This document shows, one piece after another, positions 1-64,000 of a DNA stretch of 64,000 nucleotides. The notes under the pieces are model-generated. The model was not told the origin of the DNA, made no database searches, and saw only the letters and a list, made by a program, of their open reading frames with translations. Both the position numbers and the translations under genes were made by a program. The first letter of the stretch is position 1. Each line of letters opens with the position of its first letter. Origin of the DNA: Sclerodactyla briareus (taxonomy: Eukaryota; Echinodermata; Holothuroidea; Dendrochirotida; Sclerodactylidae); NCBI GenBank assembly GCA_026419785.1, contig JAODTK010004721.1, forward strand, positions 124,001 to 188,000. The letters run 5' to 3'.

Positions 1-3000
1 CTTCCCATACTTCCGGATCTGGACTTCTGTACATTCCAAAGAAGAGCACGCTTCCGAACTCACTGGCGCAATTGCGTCAGGCTGATGGAGTCTATTGTTG
101 ACATTAAATGGACACCAAGTCATGGTCACGAGGGTCATTCGGCCGAAAAGGACAAAAAAACGCACATTCTGGGGGGGCAACATTGGATGCGCACAAGTGT
201 GGGTGAGGGGTGAAAATCTTGGAAATGACCTGTTTCACATTTTTACCCCTCCTCAGTCCGGGAGATGCTCCTGTTTAGGAGAATTATAAGATTCTCCTGT
301 TCGGGAAGATCCTGATGTTAAGACGGCTTGAATAAAATGTTTGCCGACCATTACCATATGAAACCAGTCGCTCACAGATAAGACATCCCTGCGAGTTTGA
401 TAAATCTAACATTAGTTCGATTATAAAGTTACGTGTTTTCCATAGCATGTGTCACCTTCACGGACGTTATTGCAAGTTCAGGCAGTTACCCTAACTATGA
501 ACAACCAAAAAAATTGGAGCTGTGTTCGGAACACGGGGCGAATCTAATGCCGAAAAGCACTCCGGAAGTAGTCCATTCTGTCAAATAACAGAATAACAGC
601 AAATCTCCATTGGACAACTACTAATCCCAAACCGAGCTTTTGAGTTGGCACAACAAGGTCCTGGAATATGCAATAAAAGTTGAAAAGATTCGGATTGGGA
701 GGAATGTTCCAGGAGGGGTGAGAATGGATGTGCCCTATTTATTCCATATGGCCTGAAAGTTGCATTGTGGAACAGGCTCCTGCGAAGGGAGGGGGGGGGG
801 GTGGTCTGGGGGTGCCGGGGATGACGGAGTTGACGGGGTGACGGGGTGCGGGCACCCCCCCTACCGATTGCAGGTCAGTGTGTCCCAGACCACAGGCGAT
901 ATTTGAGCTTAAAGCTGGCATGGATCAATATTTGACACGAAAGTGGTATCCCGGTTTCGATCAGCTGGACTCGCGTAAGTTTTTGTTTGTTATTCAGTGC
1001 ACTTGAGCAACTGAATGGAAGATTATCCTAATATGACCCAAATTTCACTGATTATGGCGATGATTGATCTGATAGTATTGGAAAAAAAGAATCTCTTGAA
1101 GTCCTTATGAGGGTTGCATAAAATCCTCAAAGGCACTGCAACTGATATTAAAATACCGAAAAGTTGAATTTGCAAGAATGAAATCTGTATATAAAAATGT
1201 AGGTATTTGTATGTTGGCTCGCAGGCAACCTAGCGTCAACATTCAACATGGGGGAGGGGTTAGCTGTAAGAAGAAGATATGGAGAAGCCGTTCTTAAAAG
1301 AGGGTCTATCGCACGTTAGTAGATATACCACAGTCGAAGATTCACCAAACCATATCGTTTGCAGGACTTCGTTTGACAAATCCCAGAAAATTGGGATTTT
1401 GATCATTACGATTCGAGTGACGTAGTTGTCAGTCATCAGTAGCACACGGGCGGTGATATGAATGATCCGCGGAAATCGCCCAATAATAGGTCAGCAAGAT
1501 TTACAGAGACTTGGCAAGAACATTTTACAACACCGAAAATGTGAATTTATCGAAGAATGATGCTTTTGAAGCCTAAATTGACCGAGGCACTGTTTCGGCT
1601 ATGCGCGGCGTATTGTGGCTTGTTTTGGTATCGCCGCCGACGTTCAGAAAAATAGGAATCCTTCAAATGGGCAACTAAAGAAGATCTATCCATCTAACAT
1701 ATGCCAAAACTACGTTGGAGGTTGTCTAAATTATTCACAAATAAGACCACAGAGGTAAGTTTCCCAGGCAGACAATGGCCGTTTCCCGTAATTAGTGAAA
1801 GAAATAATGTACGATTGCGCAATCACGTTGGCGTCGCACCGCCCCACTAGTACGCCCATGATTCAGCTTGACAGAGAGCAGAACGAAGTCGCATAGGCGG
1901 TTGTTTAGGACAATCACGATTGGTAAAGGGTTCATCCTGAACATATGGTGAATGAGACTGATCGAGGAGAACAAAGTCAACAGCAGTTGTCAAACAGGTA
2001 GGAGGGGTTTGCACATTGCCAGGCTTCCCCGACCGGAGCGGAAGGTTGCCAGTGTAAAGATTCCTTGAATCTCAGCACTTTTGTTTCTATCGCGTAAGTT
2101 TGCTTTGTTAATTTGGTGAATGGACGTGAACATGGTTGAGTCAGTAGTACTGCCTTTCGGTGTCTGTGAGGCATGATGTGTTTCAAAAGGATCGCCTCGC
2201 TTCGCGCCATCTGATGACATTCTGCTTTTTCGGGCACATCACCATAAACCGCATACCTACCCCGAAATAGGACTACTACTACTACGTCACAACCGCGTCT
2301 ACGGCTGTAGGCACACCATGTCTAGGCATAGGGCCTACCGTATGCCATAAGGGCCTACACAGGACGAAATTAATCATATTTTAGTCCTTAAAAAAAAGGA
2401 ATTCAATTACCATGGGCGGCGATCCGGAGGGGGGGGCGGGGGACATGTCCCCCAATATTTTTGGGGGGGGGCATATATCAAATATCCCCCCAATATATTG
2501 CGGACTGGGTGAAAAAAAGCTATAATCATAGTACCGTACGGCCAAAAACAAAAAATGTCTAACTAATATTTCTTATTAGATGTTGAAATTGTGTTTAGAA
2601 GGCCGAAATGCCAAAAACAAAAATCCATTACAACAATGCCGCAATCCAAACTGCCATTTCTTAACACTGCAAACAGTTTAGTCTACTCTAGATGCCTTAG
2701 TGTTCAGATTGGCTTTGCCAGCCTGACGTGATGTTTTTAATAGAAGGTGAAAGCTATAGGTAACGAAAAACAACAGGGCAGGGGAGCGTGCACATTAGTA
2801 TGGAGGTACGTGAGTGAACGTATGGAACTATACAGGCGCGGAGCGGGTCGAAACAATTCTGAGACATGAGAAATTTTGACGAAAAATTGAGCGCAACACT
2901 AGTAATCTGAAATATGACCAAATTTTCTGCTGACTGGCTTAATTCCTTCAATCAAATGCCCGAAAAATGCACACCCATTCCAGTGACCAGTGATGTTCAA

Positions 3001-4605
3001 GCAATTTTCAATCTGCGGCAGGCCTCCACCCAATTGGGAAGAGTACTCGATGGAAATCCTAAGACATGCTGCGAGTAGAACTGGAGACCCACGATGAAGA
3101 AACTGTAAGGATTAAACATCCCGATCCAGTTTTAGGAAATTACCTGTCAATTTCAGTGATGCATACTGCCATAAGTCGCGGAAAGGGCCGCTCCCTGCAA
3201 TCTCTGGGGGGGGGGGGGGGGTGGTGCTGTAAGACTATTTTTTGTACGGTACCACGTCAACTGATGGGTGGCGCGAATGGTAATGAATAACGTAGGATCA
3301 GTTCCTTCAAGAGTGTTCCTGAGATATACATTTCAGAAAATGTATTGTCATTTGGGGATGTTGCTTACTGCCGTAAGAATGCATGTGAAGGACCGTTCCG
3401 GAATCTGGGGGTCGTAAGGCTCAAAATCCTTGGACCTATACGAACCACTAATGCTGGCAAAAATGAAGGAAGAAAAATCATTATTTCCTTCAAACGAAAA
3501 GTTTCTGAAATACAAATTTCTGAAAAATTATCGCCAATTTTAGAGACGTTGTCCCCTGCGATACAGCGCGGGAATTGCCCATTCCTGCAATCGGAGGGGT
3601 TGGTAAAAAGAAAAACCCTACGCGTCCAATAGCGGATGGTGGTGGCTGGCCCAAATTGTAGCGAATACACGTACACATAGATCAATCCCTTCAAAGAACG
3701 TTTATAGAATATGAATCTGGAAATTTATTGCCACTTTAGGGACGTGGCTACTGCCATACAGTCCGGGAAATGCCGTTTCCTTCAATCTGGGGGGTCTGTA
3801 AAACAAGAAAAATTCTTGTACACTACGCATCAACAACCGACCGTGGCGTATGTACGGAATAAACATTTTTCAGTTCCTTCAAGAAGTTTTGAAATAAAAA
3901 AACAATGGGAATTATGACGATTTTAGGGAGGTTGCGTACTGCCAAATGACCCCAGAAGGGCCGTTCCCTGAAATCGGGGGGGTCTGTAAAACGAAAAATT
4001 CCCTTCAACGCTACGCGCCAACCTTAGGTGGCGCTCCGCTTAGATGGTGCTACCTCATATGCCCCCCCCCCCCAATAATGAAAACACAGATCGACACCCC
4101 TGATAATTGCCAACTGAAAGACAGTGCAAGTAATTATTATCAAGTATTAATATGAAAAGCAGGACATTGTCAACTCATTGATCTAGTATAAACAAGTGTG
4201 CTCTTCGAAAAAGCCAGAATTTTCAAAGGGGACGATGGACACCCTGCCCGTATACCCTCACTGACGGCGGGCCATAATGGGGACCTGAGTAACTTTTCCC
4301 CCTTACCCAGGACACCTGGCTAATAGCCCACTGTTCACTGTATTTTGCTTTTATAATGGGTCGCCTGCTAGTTTGCTAATTAAAAAAAATTAAGGTACGT
4401 TACCGCGGGTACATCAGGGGTACTGTCTAATGGGAATCACGCGATTCGCTATGAAATAACTAAAAAAAGTTTAAAAAAATGACAAAGAAAAAGTCTGAAA
4501 AATGAAACTGACGAAAATGTAGGTTTTTGTGTACGGGGTAGGGTGAGGTGTCTTTAGTCAGGAGAGCTCAGCACCCCCGTATAAAAATCATTCGAAGGGG
4601 CCTGT
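1..4605 (+). repeat. Long complex repeat, copy 1 (truncated at its right end)
   Basis: This stretch aligns along its length with 9439-14090; its part from about 1655 onward also aligns with 14298-17390. Shared landmarks include the opening cttcccatac, a TACTAC run near 2275, the segment with GTCCCCCAAT near 2448, a G run near 3208 and a series of ~190 bp subunits from 3110. Homology stops abruptly at about 4605, after the shared string ggggcctgt, and unrelated DNA follows. The copy may extend left of the window. Copies differ by many one-base indels as well as substitutions. No continuous reading frame is conserved between copies, so I read it as non-coding repeat DNA of unknown class. Confidence 0.85.
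3110..4060 (+). repeat. Nested tandem array of ~190 bp subunits (copy 1)
   Basis: About five subunits follow one another. Each contains the same ordered landmarks: a TTCCTTCAAGA-like start (seen near 3303, 3487, 3684 and 3876, so spacing 184-197 bp), a CAATTTTAGGGA-like middle, 'actgccat', 'cctgcaatctgggg', 'gtaaaac' and 'ccaaattgta'. The first subunit carries the long G run at about 3206-3222. Subunits are more diverged from each other than equivalent subunits are between the long copies, so the array predates the larger duplication. Confidence 0.8.
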
Positions 4606-7600
4606 CAGTCGTATCATTTATTGTAACATATTGCTTCCTGCCAGAAAGGTAATTGCAAATTTGGCTAGGGGAAATTTCCTTTACACCCATAATGCTTTAA
4701 TTCATGAGGAAGTATATCATAGTTTAGAACGTCAAACGCCTTGGAAGATCCATTAACACCACATGCTGGTAAGCGTTATCAATTTACGAAGCAGCATCTT
4801 TCAATAAAGTTTCATAACACCTGTTGTGGGATCTGGTCATCTTGAGATACTATGAAGTGACAGGAAATTTAGCAAACGAGTGTATTATATAATATTGGTA
4901 ACACTTGAAACCGGCCTGTATTATCTTTCTGTTTCTGTCTTCCTTTTTGTGAAGAGGACAACACGACATTTTATTGCATAAGGGCATATGCCTTTCTGAA
5001 AGAAATATTATTAGGTGGGTAAAAGGCCGAGCTAAAATTAAACTTTTACTGTTTTGACACCTTACAGGAAATACTCTCACGCCCTGGATAAACATTTAGA
5101 CTCTGATACAATTTACAATTTTCATGTTCACCGATGGATGAAAAACATAAAAGAGCCTTGGAAGAAGGTAAATAGTTTCTCAACGACCGGTGTCATTGGA
5201 GGGATAAAGAGCCAAGAGCAGGACCGATGTTGACATAATAGTCAGTAAATATATTACAAATTAGCATTGAGATCAGTAATGATCGATCACGTTCAATAAT
5301 TCGCTGACAACCTCCCTTGTTTATTCCCAGTAAAATCTAATGGATTTCCATTCCATGTCGCTTGTGCATTCAGGTTTGAGAACCCATCATTGTAGTGATT
5401 ATATTCAGCAATAAGGATAAGAAATTCAGTCTAGTCCTAAATCTTGTATTAATTCGCCCTTATTTATGTCGGGACGGGTGACGCTTGTATTTTCTGAAAA
5501 GCTTTTAATTTCTTTTGTTGTGAGACAGGAATTTAAACTACCATAGTACCAAATTCTTCCTATCTAGGGACAACTAATGTGTCGCTGTAAGAGGAAATGT
5601 AGATTATAATCCTTATAAAATTCACGAATTTAGTGGTAAGCCGAATTGACATCATGTCACCGAGAACCGGGTCTCCCCGCTGACAGTAGGCCAGATTTGC
5701 TCAAACGCTCTTGAATCAGCTGGCGACGTAATTGTCTAGACTGTGCTTATGATGGGCATGTGAAGAAGCACAACTGCGCAATTCATAAGCCAACAGGTTA
5801 ATGATCGGGGAGGTCGTCACTAATAAACACCAGCAGAGAGGATCAATGACCCTTTGTAAAAAATGTCTAATAATGTGCTGGAGTGCTCTGTGATACTTGT
5901 AGGCTGATGGATAACATGGTAAGAGCTGTGAGACTGCAAACTGTCAATTAAGTATTAACATGAGCATTTTTCTAATGAGCATGGTCAATATTGAAAGTCA
6001 CCAAGATATAGCAATGCTAGAACCAACTTAGAAGAATGTAATCAGTGTATTTGCCCAAAATCAGGGCACTCGAATGCGGTGACAGGTAAACAACCCCCAA
6101 CAAATCGATCATGCCCAAATGAGTAAATTCAATGGACAAGAGATTCAAAGGGATTGTCAGGAAAACACAGAGAAATTATAGTTGATACTTGATACTATAC
6201 TCCAATATTATTTAAACATGAAGGTCCAACACCACCGCCACTATTTGTACTTCTCCATATGAACAAAGTTTAACCCATCAGATATTGATAGACCTTTCGT
6301 CCAGTTGGCGACATGATTCTAACGATTAGGATTTGATTCAGGGGAACGGCACCACGTAAGCTCACGGTTGCTCTAGAATGCAATGACTTGGCTAGGTCCA
6401 TTGGACCCCCCCCACCCCGAGACCTTACGCAGTCCTTTGTACCCTTGACCGCAAGCGCAATTATCTTTGGCAATATCCCCATGTGTCCCTGCAAGATTGA
6501 AAGCAACACGTGCATGAGCAAATCAACATGGCTTTATTCCTGTCTTACTCCTCGAGATTCTCTGGTGGACTAGAATTTATGAAACATCGGTTGGATCCTC
6601 AGAGTAAACCGATGACACTGGGTTCCAGAGGCGAAGACCCTGACCCCCCACAATGGAACTGTACCCCCAGACACAGGCACAAAGCCTTCGAGCACGATAT
6701 GTCCCGGAGTACATATATCATCCCCAGAACCGAAGGTTGTTCCCGGGCCAGCTAGGCAACACTCCATCAAATAATGGAAAAATGCCCTCACAAACGATTA
6801 TCTAGTTTCAGTATCAGGAAAGATTTGTAATTCACTACGATTTGTGAGAAAATAGTTACGGAGTCAAGTTCCAACGCCATGCGCGGTTTTACCGGGATCT
6901 AGTGGACTGCCGTCCCCCTCGGAGCATTTAGCCCCATGAGAAGTGTCCATGGAATCCATAATAAAAGGGATGGAGGCGGTCGCTCATAGGGTCACATCAT
7001 ATTTAACCCCCAGATTTTGCCACTAGAACCAGTTATCAACTAGATTATTCCTTCAGAAACCAGAGAGTATCTAATGGAACAGGTCTCCGTGGGGCCGCAG
7101 TGTATGCATTTTTCCAGTGATCTGAGAGACTACTTTAAAAATGTTCATTACGCAATCAATAGTGAGGTGGCGCTATGCTTAGGTATTCTTCCAAAATTAA
7201 ATCCGATACTGCACACCATCATGTGACCCGCTCACCCTTACATTCCCTTACACTACAGGCCTGCGTCAGTTGGCTTTTTTTCAGGCAAGTTTGTATTTCA
7301 AGGCAATGTTAACCCCCTACTCTTCACGGACGCAGATGTCACCTCGGAATAAATTCTACCTCGGCTTCATAGTAGGCCTGAGTCAAAATGTCTGATATGC
7401 GACTGACTCAGTTGACGAAAGCGGGAGGCAATAGAGAAATACCACACGCACCATATAATAAGCTGGCGTTCGGGGAATTCATTTCAAATTTCAATTAATT
7501 TGGGAATGGGGCGGCCTTTCTCAAATCAGTGTGAAAACTTCGAAGTGGTCAAATCAGTGCCTCAAAATGCTGAAATGCCCATCAAAATAGTAGGCGGACC

Positions 7601-9438
7601 GGAAAATAGGGGCGACTCTTCTTGAATCAGAAGCGCACGGACTAAATATTATCAAAGGCACGAGGATGACCGGTATCTGGCCTAAAAGGGCCCCAACGTC
7701 GTGAGGGGGGGGGGGGGGGTTGAGGCGAATATGTAGGGAAACTGGTCACCAACGCTTCAGCAATAGGACAGGTTCACCCATCACTTCCATTCAGGACATT
7801 CATCCCCCAACATTACCGGGAGGAAGCCATCGGTTCGTGGATTGGGTGCACCTCCTTGCCAAACCATGCTCCCAGACAATTTCACCAGACCAAGTTCATT
7901 TTCTGTCTGACTGAATCAAGCGACTGTCAGGTTCGTGGCATTTGGGGGGGGACCCCTTTTCACCCCCCCGGCGTTCCCTCTCGCCCTCCTTGCTGAAACC
8001 CACTAATACCTGATTGGACTCTCGTGGTTCTTGCAGTTTAGAGACACCCCTCATTCCCCGCCAAACCGTTCCATCCTGGTCCGAGAAAAAGGTTCGCAGG
8101 GTGTGTCATGTAATACCAAGTCAAGTCCAAAATGGCGAGAGGGAGGGGGGAGATGCAAATAAATTCAGAACCACAGCAAGGCAAGAGCTCTCCGTCGTCG
8201 GGTTCGATGCTCCATTCAAATCTTCCAACTCATTTTTTCTTGCCACTTGGCCACTTTTCTTGCCACTTTGTCTGCAATGCGGGCTATTGGACAGCTGGAT
8301 TGCATTTCAACTCGAACACAAGCGAATCCATCATCTCATCCTTTTCTGTAGAACCATAATGATATGTTGTTGAGTAGTAGTGTTCGTGAAAGTTTCATAC
8401 AATGCTTGCACAAATATAGGTCTACGATTTAGTGATTATTTCCCAAAAGAAGGGACATTAGCCAATGCCCAAACTACGCTCTGCCTCGTTAGCAATGCAC
8501 AACACGGTCTGCGTCCTCTTAGAATGTCCCCAAATACTCCGCCTCAAGGGATATTTGAAAGAGTCACAAGTTCAAAACGTGTTCAAAGGCGATGATCTCC
8601 CTCGGTCCCCTTTTATTGCTATGCTATTAAGCTTTCCGCGTGACACAAAAAACAGTGTCGGAAGAACCTACTACTCGTTGGTTAGTACTCCACTACTTGG
8701 TTCGGAAACTCGGCTATAATTATTGGGCTTCAATTTGCGCCTTTCCGACTCAGTCTTTCAGCATCCCAGAGGTGATTTCTCTGGATACATTTTAATACTC
8801 GCGAAGTCATGCGTCTCCCGGGAGGAGATGCAGCAATTGATATCAAACAGTACGATGTTTTCATATCCAAAAACCCCTCATCCGACTCCCGAAGAATTAA
8901 TGTGTAGCCCAGAATCCTACAGCCTCAACAAATATATATGGTACTGTGAAAATGTGAACCAGCCTTCGCTATATCGGTACCCCAGATATCCAGTCGCAGT
9001 TTTACCCAGTGACCCGTTGTTCCTACTATAAACTCAATGGAGTAGTAATGACTAAGTACATTATAGGTTATATAGGACTCGGGTTACGAATAATTTGCAA
9101 CAAACGGACTCCTCAAATGACTAATGTAACAAGTCACTGGGGTATTGTACACTATTTTGAACGTCTCACGAGTGATAATTTCCAGCCCCTTGGTTGTAAT
9201 TCAAGCTGGACCTGTTATGAGAACTGCCCCGAGCTAGTATTAACCGATTGCAGCATACTGAAGTTGGCGGAGTACCCCGCGTTCGGGATCACCCCACTTT
9301 GCTCGGGGTTTCTTCATCCCGGTACGAGTAATGAATTCAAACAACAGAGTTCTTAGCCTCTCCGTCCTAACTCTGCAGTTACTTTGAGTGAAGTTCATTG
9401 GATGTGCTGTCAACACTGTCGCCAGTTCAGCGACCTGG
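4606..9438. other. Spacer between long repeats; no gene recognised
   Basis: No domain, RNA gene or convincing splice-bounded exon was seen. There is a G run near 7706-7720. The plus strand stays open in two successive frames over 8723-9356 (102 then 115 codons, overlapping near 9009), which is longer than chance usually gives at this base composition. The predicted peptide has several Cys residues but matches no family I know and has no clear start context. I treat it as unproven. Confidence 0.4.
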
Positions 9439-12400
9439 CTTCCCATACTTCGCGGATAGGCTTCTGTACATCCAAAGAAAGAGCACGACTTCCTATATTC
9501 CACTGCGACAATTGCGTAGGCTGAGTGAGTATATTGTGACATTAAAGACAAAAAGTCATGGTCAGATGGTCATAGGCGAAAATGGACAAAAAAAACCACA
9601 GTCCTGGGGGGCACATTTGGATGCGGCAAAAGTGTGGGTGAGGGTTGAAAATCTTGGAAATGAACCTGTTTCACATTTTACCCTCTCAGTACCGGGAAGA
9701 TGATCCTGTTTAGGAGAATTCTCAGATTCTCCTGTTCGGGAGAAATCCTTATGGTAATACGGATATGAATAAAAATTGTGTGCCGACCATTACATATGAA
9801 ACAGTCGCTCACAGATAAGACATCCTGCGCTGTTTGAGTAACTTAACATTAGTTCGATGATTAAAGTTACGTGTGTTTCCATAGCCTGTGTTACCTTCAA
9901 GCGTATTGCAAGTTCAGGCAGTTACCTAACTATTAACAAATGGAGATGCGTTCGCCGAACAACGGGACGAAATCTAATGCCGAAAGCCACCTCGGAAGTA
10001 GTCCATTCTCGTTTCAAATAACAGAATAAATAAATCTCCATTGGACAACTACAATCCAAAACCGAAGCTTTTTGTAGTTGGCACAAAAGGATCGGGATAT
10101 GACAATAAAAGTTGAAGATTCGGATGGACGAATGTTCAAGAGGAGGTGAGAATGGATGTGCCCTATTTAATTTCCATATGGCTGGCAAGTTGCATTGTGG
10201 ACAGGCCCCTGGAAGGAGGGGGGGGGGGGTGGTGATGGGGGTGACAGGGGGTGACGGGGTGAGGGGTGACGGGGTGACGGGGTTGACGGGGGGACGGGGT
10301 GCGGAGCACTCCTACCAATTTCAGGTCATGTGTCCAGCACCCCAGTCGATATTTGAGACTTAAAGAGCTGTCACTGGATTCAATATCTGCACGAAAATTT
10401 GGATCCAGGCTAGGCTCACCAGATCAAGGATGGCTGCGTAAGTTCGTTATTCAGTTGTAACTGAGCACTGAATGGAAGAGATCCTAATATGACCCAAAAT
10501 TCACCTTGATTTTTTTAATGATTGATCTGATAGTATTGGAAAAAGATATCGAAGTGTCCTTATATGTTCATCAAATCCTCAGGCACCTGACAACTGATCA
10601 AAATCCCGCCCCTTTTTGCACCCGTTTTTCAGACAATTACCACCCATGCCACTATCCCCCCCACAAACATAATTAGTAGGTTGTTCTCCATGCACCCTAG
10701 CGTCAGCATTCAACATGGGGGGAAGGGGTTAGCCTGCTAAAAGCCCAGACGAATGGAGAGCGTTCCTGAATAGGAGGCCCTACGCCCCAGAACAAACATA
10801 GAGTGCGTAAATCCAACAGTCGACTATCACAACATATACCGTCTGCAGGACTTCGTTTGACAAATCCCAGAAATGGGATTTTGCTCATTACATTCGAGGA
10901 CGTAGTTGTCAGTCATCAGTAGCACATTGGCGTTGATATGATGATCGCGGAAAAATCGACAATGAGAGGTCATCAATATTTACAGAAGACTTGCAATAAC
11001 ATTTTACAAAGCACCGAAAATGAGGATTATCGAAGAATTGATGCATTTGAGCATAAAATTGAGCGAAGCACGTTTCGGCTATGCCGCGTATTGTGGCTGT
11101 CTGGTATCGCCGCGGAAGTTCGGAATAATATGAATCCTTCAAATGGTCAAATAAAGAAGAATATCCATCTACATATGCCAAAAAACTGGTTGGAGGTTGT
11201 GCTTAAATTATTACAAATAAGACCAATAGAGGTAATTTCCAGCAGACATGGCCGTTCCCGTAATTTAGTGAAAGAAATAATGTCCGATTGCGCAATCAAC
11301 GTGGCGTCGCACCGCTCCACTAGTACCGCCCAGATCAGCTGGACAGAGAGCAGAACGACGTCTCACAGGCGTTGGTTTGGACAAATCACCGATTGGTTAA
11401 AGTCATCCTTCACATAGAGGAATGAGACCTGCCCCCCCCGCTCCCCCACGAGGAGAACAAAGCAAACGCCGTTTCAACAGCTAGGGAGGGTTTGCAATTG
11501 GCCAGGTTCCACGACCGGTAGTGGCAGGTTGCCAGGTGTAAAGTTTCCTGACGAATCTCAGCCAATTTTGTTTCTATCGCCGTAGTTGGGCTTTGTTAAT
11601 CTTGTGTAACGGACGTGAACGTGGTTAAGTCAGTAGTAAACTGGCCTTTTCGGTGGTCTGTGAGTGAGTTTTAAATTCCTTCGCCTCGCTTCGCGCCAAC
11701 TGAAGCCATTCTGCTTGCCGGGCAATCACAAAACCACATAACTACCCCGAAATAGGCCTACTACTACTACTTCACAACCGCGTACTTACGGGTGTAGGCA
11801 CACACTGATCTAGGCATAGGCCTACCGTATGCATAGGGGCCTACACATGACGATTTTTCAATCATATTTTTATTCCTTAAAAAAAGAATCATTACCATGG
11901 GCGGCGATCACGAAGGGGGGGGGGGGGCGGGGACAGTCCCCCAATATTTGGGGGGGGATAAATCAAATATACACCACTATTTTGAGGACTGGCGAAAAAA
12001 TCCTATTATCAATGTACAGTACGGCCAAACAAAATGTCTAAATCATAGGCTTTATTAGATTGTTGAAAATTTTGTTTAGAAGGCCGAAATGCCAAAAAAA
12101 ATCCCATACAACAAGCCGCAATCCAACTGCCATTGTTTAACATGCACACAGTTTGTCTACTTTGAAATCCTATTGTTCAGATGGCTTTGCCAGCCTGACG
12201 TGCTGTTTTTAAGAGAAGGTGAAAGCTATATGTAAACGAAAATCAACAGGGGCAGGGATCGTGCACATTAGTATGAGGTTTACGTGATTGACGATGGAAC
12301 TATCAGGCGCGGAGGCGGGGCAAACAATTCTGAGACAGGAGAAATTGACGACAAATTGAGCGCAAACTATCTTGAAAATGACCAAATTATCTGCGGACTG

Positions 12401-12569
12401 CTTAATTCCTTTCATCAAAGCCCGAAAAATGCCCCACCTTTCATGACAGTGATGGTTCAAGCAAATTTTCAATCTGCGGCCGCCTCCAACCCAATGGGAA
12501 GGGCCTCGATGGAATATCTCTAAGACATGGCCTGCGGTCGAAATGGGACACGAGGAAAGAAATGTAAGG

Positions 12570-13490
12570 ATTACATCGAATCAGTTTTCGGGAAAATTAC
12601 TGCAATTTCGTGCTTGCATACTGCCATAAAGTTCGCGGAAAGTTCCCCGCTCCCGCAATAGGGGGGGGGGGGGGGTGGTCTGTAAGAATATTTTATTGTA
12701 CGGTACACGTCAATGATGGTGGCGCGAATTGTAATGAATAAAGATAGATCAGTTCCTCAAGAGTGTTTCTTGAGATAACATTTCAGAAATGTATGTCAAT
12801 TTTGGGGATGTTGCTTATGGCCGTAAGACATGCATGGAAGTACCGTTTCCGGTAATCTGGGGGATCGTAAGGCTCAAAATTTCCTTGTACTATACGAAAC
12901 CACTAATGCTGGCCCAAATTGTAGGAATAAACATCAATTAGTCCTTCAAGAACGTTTTGAAATACAAATTTCTGAAAAATTTTCGCCAATTTTAGAGACG
13001 TTGCTTAATGCCATACAGCGCGGGAATTGCCTGTTCCTGCAATCTAGGGGTTGTGTGGAACGTAAAATTTTCTGGTACGCCCGGCGCCAACCGATGGTGA
13101 CGGCTGGCCCAAATTGTAGGAATTACACGTACACATCGATCGATCCTTCAAGAACGTTTCTAGAAAATGATTATGAATTATTGCCATTTTAGGGGACGTG
13201 GCTACTGCCATACGGTTTCCGGGAAATGCCGTTTCCTCAGTCTGGGGGGTCTGTAAAACAAGAAAAATTCTTGTACACTACGCATCAACAACCGACCGTG
13301 GCCCGAATTGTACCCGGAATAAAGATTGATCAGTTCCTTCAAGCAACTGTTCTTGAAATAAAAAAAACTGGCGATATTAGACGATTTTTAGGATGTTGCT
13401 TACTGCCCAAATGCCCGGGAAGTGCCACTCCCTACAATCTGGAGGGTCTGTAAAACTAAAAATCCCTTCAACGCTACGCGCCCCCCCAAC
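12570..13490 (+). repeat. Nested tandem array of ~190 bp subunits (copy 2)
   Basis: Same subunit order as the array at 3110-4060. TTCCTCAAG/TCCTTCAAG starts lie near 12750, 12941, 13143 and 13331 (spacing 188-202 bp). The first subunit carries a G run at 12661-12675. The array ends in the shared 'cccttcaacgctacgcgcc' string, followed by a long C run near 13530. Confidence 0.8.
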
Positions 13491-14214
13491 CCATTGTGGC
13501 GACTCCGCTTAGATGGTGTACCCTCATCCCCCCCCCCCCCCCCCCAATATCAAAACAGATCGCACACCCTGATAATTGCCAACTGAAGATCAGTGCAAGA
13601 ATTATTATCAATGATAAATAGGAAAAAGCGGACATTTTCAACCATTGATCTAGTATAAAAGAATTTTGCATCTTCGAAAACACCAGAATTTTTCAACAGG
13701 GGACGATGGACACTCCATTCCCTATACCCTCACTGACGGCGGTCATAATGGGGACCCTGAGTTAACTTTTCCCTTACACCAGAAACCTGGGCTACTACGC
13801 CCACTGGTCATGGTATTTTGCTTTTACTCATGGGTCGCCTTGCCTCGTGATGCTAAGTAACAAAATTAAGGTACCGTTACAGCGGGTACATCAGGGTGTA
13901 CGGTCTAATCGGAGTATCAAGCGATTCGCCTATGAATAACTAAAAAAAAGATTTTAAAAAAAATGCAAAGAAAAAAATCTGAAAAAATGAAAATGACGAA
14001 AAGTAGGTTTTTGTGTAAGGGGTAGGGTGAGGTGGCTGTGTCAGGAGAGCTCAGCACCCCCAGTATAAAAATCGTTCGCAGGGGCCTGTTGTGGGAAAAT
14101 GCAATATGAGGTCTCATGAATAATTCTCACAATGCCTCTTCTATACCCATATCACCACATTCACCACTATTTTATCGCAAGCATGTAATTTCCATATCGG
14201 ATGCAGAAAGTGAT

Positions 14215-14280
14215 ATAGCATCTATCTATCTATCTTCTATCTATTCTTATGCTATCTATTGTCATCTATCTATCCATCTT
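14215..14280 (+). repeat. TATC microsatellite at the end of copy 2
   Basis: Imperfect CTAT/ATCT tetranucleotide repeat directly before the junction with copy 3. The same microsatellite, with the same flanks, ends copy 3 at 17489-17560. Confidence 0.85.
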
Positions 14281-15780
14281 ACAAACGAAGAAACTTAGGA
14301 ATCCGTCAAATTGGCAAATAAAGAAGATATCCTCTAACATAATGCCAAAACTTGGTTGGAGTTTCTTAATTATACAAATAAGACCAATATAGTAATTTCC
14401 TCCCAGGCAGACATGTGGGCCGTTTCCCGTCATTTAGTGAAAGAAATAATGTCCGATTGCGCAATCACGTTGGCGTCGCCCGCCCACTTAGCCCCGGGCC
14501 CATGATTCGCTTGACGACTATCAGTACCGAATCGCACATGCTTTTTGGTTGGACAAATCACCGATTGGTTAAATGGTCATCTCTGCACATTTATTGAATT
14601 AACTGATACAGGAAACAAAGTCAAACGCCTGTTTCAACATGCTATGGAGGGGGTTTGCCATTGCCAGGCTTCCCCGACGGTAGTTGAAGGTTGCCAGTGT
14701 AAAGATTCCTTGGCGAATCTCAGCAAGTTTGTTTCTATCGCCTTCAGTTGTGCTTTGTTAATTTTGTGTAATGTGCGTGAATGCATTGTTAAGTCAGTAG
14801 TAACGGCCTTTCCGGTGTGTCTGTGAGGCTGATTGGTTTAAATTCCTTCGCCTCGCTTCGCGCCAACTGAAGACATTCTGCTGTTTACGGGCGAATCAAC
14901 CAGAAACCACATACTAGCCACCCCGAAAATATACCTCCTACTGACTACGGTTACACACCGCGTCTATAACGTCTGTAGCACACACGAGAATCTAGCATAG
15001 GCCTACCGTATGCATAGGGGCCTACACATGACGATTTTCAATCATATTGTTATTCTTAAAAAAAGAATCATTACCATGGGCCGCGATCACGGAGGGGGGG
15101 GGCGGGGAGCCTTTCCCCCAATATTTTTGTGGGGGGGCATATATCAAATATCCCCCCAATATTTTGCGGGACTGGGGCGAAAAAATCTATAATCAATTGT
15201 ACATACGGGGCCCAACCAAAAATTTCTAACTCATATTTCTTATTAGATTGTTTGAAATTTTTTGTTTAGAAGGCCGAAATGCCAACAAAAAAAATCCCAC
15301 TACAATCATGCCGCAATCCAACTACTGCCATTTTCTTAACGCTGCACTCAGTTTAGTCTACTTCTATCCTATTGTTCAGATTGGCTTTGCCAGCCTGACG
15401 TGCTGTTTTTAATAGAAGGTGAAAGCTATATGTAACGAAAAACAACAGGGCAGTGGATCGTGTTGCACTTATTAGAGTTTTACGTGATTGACGTATGAAC
15501 TATACGTCGCGGAGTCGGGTGGAACGAACAATTCTGAGATATGAACATTTTTGACGAAAAATTTGAGCGCAACTAGTCGAAAAATGTACCAAATTATCTG
15601 CTCACTGCTTAATTCCTTTCAAATCAAATGCCCGAAAAAAAATGCAACACATTTTCCATGACAGTGATCGTTCAAGGCAAATTTTCAATCTGGGGCAGCC
15701 TCCAACCCAATGGGAAGGGTCCTCGATGAATATCTCTAAGACATGGCTGCGGTAGAAATGGAGACCACGATGAAGAATGT

Positions 15781-16755
15781 ACGGATTACATCTATCAGTT
15801 TTTTTCGAAAGTTTACTGTCCAATTTCAGTGATTGCATATACGCCATAAGTCGCGGAAAGTGCCGCTCCCTGCAATCTGGGGGGGGGGGGGGGGGGGGGG
15901 GGGGTGGTCTAAGACTAGTTTTCTTGTTACGGTACCGTCAACTGATGGTGACGCGAATTGTAATGAATAAACGTAGATCAGTTCCTTCAAGAGTTTGTCT
16001 TGTGAGCGTATACATTTCATAAATGTATTGTCAATTTTTTGGGATGCCTGCTTACTTGGCCGTACGTCATGCATGTGAGTAACCCGTTTCCTCCGGTAAT
16101 GCTGGGGGAATTCGTAAGGCTCAATCAAAATTTCCTTGTACTAACGAAACCACTAATGCGGCCCCAAATGTAAGGAATAAACATCACTCAGTTCTTCAAG
16201 AACGTTTCTCTTGAAAACAAATTTCTCTGAAAAATTATCGCAATTTTACAGACTTGCCATCACTGCCATACAGCGCTGTGAATTGCCGTTTCCTGCAATC
16301 TGCGGGGGGCGTAAAGACGAAAACCCTACGCGTCCACGGTCGCTGATTGGTGGTGGGCTGGCCCAAAGTTGTAAGGAATACACGTACACATCGTATCACA
16401 TCCTTCCAAGAAACGTTTCTTCGAAAATATTGAATTCTGAAATTATTTGCCAATTTTAGGGTACGGTGGCTTACTGCGCATGAACGTCCGGGAAATTCCG
16501 TTTCCTTCATCTGGGGGGTCCTGTAAAACAAAAAAATTCTTTTACCTAGGCGCATCAACACCGACGGTGGCCCGGATTGTAGCGGAATAAACAGTGCTCA
16601 GTTCCTTCAAGAATTTTCGTGAAATAAAAAAATGGGAATTGTCTTGACGATTGTTAGGGATGTTGCTTACTGCCGCATGACCCAAAGGCCGTTGCCTGCA
16701 ATCTGATGGGGTCTGGTAAACTAAAAATTCCCTTCAACGCTACGCGCCAACCCAT
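15781..16755 (+). repeat. Nested tandem array of ~190 bp subunits (copy 3)
   Basis: Subunit starts fall near 15979, 16190, 16400 and 16598 (spacing about 198-211 bp). The order of landmarks matches the two other arrays. The longer spacing comes from extra single-base insertions throughout. Confidence 0.8.
15879..15904 (+). repeat. G26 homopolymer
   Basis: Twenty-six consecutive G residues in the first subunit of copy 3. The equivalent site is a shorter G run in copy 1 (about 3206-3222) and copy 2 (12661-12675). Confidence 0.9.
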
Positions 16756-17488
16756 GGTGGCGCCCCGCTTCGATGGTGCTACCCTCATCCCCCCCCCCCC
16801 CAATAATCAACATAAAAACAGATCGCCACCCCTGATATTTGCGCAACTGAATCGACGTGCAGTATGATTATCAATGATAATATAAATCAGGACATTTTCC
16901 ACTCTGTCGGCAACGTCATTGATCTAGTAATAAACAATTTTGCATCTTCGAAAAAACAGCCAGAAATTTCAAAAGGGAACGATGGACACTCCCTCCCTTA
17001 TACCCTCACTGACGGCTGTCCATAATGGGGCCCCTGAGTGAACCTTTCCCCTGACACCAGAAACCTGGCTACTACTGCCCACTGTTCACTGTTATTTTGC
17101 TTTGTACTCATGGGGTCGCCCGGCCTCGTTGCTGCTAATGGATTAAAAATGTCAGGTACCTTACCGCGGGTTACACTCAGGTTGTACTGTCTAATCGGCA
17201 CGACAGCGATTCGCCTATGAAATAACTAAAAAAAAGTTTAAAAAAAATGCAAAAGAAAAAATCTGAAAAATAAATTACGAAAATTTAGGTTTTTTGTGTA
17301 AGGGTGGATGTGTCTTTTGTCAGGAGACTCAGCAACCCCCAGAATAACAAAATCGTTCGCAGGGGCCCTGTTTGGGAACATGCAATATGATCTCATGAAG
17401 ATCTCCCAAATGCCTCTTCTATACCCATTCACCACATTCCCCACTATTTTATCTGCAACATGTAATTTTCCCATATCGATGCAAAAAG

Positions 17489-17560
17489 TTTGATCTATCT
17501 ATTACTACGCTATCTATCTATCTACTATCTATCTATCGTCTATCTACATCCATCTACAAC
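17489..17560 (+). repeat. TATC microsatellite at the end of copy 3
   Basis: Imperfect CTAT tetranucleotide tract, in the same context as 14215-14280. Confidence 0.85.
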
Positions 17561-17582
17561 AAAGAAACTTGATCACAAAATT

Positions 17583-18416
17583 GGCACTTCAAAAAGACTA
17601 CTACTCCGCCAAGGTTCTCAACATCAGATGGACCAATAACAATGATACCAAGGGTCGATGTGACCACCAAATCCCTTGGTCATCCATCGTAGGCACCTAG
17701 TAGATTGAGATTTTTCCGTCCACGTTACAAGACTCCGAGAGGAACTCCATCAAAAGACTTACCGCTAATTCGTTGGTAGACCCGTGAACTATACCTTTCT
17801 CGGAAAATCAAGTCGCGATTCACGGACACCACATAACATTTTTGAGAAAATAAACCTTGCACAAGATTTGTGGAACGTGCGGAGGTTAAAAACCACTAAG
17901 CATGTTCGGATAGACAGACTAACCTAACTACTGCTACTAGTAGTAGTAATGATGATGATGTTTTACTAGCGTGACATAAGTAATCCAATGACAGTTTTTG
18001 CATCCATTGGACAGACAGGTGAGCGGAGCTCGGAACCTCTGGAAGAATCAACAGCAGCGGTTACACAACACTTGAGCGTGTGCTGTCACAGGTTTCTCTC
18101 TCGTAGTACTAGGATTGATATGACAATGCTCATTCTTTTACATGATCATCGAAATATAACGAGTCGCGGCCCTCAGCCTGTCGAATGATCTAATTCGATT
18201 GCCCAGCCTTGCCAACTGCGTGTAACAACAAGGAGAGTATAAACAAAAAGTTGTTCAGAAAAAAGTTTATCTTTATTAGCAACGGAGCATGACGCTAGAT
18301 GTTATGGAAAGACTGTCATCCCTTTTGCCAGTTGCTTTTTGACGATACTGCTTCCTTCGGCATTCGAATCAATTTAATTTTAAAAGTGTGAGTAAATCGA
18401 CTTGTCTTAATAATAG
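17583..18416. other. No gene recognised; short TAG/ATG triplet run
   Basis: Unique-looking sequence. A short CTACTAGTAGTAG / ATGATGATG triplet run lies near 17930-17960. No domain or splice-bounded exon was recognised. Confidence 0.4.
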
Positions 18417-18532
18417 GATCATACCGGACACCCGGATTGGCCTGACTGCGCAGCGGAAAGTGTATACGAGTGATCCTGATGGGAAAAGCGTGGACTACCT
18501 AAACTGGACCGACGCCAACAGGAACCACCAGG
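18417..18532 (+). CDS. Orphan C-type lectin-like domain exon
   Basis: This short exon-like segment is open in one frame. It is preceded by an AG acceptor (aataatag) and followed by a GTAATA donor. The translation contains RIGLTAQRKVY, then DGKSVDYLNWTDANRNHQGN. This follows the C-type lectin pattern: a WIGL-like strand (here RIGL), a D-G turn, Y-x-NW, then the N-H-x-G-N that precedes the conserved E-D-C. It would be the central part of the fold. Calculated phases are 2 at the start and 1 at the end. The first-cysteine half and the closing EDC...C half were not found nearby, so introns are long or the exon is a remnant. C-type lectin domains bind carbohydrate or other ligands, usually outside the cell; the ligand here cannot be predicted. 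Confidence 0.6.
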
Positions 18533-19158
18533 GTAATACATGATTTTGGTAGAACTGGGGGCATACTGGTGAAGGTGTTTTTCTCGCTCTCTCAAACTTG
18601 GCCTAATTGAATCCTTGAAACGCCAGCTTTCCTATTTGTAGTACCACCAACCCACTATCTGACGCAGATTATGAATACATGCTCCTATTAATGGCACCCA
18701 GACCGTACATATTTTCAAGAGCAATTTATCCAAATCGTTAAACATTTCAATCGTCTCATTGATGTTTTATAGGATAGAAAAAAAAAAAACGGCAGCCGAG
18801 TTTATTCGTTGAGTCGTCGAGCCGAGCAATTTGGTTTCCAGGTAATCAAAGGGCGGCAGCCACGGGTGTCGAAGAGGTCAATAATATCACCTTTGTAAAC
18901 TTCAGCGTGTGTTTGCGCCATACGTGAAGAGTGGCTTAGGACATGATTCAATAAGATGCGTATGCGGGTCGGTACGCATGTGAAAATCCAATTACGTGAA
19001 CTGAGCAGGAGCTAGCTTTACCGTCCCTTTCGCATTTCCTCCCCTTCCCGTGATTTTATTTGAGAAATTCCTTTGATATTTCACAGTAAGCATACCCCGA
19101 TCGAACATAAGTACAAATAAAAGTATGCAGTTTGCAGGGAGTGGAGTGAAGTATATAG

Positions 19159-19209
<51 letters not shown>

Positions 19210-20432
19210 TTTTTCGTTCTCACAAAAAATCACATGGAACAGCATATTATTAGACTTGCGTATTAACTAACGGGCAAAAATGACAAGAACTGTACAGACC
19301 TCGCCATCTCTACGAGTATATAATAACATCCTCTACACATATACAACAGAAAATTGTTGTATGCTATATACATGGCAAAAGAAAAACGTTGAGAAAAGAG
19401 TAGAGAACTGTGAAGGAATGTTCGTGCATCCCCTCGATTGCGCTTTGGTACATAGGTTCCCAAAGGTGGGAGAAGTTCAGCGAACGCAAGTTGTATTTAG
19501 TTGTATTTTGTATGGTTTTTTCCTTCCTTTGGTGCAACTGACACGTACCCGGAGAATAATCAATGTAAATCTTGATATATAAAAGAGTTCCCATAGTAAT
19601 AACAAAAATGTACAACACTAGGACCAATTATATGTTTGCATGAAAAAAGGTTTTTGGAATTACTTCGTTCAGTGAAAATTATGAAACTTTAGAACCAAGG
19701 TACCGTCACTGCAAACGCTGCTGTCCTTAATATACAATGGTCCGCTAATCGTCATAGCATTCAATATCAAGATGTTTTCTTTTCTGATAATTGCATGCAA
19801 CCTACTTACTGAAACCTTCAAGGGCATTCAACACGCTCCCAAAAGATTTTTTAAGACTCCAGGTGAGTAAGTAACATTGGTATATCGATCTAATGCATCT
19901 AAATACAGGTCGATGGTTGTTATCAATAGTAATAAGAAGCACATTCGTCCAGGGCAATATTAATTGACAATAGTGGTACAGCCACAAGATTTTTTTTTTT
20001 TATAACAAAACGAACGACATTGCTCATAAGTCACTGTTTTGCTTCTCGTTTGGAATATAGCACCTCGGTTTGCGATCCATGAAAAAATGTAAACATTGAG
20101 AAGCTGGAAATTGTTCAGCAAGGAGCTGCCGCATTTGTTTACAAGGATCATCGCCTGTCAACGAGCGTCACAAGGGCTCCTGCAAACTATTGTTGGCTAT
20201 TTTGCAGATGAGGAAAGGAGGGCGCATTTCGCGACTTAAGCTGTTACATAATTCTAATACCAACCAACTTTCGTACAGATCATCAAACAGAGAATGGAAT
20301 CAAATAAAGACAGTCATGTTGCTGTTGGGTACAATGGTAATGGAGTATCATTAGGAGGAAAACATATATTTGCTACAATGAGTTGATACATTTACCACTG
20401 TGTTATAAAAGAGGAGATCAGAATAATATATC
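18533..20432. other. Non-coding stretch with long T run
   Basis: No gene recognised. Contains A runs at 18779-18790 and the T48 tract at 19161-19208. The closing half of the lectin domain was looked for here and not found. Confidence 0.4.
19161..19208 (+). repeat. T48 homopolymer
   Basis: Forty-eight consecutive T, then G and another short T run. This could be the A tail of a retroposed element on the minus strand, but no element body was recognised next to it. Confidence 0.9.
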
Positions 20433-20690
20433 ACACTTTTTTTAATAGTTTTCTCTTGTCTAAAACATAGCTGTTGTCAAATACGGTGCGGGCCACTGTC
20501 ATCGTGGTGGCCGGATTCTCATTAAGAATCTTAAATTCAATGTATTCACCGAGGCGATTTGTGGTTGCGATTTCTATTATCTCGTCGGTAAACCTGAGTC
20601 CACTCGTCCTTATCCTCTAACAGATTCAAGAAACAATCAAGAAAGACAGTAGTAGTCAGCAACCCTTTTTCGTGGATAGAGAACAATACA
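20433..20690 (-). CDS. Unidentified terminal exon, one apparent frameshift
   Basis: Reading the minus strand downward from about 20690, one frame gives TVFLDCFLNLLEDKDEWTQ. After a one-base slip near 20595 a second frame gives FTDEIIEIATTNRLGEYIEF, continues through ILNENPATTMTVARTVFDNS and ends LLKKV with a TGA stop at about 20433. The absence of stops, the charged and polar composition and the clean end suggest real coding sequence. I do not recognise the family. It could be the last exon of an unseen minus-strand gene; no upstream exon was identified. Confidence 0.35.
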
Positions 20691-21422
20691 GCTTAACCTG
20701 ATGAAAAATCTACCATGTCTAATCTCAAATGAAATAATTCGACTGCCTAAGAGGCTCGCATGCTTTTACACAATGTGAGTTTTTTTTAGAGATCTCAATC
20801 ACCGAGTCCGTGATCCTGTTTCACTGACTCACTCATTCATGGGAACACATGAAGGGCATCTTTCCGCAGCTAAACGCCGCTCCCAATCGCCTGGCCTCTT
20901 TCGAACAAGCAACACGCCTGGCGTGGACCCACCCCCAACTCCCAGAAGGTTATCGCAAAGCGCGCCCATGAAGAGCGCGGGTATTTCATGGCGAGGGTCC
21001 CTAGCGGGTTCGCGGCGACAGGACACGGTGGGCAAGATCGTCTTGGAGAAGGTCACAGACCAGGGAACTGACTCTCACCATTCCCGACTCTCATGACTTT
21101 ATAGACATACAGTCCTGCCAGTAGTAACTAAGGATGCGGCGAAGTCTCACAGTGAGCTTCCATTCTCCATGCTTGCATAATGCAGATGACCCTATTCCAG
21201 AACCAGAAATGCATTGCTAATCCGCTAATTTACATTTCTCGTACAACCTCTACTGCCTACAAACTGGTTTTCGATCGATTAATTCCAACCTTTCAACGCA
21301 AGAAGGTATGCCGTAGGACCAAATATCCTTCTTCTTTCGGCAAAGAATGAAACCATATGATTGACTGCATAGATAAAATACGGCCACTATACGAAACTGT
21401 AAATGCAGTGGCCAGATTTGAC
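20691..21422. other. No gene recognised
   Basis: Both strands are open for 75-85 codons around 20830-21096, in a locally GC-richer patch. Neither translation shows a known domain, and overlapping open frames on both strands are expected from composition. Confidence 0.35.
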
Positions 21423-22104
21423 CTATAGGGTGATGCGCTTGAGAATGCCCTATGTTTTTGTTCATTAATGCTGCACTCTATTGGCCCTTGAGCAAAGTGG
21501 GTGAAATAACAGTTCAGTGCTGTAAACAAGATGTCAACCTCCATGTAGAGCGTGTTTTCCAGCAAATTGAGCAATATTTGTGGATTTACAGACTTTTTTC
21601 ATGACGCTTGGGACATAACTTCCGGGTAAGGTTCGGATTTAAAGGGACATGGATCACATGCTACTAATATGGCGAGAAAAACAGGTAAAAAAAATGCATC
21701 AGAAAGAGAACGGAAGAGAGTAATTGAGCTTAGGATGCAAGGGTACAGTATTAACGATGTGGCTAAAATGCTAATCGTAGCAGGAGGTTGTGGTTGACAC
21801 ATGGGCCAAACCACAGTGGCCTTCTCTCAAAGACGTAAGCGGAAGCGGAAGCGCAAGACCCGGAAGTTGACCATAACTGCCAAGGTGTTTATCACCAAAT
21901 TTGTCAGGATAAATGGTGCAGAGGGTACAGGAAGGCTGCAAAAGCTCTCAATCCAGTGGAATTTTTGCTGTTGCTGAACATTTGTGTCGGTGAATTAACA
22001 TGACTTGATATTTTCACTGAATTGTGTTTCATTTTATGATGTTTATATGGAAGAAATGGCTTTCACAATACAGGTAGAGCATACTTATGTGCATCACCCT
22101 ATAG
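21423..22104 (+). mobile_element. Tc1/mariner-like element, internally deleted, with terminal inverted repeats
   Basis: The ends are perfect 14 bp inverted repeats: CTATAGGGTGATGC at 21423-21436 and GCATCACCCTATAG at 22091-22104. Beyond them the arms stay partly similar for another ~15 bp. Both ends carry TATA, compatible with the TA target-site preference of Tc1/mariner elements. The 682 bp length is about half of a full Tc1 element. A short transposase remnant lies inside (21669-21798), so the copy is non-autonomous. Confidence 0.75.
21669..21798 (+). pseudogene. Tc1-like transposase N-terminal fragment
   Basis: An ATG starts a 42-codon frame: MARKTGKKNASERERKRVIE, then LRMQGYSINDVAKML, then a stop. 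The second part is a helix-turn-helix of the kind that begins Tc1-family transposases and binds the inverted repeats. Downstream to about 21970 another frame has a run of alternating R and K followed by RKLTITAKVFITK, resembling the second helix-turn-helix. No DDE catalytic domain is present and the element is too short to hold one, so it cannot transpose by itself. Confidence 0.65.
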
Positions 22105-24669
22105 AAAATTTGAAGTGAAAACATTGCAGCAAGCAAGAAACGTTATATATGCTGTCGGATCGCAGGTTGCTAAGTGCATCGTACGATCTTCCTCACGTTG
22201 TTTTCTGTTCATAAAAATGTTCTCTTAGACATCCCTCCATCCGATGCTGTATGTAAACAAAGCAGGTAGCCTACAAGTAGCTTGATTCCTGGCCGTTTGC
22301 CACCTCGTCTTTCTGCAATGCAATAAAGAATAATCAGAGTTCCCTAACGTTTTACTAACGTTTAACTTTCAATAATGCTTCAATAACAAGGAGGCTGTCG
22401 GGAAACTATAACCTACCGAGTGTCACAGACGCTACAGCCCACCGGAGGAATTCGAGATATTTCTATGTGAAATGTTGACCAAAAAATTTCAACCATCAGT
22501 ATCAGGCCACTATGAATGTTGAAATGTTTGTTCTTTTTAGTGTGTCTGTTTTGTGTCTAAATAGTTTCTGTGACGATAAAAAAGATTTTTTTTTTTTTTG
22601 ATCTAGGGGCAAACGTAGTTAAAACGACCCTGCCTCCGCAATTGACTCTAATCCGTTTTCAATCAGTGTAGTCAGTTGTCAATAATCCAGTTATTCTTCC
22701 TCGCAGCTTCAACAAGGGGTGGGGGTGAATTGACCCTACCGTTTGGTTAGGTTCCCCGCTTTGATTGCTAGACTGTGCGATAACATTAGTAGCAGTCCCT
22801 ACTTCCAACAAGTGTGTTGAATTGGAACTGACAACCTCAGAAACAATAGCATGTATGTATGAGTTATATCATATATTTTTCACAATATTTACCTCCACCG
22901 CTCGCGGATATGCTCTACCTGCAAGAGAAAAATCGAACAGTACCGTATTATAAAAGACTCCTTTCTATCCTAATCACAATAGAAACCGTCGTTTCCTTCA
23001 AATGTGGATAATGGTCGAATTGGCTGTCTGACAATTCTTTCCGTCCAACTGATTCGTCAAAATTGCAGCATTCGTCGATCACTGATGTTATCATGGTAGG
23101 CACCATTAACAGCATAGTAGAAAGTAAAAGATGAGCTAGAAGTTGAAACGTGAACAGACGATATCCGATCCAAGAATGTATAACTGGAGCTGCGGTTATC
23201 TAGAACTTTATACACAATGGTGTGAATATGACGCCGTTCTTGTTAACATTTCATATGCATTATGCTGTTGGAATTACCGATCGGATGAAACGAAACAGAG
23301 GAAAATGTAATAAAATGACGACGACTCACAAGCTTCTGGTAGAGATCATCATCCATGCATTCTTTTTCACTCAGCTGAAAAAGAGGCAAAAACGTAACGA
23401 AATAATATCGCATCGAGCATCAATGTACTTGGCTTATAAGACGGGAGAGGATGCAGAACTGATTATAATGGTCGACATTTCCTCCGAGTGCCTTATTTGT
23501 TTCATTGACACCTAAAAAGTGAATTATTCGTTATTAGATGCTTGTCACATGGGAACGAATAGCTCAGTTGATCTTCGAAAAGCAGCAGTTCTGTCTGCAG
23601 TTCGAACGTATAGTCTATATGGGTCTATATTACGATGATTCAAACTTAAATAACCTCATTACCAGTCCTTTCTGTTCGCTCCGACCTGTTCCCATCCACC
23701 TGCAAGTTTGAAGGTTCAGGCGATAATCGATCCAATCAACTAAAGAAAGATAGAAAATTTAATGTCAATGGCAATCATCAGATTGATTTAGCACGTAGTA
23801 TGAACTGAACCTGACTTGTACACAACTACGCAGAGAGCAACACAGTGTTTTTAAACACGCTAAAACGAAACCCTATGTTTTTTCACTATACTGTGTATCC
23901 GATTGATATTATGTTTGTGTTGTTTGGGAAGGGTCGATGACCTTTTTATGTCTTATCTGAACGCTGAACAAGTACATAGTATGAAGGAAATGTATGCGTA
24001 CAAAACAGGGCACGCTATAGGATTTGTTGCGGTATTCTCGTTTTAGGTAAGTTTCACCCTGGTAGGATCATTAACTCCTTCATTAACTTTCAGATGTTTG
24101 ATTGTTCTTCCCGAAATCCTCGACCTCTGTCCATCAAGAATTAGCACAACTACTAGGTTGATAGTGTACCCCTTACCTTCGGTGCACCCTAGCATGCTTC
24201 TGACCCCAACTTTTAGCACGTGGTTTGCACCATCCTGGTAAGGTTTATCTAGAAATGTTTTAGAAACTAAGGAGGTGGATACAGCATGGCCTCCTCCGAA
24301 TTCCTATATTCGCCGAATTGTTTAACTTTGACCCGAATGCGCTTTTTAGGACTACCTACCTCACATTGTCGATGTCGTAGCCACGAGGGGGCTTTAGGAG
24401 GTCAGTCTCACATTACCTTACCAAATGTTGTCCTTCCTTAACCTAATTTCCCATCCCCAAATGTCAGTGGGCCATAGTCTGCTTTCCCCCTCGCCTCGTA
24501 CAACTGTGGCCTATCCATAAAATAAAAAAAATGTTCAGTATGGAGATATCACTGCCACTAACAGGGAGCTGGACAGACCGTTTTCGTTGACTGAGAGACA
24601 TTATTCTCCACAATTTCCTTGCTCGCTACGCGCCAACTGCTGATGCGATATCATTTCGAAAGGGTCCTA
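22105..24669. other. No gene recognised
   Basis: AT-rich sequence. A plus frame at 23222-23515 (97 codons) is open but matches nothing I know. T-rich tract near 22588. No splice-bounded exon or repeat array was identified. Confidence 0.35.
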
Positions 24670-25195
24670 CTAACCCGGGTGGATATATCCAGGGTTACGA
24701 CCGCGTCTGGCCCACCGTAGTATATGCGTTATTGTGTTTTGCTGGTATAAACGGGTATAAGTGAACAGCTTTGCCAGATTGCCACTATCACTATGCGTCA
24801 TATTCAACCAACCAATTGATATGGGCCTACCTTTGATTCTCCGTGAAGAGCAAACAGAAGAAAGTGAACTTTCGAGCTGAATTGTTTGAGGTGCGATACA
24901 GCCAATGAACCTGGGAAAATGTACAGATATAATACCAAATTCATTAGAAAGATTGAACAAGGTGTTAACATCTACAGTCACATAGATCACAATATGTTCG
25001 TTGTTGGCTAAGAATACCGCGGAGTAATCTGTGATAACTAAACATTGGATCGCAATCGTCAGTTGTTCTTCTGAAATATTATATATATAAAAAAAAAAAA
25101 GATGGAGAACGACAAAAGGTTCGAGCCTGTCGTGAATTTTCGAAATTTCTTCAATTGAGTCAACAGAACAGTTTAAAGCATGTAACAATAAGTAA
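24670..25195 (-). CDS. Terminal leucine-rich-like exon of the NLR gene
   Basis: After tttag the frame continues the LRR exon without a phase break: YLLLHALNCSVDSIEEIS, then DRLEPFVVLHLFFFYIYN, then ISEEQLTIAIQCL, which resembles an LRR helix segment. The frame stays open for about 175 codons to a TAG at 24670, the longest uninterrupted coding stretch in the window. The later part (VDVNTLFNLSNEFGIISVHF, then ISIGWLNMTHSDSGN) is not obviously leucine-rich and I cannot name it. LRR regions of NLRs sense ligand and hold the NACHT module inactive. Confidence 0.55.
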
Positions 25196-28100
25196 CTAAA
25201 GTATTATGCATGACAAAGCGATCCCGCGAATATTCCGATAGTTACTAGCCAACTCCTTTAAACCTGAAACATTGACATGGAAGACATTTATCAACCAATG
25301 AATACCAATAACATTGTTTTGTTTTATTCTTCAGCCATCAATGCAAAGCCATTATCAACTAAGTACCCAGTTACTACTCACAGAAGTTTCTGTAGCTGGT
25401 CACATTGCGTCGCAAACCATATGATATCTCTCATTTCCCCGTTAGTCATCTTTCTCGCTCCTTCTCCGATCTCCATACTTCAGCGTGTTCAACGCCGGAA
25501 GCAGAGATTCGATTGTAGGAAAATAGTGGTATTGTTGACGAACCGCTTGAACACTTCTCCAAATATACACGGTCAATGGTACCTACGATATGATAAAATA
25601 TACTATATCATTTTACAGAAGACACACTGTATTATATGGAGCCACTGGTGATTTAATAATTTCTCGTCTGCGGTGTTCCCCTTCCCAGTTGGGAATATCA
25701 TAGGAATCCCTCTCAGATGAATTTTGCAACGATATAACTTAATGACGCCGTTGGTGTAAGAACATGGCTCATGTAGTACAACACTGCCCCTAAAAGCGGC
25801 AAACTTCATCTGTAAAGCTAAACCGCCAGTAACAGATGGGTCCTTAAAGGCCTGTGAGCAATTACACGGGTTTTCAGGCTAGGTCAATACCAGGCACTTT
25901 ACTCACTATGTTTGGGAGGCCTACCCCTTTCGTGGCATCCATTCCCTATTTGTTTTCTTTCTAGATATGCTTGCGTTGTCTACAGTACGTATTATTTACC
26001 TTTGATCATCTGCTCTATAGGAGAAGAGAGCGTCTATGAACGCCATGATCTCCCTTACACCCATCACATCGAAGAACTTCTTCTTCTCAAGAACATATTC
26101 GGCATGTACTGAATAAAACAAACATGTGGTGAGTAATTCAGGATCGTACCATTCCGTATTACTCACGTTATTTTTGGAGGCTGCTTCAAGAAGTTGTATT
26201 GTTGACCTCTGTAATAGCCGATTATGCCTCTCTGTGATGGGTACCCTTACTCCCGACACCAACATATTTATGCTGTGCAGGAAAATTGCCTCGTCATTTT
26301 CTTGCTCAAGGATGCAAAGAACCGCAAACTTCTCCCGGTCTTTTGTGCTTTGCAAATGTTCGATAATGATCTTTGAAGAAAAGGGGTTCATTCAACCAGG
26401 CGAATCGATAGACATACTGAAGGTCGAATGGATCGATGTGACGCAAAAATGTTTCCAGGAAGCAGCAGTAGGTTGGTGTGGGGTCATCACCTCTTCAAAC
26501 AAATCTTTCAGCCACAGTGACGTTCTAGTGTCATCAGCAGCAATGAGATCCGCGAGATGGTGAGCTGCATACAACTCACAAAATAGTTTATGATGGAATT
26601 CACTTCAGTTCTATGTTGAATGTTGAATGAAGTTGGTATACCTCTCCATCAAACCAGATACCAATACGAATATACTGCTCACAAGATCTTTTCCAATGCG
26701 CTCGCAAATTTATTTCTTATCCCACATGATAGATTGGCGATGACTACTCAAAGCATCAAAGGCTATTCTGTCCAATTCTTTATGTTCCTCTTCCATCATT
26801 TCAAATTTCCTGACATTCTCATCTTTAAGTTTGTTTCTCATATGAGTGTGGAAACACGATATAATGTATTTGAAGAACGTTGTGACAGATTTGAATGTCT
26901 CAAAATCCTCTCTATCGTGCGTCATGTGTGCGAACAGAACAAAGAACAGAGGTACTTGACATATGTTCCCAGGACGGGGTTTTCTTGTAACTTCTCTTTG
27001 ATGGTTTTGATGATACTGTCGTCATCTCTACGAACCACTGCCTTACGAATATAAATATCACGCGACCTTTCATTGAATCCCGTCAAACGTATGCGATTTT
27101 CTAATGTCTTACTGTTATTCCCTTTGGCAGGCAAGATACTCTCGATGTTACCACTACCAAAGCGTTTTGAACATGTCTCTCTCTTCAGTATACGGTAGAC
27201 GTCACTTTCATTGCTCTCTTGATCTGGGTATTTCATCAAACCTCCAACACAATTAACAGCGATTTAGTTTGGCTTAAGTATTCGAATACTTTCCTCTTTT
27301 AGGGGGGAGTCTCTGGGAAGAAGGAACCTGCTTTATAGCTGTGTAGATCGACTGAACGTTACCCAGTTGCCGCAACCGCAGGTAAATCAATATATCAACC
27401 TCTTTCAATGGTGATCCTCTAACAGCGTTGCACCAGTCATATGCAAACTGCAGGCCATGGTTGACTTCCTTAGCCTGGATCCCCCTCTATCAACTGTCGC
27501 TTGTTCCCGACCCTCATCCGAGCTATGATATCTTGTTAGGAATTTATAGGGTTGTTGTTCCCATTTGTTTGTTGTGGGACTCATCACTAGGGCCTCTATA
27601 CCACCTTCAACGTAAATGGTATTCACACAGTATAGTTTTTCCTTGATGTAAGGAATTGGTAACACTGAGTCGCAGAGAACTTCATATTTGGTTTCAACTG
27701 GCTGATGAAATTTTCCACTTGGTCTCCTGGCTCTGTAAATTAATAAATGCGACTAATAAGACATTTATGATCATTTGGTAGATATACATATCAAGAGGTA
27801 CTTATTATTCCTTCAATAAATATTGAATGTGCAATATTACATCAGAACCCACTAATGACAGTGGTTATCGAAGAGTGACAGATCACAATTAACGTTAAAC
27901 AATAGGCATGTTACTAAACAGCGTTCAATGTTTGCCTAAAGTTATCCACCCTAGTAACTCCATCTTATCGGGCAGCTTTTGAAACTCCGCCCCCAACCAT
28001 GCATAATTGACATCTCGTAGGAACACCATTCTTATTTGGCATCACCAGTGTCAACTACACCAACACGGCACGAGTGAGGCAGAAACTCACCTCAACATGT

Positions 28101-31100
28101 GCACCTCCGACTGGCAGATTCAGGATGGACATAGAGTGCTCATGTCCACTCCAAAGACTGCCAGACACCCTGGAAACCCTCATGCCAAAAAATAACCCCC
28201 CAACGTGCCACCAGTAGCTCCTAGGCTCCTAGCTAACCAGTCCGTCCAGGACCCGCCTCCAAGAGGGTGGGCGGCGGGAACTAACCTTAAGAAGGTGAGC
28301 ATGGTCGCTAGTTAATACCCAAAATAGTAAGTTTTGGGGAATTCACCAGTACTCCCCTTACAGCCCAAACACTCACTGCCTGTATTGCAAGAAGCTTGCA
28401 GGTGGAAGTCCTGCAGAGGGCACATCCCTCCAGCAAGACTATGCCACCAAGCACAGCCTGTGGGACCTAGCGCCCCCTGCCCGCTGATGTAGGCTACAGG
28501 AGATGTGCTGTCTGCGAAAGTTTCAGGCTTCTGTCCTCTCTCCTGCACAGGAGCTTGAAAACTCACAGACCCGCCTCCAGCTTCAAATGCTGTACATGCT
28601 GGCTCGCCTCCGGCGCTGACCATGCCTAACAAATGATCCAGTTCTCACCGGACATGCCAACGCAACCCGGATGTATCCGACGTCGACCGCCTGTACTGGC
28701 TGGAGGAAACTTTGTCGGACGGGCTCGCCGCAGTCCGCCACCACGCTAGGACAGGACAAACCCAGGGACCCTAGGAGAGGTTCCCCAAAGCCGTCGTGAA
28801 GAACTGAGGAGGTGGGACAGGAGAGGACATCTATGCAGAGACAGAGGGTACGATCCTATCCCTACTCGCAATCCCTCCCAAAGGCCAAAGCCTGACATGA
28901 GTCAAGCCCAATGGCCGAGCGAGGATTGCCGACATCCCCACCTCCAGAGACTAAACTCTCAGGGAAGGGAAGTAGGGTCAACTCAAACCCCGAACACACT
29001 AATGACTGGGAAGGGGACAGCCGCAAACACCCATTCCGACCAATCAGGCTATGGACTGCTAATTAGTCCATCCCCCTGTGGCTGCTGGCGCGACTCTGCC
29101 AGGATCCGCTGATTGGCCAGGAGTGGCAAACAGTGGAATCGTCCTCTCGCCATCTCAATTCGACCCCGGTGCCTGTAGCACGTTGGGGGATTAGCTTTCA
29201 GGCATATTTGTTCCGTTCCATGAAATTCCTACTACGGCTTCCACTGATACTAACCTTTGTGTTTGTTAAAAAAAATAGTTCATAGTACCACTGCATATTG
29301 TGAGATAATTGCGGAACAGAGGAACGATCCTCTTCAAAGCCAGGCTTTGAAGAGGATGCAGACCTGGAAACTGCACATTGTCGTCAGCAGCAAATCCTTC
29401 ACTAGGTACACCCAATGAGCCAATGTTTCTTAGGGGCGGAACCTTGATGTAGGGTTCGAGGAGGGGGAGGAATTGAACACAGACGACAACTTGCAAATAA
29501 CTACCCCTCGTCTGGCGAGAAGGCAAAATATATCATTTTTGAAGTAGTTGGTATGACCGGACCGGCACCTCGATCTCCCGACTCTCTACAAGATACATGT
29601 GCCAACCAATCGGTATGCGCGAACGAGAGTGTATGCCACTATATTCCACTGGCTAAACTCGAATACTACCATTTCAACGCACATGCCAGCATCATTACGT
29701 TCTAATAAAAAAATAAGATATTAAACGCATTATGTCAAAATAACATGTATTTTGGTTTTGATATGAAGTCGGCTAGGATTTCAAAGAGCCGTTACTTTCT
29801 CGCCGGGCATAGGTGCTTTAAGCGTGTAATATTAACCCTAAAATAACTGATGGAAAGGGATTGTATTGATTAGTGAGTGAGTCATATGCGATATTCTCGA
29901 CTCTGTTTTACTGCATATATACTGAAGATGTAATATTATTAGATCGCAAACAAGTGAGTCATCTTTCGTAAAATCGTACAATACGTGGCTAGGTGACATA
30001 AACTCTTCGGTTCACCCTGAAGTATTTTGACACTTGATTATACGGTGTTTTGACAATGAATAACCCGATATCAAAGATTCCTGACACCATAGCAGTATGT
30101 TCGTTCCCAACTCAAAGAGTTTCCTGTGGGAACTGAAAATGTGGATAGGGTCATTTTCACAACTGATATCGTGAGATGGAAATCGGTTTTTCTGCAGCAG
30201 GAGGCTTAACTATGTAGGGGTATACATAAAATTTAAATAAATCGCTACTCCAAAGTGGGTACCAATCGGGTTCAGGTCGGAGTATATTGATATGTTCAAG
30301 TATAGATGTGATTCCATATAAGAGTAATCATGTTCCTCGGGTTCGAGACTAAGCTGGCTTCAGACTCAAATAGTAGGGTATTTGTATGTGACGCAAGAGG
30401 TCCGCGGTTTCATGAATGCCAAATTCACGTGAGCTCAAACTGAGGCTAATGATGTATTCGGTCTGCTGAGATAGAGTAGGTTCTATGGAGGCAACGAATA
30501 ATCTCAATGAAAACAAACCAACAAACATTACTACGTACACCACTACGGCATTACTGCCGCATAACTGCATACCAGCATACACAGATACAGGTTATATTGC
30601 TACAAAAATCATTTGTCTCTCCGTGAAACGACGTTAATACTCAACCGGCCGCAGACACAATCATGGAATCCTAATGTATGTCAGTGCGACGCCAGCACCT
30701 ATTAATTCGTAAGTGTTTAATTGCAAGGTAATAAAACAAAGTATGGTCGGTGGCAATTATTCGGACGAAATTACAATCAACTAGGAAAATACTAGTCATC
30801 TGTTTCAAAATAGAAATAAATGTGTAGATATGCCTGCAATTCACGATGATTCGCGAAGAGTAAGGATTAAATTCGCTTTGATGAATTATTACCCCCTCAA
30901 GCTTTGCAATAATTGGAAAATTTACCTACGTGTTTCAGTAAGCATCATGCGTCGAATGCCTGGCTAGCCATTGACATTGTTGCTCAGCTTAGCAAATCAG
31001 TGAGAATTCAAGTATCATAGGAGAACATTAATTCTTTCAAATGGCATGTCGATCTCATGAATATAAGTATATTGACATTGGAAAACTAATATAAATAGAT

Positions 31101-33669
31101 TGGTTTGAAACGTAACTTGCCTCTCCTTCTGCGCCTTCTTCGTTTGAATGGTTTCGGCAATTCTTTTTCACTGAAATATAGTACATGGTGACAGGTGATG
31201 ATAGAACGTGACGAATATTAGATAGTGTGATAGAGTGCTGAATGATCAAACAGAGCAGGAGTCATTCGAGTCAATATATTATGCTTTCAGATATATGGAA
31301 CATTTCGTTCCAGCCATTAGGTAAATTATTAGTAAAACTGGTTTGAAGACTGGTTTAGTATATTGGACATAATATCACATTTACAGTGCATGTAAATGCC
31401 TGATCTAAAGTGAAGTGTTCAGTTTGAGCCAGTGGTACTTGGTAACAGTGTTGTTAATATGCTCCGTGAAATATTATTCAACCTCTGCATTACGTCTTAC
31501 TATTATTTCCAACATTGCAAATCCGAAATGTCGCATATTATGTGGTAGTCTCGGTTCTATTGTTTGCTTCGGCAAGGCCTCAATTCAACAAACAATGAAG
31601 CTCTCTCATGGATCCTTAATAGCCGCTGTCTGTGGAAGGATGTAACAGGGTGCCTCTGGTTCTCAGATGGAGCCTCTCAAGTCTATAGGAACAAACACTT
31701 CAAGAAGAGGAGGGGAATCAGGGGCGCGTCGGGTATGTGCCACCAACAATTAGGGGATGGTTGCGGCAATTGACCTTAATCGTCTTCAGTTAGAAAGTTT
31801 TGTTCGTCAGGCGTTATTTACCTTTGAACAAAGTTACTGCAATCACGACAGGAAGCAGGACTAGTAGAACCACAACTGGCACTACCCACATCGACTTCTA
31901 TTGGAATCATCTATGGGAGTGAATGAAATGAAACAATGACAACAAAATTGATTTTACAAAAGATATCTATAAGAAGAGACGGTACATAATTACCATTTCA
32001 AGAAAGCCAATGGCTCAGGAAAGTTTTTGTTCACAAACGAGGTGGGTGCAAAACCGATCTGTAATATTCAGAATAATTACTAGATCACCTTGTTCAGTAA
32101 TTCCGAACCCACCGTGAAATACGGTTCCACTGTCCACGTCTTGACCAAAGTCAGCATATGGCGTAGCCTTAAAAAGGTAGCGGTTGATTTCACATAAGCC
32201 TCAAACTGATGTGCACAAACCCGGGGTCAGGCAACATACGAATACTCCTCAAATGCTTATACCACATTCTGCTGAGTACCTGAAGTAGCTATACATTTAC
32301 CTGGAGGAACACCAGCTCTAACGTAGTATAAGAGGAAACAACCATGTGTATTCGCCAGTAAACACGGCATTCCACTGCCAGCCTTGTTTCAGTAGTCGAG
32401 AGGACGGTGAACCGCGACACTAAAGTACTGTCAGAGATCTCCCTTTCTTCTCAATGAGGAATTATGATTTGAGTAAAACGAATTGGTCATGGCGACTGAG
32501 AGGGGCCCCATTCAAGTCGTACAGAGGGCCGTATACCACGCATCGTACAGGTAAGGTTGCCTTCGCGAAGGATCTTTAGTACACAGAACCGGTCATGGCT
32601 GCATCCTTCCACAACAGGATAATTCGTGTAGGATTCACTAATGGAAGGAAAATAGCAAAAGGTAAGAGTACACAGAAGAATATTGGATGCATGCATACAT
32701 ACAGCTCACATGTGGCCCTCGTTCGGACAAGGGGTGTGCACGTATAGTGAAAAAATATAACGGAGCAAACGATTTTAATATTTGATTTAATATTCGCTTT
32801 CGAACCTATCCAGGATTCATATGCGGACATGTGTGTGACATCTTCATTAGCTCCTCTATTTCTAGAGGTAGGGTGCCCCGATTATGGCCACGTGCCCCCC
32901 CCCCCCCCGCCCCAGTTGGCACCGCCCTGTAGTCCATAGTCTAACATTATACATTTTTTAAAGGGCAGTGGTCATGTTAATATGACTTGACTTTAGTTAT
33001 TTCATATCTATTACCGTATGGCAGTCAGACCGAACTTCAGCCGATCCGAGTGCAGCGATTAGGTACAATGATATTGAAAAATTTGCCTTGGAGCATCACG
33101 AGGGGAACCGCAGGGTACTACAACGTCAATGTATCATATGTACCCTTTAGCAAACAAATTATGAACGGGATTCGAATGGGAACTTGCGAGTTCGTTCAAA
33201 ATATATCAAATAACGATCTCATCATTTCTCAAGTGAATATCCGTTTTCGTCTTTCTGTTGTCTGTTCGATTAGCATGCTGATGACACCCCTGTCAGTTCA
33301 GTTTCATTGGACATTGGCGCAAACTCACCATAAACATGAACATCATATCGTGTTTCCCGTGTTCTCCGTGTCGAATGGAGACATAGATACCTCCCTTCAT
33401 GGGTGATACGGTTTCTTGAAAGATAGTACTCCTGTGTCTACCATGTGTATGCCATCGGTTGTATAACTATATAGTATACCTTCACTAGGAACTCCAAAGG
33501 AAATCTCATCAAACTCGTTCGCGCCAACAGAACGTTTCCAAACGAAAATTTCACCACCGTCTTCCGAACACACTAGATTTTCGTTCGAATTTAGTTCAAA
33601 GTATACATGCCCAGGTTGCATTTCAGATGAGAGTTGGCCGTTTTGTATAATGAGGAAGGATTGAGCCCT
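24670..33669 (-). CDS. Membrane receptor gene: Ig-Ig-TM-NACHT-LRR (frameshifted)
   Basis: Composite model for the minus strand, 5' to 3': Ig V-like exon (33669-33329), Ig C-like exon (32637-32301), possible stalk exon (32058-31994), transmembrane exon (31897-31822), juxtamembrane exon (31170-31121), NACHT exon (27732-26167), exon 26108-26000, LRR exon 25477-25382 and terminal exon 25195-24670. Splice phases agree at three joints: TM to juxtamembrane (1/1), 26000 to 25477 (2/2) and 25382 to 25195 (2/2). Juxtamembrane to NACHT agrees if the second of two adjacent AG acceptors is used. The NACHT exon needs at least six one-base corrections, so the copy is either a pseudogene or badly polished. 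The signal-peptide exon was not found. NACHT-LRR proteins are normally cytosolic; placing one behind a membrane anchor is the notable inference. Two adjacent genes remain an alternative. Confidence 0.6.
25382..25477 (-). CDS. Leucine-rich-type 96 bp exon
   Basis: An AG acceptor at gctgaag and a strong GTGAGTAG donor bound 96 bp, i.e. 32 codons with symmetrical phase 2/2. This modular size is common for LRR exons. It reads MEIGEGARKMTNGEMRD, IIWFATQCDQLQKLL. An in-frame stop lies just before the acceptor, supporting the boundary. Phases match both the preceding (26000) and following (25195) exons. Confidence 0.5.
25700..25809 (-). CDS. Possible leucine-rich exon
   Basis: A good acceptor (tttagctttacag) precedes an open stretch: MKFAAFRGSVVLHEPCSYT, NGVIKLYRCKIHLRGIP. 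The spacing of hydrophobic residues is loosely LRR-like. No good donor is visible, and the neighbouring exons at 26000 and 25477 already match each other in phase without it, so it may be an alternative or dead exon. Confidence 0.25.
26000..26108 (-). CDS. Exon after NACHT, or read-through extension
   Basis: Bounded by a ttttattcag acceptor and an AAAG|GTAAAT donor. It reads VHAEYVLEKKKFFDVMG, VREIMAFIDALFSYRADDQ (phase 1 to 2, 109 bp). The intron separating it from the NACHT exon would be only 58 bp. Without splicing, the NACHT frame runs straight through to a stop at 25996, adding VSNTEWYDPELLTTCLFYS. Its end phase fits the next leucine-rich exon exactly, which favours it being a genuine exon. 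Confidence 0.5.
26167..27732 (-). CDS. NACHT ATPase exon of an NLR-type receptor (frameshifted)
   Basis: Starts after atttacag. The NACHT lead-in includes SVLPIPYIKEKLYCVNTIYV and EGGIEALVMSP. A Walker A-like GDPG..GKST lies at about 27487-27459, split by a frameshift. AYDWCNAV and LRLRQLGNVQSIY follow. Walker B (LLIVLE, GFDE-like, then YPDQESNESDVYR) is at 27258-27215 and a sensor-1-like VVVTSR at about 27165-27143. Then come RIRLTGFNE, IKEKLQENPVLG, VPLFFVLFAHM and the helical region MTHDREDFETFKSVTTFFKY to DALSSHRQSIMWDKK. The NLR motif HHKLFCELYAAHHLADLIA lies near 26600 and the exon closes with LLQRSTIQLLEAASKNN before a GTGAGT donor. NACHT ATPases oligomerise on ligand sensing. Evident frameshifts fall near 27702, 27470, 27315, 27235, 27165, 26960, 26680 and 26440. 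Family assignment is firm; functionality is not. Confidence 0.9.
27960..29180 (+). mobile_element. GC-rich island with zinc-finger-like coding, probably retroelement debris
   Basis: Base composition jumps above that of the surroundings for about 1.2 kb inside the large NLR-gene intron, with sharp edges. On the plus strand a frame near 28360-28450 reads HCLYCKKLAGG (C-x2-C). A frame near 28504-28566 reads CAVCESFRLLSSLLHRSLKT followed by H, a C2H2-like finger, then FKCCTCWLASGADH. Tandem zinc fingers of this sort occur at the N-terminus of some non-LTR retrotransposons. No reverse transcriptase was found. A competing 106-codon minus frame (28312-28632) overlaps, so the reading is tentative. 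A GGGCGGCGGG stem-loop sits near 28255-28281. Confidence 0.35.
29181..31120. other. Remainder of the large NLR-gene intron
   Basis: No convincing exon. Holds the perfect palindrome at 29329-29355. A minus frame at 30349-30582 has a hydrophobic stretch, VVVYVVMFVGLFSLRLFVAS, but lacks clear splice signals. Confidence 0.35.
29329..29355. repeat. Perfect 27 bp palindrome (13 bp arms)
   Basis: CCTCTTCAAAGCC, one A, then GGCTTTGAAGAGG: thirteen paired bases with a single central base. Confidence 0.85.
31121..31170 (-). CDS. Cytoplasmic juxtamembrane exon with GC donor
   Basis: Acceptor tactatatttcag, then 50 bp reading (with the G carried from the transmembrane exon) VKKNCRNHSNEEGAEGE. The lysines right after the helix are a classic stop-transfer signal on the cytoplasmic side. 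Phase 1 at the start matches the transmembrane exon exactly and the exon ends in phase 0. The donor is GCAAGT, a GC-AG type intron end, in a good consensus context. The following intron of about 3.4 kb contains the GC-rich mobile fragment. Confidence 0.6.
31822..31897 (-). CDS. Transmembrane exon
   Basis: After the acceptor ccaatag the exon reads KSM and then WVVPVVVLLVLLPVVIAVTL, followed by FK and a GTAAAT donor (31821-31816). The ~20-residue uninterrupted hydrophobic stretch is a single-pass membrane helix. The exon ends with the first base of a codon (phase 1). Two stops lie in this frame just upstream of the chosen acceptor, which supports the boundary. It separates the Ig exons from the NACHT exon in the same transcription direction. 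Confidence 0.7.
31994..32058 (-). CDS. Possible extracellular stalk exon
   Basis: A 65 bp open segment between an ATTACAG acceptor and a GTAATT donor. It reads IGFAPTSFVNKNFPEPLAFL with no stop in phase 0 and ends phase 2. Its length and position between the Ig C-like exon and the transmembrane exon suit a short linker. Its end phase does not fit the transmembrane exon (phase 0 start), so either an indel intervenes or it is not used. Confidence 0.3.
32301..32637 (-). CDS. Ig C-like domain exon
   Basis: Bounded by a pyrimidine-rich acceptor (ttttccttccattag) and a CAG|GTAAAT donor. The first half reads GCSHDRFCVLKILREGNLTC, then MRGIRPSVRLEW, giving B-strand Cys and C-strand Trp. After a frame slip and one in-frame stop between about 32420 and 32500, the second half reads SDSTLVSRFTVL, TRLAVECRVYW and TTLELVF, giving E, F (second Cys) and G strands. 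Two extra Cys before the B strand suggest an additional disulfide. Length (337 bp) fits one Ig domain. It lies between the V-like exon and the transmembrane exon in the same orientation, so it is the membrane-proximal ectodomain. Confidence 0.65.
33329..33669 (-). CDS. Ig V-like domain exon
   Basis: The minus-strand frame reads SNENLVCSEDGGEIFVWKR, so the B-strand Cys and C-strand Trp are ten residues apart, as expected for an Ig fold. It continues FGVPSEGILYSYTTDG and DTGVLSF. After a one-base slip near 33425 it reads THEGRYLCLHS, a typical F strand (E-G-x-Y-x-C). The exon ends YDVHVY followed by a strong GTGAGT donor (33328-33323), phase 1. The start at 33669 follows a weak AG acceptor and is less sure. 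This would be the outer ligand-facing domain of the receptor. A further open stretch (33949-33670) lies upstream and includes ILSCAVIGS and HEWIVPES; whether it is another Ig exon is unclear. Confidence 0.6.
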
Positions 33670-36121
33670 CTTCAGTATAAGCCAAATCACGGTCATTTTG
33701 CATGAAAGTAAACACAAGGAAACTTTGCAGGCGGTTAACCGCGAGGGTATTTAATGAACGAACCGACGTATCCCTATAAAACATCAAGCGTAAATGTTTG
33801 ACTGTGGATTCAAGTGATTCGGGCACAATCCACTCATGTTTACCCACTCTCAATTGACTGCCAGTACGAGATCCGATGACCGCGCAAGACAAAATGGTAT
33901 CCTGAACTAATTCCCGAAACACATCTTCATATTCCGCAAGCATCATCAATAACAGGAAGGGTATAGAGGTTCACTGTGACGAAAAATCATGTACAGCATG
34001 AAACATTATGCTGATATTTTCGCTATCACACTAGTATTTCTGACTTATAGCCATTAAGTACTGATTCTTTTCGCCTCGATATCGATCGCAAAATGAGACA
34101 TCTACCATTGCAGATAGGATGCGTATCACGCGAATGAATATAAATGGAATGTCTTCCTCAAAAAGCACTCACGACAATATGCGGGCTATGATTTTTTTTT
34201 ATGGTTTATCCGCAAAACGTCTAAGTCTTCTCTTTCGAAACGAACGCTGTTTTCGTGAATATGTTATTTTCACTTCAGCCTGGATACGCACACGGGGCAA
34301 CCATTGAATCCCAGTCTGAACCGCGGCCATGCGGAGGCCCTACGAGACGTAGGTACCTGTAGTCTTTGGAGGCAATTCTAATGGATCCCGGTGGCAACAC
34401 GACCACTTTTTCCTGTCGAACGACGCCTAACAGGAATTTACTGGTATAAGCTCTCTTAAGTATCGGTAGAAATACAATGGTTGAGTTGCACGAAGAGAGA
34501 AAAAAGAGCCTAAATGAGATTCACTGACCGGAACATGGTCAGTGATGTTGTGAATTACATGTGCAAAATGAATGTGTGGGACATTTTGTTACCTGTTACC
34601 ACAGTATTTACTGTATGAGCACTGGTGGTCGGGGTCGTTGATTCTGCCGGGTCGCTAAATAGGTTGCTTCATGCTCCAAATGTAAACAGTCCTATTACAA
34701 AAGAGGAACCCATTAGGATGACATGTGTTGTATTCTCCGAGTGTACAAACCTTCACCGCTCTTGCGGAATTGTAACATTAGTAGCCTTTCCGCTGCTTGA
34801 TTGATCCATGTTATACCGAAGAATGTCATTGAAGAGAATTGGATAACGCCATAAATTTCCCAGTTCCAGATATTGGCCGTTGATCACATCCGTGGGCGTA
34901 GCTTGAGAAGCTATAAGACAGAGTTACAAGGAATGGAGTATTAAACATGCATATCTTGGGACTCATGGTTTATCAGTGATTATATCTACCGTAGAAATGG
35001 AATTCTTGGACCAAAGATCTTATGTATGAATTGTTCAAGGTTTATACTGGAAATGAAGAATTTAATTGAATTGAAAACAATATTACGCGCATCCCACCCA
35101 CAATTAGATGAGTAAATGTAACAGATTAATTTATGAACGTTAATGGTAATTGTTGCATTAGGCTCTGAGAGGGAAACACCAAAACAAAATCAATATTTTG
35201 GAAAATCATTCCAGAAATGAGGAAAAAAGAAATCAAGAAACAAATGGAAATTGTACCGGCTCTGCGTAGGCGACATATAACATTTCTACAGATTTCCGTT
35301 CGTACAAGAGCTGCAAATCCTTGGCAGAATTTCGATATTTCAATCAAAGAAAGCTATAACTGAATTTCAGCTTGATATGACCAAGATGAAATTCTGTGTT
35401 CATGGGGAAAAAATGTGACCACGACCTAACCCGGAAAAGGAATAAGGTCATGTACTCATCATAGGTAAACATATAAAAGAAAGAGCTTTATATTAATATA
35501 AGTGGGGTTGAGTTATCATTGACAAGGGAATAAATGGTCATTGCATAGACGGACCCCACCAAAAAACATTAGGGTTCCAGTACTATTGGCAAATGAAGCT
35601 AACACCAAATGTCAACGGGATCAGACCATGCACTCTAGAGTGAACTTGTTTTACAAGAATTTCCTGACTTCGACCACTGTCTGTCATTGCAGTTATCAGT
35701 TTACCAGCCAATATGTAAGATTTCACGAACATTTTCAATAATACCACAAGGTAGATAATACCAAATTTCAACTGTTCACAATTCTGGCAGTCGGGTTACA
35801 AGTGATCAGCGTTAAACATGGTTGACCCAGAGGACCTCTAACATGACTCAAAATTCAGTAGGTTAATCTACTCATCATGAGGAAAAACTATCAAAAACGA
35901 TTTGGTTAGTGTACTCACCATAAATAGGCTGAACACATATGTCAGTGATTGAACTAGCGTTCGTTCAAAAATATTGCAGACTTTGACCTCTGGTGACTCA
36001 GATGACTATTAACTTGACCCCAATAGGGATCATGCACCAATATGGGGAACACAATATAACAGGTATGAGCGTATCAACTCAGACCTGATAAGCATAGTGC
36101 TTACAACCAGTCGTCACCCAT

Positions 36122-36230
36122 AAATACATAACTACATAATACATACTACATACAGAATACACACATACATACATACATTACATACTAATAAATACCTACA
36201 TACATACATAAATACATACATACATTACCA
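36122..36230 (+). repeat. TACA/TAAATACA microsatellite
   Basis: Imperfect ATAC tetranucleotide tract interrupted by AAT-type units. A short GC-rich patch (36236-36335) follows. Confidence 0.85.
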
Positions 36231-36566
36231 TAGATGCGCGAGGGGGGTACCAGCAGGGTACAGGCACTAGGGGGATGGCATGCTTGAGCGCGCCTCGGAG
36301 CGCCAGCAGCACGAGCACCCCGCGGGGCGATGACGGCATAGCCTTTACAAGAGAGCTCGGACGGACGCCAACTGGCTAAGTTCCGATGTTCCCATATATA
36401 ATAGGAGGAAACTTGAAGTCATTTCGCGTTTAAACAATCGATGGGATTTATTCAATGGCATGTTAGGACTTCGATGATTGGTAGAGTGATAGAACTGATA
36501 GCCGAACCATACAAAAGTGATGCTCAGCAAAAAAAAACATGTCAAAAACCTATGCACATGAAATAT

Positions 36567-36570
<4 letters not shown>

Positions 36571-36619
<49 letters not shown>

Positions 36620-36704
36620 GCATATATAGATAATATATAATATAATATATATCTTATATATATATATATTATATATAATCTATATATATATATATACGAA
36701 CGTA
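36571..36704 (+). repeat. AT dinucleotide microsatellite
   Basis: Long imperfect (TA)n interrupted by short TAAT and TAGA units. Confidence 0.9.
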
Positions 36705-37301
36705 GCACGAAATCATGTATCTTTTCCCAGGCAACATGATGGCGTAAAACATTACTTGTGAAGATGAGCAACGTCAGGTCTATGAGGCAGTTATTCCATT
36801 GCCTGTTTCTTGGACTTTGTCAGTAATATATGAAAAGAAAAAAATTGTGTTACGTCAAGAAAAACAATATGATGAATTATGGGTGACTTACGCCTCAAGT
36901 TCCTATCAGAAATGAAGCATGAAGCAGTGCGTCCCCCCATCTTCATTTTTGTTTTCTGTGAATGAACGGATCAGTTAAATTATAAAACTACCGGGGGAGT
37001 CCCTGGCATCGTAGAAAAAGGAGGCATGCCTTTTGCAGATATCGAACTTTCAGTTTCCCAACTTATGATTCAGTGCTGTTACACCGTCTCTGGTATTGAT
37101 AGATCCTATCTAGTTATCACTGTTCGAAGATACTCGATACATTATTCTCTTCCACTCTCAAGAAAAATTTGTGAATTTTTTTGGTCTGCGATGGCTTTCA
37201 TCTGTGTGTATTTTCTTATCTGAAGTAATGACCTTTTACCTGGTGAAGTTTTTTCAAATTCGCAATTGTTTACAACGCGACTGTCTCAGAATCCTTGACA
37301 C

Positions 37302-37475
37302 TTCAGAGCGGTGCAATGATTCTAATAGGGTCGTATGGGCATTTGAAGGAGAGCTGTTCTACTTCGGGGGAGCCCGGTGAAAGAAAAACTCTTGCCCGGT
37401 ATTACATTTCTGGCAAATGAATCTGTAGTCCTTCAACACGTTTCACTGCCTCATGACGCACTTTCACCTGCTATT
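37302..37475 (+). CDS. Ig-like domain exon on the plus strand
   Basis: After a good acceptor (cgactgtctcag) the plus strand reads SERCNDSNRVVWAFEGELFY: a Cys then W eight residues on, as in an Ig B-C strand pair. After a slip near 37368 it reads GEPGERKTLARYYISGK, and after another NESVVLQHVSLPHDA followed by FTCY, matching the E-F strands (D-A-x-F-x-C). A GTAAAC possible donor lies just after. Two or three one-base slips are needed. It is opposite in orientation to the main receptor gene, so it belongs to another gene or a rearranged fragment. Confidence 0.45.
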
Positions 37476-37639
37476 AGTAAACTCTGATATCCGTGTATTC
37501 GGTGACGTATCAGGTGGTATAGGGAATAAATATAGGTAATATAAATAAAATAAATAATTTATCATCACAAAAGATGTCAGTTTTCATGGTCGGAACGAAC
37601 CACGAGGTATGAAGTAAGCATAACACTTCCTTACCAACA

Positions 37640-37780
37640 CAGTTCTGAACCATGTATGCGGAGGGGCCGCGAATGAATTCAGTTAGAAAACATTGAACAT
37701 CACCAGAATATGTTGTATTGTAATTTTCCCAGTCACCAGTATATGCGCACGCGACACGAAGATAGATTTGTCCGAAATTG
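37640..37780 (-). CDS. Possible extracellular exon of unknown fold
   Basis: A long pyrimidine tract precedes the frame, and a consensus donor (GTTG|GTAAGG) follows it. The translation reads YNFGQIYLRVACAYTGDWEN, then YNTTYSGDVQCFLTEFIRG, then PSAYMVQNCV: three Cys and an N-glycosylation-type NTT. This could be an Ig or other secreted domain; I cannot place it. No exact AG acceptor is visible where expected. Confidence 0.3.
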
Positions 37781-38616
37781 TAGGAGGGGGGGGCGGTGGG
37801 AGGCAAGGGCAATGATGAAAATCAGAGCAAAGATTTGAGCGAATTCAAGGGAATTCCTGTTTTTGTAAATACCTTGTTAATCTGTAGTAGTAACGAGTGT
37901 CCCAATCGATAGATTAAAATATATATTATGTTGTCACTTCATTGTAGTACATACGAAGACCAGAGAAATTTAAGGGAGGAGGACAAATCACGCAGTGCAA
38001 AACAGAAAAATACTTAAACAATAGGTCCAGATCAAGCGCAGGTGTTAGTAAAATGGACAGTAATGATCTGTAGCTTGAATGATTGTCCTTACCAATCGTA
38101 GGAATAGCTTGGCGTGGTAAAGTAGCATACGGTTTTGAAAGCAAATCAAGCAAATAACTCAATTCCTATATCCCATATATTGGAAACGTTATCTATGGAA
38201 ACAAGGAGAAGAAAACGGGATTCCAATAAACATTTGAAATTTGATGAATGGAGTGACACATTGGAGAGTCTTTTAACCCAATACGAACAAAAAAAGAAAA
38301 CAAAATGACTTTGTGCCAATAATCTTAGTGTCTCACGTTCCCATTTCCTAACTTTTTTCGATGCGCTTTATGAATACTACTTTCCTGGATTTTGCCGCCA
38401 AGAAAGTTGACCAGAACTGCACTCGGTTGTCATTAGACACTTGAGCGAATATTGTCTTTCAATTCCTTGGAATCGCTGAAATATTGTTACCACATAATTG
38501 TATTGGTAAAAGGAAATGTGTGCTTTTTTCTAAAAAATGATGAAATGTTGACATGAAATCATTCTCCTTCTTCAACACGTTCGAAATAAGTCAACCCGTT
38601 AATACTGGATTTTGCA

Positions 38617-38662
<46 letters not shown>

Positions 38663-38689
38663 TATATATAGATATATAGTATATATATA

Positions 38690-38728
<39 letters not shown>

Positions 38729-40086
38729 TATATATAGATATATATCTATATATATATTATATATATATATATATAATAGATATAGTGATAGATCGATAGA
38801 GCATAAGATAGTATATAGATACATAGATATCCGCTCCGTTAAATCAGGTCGTGTTAACGAGGGTCTAATAGTGTTTTGTCAACAGCATCTTTTGGTTATG
38901 ATACCTCTTACACACATTTTTCATCCCCACTCTTCTCAATGGTATGGTTCTTCGGAGAGAAAATGGCAAAGAACATTTTTGGGAGGGGAGTTTCCCGTCA
39001 CCACAGACCAAACTCAGTTTTTCCACGTCCGTCCAAATTTCCCCAAAAGTTAAAATCACAATTAATTTGTTACTATTATTGGCCTGACTGTCACTCTGTG
39101 CCATGTTCCAACGAAGTAAAATTTGTCTGTTTGCTGATGCATCATTATCTATTTGTTGTTTCATCCGTCACACATCGATTCAATCACAATTACGTATTAC
39201 CATTGATGACATTAATATTTCAATAGTCTATGTTGTTAAATTTCCTGACTTAATTTTTCATCAGTTATGTTTTAAAAAAATTGCCTGGAATCTCTCATTC
39301 AGGTTGGAAGATTCATATAGATAGTATCCTAACATAGTATATTATAACTTCAACCTTGGTACTCTCATATATAAGTAGTCGAGAGTAGTCTAAAATAAAA
39401 AATTAGACAAGGGGCAATCACGCTTTGATCATCGTTGGGATTCTCCTATCAAATCAATAACTCACGCTGCTAGAAGGCCCCTCTCTACTTCCTGCTATCG
39501 GATTTGCGTGTGAACCCTCATTGATGCATAGCCAGGCCTATACTTTCCTGCCTTATGTACCCGTGTTTCTACGTTTTTATGTTTGTGAGAGTATTCCCGC
39601 GCGTCCAGTTGCTGTGTATTGATCGGTTCCTTTAGTCCGATCAGTGGACCAAGTGATCGCATTCTCATCCTTGTATTCATTGTATTATCGTTTGCTGCAC
39701 ACTTGGGAAAAGAATGAAGTGTTTTTATTCTGTTTGGGTCTGTTCTTGCCTCCATCTGTTGTACGGGCTGCGGTCATGGGATTAAAGGGTAAGTTTTCTG
39801 TCGGAGAATTGAAATGTGGGTGGATTTCACAAATCGGAGTTGAGCTTCAAACTAGGAGTTAGTTTTGAGCAGACCAGGGAGGGTGGGTTAATGTTTATAC
39901 GTGTCGGAATGTATCAACTGCTGAGTTGGTAGCGAATTTGGGGGCGTTGTAGTTTTTATGTTTCTACGTGGGCCCATAAGTGACGTGCAGTATTGTAGTC
40001 ATCGGGATAAAATGCCTGTTGCTGCGTCGTATGCTGGACGCTGATGGGACGTAGCCGTTGAACCGGCTTGCGGACAAGTTGCTGGA
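37781..40086. other. No gene recognised; contains AT microsatellite
   Basis: Apart from the AT tract at 38619-38790, no exon or RNA gene was recognised. 38870-39230 plus has overlapping open frames in two registers without a recognisable domain. Confidence 0.35.
38619..38790 (+). repeat. AT dinucleotide microsatellite
   Basis: Very long imperfect (TA)n, grading into ATAGAT units up to about 38830. Confidence 0.9.
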
Positions 40087-40109
40087 GGGGGGGGGGGGGG
40101 GGGGGGGGG
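40087..40109 (+). repeat. G23 homopolymer
   Basis: Twenty-three consecutive G residues. Confidence 0.9.
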
Positions 40110-40599
40110 ATGGTTGGTTGATATTCAGTTCTAACTATTCGCCATAACCAATCAATCGGTACTGTAACCAGACAGAATATACAAGCTGGGCTTAATCCAG
40201 GAAATGCTCAGGTGGCGTACTGTACTCCTGGGGGCAAAAGGGGAGGGGGGTTTCCCTGGAATGAATTGTTTGGGACGAAATTTTGACCTTGTCGCAGGTT
40301 ACCAAGGTTTGTAATTAACAAAAATCACGCTGATTAGGTACATTTCATGCCCTACGGTGACTCCGAAATGCAGTTGATGAGGAACATGGAAGTATTGTGG
40401 TCAAATTTCCCGGAACGAGTGTCACCGTATTTTCGTACGTTTGCACAATTGGAACTTGTTTCTCCTATAAACAGACCGAGTAGGTCCAGTTGGCAGACAT
40501 CAGTGCATTATTAGAATCGTTTTAAAATGATTCTCTTTAGAAATTCCTTAGAGTTGGCATAGAATATCATATGGATTTCTTTGGAGATTCTTCACAGAT

Positions 40600-41085
40600 C
40601 CTATCAAATCCTATAAATCTTCTTTAGAAATTCTTTAGAATTCTATAGAGTTTCTATAGATTATCCTATAGATTTTCTTTAGAATTCTTCAGAATTCCAT
40701 AGAGTTTCTATAGAACATCCTATAGATTTTCTTCAGACTTCTTTAGAAATTCTTTAGAATTCCTATACCGTTCCAACAGAATATCCTATTGTTTGCTCCT
40801 GTTCAGAAAAGTCTATGTTTCTATAGAATATCCTATAGATTATATCCTATAGAAATTCTACAGAGTGTCTACAGAATATTCTATTGATTTCCTTTAGAAA
40901 TTCTTCAGAGATTCTATAGAGTTTCTATAGATTATCCTATAGATTTTTTCCTCAATACATTTTCAGAAATTATACAGAGTGTCTATAGAATATCCTATAG
41001 ATTTTCTTAACAATTATTTAAAGATTCTATAGAGTTTCTATAGAATATCCTATAGAGTTTCGCAGAAATTTTTCTTGGAATTTCT
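40600..41085 (+). repeat. Degenerate minisatellite (TCTATAGAATATCCTATAGA core)
   Basis: Variants of TATCCTATAGATTTTCTTTA and AGAATTCTATAGAGTTTCTA recur every 45-75 bp, for example near 40664, 40709, 40828, 40934, 40991 and 41046. It is AT-rich with embedded small palindromes such as CTATAG. Edges fade into similar sequence back to about 40530 and forward to about 41150. Confidence 0.75.
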
Positions 41086-41340
41086 TCAAAAAATTCTTTA
41101 GAAAATTTATAGAGGTGATCTACAGAATATTGTTAGCGTTTCTATAGATTTTCTAAATGGAATTCTATGAAACTTACTTTTTCGTAAGGGAATTCATTTT
41201 ATTTCCCAACTTTCTTGTCTGTAAATACACAGGGCAAAGACCATATCCATCCATATCCTCCGTGTCTCCTTCTATATTTCTGTGACGAAGAGTAGGCAGA
41301 AAGGACATCTATTGATAGATTCAGTGACGATCGGCGATAG

Positions 41341-42250
41341 TCAGAATATGTATATGGTTCTCAGCAGTTATTTCTCTTCGGTTTTCACTCAAGAAAACCT
41401 TGATAGTTTTTGATGACCTCGTTGTTGGTATGTCTCCTAATAGTGTTAGCGATTTGGTTTGTACGCCAGGCTTGGTTAAGGAGGAATTACAGAAATAAGA
41501 ACTGTAAGCTCCTGGGCTGGACGGACGGACTTCAATCGTTCCGCCTAAAGTCGTTTGCTGATGAATCGTTTGTTCCGTTAGCTCTCATTTTCAATAACCC
41601 CTTCAGAAAATTCTGGGATAAGAAGGCAACTGTTTTTCGCCTATGTTCAAGGAAGGTAATCGTTCTTATTCGTGTAATAACAGGCCAGTGAGTCTAACTA
41701 GTGTTGTTTAATAATTGAATCATGAATTGGGGATCATTTGGTGATTCGTGAGTCTCAGCATGTCTTCAGAGAAAATCGTTCGTGCTTGACTAATTTACTG
41801 GAATCATGGAAGATGTTACTAGTTGTCTATTAACGCGCGGTAAAGCTGTCGATATTATTTTCCTAGACTTTCGGAAAGTCTTTGATACCGGTTGCCTCAT
41901 CAACCTTTGGGTTTGGATATCACCGACAATGACCTGGAGTAGATGCAAGAGTGGCTTACAACAGGGGCAGAGAGTTTCCATTGATGGGCGTGTTCCTACC
42001 TGCAGATGGTCACCATCGTGGTTCCCATGGTGTCGGTTCTTTGCCCTTTACTCTTTTTGGGTTGGATTCTCAGCGTGATCATACGTAATTTCAAAAGATG
42101 GCTACGAGATTAGTGCACTGTCTGCGGATTTGCCGTATGTGGGAAGATTGAAGCGTCTTGTTGTGACTTCGCAAATTTGGGGTGATGTGATTCAGGTTTT
42201 CAAAATTGTCTAATGACTTCGATAACTTTCCTTTCGACTCTTCGACCATT
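41341..42250 (+). pseudogene. LINE (CR1/Jockey-like) reverse transcriptase remnant
   Basis: Pieces of a non-LTR retrotransposon reverse transcriptase appear in order across three frames: YFSSVFTQENL-like (41369-41398), GWTDGLQSFRLKSFADE with PLALIFNNPFR (about 41510-41610), PVSLTS (41688-41705), QHVFRENRSCLTNLLES (41760-41808), AVDIIFLDFRKVFDT (41845-41890), RVSIDG, and a VPMVSVLCPLLF segment standing for the usual VPQGSVLGPLLF (about 42010-42055). The YADD-type centre is not cleanly visible; ALSADLPYVGRLKR near 42117 lies where it should be. Multiple frameshifts make it non-functional as written. No 3' tail or target-site duplication was recognised. Confidence 0.75.
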
Positions 42251-45200
42251 AATGTTACTCCCTAATAGGGGTCACTGCCTCAGGCTACATGGTGAACGTT
42301 GCAGACCAGACATTCGGAGGCATCCTGTTCGCACAGGGTGAATAATGAGTTGGAATAGCTCCGCTGCAGAAGTTGTTTGGTCTGTGTTAATGCCTTCAAG
42401 AACAGTCTTGCCTTGTTTTCCAGAAATTGTCGGGGATTCGTTGAGTTCTGTTGTCCTTGTTCTTGAGTTGTTTTTGATTTCAGTTCCCTTCTGACCCTCT
42501 CCTACGACCCTGAACTAATATGTGTGTTTGGGGAGGCCGTGTATTCTCTGCATTGTGTACTATTTATGTCGGGGAGATGAGGTTCACTCGTACATGCTCG
42601 TATTTATCCAATAATGTTGTAATATTCTATGTATCATCATGGTGTATCCAAACTGAAAATATAATACAACTTGGAAGACAATTTTGCACAATGTGCATGC
42701 GATCACCTACCAAACACCAATACACTCAGACCTCTTAGTGAACTTTTCTAGCCAGCCATGACGATTATATTGTTGTTGTTTTTTTGACAACCACCGCCTG
42801 AATATAAATAAAATGAAGAGCTGAAATCGACTAAAATTCCACAGGACTGTGGGATAATAGTCAGGAGAGTACGCGTTCCTACTCTCCGTAAAGAGGGCGA
42901 CGCAAACTTGATACCTGGCGTTAAAAACAATCACAAATGTTCAATGCAGTTATGTGTAAAAGGTTGATGGCGGTTGTGATATCATACTGTGAATGATACC
43001 AGTAAAACCTAAATTAACCAAACGAACTAAAGTTGCAAAAATGATGATCGACTTTCCGACAGATGACAGAATTGTCTGAACATCGAAGTATCACTAACAT
43101 AGTCCGTAATCTGAATCGCTTCATACATCATAACATACACCGTGTTTCAGTGTGAGATATTGGCATGTTATTCATTCCAATCTTTAGCGTGGCGATAAGG
43201 GAAATTCGATTTTAGAGAGATTTGACTCGAGTCGGTCGGGCCTACAAACCTTAGGCGGTTCGGAGGCCTGTCTTTAAAATATGGTTAACTGGTGCGGCTG
43301 GAAAAAGAATGTCTTTCTATTAGCTCAAGAGGCACCACAGGCTGGTGTCTGATGCGTCTTAGAAGTAAGGCGAATCGCGTGCATACCACATCTTATTATG
43401 ACGAGGTTTTTTTTTTTTTTTTTTCAGACGATTACTACCATTACGATACGACCCGGTTCCAGACCACGCCCTGATCATGGCTTACTACTTTCGGTTCTCT
43501 TTCTGGTCTCAAATGTGATTGGTGGAGTTTTGTTTCTTTGGAGTATAGTTTGGAATGTTATTGTTCCAGTTCTGTTTCGTTTTGAGTAAGAATTTGGGAG
43601 GTTATTTTTCAAGGTCTTTGACGCGCATCTGATAAACAATAGCAAGCGAACACGACTAGCAACGGCCGCTCAGCCCATGATTTTACAATATGTGAAAACC
43701 GAGAAACCCTTTATTTCGAAAATAAATTTATATATCCGTAGCATAGTATCGGCCCTGAGTCTGGCCTCCACATGCCGGGAAATGTGTCCTACTGAATGTA
43801 AAAACTCTCGTCCGACGTTGGCACTTGAAACCATTATTGGAGGAGACATCCACGTCCTGAACGCACATGAATCCAGGAGCGAAGATCCCTGTTCGTCCAC
43901 GCTTACTCGTGTAATTCTCGAAAGCAAACATATGTTGCATTACCAAGTGCCTGTTATCTCTGATACAAAAAATGGGAATAATGAAGAGATACGAGGGCCC
44001 GGGCTAACGGCATAATAGGGGGTTAGAACATTGTAGCCCATACTATTACGCCATAAAACCGTTTCGGTTTTAAAAACGAAGGCCCGATATCTTTTGTTAT
44101 TCCTAGTCATCAAACTTCCACTATTTCCTGGAATAAAATGCAAAAAATGGCAGGAAAACAACCTTGTTATGTGTTCATCATTCAATTTTCCGACCTACAG
44201 TTACGTAGGCCTGAAATGGTCTTAGTACAATAGCGCTATGGGAATATGCATGCTTAACCTTAACCCGCTACTCTTGCCGATCGACACAGTTCTCATACTG
44301 TCGTTGTATTGCCAATGGCTGGCGCGAGCTACGTACATACAGTGAGGTTTCAGCTAAACTCATCTCGAGTCACTACTCCCGTCGAGGATTGGATTAGTTT
44401 GATACACTTTGCTGAGTTATAAGGGAAATGTTCAGAAAAATGCCGATTAATTAGGACGTTCAACGTCACAACAACCGTTGGCGTAATACCCTCATAATTT
44501 CATTTCGACATCTGTCCAGAACCGCAATAATGCCAGTTTCATGTTGTCTGGTTGTGACTGGTTGATTGGTTGCGACGGGTGTTTGAACCATTCTTTATAT
44601 AATTTTTAATAGTTTTAAGGCTGATGGATGAGGATCGCGTATTTGACTGTGAAGCTTGTCCCTCGACCCTGGATAATTTTAATGAGTCGTCAAAGGTCAC
44701 AGCCTAGGACTACAGGTCGACGAAGGAATTTCCGGTAAATTGTAGTTCTAATTCCTGACTCGATTCTGACTCGATATACGCTTTAGGCATCAGGTTACGT
44801 AACGGCCTTATCATCTGACGCAGTGGAGAATACGTACTTGGACGGCGTAGGGCCTACATTTTATGACAAAAATTGATACCACTATGACGAAACACCATAA
44901 AAAAATCGTTGATCGACATTTCAAGTTTCCCATGTTATATCGTGACGCTTCCAGCCAATGCTTTGTCTTGGAATTATAACTGGTTATAATGCACGTTCAC
45001 AGACTAAACTTACATGATTCTCGGGTGGTATTTATGAATCTTCAATAAAACTATTGCTGGGTACGGAATATGCATGAATAATATTCAACCAGTACATTAG
45101 AAGCCATTATAAAAGGAAACAAATGCGGGTCAGCGAGGATTAGCGTCTTCTGCCAAAAGAAAAGGAGAATGCAGAATGTCCTCCTGGGAGCCACGCCAAT

Positions 45201-46345
45201 TCGTGCATTCTAGAGGACCTAGAGACCGTCTCGACTCTCGAGACGAGGGACGTGGAATAGTGTAACAACTAGGCCAGTATGTTGCTAGTTCGGCTGTTGG
45301 CGGTCAGTCACATTCAGTCACATACAGTAGGGTGGAAGAGGCAGAAGAAGCTGGCAGCTAAGCTCAGGTAGATAATGCAGGTAATTGATAATGGATATAT
45401 TAGGCATAAGCAAATCAAATTGCCCCAAAGTTATAGTGCGTGTCTGTTCACAGAATAATATTCGGACTTAATGATTCAAAAAGCCGCTATTGTTTTCACC
45501 TTTTTTTTTTTTATCCAAACCCTGTTATTTCGATCCCCAACCATGATAAAATAAATTTGGAAACGAACCCGAACCTAAGTAAAAACATGTAAATCCAGTT
45601 ACTATGCTACTGAAAAAAAGAGAAAGGTTGATATTTTGGTCAATTCATTCAATATAATTAGAGGGGAGGAAGGGGAAGTGTGGTATTGGATAACGCTCGT
45701 TACTGTGGTAGCCTAAGCGACCATCAATTATCATTATAAAACAAAACAATAATTTGTTCCGATATTCTAGATGGTGTTAGACCTTATGATATGGTATCAA
45801 TTTCGCGAAAGTTGATCTGACATGACTGCACGCACTAAATGAGAAAAATGTTTTAAGACACCTGTCTACATACACCTTGGATGCTTCATGGTTTTTGTCA
45901 TGAAGTAGCTCTGCCTATGTCAATCAATACATAGCTATATAATAGCAATTAGGACCTACAACAGTATTTTTTCAGAGGCACACAAGTCTGTTCACAGATC
46001 TAGCTAGCTTTTGTACGAAATTCTCATACATAGGGAAGCCTAAGCTGATGAACTTACCCACATAGTAGTAGTACCACGCAAGGGTAGCAATTGTCCTGGA
46101 GGGGTTACCAATTGAGAAACTAATTGGCATACAGAGAGGTGATCAATAATTTTTTGGTTTAAGGAGCCATAGAATTTGAATGCTTGCATGAGGGGAACAG
46201 GACAGAAATGCGCTCGGGCTCTACTGTGAGAGTAAAGAGGGGGGCTCGTCCTTCACATATGTAATAATAGAGCATATGAGCGTAAATAGTCCTACAATAC
46301 AGGTCAAACTTTGAAAGTTCTTGACCTATTCACTATATGCATTCG
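42251..46345. other. No gene recognised
   Basis: A T18 run at 43407-43424, a TATAAAAGG at 45108-45116 and an inverted GTCTCGACTCTCGAGAC near 45226 are present. The frame pair at 43677-44015 (+) and 43670-43927 (-) is open on both strands without a recognisable domain. Confidence 0.35.
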
Positions 46346-46460
46346 GTCCCGGTCTCAGGGCCTCGCTGGTCTCGGTCTTAGTCTCGTAGTTGTGTTCCTG
46401 ATCTCGGTCTCGGTCTCGACATTCTCTGGTCTCGGCCTCGGATGTGCTGGTCTCGACTGC
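46346..46460 (+). repeat. GGTCTC-type hexamer repeat
   Basis: CTCGGT / GGTCTC units recur imperfectly (for example near 46370, 46410 and 46430) and keep both strands open, which explains the long overlapping frames here. Confidence 0.7.
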
Positions 46461-46785
46461 ACCTGCGTTGTTCGCACATCTAATGGCATTTTGTTCTATA
46501 GATTGCCCAAATTGTTCGACAGTCAAAGATATGGGATACTGCGGATGACATCGACATCACCAGTTTTAGAGACGGTGTTAGACATATGTTACAGCTACCA
46601 ATACTCGGCTTCTAATTTTTTTGTCAAGTGCAATCGTCATGCAACTGATTATCTTTAATTGACACAGGTCGAAGAGGTAGTATTCTCGAACAAACGAATA
46701 AAATTCTGCGCATTCTGTTTCTATTCAGATTCCAACACTAACCCACTCCCACCCACCTAGTGACGCCCCAAGGGGTAGTGAGAAC

Positions 46786-46953
46786 CTCGTATCAGCTGAC
46801 ATTGGACATGAGATTGAGGTCCCCTTGATGCATTTATTAACAAAATTCATAGGGTCATGTTTACAAGATAATTCATTATAATCAAAATCGCGCCAATAGC
46901 TTTCCAATCGGATCCTTTGCAGTATCACCTCCGAGGAAGTCGTGCGGAAAAAC
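46786..46953 (-). CDS. Kinase-like exon, C-terminal lobe (subdomains X-XI)
   Basis: Acceptor cttcactcag and donor GAG|GTTCTC bound 168 bp of phase 2/2. It reads FFRTTSSEVILQRIRLESYW, then RDFDYNELSCKHDPMNFVN, then KCIKGTSISCPMSADT. The closing part follows the kinase subdomain XI pattern: a hydrophobic helix, C, a short linker and (R)P-x-(S/A)-x-(D/E), with the usual Arg replaced by Cys. The overall look is of a tyrosine-kinase-like C-lobe. It lies downstream, on the same strand, of the blocks at 47714-47842 and 49491-49860. Confidence 0.5.
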
Positions 46954-47713
46954 CTGAGTGAAGGGGCCTCAAGAATGAGACAGAAAGTACTCAAAGAAAT
47001 TGTTTGAACTTAAAGATGATCAATTCTATCACCCGAAAGCCCAATTACTTTTCTATTCCCAGTCAAGACCCATTGAAATTTTCCAGGCACAAAAGAGGAA
47101 ACCTGAGCAGAAATCACCCATGTTAGCTACGCTGATTCTGGGATAACCACGACAGCTTCCTAAGAAGAAAAGAAAAAAAATGAAGAGGCGGCCATGACCT
47201 TGCGAAGTAACAACACACCCTTCACCACTATTGATATTGACTACTTGAAAACAAACCGTCTCAATGATGTTTGTCTGCCCTGAGCGAGCAAAAGAGCTGT
47301 AATTGATTACCCGTTAATTAACTTCTTCATAACTAGTCTCGTCCAGATATCAACACGTGCTGAGGATCGGAGAATGTCTAACCGGTTTATAAACTTACTT
47401 TTTTAGGAACCTGTTGTTACTTTCTATGGGGCCAACCCCTCCAAATACCAAACAGCCAACCAATCACTTGCCTAGTCTGTCGTGCACATTGATTTCCCCT
47501 CCTACGTTTGTAGCAATACAGTCAATTAATAGTTAGATACTCAAACTCGAAAGTTGCCGTCCAGCGCAAACCCTTGATTCAATGTGACTATATGTTTGTC
47601 GAATCATTAGCCATCAACAAGTCGAAACCAACAACATGCGGCGTTTTTCCAAAGGGCATTGATAATGTCTATAGATCAGATATTTATAGTTGCGCGTATA
47701 TGACTTCAAGAAC

Positions 47714-47842
47714 CTTTGTGATTTGCTTTGAAATACCAGCGATGTCCCTCAGCGGATTATGGTACAAGATTCCACCCCAAGCAAACACTTCAATCCACCT
47801 CTTACTGGGCTTCAGAGCATGGCCTATATATTCCAATAGCGT
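47714..47842 (-). CDS. Kinase-like exon, subdomains VIII-IX
   Basis: A pyrimidine-rich acceptor (cgttcgtcattccatcctag) is followed by TLLEYIGHALKPSKRWIEVF, then AWGGILYHNPLRDIAGIS. This fits the end of a kinase activation segment (P-x-E-x-hydrophobic) and the F-helix S-D-V-F-A-x-G motif. The motif's Asp is Glu here (IEVFAWG). The donor is uncertain: GTTCTT after KQITK or GTATTT after DIAG. The H-R-D and D-F-G motifs were not found between this block and 49.5 kb. Confidence 0.45.
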
Positions 47843-49490
47843 CTAGGATGGAATGACGAACGGCATGAATGTGTTCACACTCGGTCGCTACTGTAACCGT
47901 TATCGATCAATCACAGTTTCAAATCAATCGGCAATTCTGGAACTTGATAAGAGGAAATAGAAGAAAAGGGGATTTTGAAATACTAAAAATACAAACAATA
48001 ATCATAAGACATCACATAAGAAGTTAACACAAGAAATAAAATCCTTTCCACTGCGAAATACGGCTTTTTGCTCTTTTGGACAAGCAACTAGGATGTTATG
48101 AAATTTTGCATTTTGGGTGGGTTTTTTTTTTTTGTTTTTGTTAAATTCACACATTATATTCTCCCAATTCTTACCTGTTGATTGTCTTCCATTTCACTCT
48201 ATTTTTAGTTGATGTTCCCTTAAATAATTGTATGTCGCCTATTTCGTATGCCTCATAATATATATATGAGTCCAGCCTTTTTAGGCGGGGAACGTGTTCC
48301 TCGTGTCTCTCTGACGAACACCACTGCCTCTATCATTTATCCCTTCACCTCTACATGAGTATAACTTAAGTTAGTATTTTGGTCACACCCCACGTAGACC
48401 TTCTGATGTTTCAAAGATCTCAGACTAGAACAGCCAAAACGACGTTTGCAAGTGTATTATAGAGCAAGAAAATACTCACATTACAAATATAAAATTGAGA
48501 AGATCTGTTAAACCACCTATAGTAAATCAAATATGAAGTCCTACGATGAAGTCGTCTATACGCAGGTACTCAGAATATATTCTTAGCGGGTAAAAATAGG
48601 GTTGCGTCGGTATTGGGTCTGGAGCCTGCAATGTTTGATTGACAATGACGCTTATTTGAATATCAATATGAAGTACTGTTTAAACAGTTTACAATTCCAA
48701 CTTCCAGGTAACTTGGCAAACCACACTGACACTAACGTCTACACTGTAGTTCCAACATCTCATTAAATAAAACAACAACACCCTGGTTTTCTGGTGCGGC
48801 CATAGATACATTTCGGCGAATCACAACTGCCAAACGATTGGCATTTCCGTGGGGTGTGGAACTTTCATCTACACTCATATACTACTCCTCACATAGTGAC
48901 AAACAGTCATTTAAATCCGAGTTTGAGTCTGTTGCTTTTTTTCTTAGTAACACATCATTAATAATGTATGTTTTCTCTTGGATGGTTCTAGTTCAAGAGC
49001 AGTCCGCATACTCGGTCGTGACCACCCTATGGTGGCGCCCTCGAAACCGTAGGCATCGCAGGAGACTTCACCACTCAAAGATTCCTACGCAGAATAATTG
49101 AGTTAAGTACTTTTCTGCATGGACTGCACAATCAGCCCCATACGAACTGCGGTGGCTAGGCAGTGTTATATACTCATTGCTGGTATTTAGGATCCAAGAA
49201 TCACAAAATCGCAGCAACTGCTCATTGACACAGTCAAAAAGTCAATTCAGTGATTTGAAGTGACGTCCTGGCATGTGCTCTCTTGAAGAAAAGGATTTCA
49301 GTTGACGAATATTTTTGAATTATCGAGGAAAGAAGAATACGTGTGATTTGTATGGCCGCAAAGAAACTCCATAACATACAATTTTGCTGTCCCGAAACTC
49401 CCGACATCAATAGTCATTCAAAATAGCTGGCAACACATTATTATCTATTATTACATATAACGGTACGATGCACCTTCCTGTTTTTAAGTT

Positions 49491-49860
49491 TTATTTCACA
49501 TTCGGTTCGTCGTCCGTTGGCAAGCACCATCTGCTGCACTTTCGATTCCTAGGAAAGTTGAAGAAGATCTTGAGACACCCTTCAAAAGCTGTCAGCCGGG
49601 TTGGCTCTGTTGTTCGAATGGACATGAACTGATGAAAAGACTTGAAAAAAGTTATGAAGTTATCGATATTGAAAGAAGTGAGAGTGATAGGATCGACGCC
49701 TAAGCCTGGTTTATAAGTGTCAATTGCTTGGCGATTATTCTTGCTTTCTGGCATGCTCCAAAATCTTTTGTGTCAATATATTGCTTATTCTGACTCATTT
49801 CCAATTTCCTATTCGTACATGATACCCTCTGTTCCTACCGATGTAATAACATTTGCTATG
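49491..49860 (-). CDS. Possible kinase N-lobe region, divergent
   Basis: Minus-strand frames give KDFGACQKARIIAKQL near 49790-49745, then DPITLTSFNIDNFITFFKSF, then HQFMSIRTTEPTRLTAFEGC. The layout loosely matches a glycine loop, beta-3 strand, C helix and strand 4 up to the G-x-C ending. The ATP-binding Lys of beta-3 is not evident (ITLTSF), suggesting a pseudokinase or frame errors. Support comes mainly from being collinear with the two better kinase-like exons downstream. Alternative: unrelated coding or chance. Confidence 0.3.
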
Positions 49861-51385
49861 CCGTCACCACGTCGCAGACTGGATACCGAGAGAGAGAATA
49901 AACTGATGCGCTCTATCTAGGCAGGTATACCAGTATATGGCCGGCACGCGATCAAATACCACAAACTAAAATATTATTTTTCATTCCTTGACGAAGTCAG
50001 AGGAATCTATGCAGTCATGACAGTGTGTGTGCATGTGTGTATGTGTGTGTGTGTGACGCCCAGCCTTGTGAACAACTGTAGCTTCGACCCCACCTGGAAG
50101 ATTAAGTTCATATTTTTGATAGATGGGTTCCCAGAATGAGTACATATACTAGCGTTTTCAGAGTCATGTCAAAGGATCATCTGAATACAGAAAGTGGAAG
50201 TCTGAAAATCCTGGGTGACACTATCAGTCCAGAATGCCTGGTCCGATCAGTTTGAAATTCAGTGCGAGCTTCCTGATTGGGGAGGTACAGGCCCTATTGG
50301 TTTGGGTGTAGACCGAAGTCAGTTGAATAATTTGGCCACTTTAGCTCGTTTACCACGATAACTCGATCCACCTGGATGGATGAATCTCGGTACATGATCA
50401 TTTTGGGGTCAGGTCAAAAGTTTATATGAGGTCAAGAGAGTCAAAGTCTGAATATCTTGTTAACTTGATGAATGCAGGCAACCGTTTTAGTTAAACTAAC
50501 ATCATACACAGCTTAAAGACAATTGCCAGATTTCATAAGACGGGGGTACTCTCACTGACAGTACACCCTCTTCCACTTCACTCCATTCTGGGCAGGGCAT
50601 GATCGACTCCCCCAGCCGCAGATTCACCACGCGCAACTTTGGCCCAGGTCCCCCGGTGCCTACCTCTACCACCCAAGACTTGTTAACCCAGTTACTATCA
50701 ACCATTTTTTCAACATGACAAACCGCCTCAATCTCCGGCATAATCGCGAATCGCAGCTAAACCCAGACGACCGTCTGTCTTCCGATGACACCCACACATC
50801 CATCTAAAAATTCTCTATCGTTTCTCCAACGTTTCAGTCCGATTTGATCCCTTGCACTGCCCAAGTCCCACTACCATAGTGCACAACACTCCCCACAGAA
50901 GCCAAAAATATTTCCTCATGTGTGTTGCGAAAACGACTGAATAAACCTGAAGGTTGTGGTTTCGACAAGGTAGGCTTATGTGGGAGGAAACGGAAAAAGG
51001 AAAAACGATACTCGCTGTTGTAACGCATTGTTCTGAAAAATAGTTTATTATTACAAGGTGATGCCACCAGGTCCATTCTTCTGTATTACAGCTGTATTTT
51101 CCAGGAAGGGAAGGGAAGGGAGAAATCCGTCCCGCGCATTTTTGTCCAGTCAAACCATGTCACCAAATAAAACCGACCTCTTAGTTCTTGGTTATTTTCA
51201 CATCTTTATAAATGATAGTGACTGTAAGGTATGAACAGTGGATGAAAAAGTCCTGTCACGACAATTCTGTCCCGTCGTTTTTTTCGTTTTTTTCGTTTTT
51301 TTTTCGGATTCGTCTTCCTCCTATCAAAGCAATAGACCTTATGTCGATCGTGTATTCTTCCTCTGTTTCTCCTTCTTAGTTATGG
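49861..51385. other. No firm gene; GT microsatellite and one open minus frame
   Basis: The minus frame at 50502-50741 (79 codons) is unusually open and GC-rich, including IEAVCHVEKMVDSNWVNKSW and GPKLRVVNLRLGESIM. It has no family match I know. A further minus pair of open frames spans 50815-51153. Neither has convincing splice context. Confidence 0.3.
50023..50056 (+). repeat. GT dinucleotide microsatellite
   Basis: Imperfect (GT)n interrupted by CAT and AT. Confidence 0.85.
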
Positions 51386-51470
51386 GAAGTGGTTAGCTCA
51401 ATCGGTTAGAGCTCCAGACTGCAAAACCCATTGGGTTCGAAGCCCGTTCGAAGCCTGAGAACTGCCCGCA
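51386..51470 (+). repeat. tRNA-derived SINE head / tRNA pseudogene
   Basis: Box A TAGCTCAATCGG (51394-51405) and box B GGTTCGAAGCC (51434-51444) both match the RNA polymerase III internal promoter consensus, at tRNA-like spacing. The D-arm is intact and the T-arm GGG-TTCGAAG-CCC pairs. The anticodon stem does not pair (CCAGA against ACCCA), with a loop CTGCAAA that would give anticodon GCA. It is therefore not a working tRNA. The following ~130 bp (to about 51600) could be the SINE body. Which tRNA it came from is uncertain. Confidence 0.6.
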
Positions 51471-51789
51471 GTGCTGTGGGAATGAGGCCTATGTTGGGAA
51501 GTCCCACCGCCCACCCAGTGTTATAGTGGTACTCGTGAGGGACTTGTGAAGAGTGGCGGATGCCTTGAGCCGTGGTCACACTTGCCCATTATTCTCAGTC
51601 GGCCGATAATTGAGTCGCCTGATTCGATCGGGCGATCGCGCGCTAGCGAGACTTGGTCAAATTGCTCGATTCTGTCAGCCGGTTCAATACCAAATGAGTT
51701 GTTCGATTCCTATTCGGATTCCATTGTTAGTTTGTTTGGTACAAGTTACACGTTTTTCAAAGACATGTTTCACATTAATATAAATTGAA

Positions 51790-52002
51790 TCATCATTGCG
51801 CCCCCCCCCTCTCCCAGAGATGGCACAAGGCCATTTTGCAGTAGTGATGGCCTGATCGGTACCAGGGGCGTCGCCAGGATTTTTTCCAGTAGGGCGCTAG
51901 GAGTACTGGGCCATTTTCTAGGGGGCCAGATAGGTGGCCAAATTGGTATAACACAGAGGTAAAACCGAACTGCGCGCGAAGCGCTCGCGAGAATCTTACA
52001 CT
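51790..52002 (-). repeat. Probable dispersed repeat
   Basis: Contains a C9 run and the string ggggcgtcgccaggatttt, a style common in interspersed repeats of marine invertebrates. Both strands remain open for about 85 codons, as low-complexity repeats often do. Class not determined. Confidence 0.35.
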
Positions 52003-52600
52003 TTCGGACATTCCCTCGAAGCGGCAATTCTTTGGATATTGAACGATTTTCACCTAAATTTTAGTCATGTCTTTGCACGAATTGTGGGGTCCCTGGCCGA
52101 ATCTTCGATGGCTAGTTTAAGTGTTTCAACCGCAACCGTGTGCCCCCTATCGTCTATTTGCACCGTGCACGCACCCAACTTTCAAAAATGGTCCATAAAT
52201 TGATTAATTGAAAATTTGTAAATAGACCCTAATGCAGAAAATCCACAGCTCCCGCCAAGTGGTAGACTTACCCTCGTTGACTCAACCCCCTTCCTCGAAA
52301 CAACGAAGTTAACACTTTTTGGCATCCCATCGAAAATTCAGGCAATGTTGGACCTTTTTCACCTGAATTGAATCATGTCTTTTTGGTAACGCAATTGGTG
52401 GCGTTCCCTTTCCGCATTTTCGATGCCGTACCGCGTGCCTCATAGTGATAGTGTGTGATCCGGCACCCAACTTTCAACTTTCAAGTGGTCGCACCATAGG
52501 CATATAAATATAAAAAAATCACAGATCCGAAGGCGGTAGACCTACATCCGTCGACCAGGCTGTCGCCTCAACCCCCTTCACCTCAAGATTTGCGAGTTGT
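52003..52600 (+). repeat. Two diverged copies of a ~300 bp unit in tandem
   Basis: Landmarks recur in the same order: catgtcttt at 52067 and 52375, cacccaactttcaa at 52171 and 52462, and ctcaacccccttc at 52282 and 52567. Spacings are 285-308 bp. Identity is moderate. Confidence 0.65.
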
Positions 52601-52879
52601 ATGTTTGTTTTATTTTTTAATAACTGGTCCCTAACGGGAAATCGACAACGTTCAATGAAATAACGATTAACACACCAAGCTGTAGGCCAGTCTTATGCAA
52701 ACGATATCGAAAGAGAAAGTCTGCAACAAGGATATTATATGTCTGAACGCTAGCGTACATTCCGCGCGCGTAAAATTCGAAAATTGAGCAGTGCAGGATT
52801 CACTCAACTCGATCGTTTAGGTCATTATGCATTCGATTATGCATTAAACACGTTGCTGTGTAAATAGTCGGAAACAATG

Positions 52880-53030
52880 TCAGCGAAACAGCAGTCGGCC
52901 TCAAATATGGGGGGGGGGGCAAATGCCATTGCGACCCCTCAACTAAAATTGGGGGACACGGCCCCACTCCATGATCGCCGCCCTTGGTTTTTACTCCATG
53001 AAAAATGATGGGCCCCCAGTGGCGGCGATT
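52880..53030 (-). repeat. Inverted relative of part of the long repeat
   Basis: On the minus strand this stretch reads GGGCGGCGATC, then GTCCCCCAAT about 20 bp later, then a G/C-rich run. That is the order seen at 2413-2475, 11900-11960 and 15080-15140. Similarity is short and moderate. Confidence 0.45.
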
Positions 53031-53128
53031 GGAAAATGCAAAAGTGGAGGGGGGCTGAAAGTATTTATCCTCTTCACTATTTTGAAAGTGTTCAAAGGCG
53101 CGGGGGAATTCGAAATGGGGCTGAAATG

Positions 53129-53375
53129 CACTAATTAGGCGAACGTGTATCACGTGGGCCAAATGCGACCATCTGATGGTCGAGAATATGTCCCCCCCCC
53201 CGATAAGGAATATTCTATTTCACTAATTTATGATAAACGTGTATCCACGTGACAAAATGCGACTTTATGATTGTCGAGATCACGCACCGCCGACTCAATG
53301 GAAATATTCCATGTCACTAATTTATGAATAAAGTGCATCCGTGGGCCAACTGCGCCTTCTGATTAGTTGGTAGTA
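53129..53375 (+). repeat. Three tandem copies of an ~85-90 bp unit
   Basis: The order cactaatt, cgtgtatccacgtg, aaatgcga, tgatggtcgaga, then aatattc recurs starting near 53129, 53219 and 53315. The first unit carries a C9 run. Confidence 0.7.
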
Positions 53376-56300
53376 CTTCTAATTTCCCAACTGCCTCTTA
53401 AAAGCTAATTCACAAGCCCGCGACGTGCATGGAGAGTTCCCAGCCAGCAGAATCTGACGGCCCGCCAGCGACTCTCGTCGGGTTTTGATCGGACCCACAA
53501 CGGCCAACGGTTTTTATGAGGTCAATCGGCGGACACCCGAGTCACATTTCATTTCCCGCACTTATACGTAATCAGTGTGGCCGGCAAGCGGTCACTGAAG
53601 TCCTCCAAGTCTGCTCAACGCGCCAAAACACAAATCGCAGTATTCGCCTACGTCTGCACGATATGTGGTTGCATGCCATGATGACAGACACTGCCAACGT
53701 ACACCTACTGTGTACAATAACGATCGTTCGTTGACAGGCCAAAACGTTGTTTTTCGTTCGACGTTTGCCGCAAATAACGACGTTTTCGCGAGAAGATAGA
53801 GCTACACTTTTATGCAAGAAGAATCGGAGAGTTTAATAACACCATATGACAGGTATGTTGTCACAATGCTGAATATTCCCAGTGCTTAGTTCAAAATCGT
53901 GCTGAAATAGGAGTGGGTTCGGATTCATCATGTGAATGTTTCGAACAGGTAGTAAATCAGGTACGTTATCGTAGTGGCTAGATGATGAGTACGGACCATT
54001 TTTTTTATTTTTTTTATTTGCTCAATTTATAACCGGGGCCCTGTCAATAGACACGCCATTTTTTCCCAGGGTCTCCCCAGTGTTCTCCCCATGGTCCCTG
54101 CACAAACAATAGGACTAACGGATAGCTAAAGCCTATACATGGGCACGTGCAAAAATCAGGCCATAGCTAGGGGGCCTAGGCCTAGGGGCACTTTGTGTAA
54201 GCAGTCAATGGAGCAAGCTAGAAAAGTCACGACATTTCACTCATTTGTGGTGTATCGTTATCACATTCTGATAGGCCTATTTTATTCCTGTCTTTCTACT
54301 TCACATCAATTGCCAGGAAAAGGCATAAATCTTCTTTTACAACTCAAATAGGCCGTTTCTCCCATCTCCAAAACACACTCTAGTCTGCATTGATAAACAA
54401 GACTGAGTGAAGTCTGGCTCCATTGAGCGCCGCAAAACAAAACGCCGCAGACAATTACCGCATGGTAACGCGATGCAACATCAAACCGACGTGAGTTTGT
54501 CTGGCTTTGTATCATGTGATATAGTATACAAGGCGGCATGATTGCAAATGGATACCCATGGTACACTGTACCTGGCGTTGGGGGAATGGGGGTGGGGTAA
54601 GGTTTAGTGAGGTTAGGGGTTAATGTAGGTTTAGGTGTTGGTAAACGATAAGATGGGATTGCATCGTCATTGGAATCTGTACCCTAACCTCACCTTAAGC
54701 TGCGTTACCATGCACGCGGGTGGGCGAGGCAACGCGAGTGACCCGTTTCCATGCAAGCGGGCGGGCGGGTGCCAGGTTTTAACACAATCGCGCACACTTC
54801 CCACCTGTAGTGGTATAGCGCTAGATAAGAACCGTGATAGCCTACTAGTATTATGTTATTGTTACTATTATTTATCAACACCGGACGCATATGCTAGGCT
54901 CATAGTGTTTAAACCTAAAACCCGGTGTTTAGTTTCTTAGAAACCATTGTTTAAATGTCAACGATAGCAGATAAAATACGATTAAATTTCAACAATGACA
55001 GGTTTTTGCTATTTTATTAGCATTAAAACTGACACGTCTGGTTAACCCTCTATGTACAATTGTGCGGTATACACCGCACATTTGACTCCTAACTTCAAAA
55101 AAAAAAAAAAAAATTCCCAACCGGCCCATATCATTCGAAATACCCTAATTCAAAGAGGAAATGATATCTTTCGAATAAGCATAAAACATAAGGGGGTCTA
55201 TGTGGAGCAAATTTGAAAAAAAAAAAAAATCCATCACATGTTTGTTTTCATTACAAAAGGAGATCACAAACAGCGCAACATCGGAAATAATTATCCGCCA
55301 CAAAAGTAACAAACTCAACAGACTTATACGCACGGATCTGGTGTTCAGCAGACAAATTTAGCGTGGGTTCTCCGTGGTCCAGTCGGTTGGTGGTCCAGGG
55401 ATTAAACGATTGAGTCGCAACTGTGTGACACCACGTGACTTTTTACGGCCTGCTCGCTTACCCGGCGGTGCGCGTTAATCCCACGTGTTGATCGATCCTT
55501 CTGGTGAACAGGACATGGGATTTTGTCCCCCCAATATTGTTAAGATGGATTTGAACGCATACTTTTCTCCAAAGAACATCGTCCAGGAGAAGATAATCTG
55601 ATGTTGCAAGCTGTACAAAAAATTCGAACGAGTATCGATTATAGGACGGCGCTGCAAATGACTGCGAGTGTAAATCATAACAGGATGACCGTAGAAGGGT
55701 GACCTGGGCATGTTTCCTGAACAATGAGCACCAGACTGCTGCGGACTTGGCCGCTTGAAAATATTAATAAACGTTAAAGGCATATAGCTTAGCGGCTGGG
55801 GCACAAACGTGAGCATATCGGAACAATTTTACCCCCCAAAATTTTTCAGCATTTCGGTTCAGATATACGAAAACAGAAACTTGGTTATAACATTCCTGGA
55901 CGTAACAACAGTTAATTCACGCAACGTAGACAAGAACAGAAACGTAACAGGATAACAACGTGCGTCAAAAACACAGAGCGACGAGAGGAGGACGTCCAAC
56001 TTACGGCGCTCACCCTACGGCTATGGCGACCCCCATGGGCAATCAAAAAAAAAAAAAAAAAAAAACCCCCCCCCCCCCACCCAAAATCCCAATCATCCCC
56101 AGTGTGACAAAAGTTATGAGAATATAAGAATCTGTAATAATGGTTTTGTTCTTCATCAGAAAATTATCCAACTAAATGAAAATGAAAGAAAAAGAAGCAT
56201 CTCCTATAGTTCCATGGAAACTTTCCAGAATGTTCGACGATATACGTTACTGCACTGGGTATTGGTTGCGCGAAAAGCTATCGATCATCGATGCTCAGCG

Positions 56301-59300
56301 TACCACGTTTTTAAATAAAATCAGTGCATACTGCATAGGCTAGCCCACAATGTTCTGCATGTGATCGTGTGTGCCTCGGAAGAGTTGTCCTGGAGGTAAA
56401 CTTTGGATCTGTCTAATGAATTTAACAGGTGAGTCGAGGTCAATGAAGGTCAATGTGTGTGAAAGTATAAGCAGGGGTGGCGAAACGGACGGAGAGTGCA
56501 AGATGGAATGCCTCGGATGCATGGCTGTAAGATTTAAATAGGATTGTACGGTGGGCCAACTGCCCATGTATATATTAGATTATCAGGGGGTAAACCTATC
56601 AACCTCATTTGAATTTGATATGAAAGTTAGACAACCATAAACCAAGGCAAGTAGAGGAAAAAAAGGTGGCGTCAAAAAATTATCAAAAAGCATCCCTCAT
56701 GTTGTTGCATAGATATGCCAAATTTTAGGCCTCTCTAATGACCGGTAATCTATAAAAAAAAATAAGGTAAAGTACATCCACCAAGTTTGCTTCAAAGCGA
56801 CAGTTCTAAAAATCACTAAAGGATGCATATGTTTCCTCTAATTGCCCTGAAATGACCATTTTTGTATGAAATACACCTATCTGGGCCCCTATTCGGGGCT
56901 ATGAAATACAGTATCTGTTTTCTGGTCCCAATAGAGGTTAGGGCGAAACATGTGGCCAAGTATTTACAATGGGACGTGCCTTCCCCCCAATAACCGTCAA
57001 CCACTATCCTCAACAAAAAAAATATGCTCATGATTGCAATTAGATACATTGCTATGACAACTGTTATTAAAAATATGAAACATGACAATTTAATTGAGCT
57101 GGGAAAGCTCCCAGTGATCTGAGAGACCTGATTTCTCTAATTTTCTGCGTCTTCTGCCTTTGATGGTACATTGGATTAGACCCCAAAATTTCTACAAAAA
57201 CACAGGACCCGCGCCCGATGACACTAGGCTAAGTACCATAATATCCCCGGACATTCGGTATACTCTACTTTGTCTGGCCTGCTATACAGAACGCTCTAAA
57301 AAATGTCCAAGTTAATGGAAATTCAATGGCACCAAACAATACGTCAAAATGGCGGGGGCGCTGAATGGCTCTTATTGTGGCAACACGCGGCTGCACTGCT
57401 GTATATGGCGATTTGTACAGCATTGCCGGGCTTCATGAACTCGGCTGAAGAAAAAAGTTCACATTTTCGCCCAATCGTCCTTACACTATCCAATGTTTTT
57501 TTTAGCATCGCGAACTGTCGACGAGAAGCCGCTGGCTGGCCTACTGGGAGATTGTGGAAACAGGAGGAGAGGGGGGTAGGCCCACCATCTCTCCTCGAAT
57601 AGCAGTGATTCCAGCAACGTGCTGGGTGGGCCCAAAGGGTTGGAAGAGCCGTGCTAACACCAAGACTTTGCATATACTACATTACTAGGCCTGAGAGGCC
57701 GAGCCTACGTTTAACATGGTTACTGTAGGTAGGCTAGCGATACTGTGCAGCTGCAGGTATTATTAGCCAAATTATGTCCAAAATATACATGGAAACAAAT
57801 TTAAGCATGATTGCGACTCGGCTATACCAGTGTAACAGATTATTCTTAGAAAAATTGCACCAAACTTGTTAATTTGGTGCAAGGTCACATGATTTATATT
57901 GTGCATATTTCATGGAATTGTCAACTATTTGCATCCGGCAGCCATTTTGTTTATATTTTTGGGTTCGTCTCTTTATACTCTTTCCATAGAATGACCAAAT
58001 CTGCCCCTGAATGAGTATAAAATTGCAGTTTACAAATCCAATACACAATAGTACAACTGCACACAAAAACCGACCCCCCAGATACATTAAAGGGTTAGAC
58101 ATCTATATGTGTTCAAATAGGTGTCTGGCCTTAAAATGAGAGAATTTGTATGAGATATCATTACGAGTGTTGAAAACAGTTATTAGGTTGCTTGCGAACA
58201 TGATTGAACATAACATTGTCTCTACTCTGCCACTACGGGTACAACTTAACGGCAGTACTGAGATTGCAGGGAATCCCCGGAAATTGATTACGAAAAACCA
58301 CGCGGAGGTGGGAAAAAATCACAGGGACCGATTCGAGAAAACGCCCGCGGCCATGGAAAGGCTCCATTGGAATACTTGGTGGAGCGATTTTACCCCCGCG
58401 TGCATGGAAACGACGTTTACGGCTCAATTCCAAACAATAATTCCCTACCTCCAAGTACAGGGGTACACAGTATGCAACCATGCATATTAACAGGGCATAT
58501 ACCAAAGTATTAACATGGGTATAGTTATGATGAAATCAGGTCAAACTCGCAAGTGAAATTCGCCAAGCCAATTGCCGCACGTCGCACTCGCGCATAAACG
58601 TTGTATTGGATGATGTGAATGACTTCTTTTTTCTTCTTGGTTAATATACACACAGACAATACAACTCATCAGGGACGTCAAAACTCTAAGAGTCAGCCAA
58701 GGTGCCTATCCACCGGAGAGCAGACCAAAATAGTACTGGTACTACCTGACCCCAAGCGAGGTTCCAACAAACCCTGTAGGTGGGGTTAGTTGGACTGCCT
58801 CCCATCAACGCACTTTCTCACCGGGATTATCTCCGGAGCATGAAGCAGTAGCAACATTTTTCTGCGGCATTCGTGATACATCCAAGTCGTCTTCCAACAG
58901 GATAGGTATGGTTTCTTTAAAGCATGTCATTTTTTTAAATACAAAGTGTCATGGAAAATGTTCCAAATAATCCTGCTTTCCCCGATATTGCAGAAATAGG
59001 CGAGTCAACCTTCGGCTAGCGTGTAGCCTTATGTCCTACTGAGGGTTCAGAACTTGACCAACTGTGCAAATAACACTTTTCGAAGAAAATGAGGAAAAGA
59101 AAACTCTGGGACAGGCTGTTGCCACTGGTGTTAGCCAATTTCTTGTGCTTCCTGTCCTTAGAGAGCGTGAAGAATAAAACACTGCCTCTTAGGAGGTGAC
59201 ACTATTGGCCTCAGTCTCATCAACCACTTGGACTACAGAAGATGTTGGCAGACACAGTCACACTGTAAATATACATTGTATACATGTTATTATTAAAGGG

Positions 59301-60156
59301 CAACTGTAGGCACCATAGGTTATATCGTGGAGAATGGAAAACTATTTATGTAGGTCCAAACCCAATTTCAATACGAGTTCCTATGTAGAGTATTGGCCTT
59401 CAAAGTTGGGCCATTGAGCAGAGAAATCCTGAGAATCCAAATCGCACAATAACGCATGACCTCACACTGACAACACATCCCCATCCATTTTTCCTAGGAA
59501 ATTATGATAATTATTTCAGTGTTTAATTCGTTGAATAGTAAAATTTATCAGAAGTTCTGTTGTCTGTATCTCACCAAGTACCCAGCAAACAGCTACAATC
59601 ACTACAGGCAATCCTCTCCCATCTGGGCACTAAATGGCTTGTCGAAGTTGAAATTATGTTGAATTCGCAAGAGGAAACAGAGAATGTTGAGGTTGATGCA
59701 AGTATGACACCATTATAGTGCATGATGGATGCCTTACCATCTTGCGCAATTCCACACAGCTGCACAATACACAAACTTCAAAGGACTATAACTCTGTAAC
59801 AGAAGGTGTATTGAACTTCCGGTTGACTAGCGCATTCAGTTTTTATCCAGCTTATATATCAGACTCTTTATAAATCATCCTGCCAGTTGTCCTTTAAACT
59901 CGGATATCTGGTCATTTATATAGTGGTTATAGCTTCCAGCTATTACTGTGTTACAGGCGACACCAAAGCACTTGAGCATAGAAAGCAGGCACGCTCTTCA
60001 AACAATCTTGGGAGAGCAAGGTGCTGAGGGGAGTTGTTGGGTGGAGGTGGGGGATCACAAATTGCTAACTGGGGGAAGAACTGGGAAATATGCTGGCAGT
60101 GGATGTCAGGGGTCCATGGGAGATTGGCGATACGTCAATTAGAGGCGGCCACTGGC
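53376..60156. other. No gene recognised; scattered A runs and short repeated motifs
   Basis: A runs occur at 55097-55113, 55215-55228 and 56046-56065 (followed by C10). The 18 bp motif CGTTTCCATGCACGCGGG, with one or two changes, occurs at 54703, 54744 and, inverted, 58395. Open frames on both strands at 57303-57673 and 58146-58505 have no recognisable domain and are probably repeat-derived. Confidence 0.35.
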
Positions 60157-60410
60157 GGTCCAACTAGTTGAGCCATCGGATTATGGCAGACGGCTGGCCG
60201 CAGAAAGTCCCACTTCATAATCGGTCCATGGGTGGCCAGCCAGCGGCCCATCGGATGATGGCTGACGGCTGGCCGCCGAAATCCACTCATAATCGGTCCA
60301 TCGGTGGCCAGCCAGCGGCCCATCGGATGATGGCTGACGGCTGGCCGCCGAAGTCCCACTCACAATTGGTCCATCGGTGGCCAGCCAGCGGCCCTCCGGA
60401 CTGATGGACC
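60157..60410 (+). repeat. GC-rich 72 bp minisatellite, about 3.5 copies
   Basis: Units begin with GGTCCA at 60157, 60223, 60295 and 60368. Within each, GGCCCATCGGATGATGGCTG and ACGGCTGGCCGCCGAA are nearly invariant. The middle two units are almost identical. The repeat keeps frames open on both strands, so the overlapping open frames are not genes. Confidence 0.9.
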
Positions 60411-63400
60411 CCGACGGGCGTCATTAGAGCAAATTAAGCTTATTCGGAGGACGGTGGGCGGCAGCCACGGAAGGGCCGTCGATTGTGGCCAGTAACGGGC
60501 CACCGGAGGGCCGTCAGGATTGTGATGGCGGGGTATGAGCAAACGTAAGTGATTTGCAATTGTCATTTGTCATTTAAAAAGGTTTTGACACAATATGGGA
60601 ACCGAAAGGCTACGTATGTGGATGTCAGAATCGTACTTACCATAGTAGATATCAGAGTGGCGGTTTCCAGGCCTACCTGCTGACCAGGGTAATTGGCACC
60701 AACTTCTCAAATCTGAGAAAAGCCCCTCCCTGTGAATTATTTTGTGAGGTAGGCCTATATACTTGGAAATGAGAGAAGGGACCCTCATACATTCACAATA
60801 AACAGTTCAAACGTTCTGGGAGGGAATAGTAGGCTAGTGGAAAGGTCATCTTTGCAAAGAATTCCAATCCCCCATCACTCTCTCGTATAAGTAGGGCTAG
60901 GCCATAATCACGTACTCGTAATGGAAGAGGGCCCTGCCATTGCCACACGCTCTCAACTCGCGCGCTCTTATCTAGTTGAAAGTTGAGCCACGTTCGACCC
61001 CCCCCACATGCACTGAGAGAAGAGGTCGCAAAACCCCCCCCCGGCCATCACCGCCGGCTCCACTCCACAGCTGTTCATCAACAGTACGCCTTGGTTGGTT
61101 TACCATCTGTTGTATTTGTAATAGCCTATAGTAGATCGAGGTTCAACGTTCAGGCTACTATAAAAAACAAAAACATGGTACTTCTAAAGAAAATAAATCA
61201 TAATTATAAACACAGCGACTTGATAATGCTTTTCCTCCATGTTTGCATGAACTTTCCCTTTCAAGACCCCTAGGGAGTACGTCAGTGATTGTAGTGGTTC
61301 TCGCTACTCTCCAATGAGTTGGGTTCATTCGCGAAGAAAAACGCCGTATCGACGTACGGGACAGGACTAGTTCTTGCACGGGCACCAATTCCACGATAAT
61401 AGTTCAGAGCCGTTTGCTATCGTTGCTAGTCTGCGATGACGTAGTCACTTCAGTTCTCTATAACGTTGGGAACACACTGCATAGTGTCAGCTTACGCACA
61501 TAGGCCTAACCCAGTAGCACTAGTCGATTTCAAAAGGGATGGCCTAGAATTTACCCCAAGTTGGGGTAGCCTACTCTACTGATACTATAGCTGAGTCAAT
61601 ACACGACAAACGAAAAGGTCACAATCAAATGTCACAAAGCCTAATGTACATCCCGCGGCTACAACACCACATTGTAATATAACATAAGTATGGGCAATTA
61701 TTTAGGCTAGTATGAGTACGAAGCTCCGTCCAATTCAGTAACATGAATATACCATTTTCAAAAGTATTTTCCGTTTAGACGTGTAATAAGTGCCTCTCCG
61801 TGCACATTGAATTCTCCAATTTGTTATTAGTTATTGCTCATTACCTCAGGCACGCCTCGTGTAATAGATTTATACCCAAATTTACTTACCGACATCGTTA
61901 ACAACGAGAACATGAAACTTCCAGGCCAAGATGGTCCGACGCCGATCACGAGTCGGCGGCCGATTAGAGTGACATGTCAGATCGGCGGACGTTGAAAAAA
62001 GATGAGGGGTCACATGGCCGATCCCTTTCAACGATTTCGTTGAGTTCGCGAATCGTGAATCGGGCCTAAGATCGGGCGTGTGACCAAAACGGCTTTAGTG
62101 GCACAGCCCATTGAGACAAGTCCCAGGAGACACGATGAAAAGCTCCTACTTGATAATGGTGCGTCGAGAGAGAACCAACTCAAGCAGGTACACAGGTGCT
62201 TGTGACAAGTCATCAATGACCAGGTGCCTATATCTGTAAAAACGCTCGAGCATGTCTGACGACGCGTGGAAGGAAATGCGCTATTATTAGCGAGATTCAT
62301 AGTACTCCGTCTTTACATTACCACGATGCGCCCGAGTGAGCAGGAGCCAAAATTGTGTTCCTGATGCCCGATCGGGCAAATGTAGGCTGCCCCCACCAGA
62401 TTTCTACAGGCTGACTAGCATTTCAATGAGAACAGCGGAAAGGCCAGTCCGAACTTGTGTATGTATTTATAACAATTTGTTCTAGAAGCTAAGCTGGCAA
62501 AAAGTAACCCCCATATCACGACCATATCACAAGACTTCAGTTGTGGCTGCGCCACCAAACGTGGAATTCTCCCAACAGAAGACGAGATGCTTCCACTTTT
62601 GTTGCCGGTAGTCATGGAAAAATAGGACAAATCTGGGAACCAAATTCCTTCCCAAGATCTTTTTGCACTAATATGTATTCCAGTGAGGCCCTCACTAAAC
62701 ATATAAATTATTCGCGCTCAACTACCCTCGCAAAAAAATGAGGGAGCTTTTCAAAATATTCACAAAATCCCATTGAATATACGTTAAATAGTCATACATG
62801 ATAGGTTGTAGTCGCGATTTGGACGTATTCTCTCTATTTGCCATGAAACAATAACTATGAATGAAGCCGGACAATTCGTTCAATATGAGAATGAGGGCGT
62901 TCTTCAAAATGGACGACCTAACCCATCGTATTACATAGGCCCTCCGTTAAGTCAACAAACAGAAGCATATCTACTTCGACCAGTAATATCTAGGAACACC
63001 TAAAATGGGTAAGACAACAGTGAAAAATCCGCTGTTCTATTGTTTTCACGATCAACTCCAAAATCCATTGTCAGAAGAGCAAATGGAATCATCCCGTTAT
63101 ATCTGTGTATGTGGTATTTTGGCCGATATATGTTAGCGGTCGGGGTCATTACCACGAAGCCATTGATGGGACACCCATCTTAAAAGTGAGGCGTTCTCAT
63201 ATGATGTCAGATTCCCATTCCGAAAAAAATAAATGGGTTTACCACTTTGAGTGGTTGAGATTTAGGGACGTAGTTATCAAAATATGTGATGAAGGTGAGA
63301 CAGTTCAGTAGTCACGTTCGTTAAGCTGGCTCATCACCATCCACCGTGCAGTTTCTGACAAGTGACGACTCTGAGTTCCCACAAGCAGGCCCGATACACG

Positions 63401-64000
63401 CACCCCAGTTTTTCGCTGAACGCTGCACCTCCCGTTTCACAGTCTCCAGTGCCAACAGCAGATGGTTGGAACTTGAGCAAACTCTTCTAGTGACATCGGG
63501 TCTAGTGTGGGGACACGGGCCTCATATTCATGGTTTTTCCTCCTACCGCTTCAGCAGAATCAGGGGGTCCAAAGACATACTTTGGAGTGTCATCCAATCG
63601 TGCGTTTGGAGATAGGGACGTGAAGAAATGCTGAGTAGCTGCACGTCTGTTGGCGACCAAGATTCCGGTTCGATTGTCCGGAGCGGCATTCTCAGGAACA
63701 TACGGTACCGGATTTCTCTAACATGGTTCACAGTGAACGATTGAATATGGAAAATCGAAATTCCAGCTCGGATTACCTCGTCCTTGTGCGTTGGACGTTG
63801 TAGAAGGTTCTACACGTTGGTCAATTCACTGCTCGCAAAACCATCGAACTAGAGTTTTTTCCCGTGCCCCCGTGATTACAGAAAACAGTATCACAACAGG
63901 TGGTTTAGACGCATGCGAGAGAGTATAGAGGAATTTTCTTGACATCGTGGAGCCCCGTCGATGTCAGAAGAAGCAGGGGGGTGGTTGATGTCTGAGCTAT
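60411..64000. other. No gene recognised
   Basis: A GC-rich fringe with minisatellite-like words continues to about 60520. C runs lie near 61000 and 61036. 61920-62350 is locally GC-richer with GATCGGGC-type words. A plus frame at 63105-63311 and others near 63350-63730 are open but unrecognised. Confidence 0.35.

Follow-up and report, generated by a model that had tools for sequence, protein, structure and literature searches.

On the minus strand of the 64,000-nucleotide stretch analysed here (the window, C2485:124001-188000 in an assembly of 319,486,128 bases and 3,171 contigs), the locus from about 34.9 to 25.4 kb is probably a pseudogene of a sea-cucumber Ig-TM-NACHT receptor family of the AjNLRC4 type. 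Its homologous stretches were found individually and joined with an X at each break into a single query, and a family HMM built from 22 relatives was run on the window, with the reversed window as control. Sixteen HMM pieces were obtained at E <1; every one lies on the minus strand, between 33750 and 25381, and they keep to the order of the HMM throughout (210 to 1103); the reversed window gave none at this threshold (best E 1.3), and the pieces in the window are more than chance. A tblastn search with 120 relatives (E up to 1e-3) returned three clusters in the window, every one inside the same locus. Where frameshift-tolerant alignments of relatives ran past the limits of the locus (about 34.9 and 25.4 kb), their ends were treated as noise and discarded.

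Parts of the locus

The family HMM and the homologues identify a NACHT region of the AjNLRC4-type family, preceded on the same strand by Ig domains (the third and fourth found with the HMM, the first through a duplicate of the unit, L007), with one membrane helix in between, encoded by a hydrophobic exon (31897-31823). The parts are as follows:

34698..34883, minus strand: Ig domain 1 remnant, located via L007, where Ig1 lies at 9611-9790 (E 1.7e-10)
33770..33995, minus strand: probable Ig domain 2 remnant, weak, from frameshift-tolerant alignments to relatives only
33327..33681, minus strand: Ig domain 3 with one frame break, HMM pieces 33750-33400 (E 2.5e-8) and 33437-33273 (E 0.012)
32301..32636, minus strand: Ig domain 4, a single frame with two stops, HMM pieces at E 2.7e-14 and 1e-4
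31823..31897, minus strand: membrane-helix exon, read from its hydrophobicity and aligned in L007
31122..31178, minus strand: probable basic juxtamembrane exon, aligned in L007
27940..29720, no strand: long-intron sequence mostly missing from L007, which has about 170 bases there
26155..27740, minus strand: NACHT region and the part after it, with 13 frameshift clusters and several stops, from the family HMM
25381..25479, minus strand: faint remains of the C-terminal repeats of the family, HMM piece at E 0.0094
C2485:74001-84000: L007, another Ig-TM-NACHT copy that is likewise broken, about 74 kb away on this contig and strand

A sequence-only reading of the window had proposed a membrane-anchored NLR, and the order that it claimed on the minus strand (Ig, membrane helix, basic exon, NACHT) stands, with no LRR recognised. 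The real start lies further upstream than it had noted, the Ig1 remnant at about 34883-34698 being added via L007; taken by itself, the window piece of Ig1 is at chance level (E 2.3 with the 22-relative HMM). In individual alignments to relatives, the Ig4 exon shows 0 to 6 frameshifts instead of the two in-frame stops. The phase argument advanced for the join between the membrane-helix and basic exons is borne out in part: the former can end in phase 1, but the arginine run on which the basic reading depends sits outside the phase-1 frame.

Between 22 and 36 kb none of the three minus frames matched Pfam (two frames scanned at E up to 1, the third at E up to 10), because the homologous stretches jump between broken frames and a joined read-through is needed. 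When seven single pieces were submitted, three gave matches to other families at chance level, and the two Ig pieces of the window copy reached no Pfam family. The joined NACHT piece scored 21.8 bits, below the curated 26.7, and found no match among solved structures. The leucine-rich exons had been taken for LRR, an assignment that finds no support: in the six intact relatives submitted, Pfam searches at E up to 1 recognised Ig and NACHT families and no LRR family, and the C-terminal leucine-rich repeats of a canonical NLR were found neither in these proteins nor in the window frames. The relatives do have a C-terminal region, of which the window shows one weak family piece, that at 25479-25381.

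The sequence at 27940-29720 in the long intron is GC-rich, and by eye it consists of two inserts (about 27940-29238 and 29290-29690), the second of which contains a 31-base near-perfect palindrome at 29327-29357. It is probably a mobile element; no second copy was found among the sequences compared, and Pfam searches at E up to 0.1 gave no match in the plus frames of 27900-30900 or the minus frames of 36001-42000. Simple TA-rich repeats at 36345-36819 and 38661-39053 generate spurious open frames whose translations abound in Y and I.

Probable decay in the window copy and in other copies

The exons are not open. When 60 relatives (median identity 52%) were aligned to the NACHT region of the window with frameshifts allowed, each alignment required 14 to 21 frameshifts (median 18) and met 1 to 11 stops (median 3.5); 13 clusters, with events numbering at least half of 60, lie in about 1.6 kb, and the last Ig exon adds its two stops. 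Frameshifts and stops thus leave the window copy with no single open reading frame that would yield a receptor. Away from breaks, where at least 90% of relatives agree on a residue, the window copy keeps 105 of 120 sites, against a median of 97.3% among the relatives, only one of which is as low (a loss exceeding that of 59/60). In a quickly built tree its end branch is long, 0.71 compared with a median of 0.17, and it falls inside a 25-row set with 23 rows of Apostichopus japonicus and one nameless row (SH-aLRT 98); this placement and the relatives point to a sea cucumber as the source of the DNA. Given the frameshifts and stops, a working receptor is not supported, and we infer that the window copy most likely makes no receptor today.

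L007 aligns collinearly with the window from 24000 to 34989, and the unit was therefore duplicated as a block, from Ig1 to beyond the C-terminal end; over the 268 of 299 kb of the contig that were covered, only the window copy and L007 were found, besides an isolated weak piece at 205743 (E 0.33). Counted on the same scale, L007 holds 13 frameshift clusters and the window 15, six of which overlap a cluster of L007 and nine of which do not, and therefore decay may have started before the duplication and continued afterwards. The two NACHT regions, about 82% identical, differ by 37 indels, 32 of them not multiples of three. At codon positions 1, 2 and 3 the window and L007 show differences of 11, 13 and 19%; for L008, another copy, the figures against the window are 35, 22 and 64%, and the pattern with L007 points to weak constraint. 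The NACHT stretch is 82.5% identical and the remaining aligned sequence, made up of introns and Ig exons, 67 to 77%, which suggests that NACHT was under some constraint during part of the period. The membrane-helix exon of L007 seems to be without a GT donor; the window copy keeps one.

A Pfam NACHT search of the genome listed six places, namely L001, a different NACHT gene, and the family copies L007 to L011; family counts are lower bounds, because the window copy was not on this list. All five family copies fetched (L007 to L011) are frame-broken, with 6 to 12 clusters each. Such generality is what indel errors throughout the assembly would give, and many of the breaks are single-base, as they would be if the gene were intact and encoded a working Ig-TM-NACHT receptor. 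L008 weighs on the same side, having 9 clusters yet few stops and 133 of 143 conserved sites kept, so that apart from the clusters it is the least decayed-looking; retention of some apparent splice donor sites in the window copy also sits uneasily with a pseudogene. Against it, the same assembly carries long open frames, 304 codons in the family copy L010 and 369 and 289 codons in L001 at 477-2382, and the window copy has in-frame stops and lost conserved residues. Homopolymers were considered as a sign of sequencing error, and an excess at the breaks is not clear, either over the six copies (17 of 61 break sites, 14.1 expected) or in the window (4 of 13, 2.2 expected). We consider an intact gene hidden by assembly errors improbable. 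The two open frames of L001 overlap in different frames, which implies one frame break or an intron. Conserved-site figures are lower in L009 to L011 (0.66 to 0.71), which may reflect other subfamilies; L008 and L011 have Ig pieces ahead of NACHT in the same orientation, and none was found within 7.6 to 7.8 kb upstream in L009 and L010.

The apparently retained splice donors would also suit a locus that is dead as a receptor but whose transcription goes on and yields something shorter, for example an Ig fragment for secretion or an RNA with a regulatory role, but since the Ig exons themselves are broken or carry stops, we regard this as very improbable.

One gene with Ig and NACHT parts

The joined query retrieved 208 homologues, 120 of which were listed; 104 of these rows are named, every one of them Apostichopus japonicus or Holothuria leucospilota, and the remaining 16 are nameless. 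By our own count, 35 of the 120 matches listed hold Ig and NACHT Pfam domains in one protein, so that the fusion proposed from exon order and phase was right in kind. A search for single proteins with Ig, TM and NACHT, suggested as a check, was successful as well, a hydrophobic helix lying between Ig and NACHT in 32 of these 35 listed relatives. P0063, one of the three that the helix test missed, does have a helix at 472-490, and its Walker motif falls outside the pattern used; no helix was found between Ig and NACHT in P0017 and P0090. For nine of the 35 the source is a contig only 3.7 to 6.9 kb long that carries a frame of 1166 to 1268 codons, and we take these contigs to be spliced transcripts.

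Single relative proteins run from Ig into the C-terminal part of the NACHT region and so take in about 94% of the joined query, and because of this coverage and of the duplication of the unit as a collinear block, the comparison supports a reading of the Ig and NACHT parts as one gene, not two. That two separate genes, one for an Ig receptor and one for a NACHT protein of the cytosol, are neighbours by chance might be argued from the long gap (31.1 to 27.7 kb) and from the many matches listed that have NACHT but no recognised Ig family (85 of the 120 are without an Ig-plus-NACHT pair, own count), but with both domains and mostly a helix joined in the other 35, and with much of the gap being inserted sequence missing from the duplicate, it is hardly credible.

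Described receptors and the possible fate of the family

The family to which we assign this probable pseudogene has been described in A. japonicus, a farmed sea cucumber. After a first cloning paper (Dev. Comp. Immunol. 2020), PMC8699970 places AjNLRC4 in the membrane, its Ig-like and Ig domains facing outwards and NACHT (600-757) inwards, predicts helices at 483-503 and 776-795, gives it no CARD or LRR, and reports microbe binding, dimerisation and actin-based phagocytosis; according to PMC11932488, its Ig domains bind a caspase-1, leading to MLKL cleavage. Our relatives share the Ig, helix and NACHT layout with no LRR (P0003 has its helix at 476-494 and NACHT at 601-750), the likeness being one of layout and family and not of alignment to the AjNLRC4 sequence itself, deposited as MN607598. 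The proposed topology, Ig outside and NACHT inside, agrees with that reported for AjNLRC4, save for the second predicted helix that AjNLRC4 has after NACHT (776-795, PMC8699970); AjNLRC4 is expressed and tested, whereas the window copy is broken. A second protein of A. japonicus, AjNLR-new, likewise combines Ig, TM and NACHT in a single chain of 1197 residues, but the 2026 paper on it reports the opposite topology, with Ig on the cytoplasmic side and NACHT facing out (PMC13133943). In another sea cucumber, Chiridota heheva, an NLR with NACHT and an Ig V-set domain, comparable by description and not by sequence, is noted in passages of PMC8913654 that call it absent from sea-urchin NLRs and mention no membrane helix. 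With vertebrate NLRC4 the family shares NACHT homology, the intact relative P0012 matching solved NLRC4 chains (E 3e-9 to 5e-9), and differs in having no recognised CARD or LRR and in the addition of Ig domains and a helix. A membrane-anchored NLR is right in kind and not new, having been in print since 2021 (PMC8699970, PMC13133943 and PMC11932488, and the Ig V-set NLR of C. heheva); the window copy is probably dead.

Homology shows that the ancestor of this copy encoded a membrane protein in which some four Ig domains were followed by a single helix, a juxtamembrane segment, the NACHT ATPase and a region at the C-terminus. By analogy with AjNLRC4, its Ig domains would have bound microbes, followed by dimerisation and internalisation, and it would then have driven actin-based phagocytosis and caspase signalling. 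The unit was duplicated within the contig, and both copies are broken today.

The remaining interest is evolutionary: an immune receptor family that has expanded shows copies which were duplicated and are decaying, as fits the fast turnover of such genes. Because frame breaks run through the window copy and the five other family copies examined, and long open frames persist in a different NACHT gene, one could suppose that the whole Ig-TM-NACHT family is dying in this sea cucumber, which we find rather unlikely; if true, the lineage may have abandoned a type of surface receptor that its relatives expanded.
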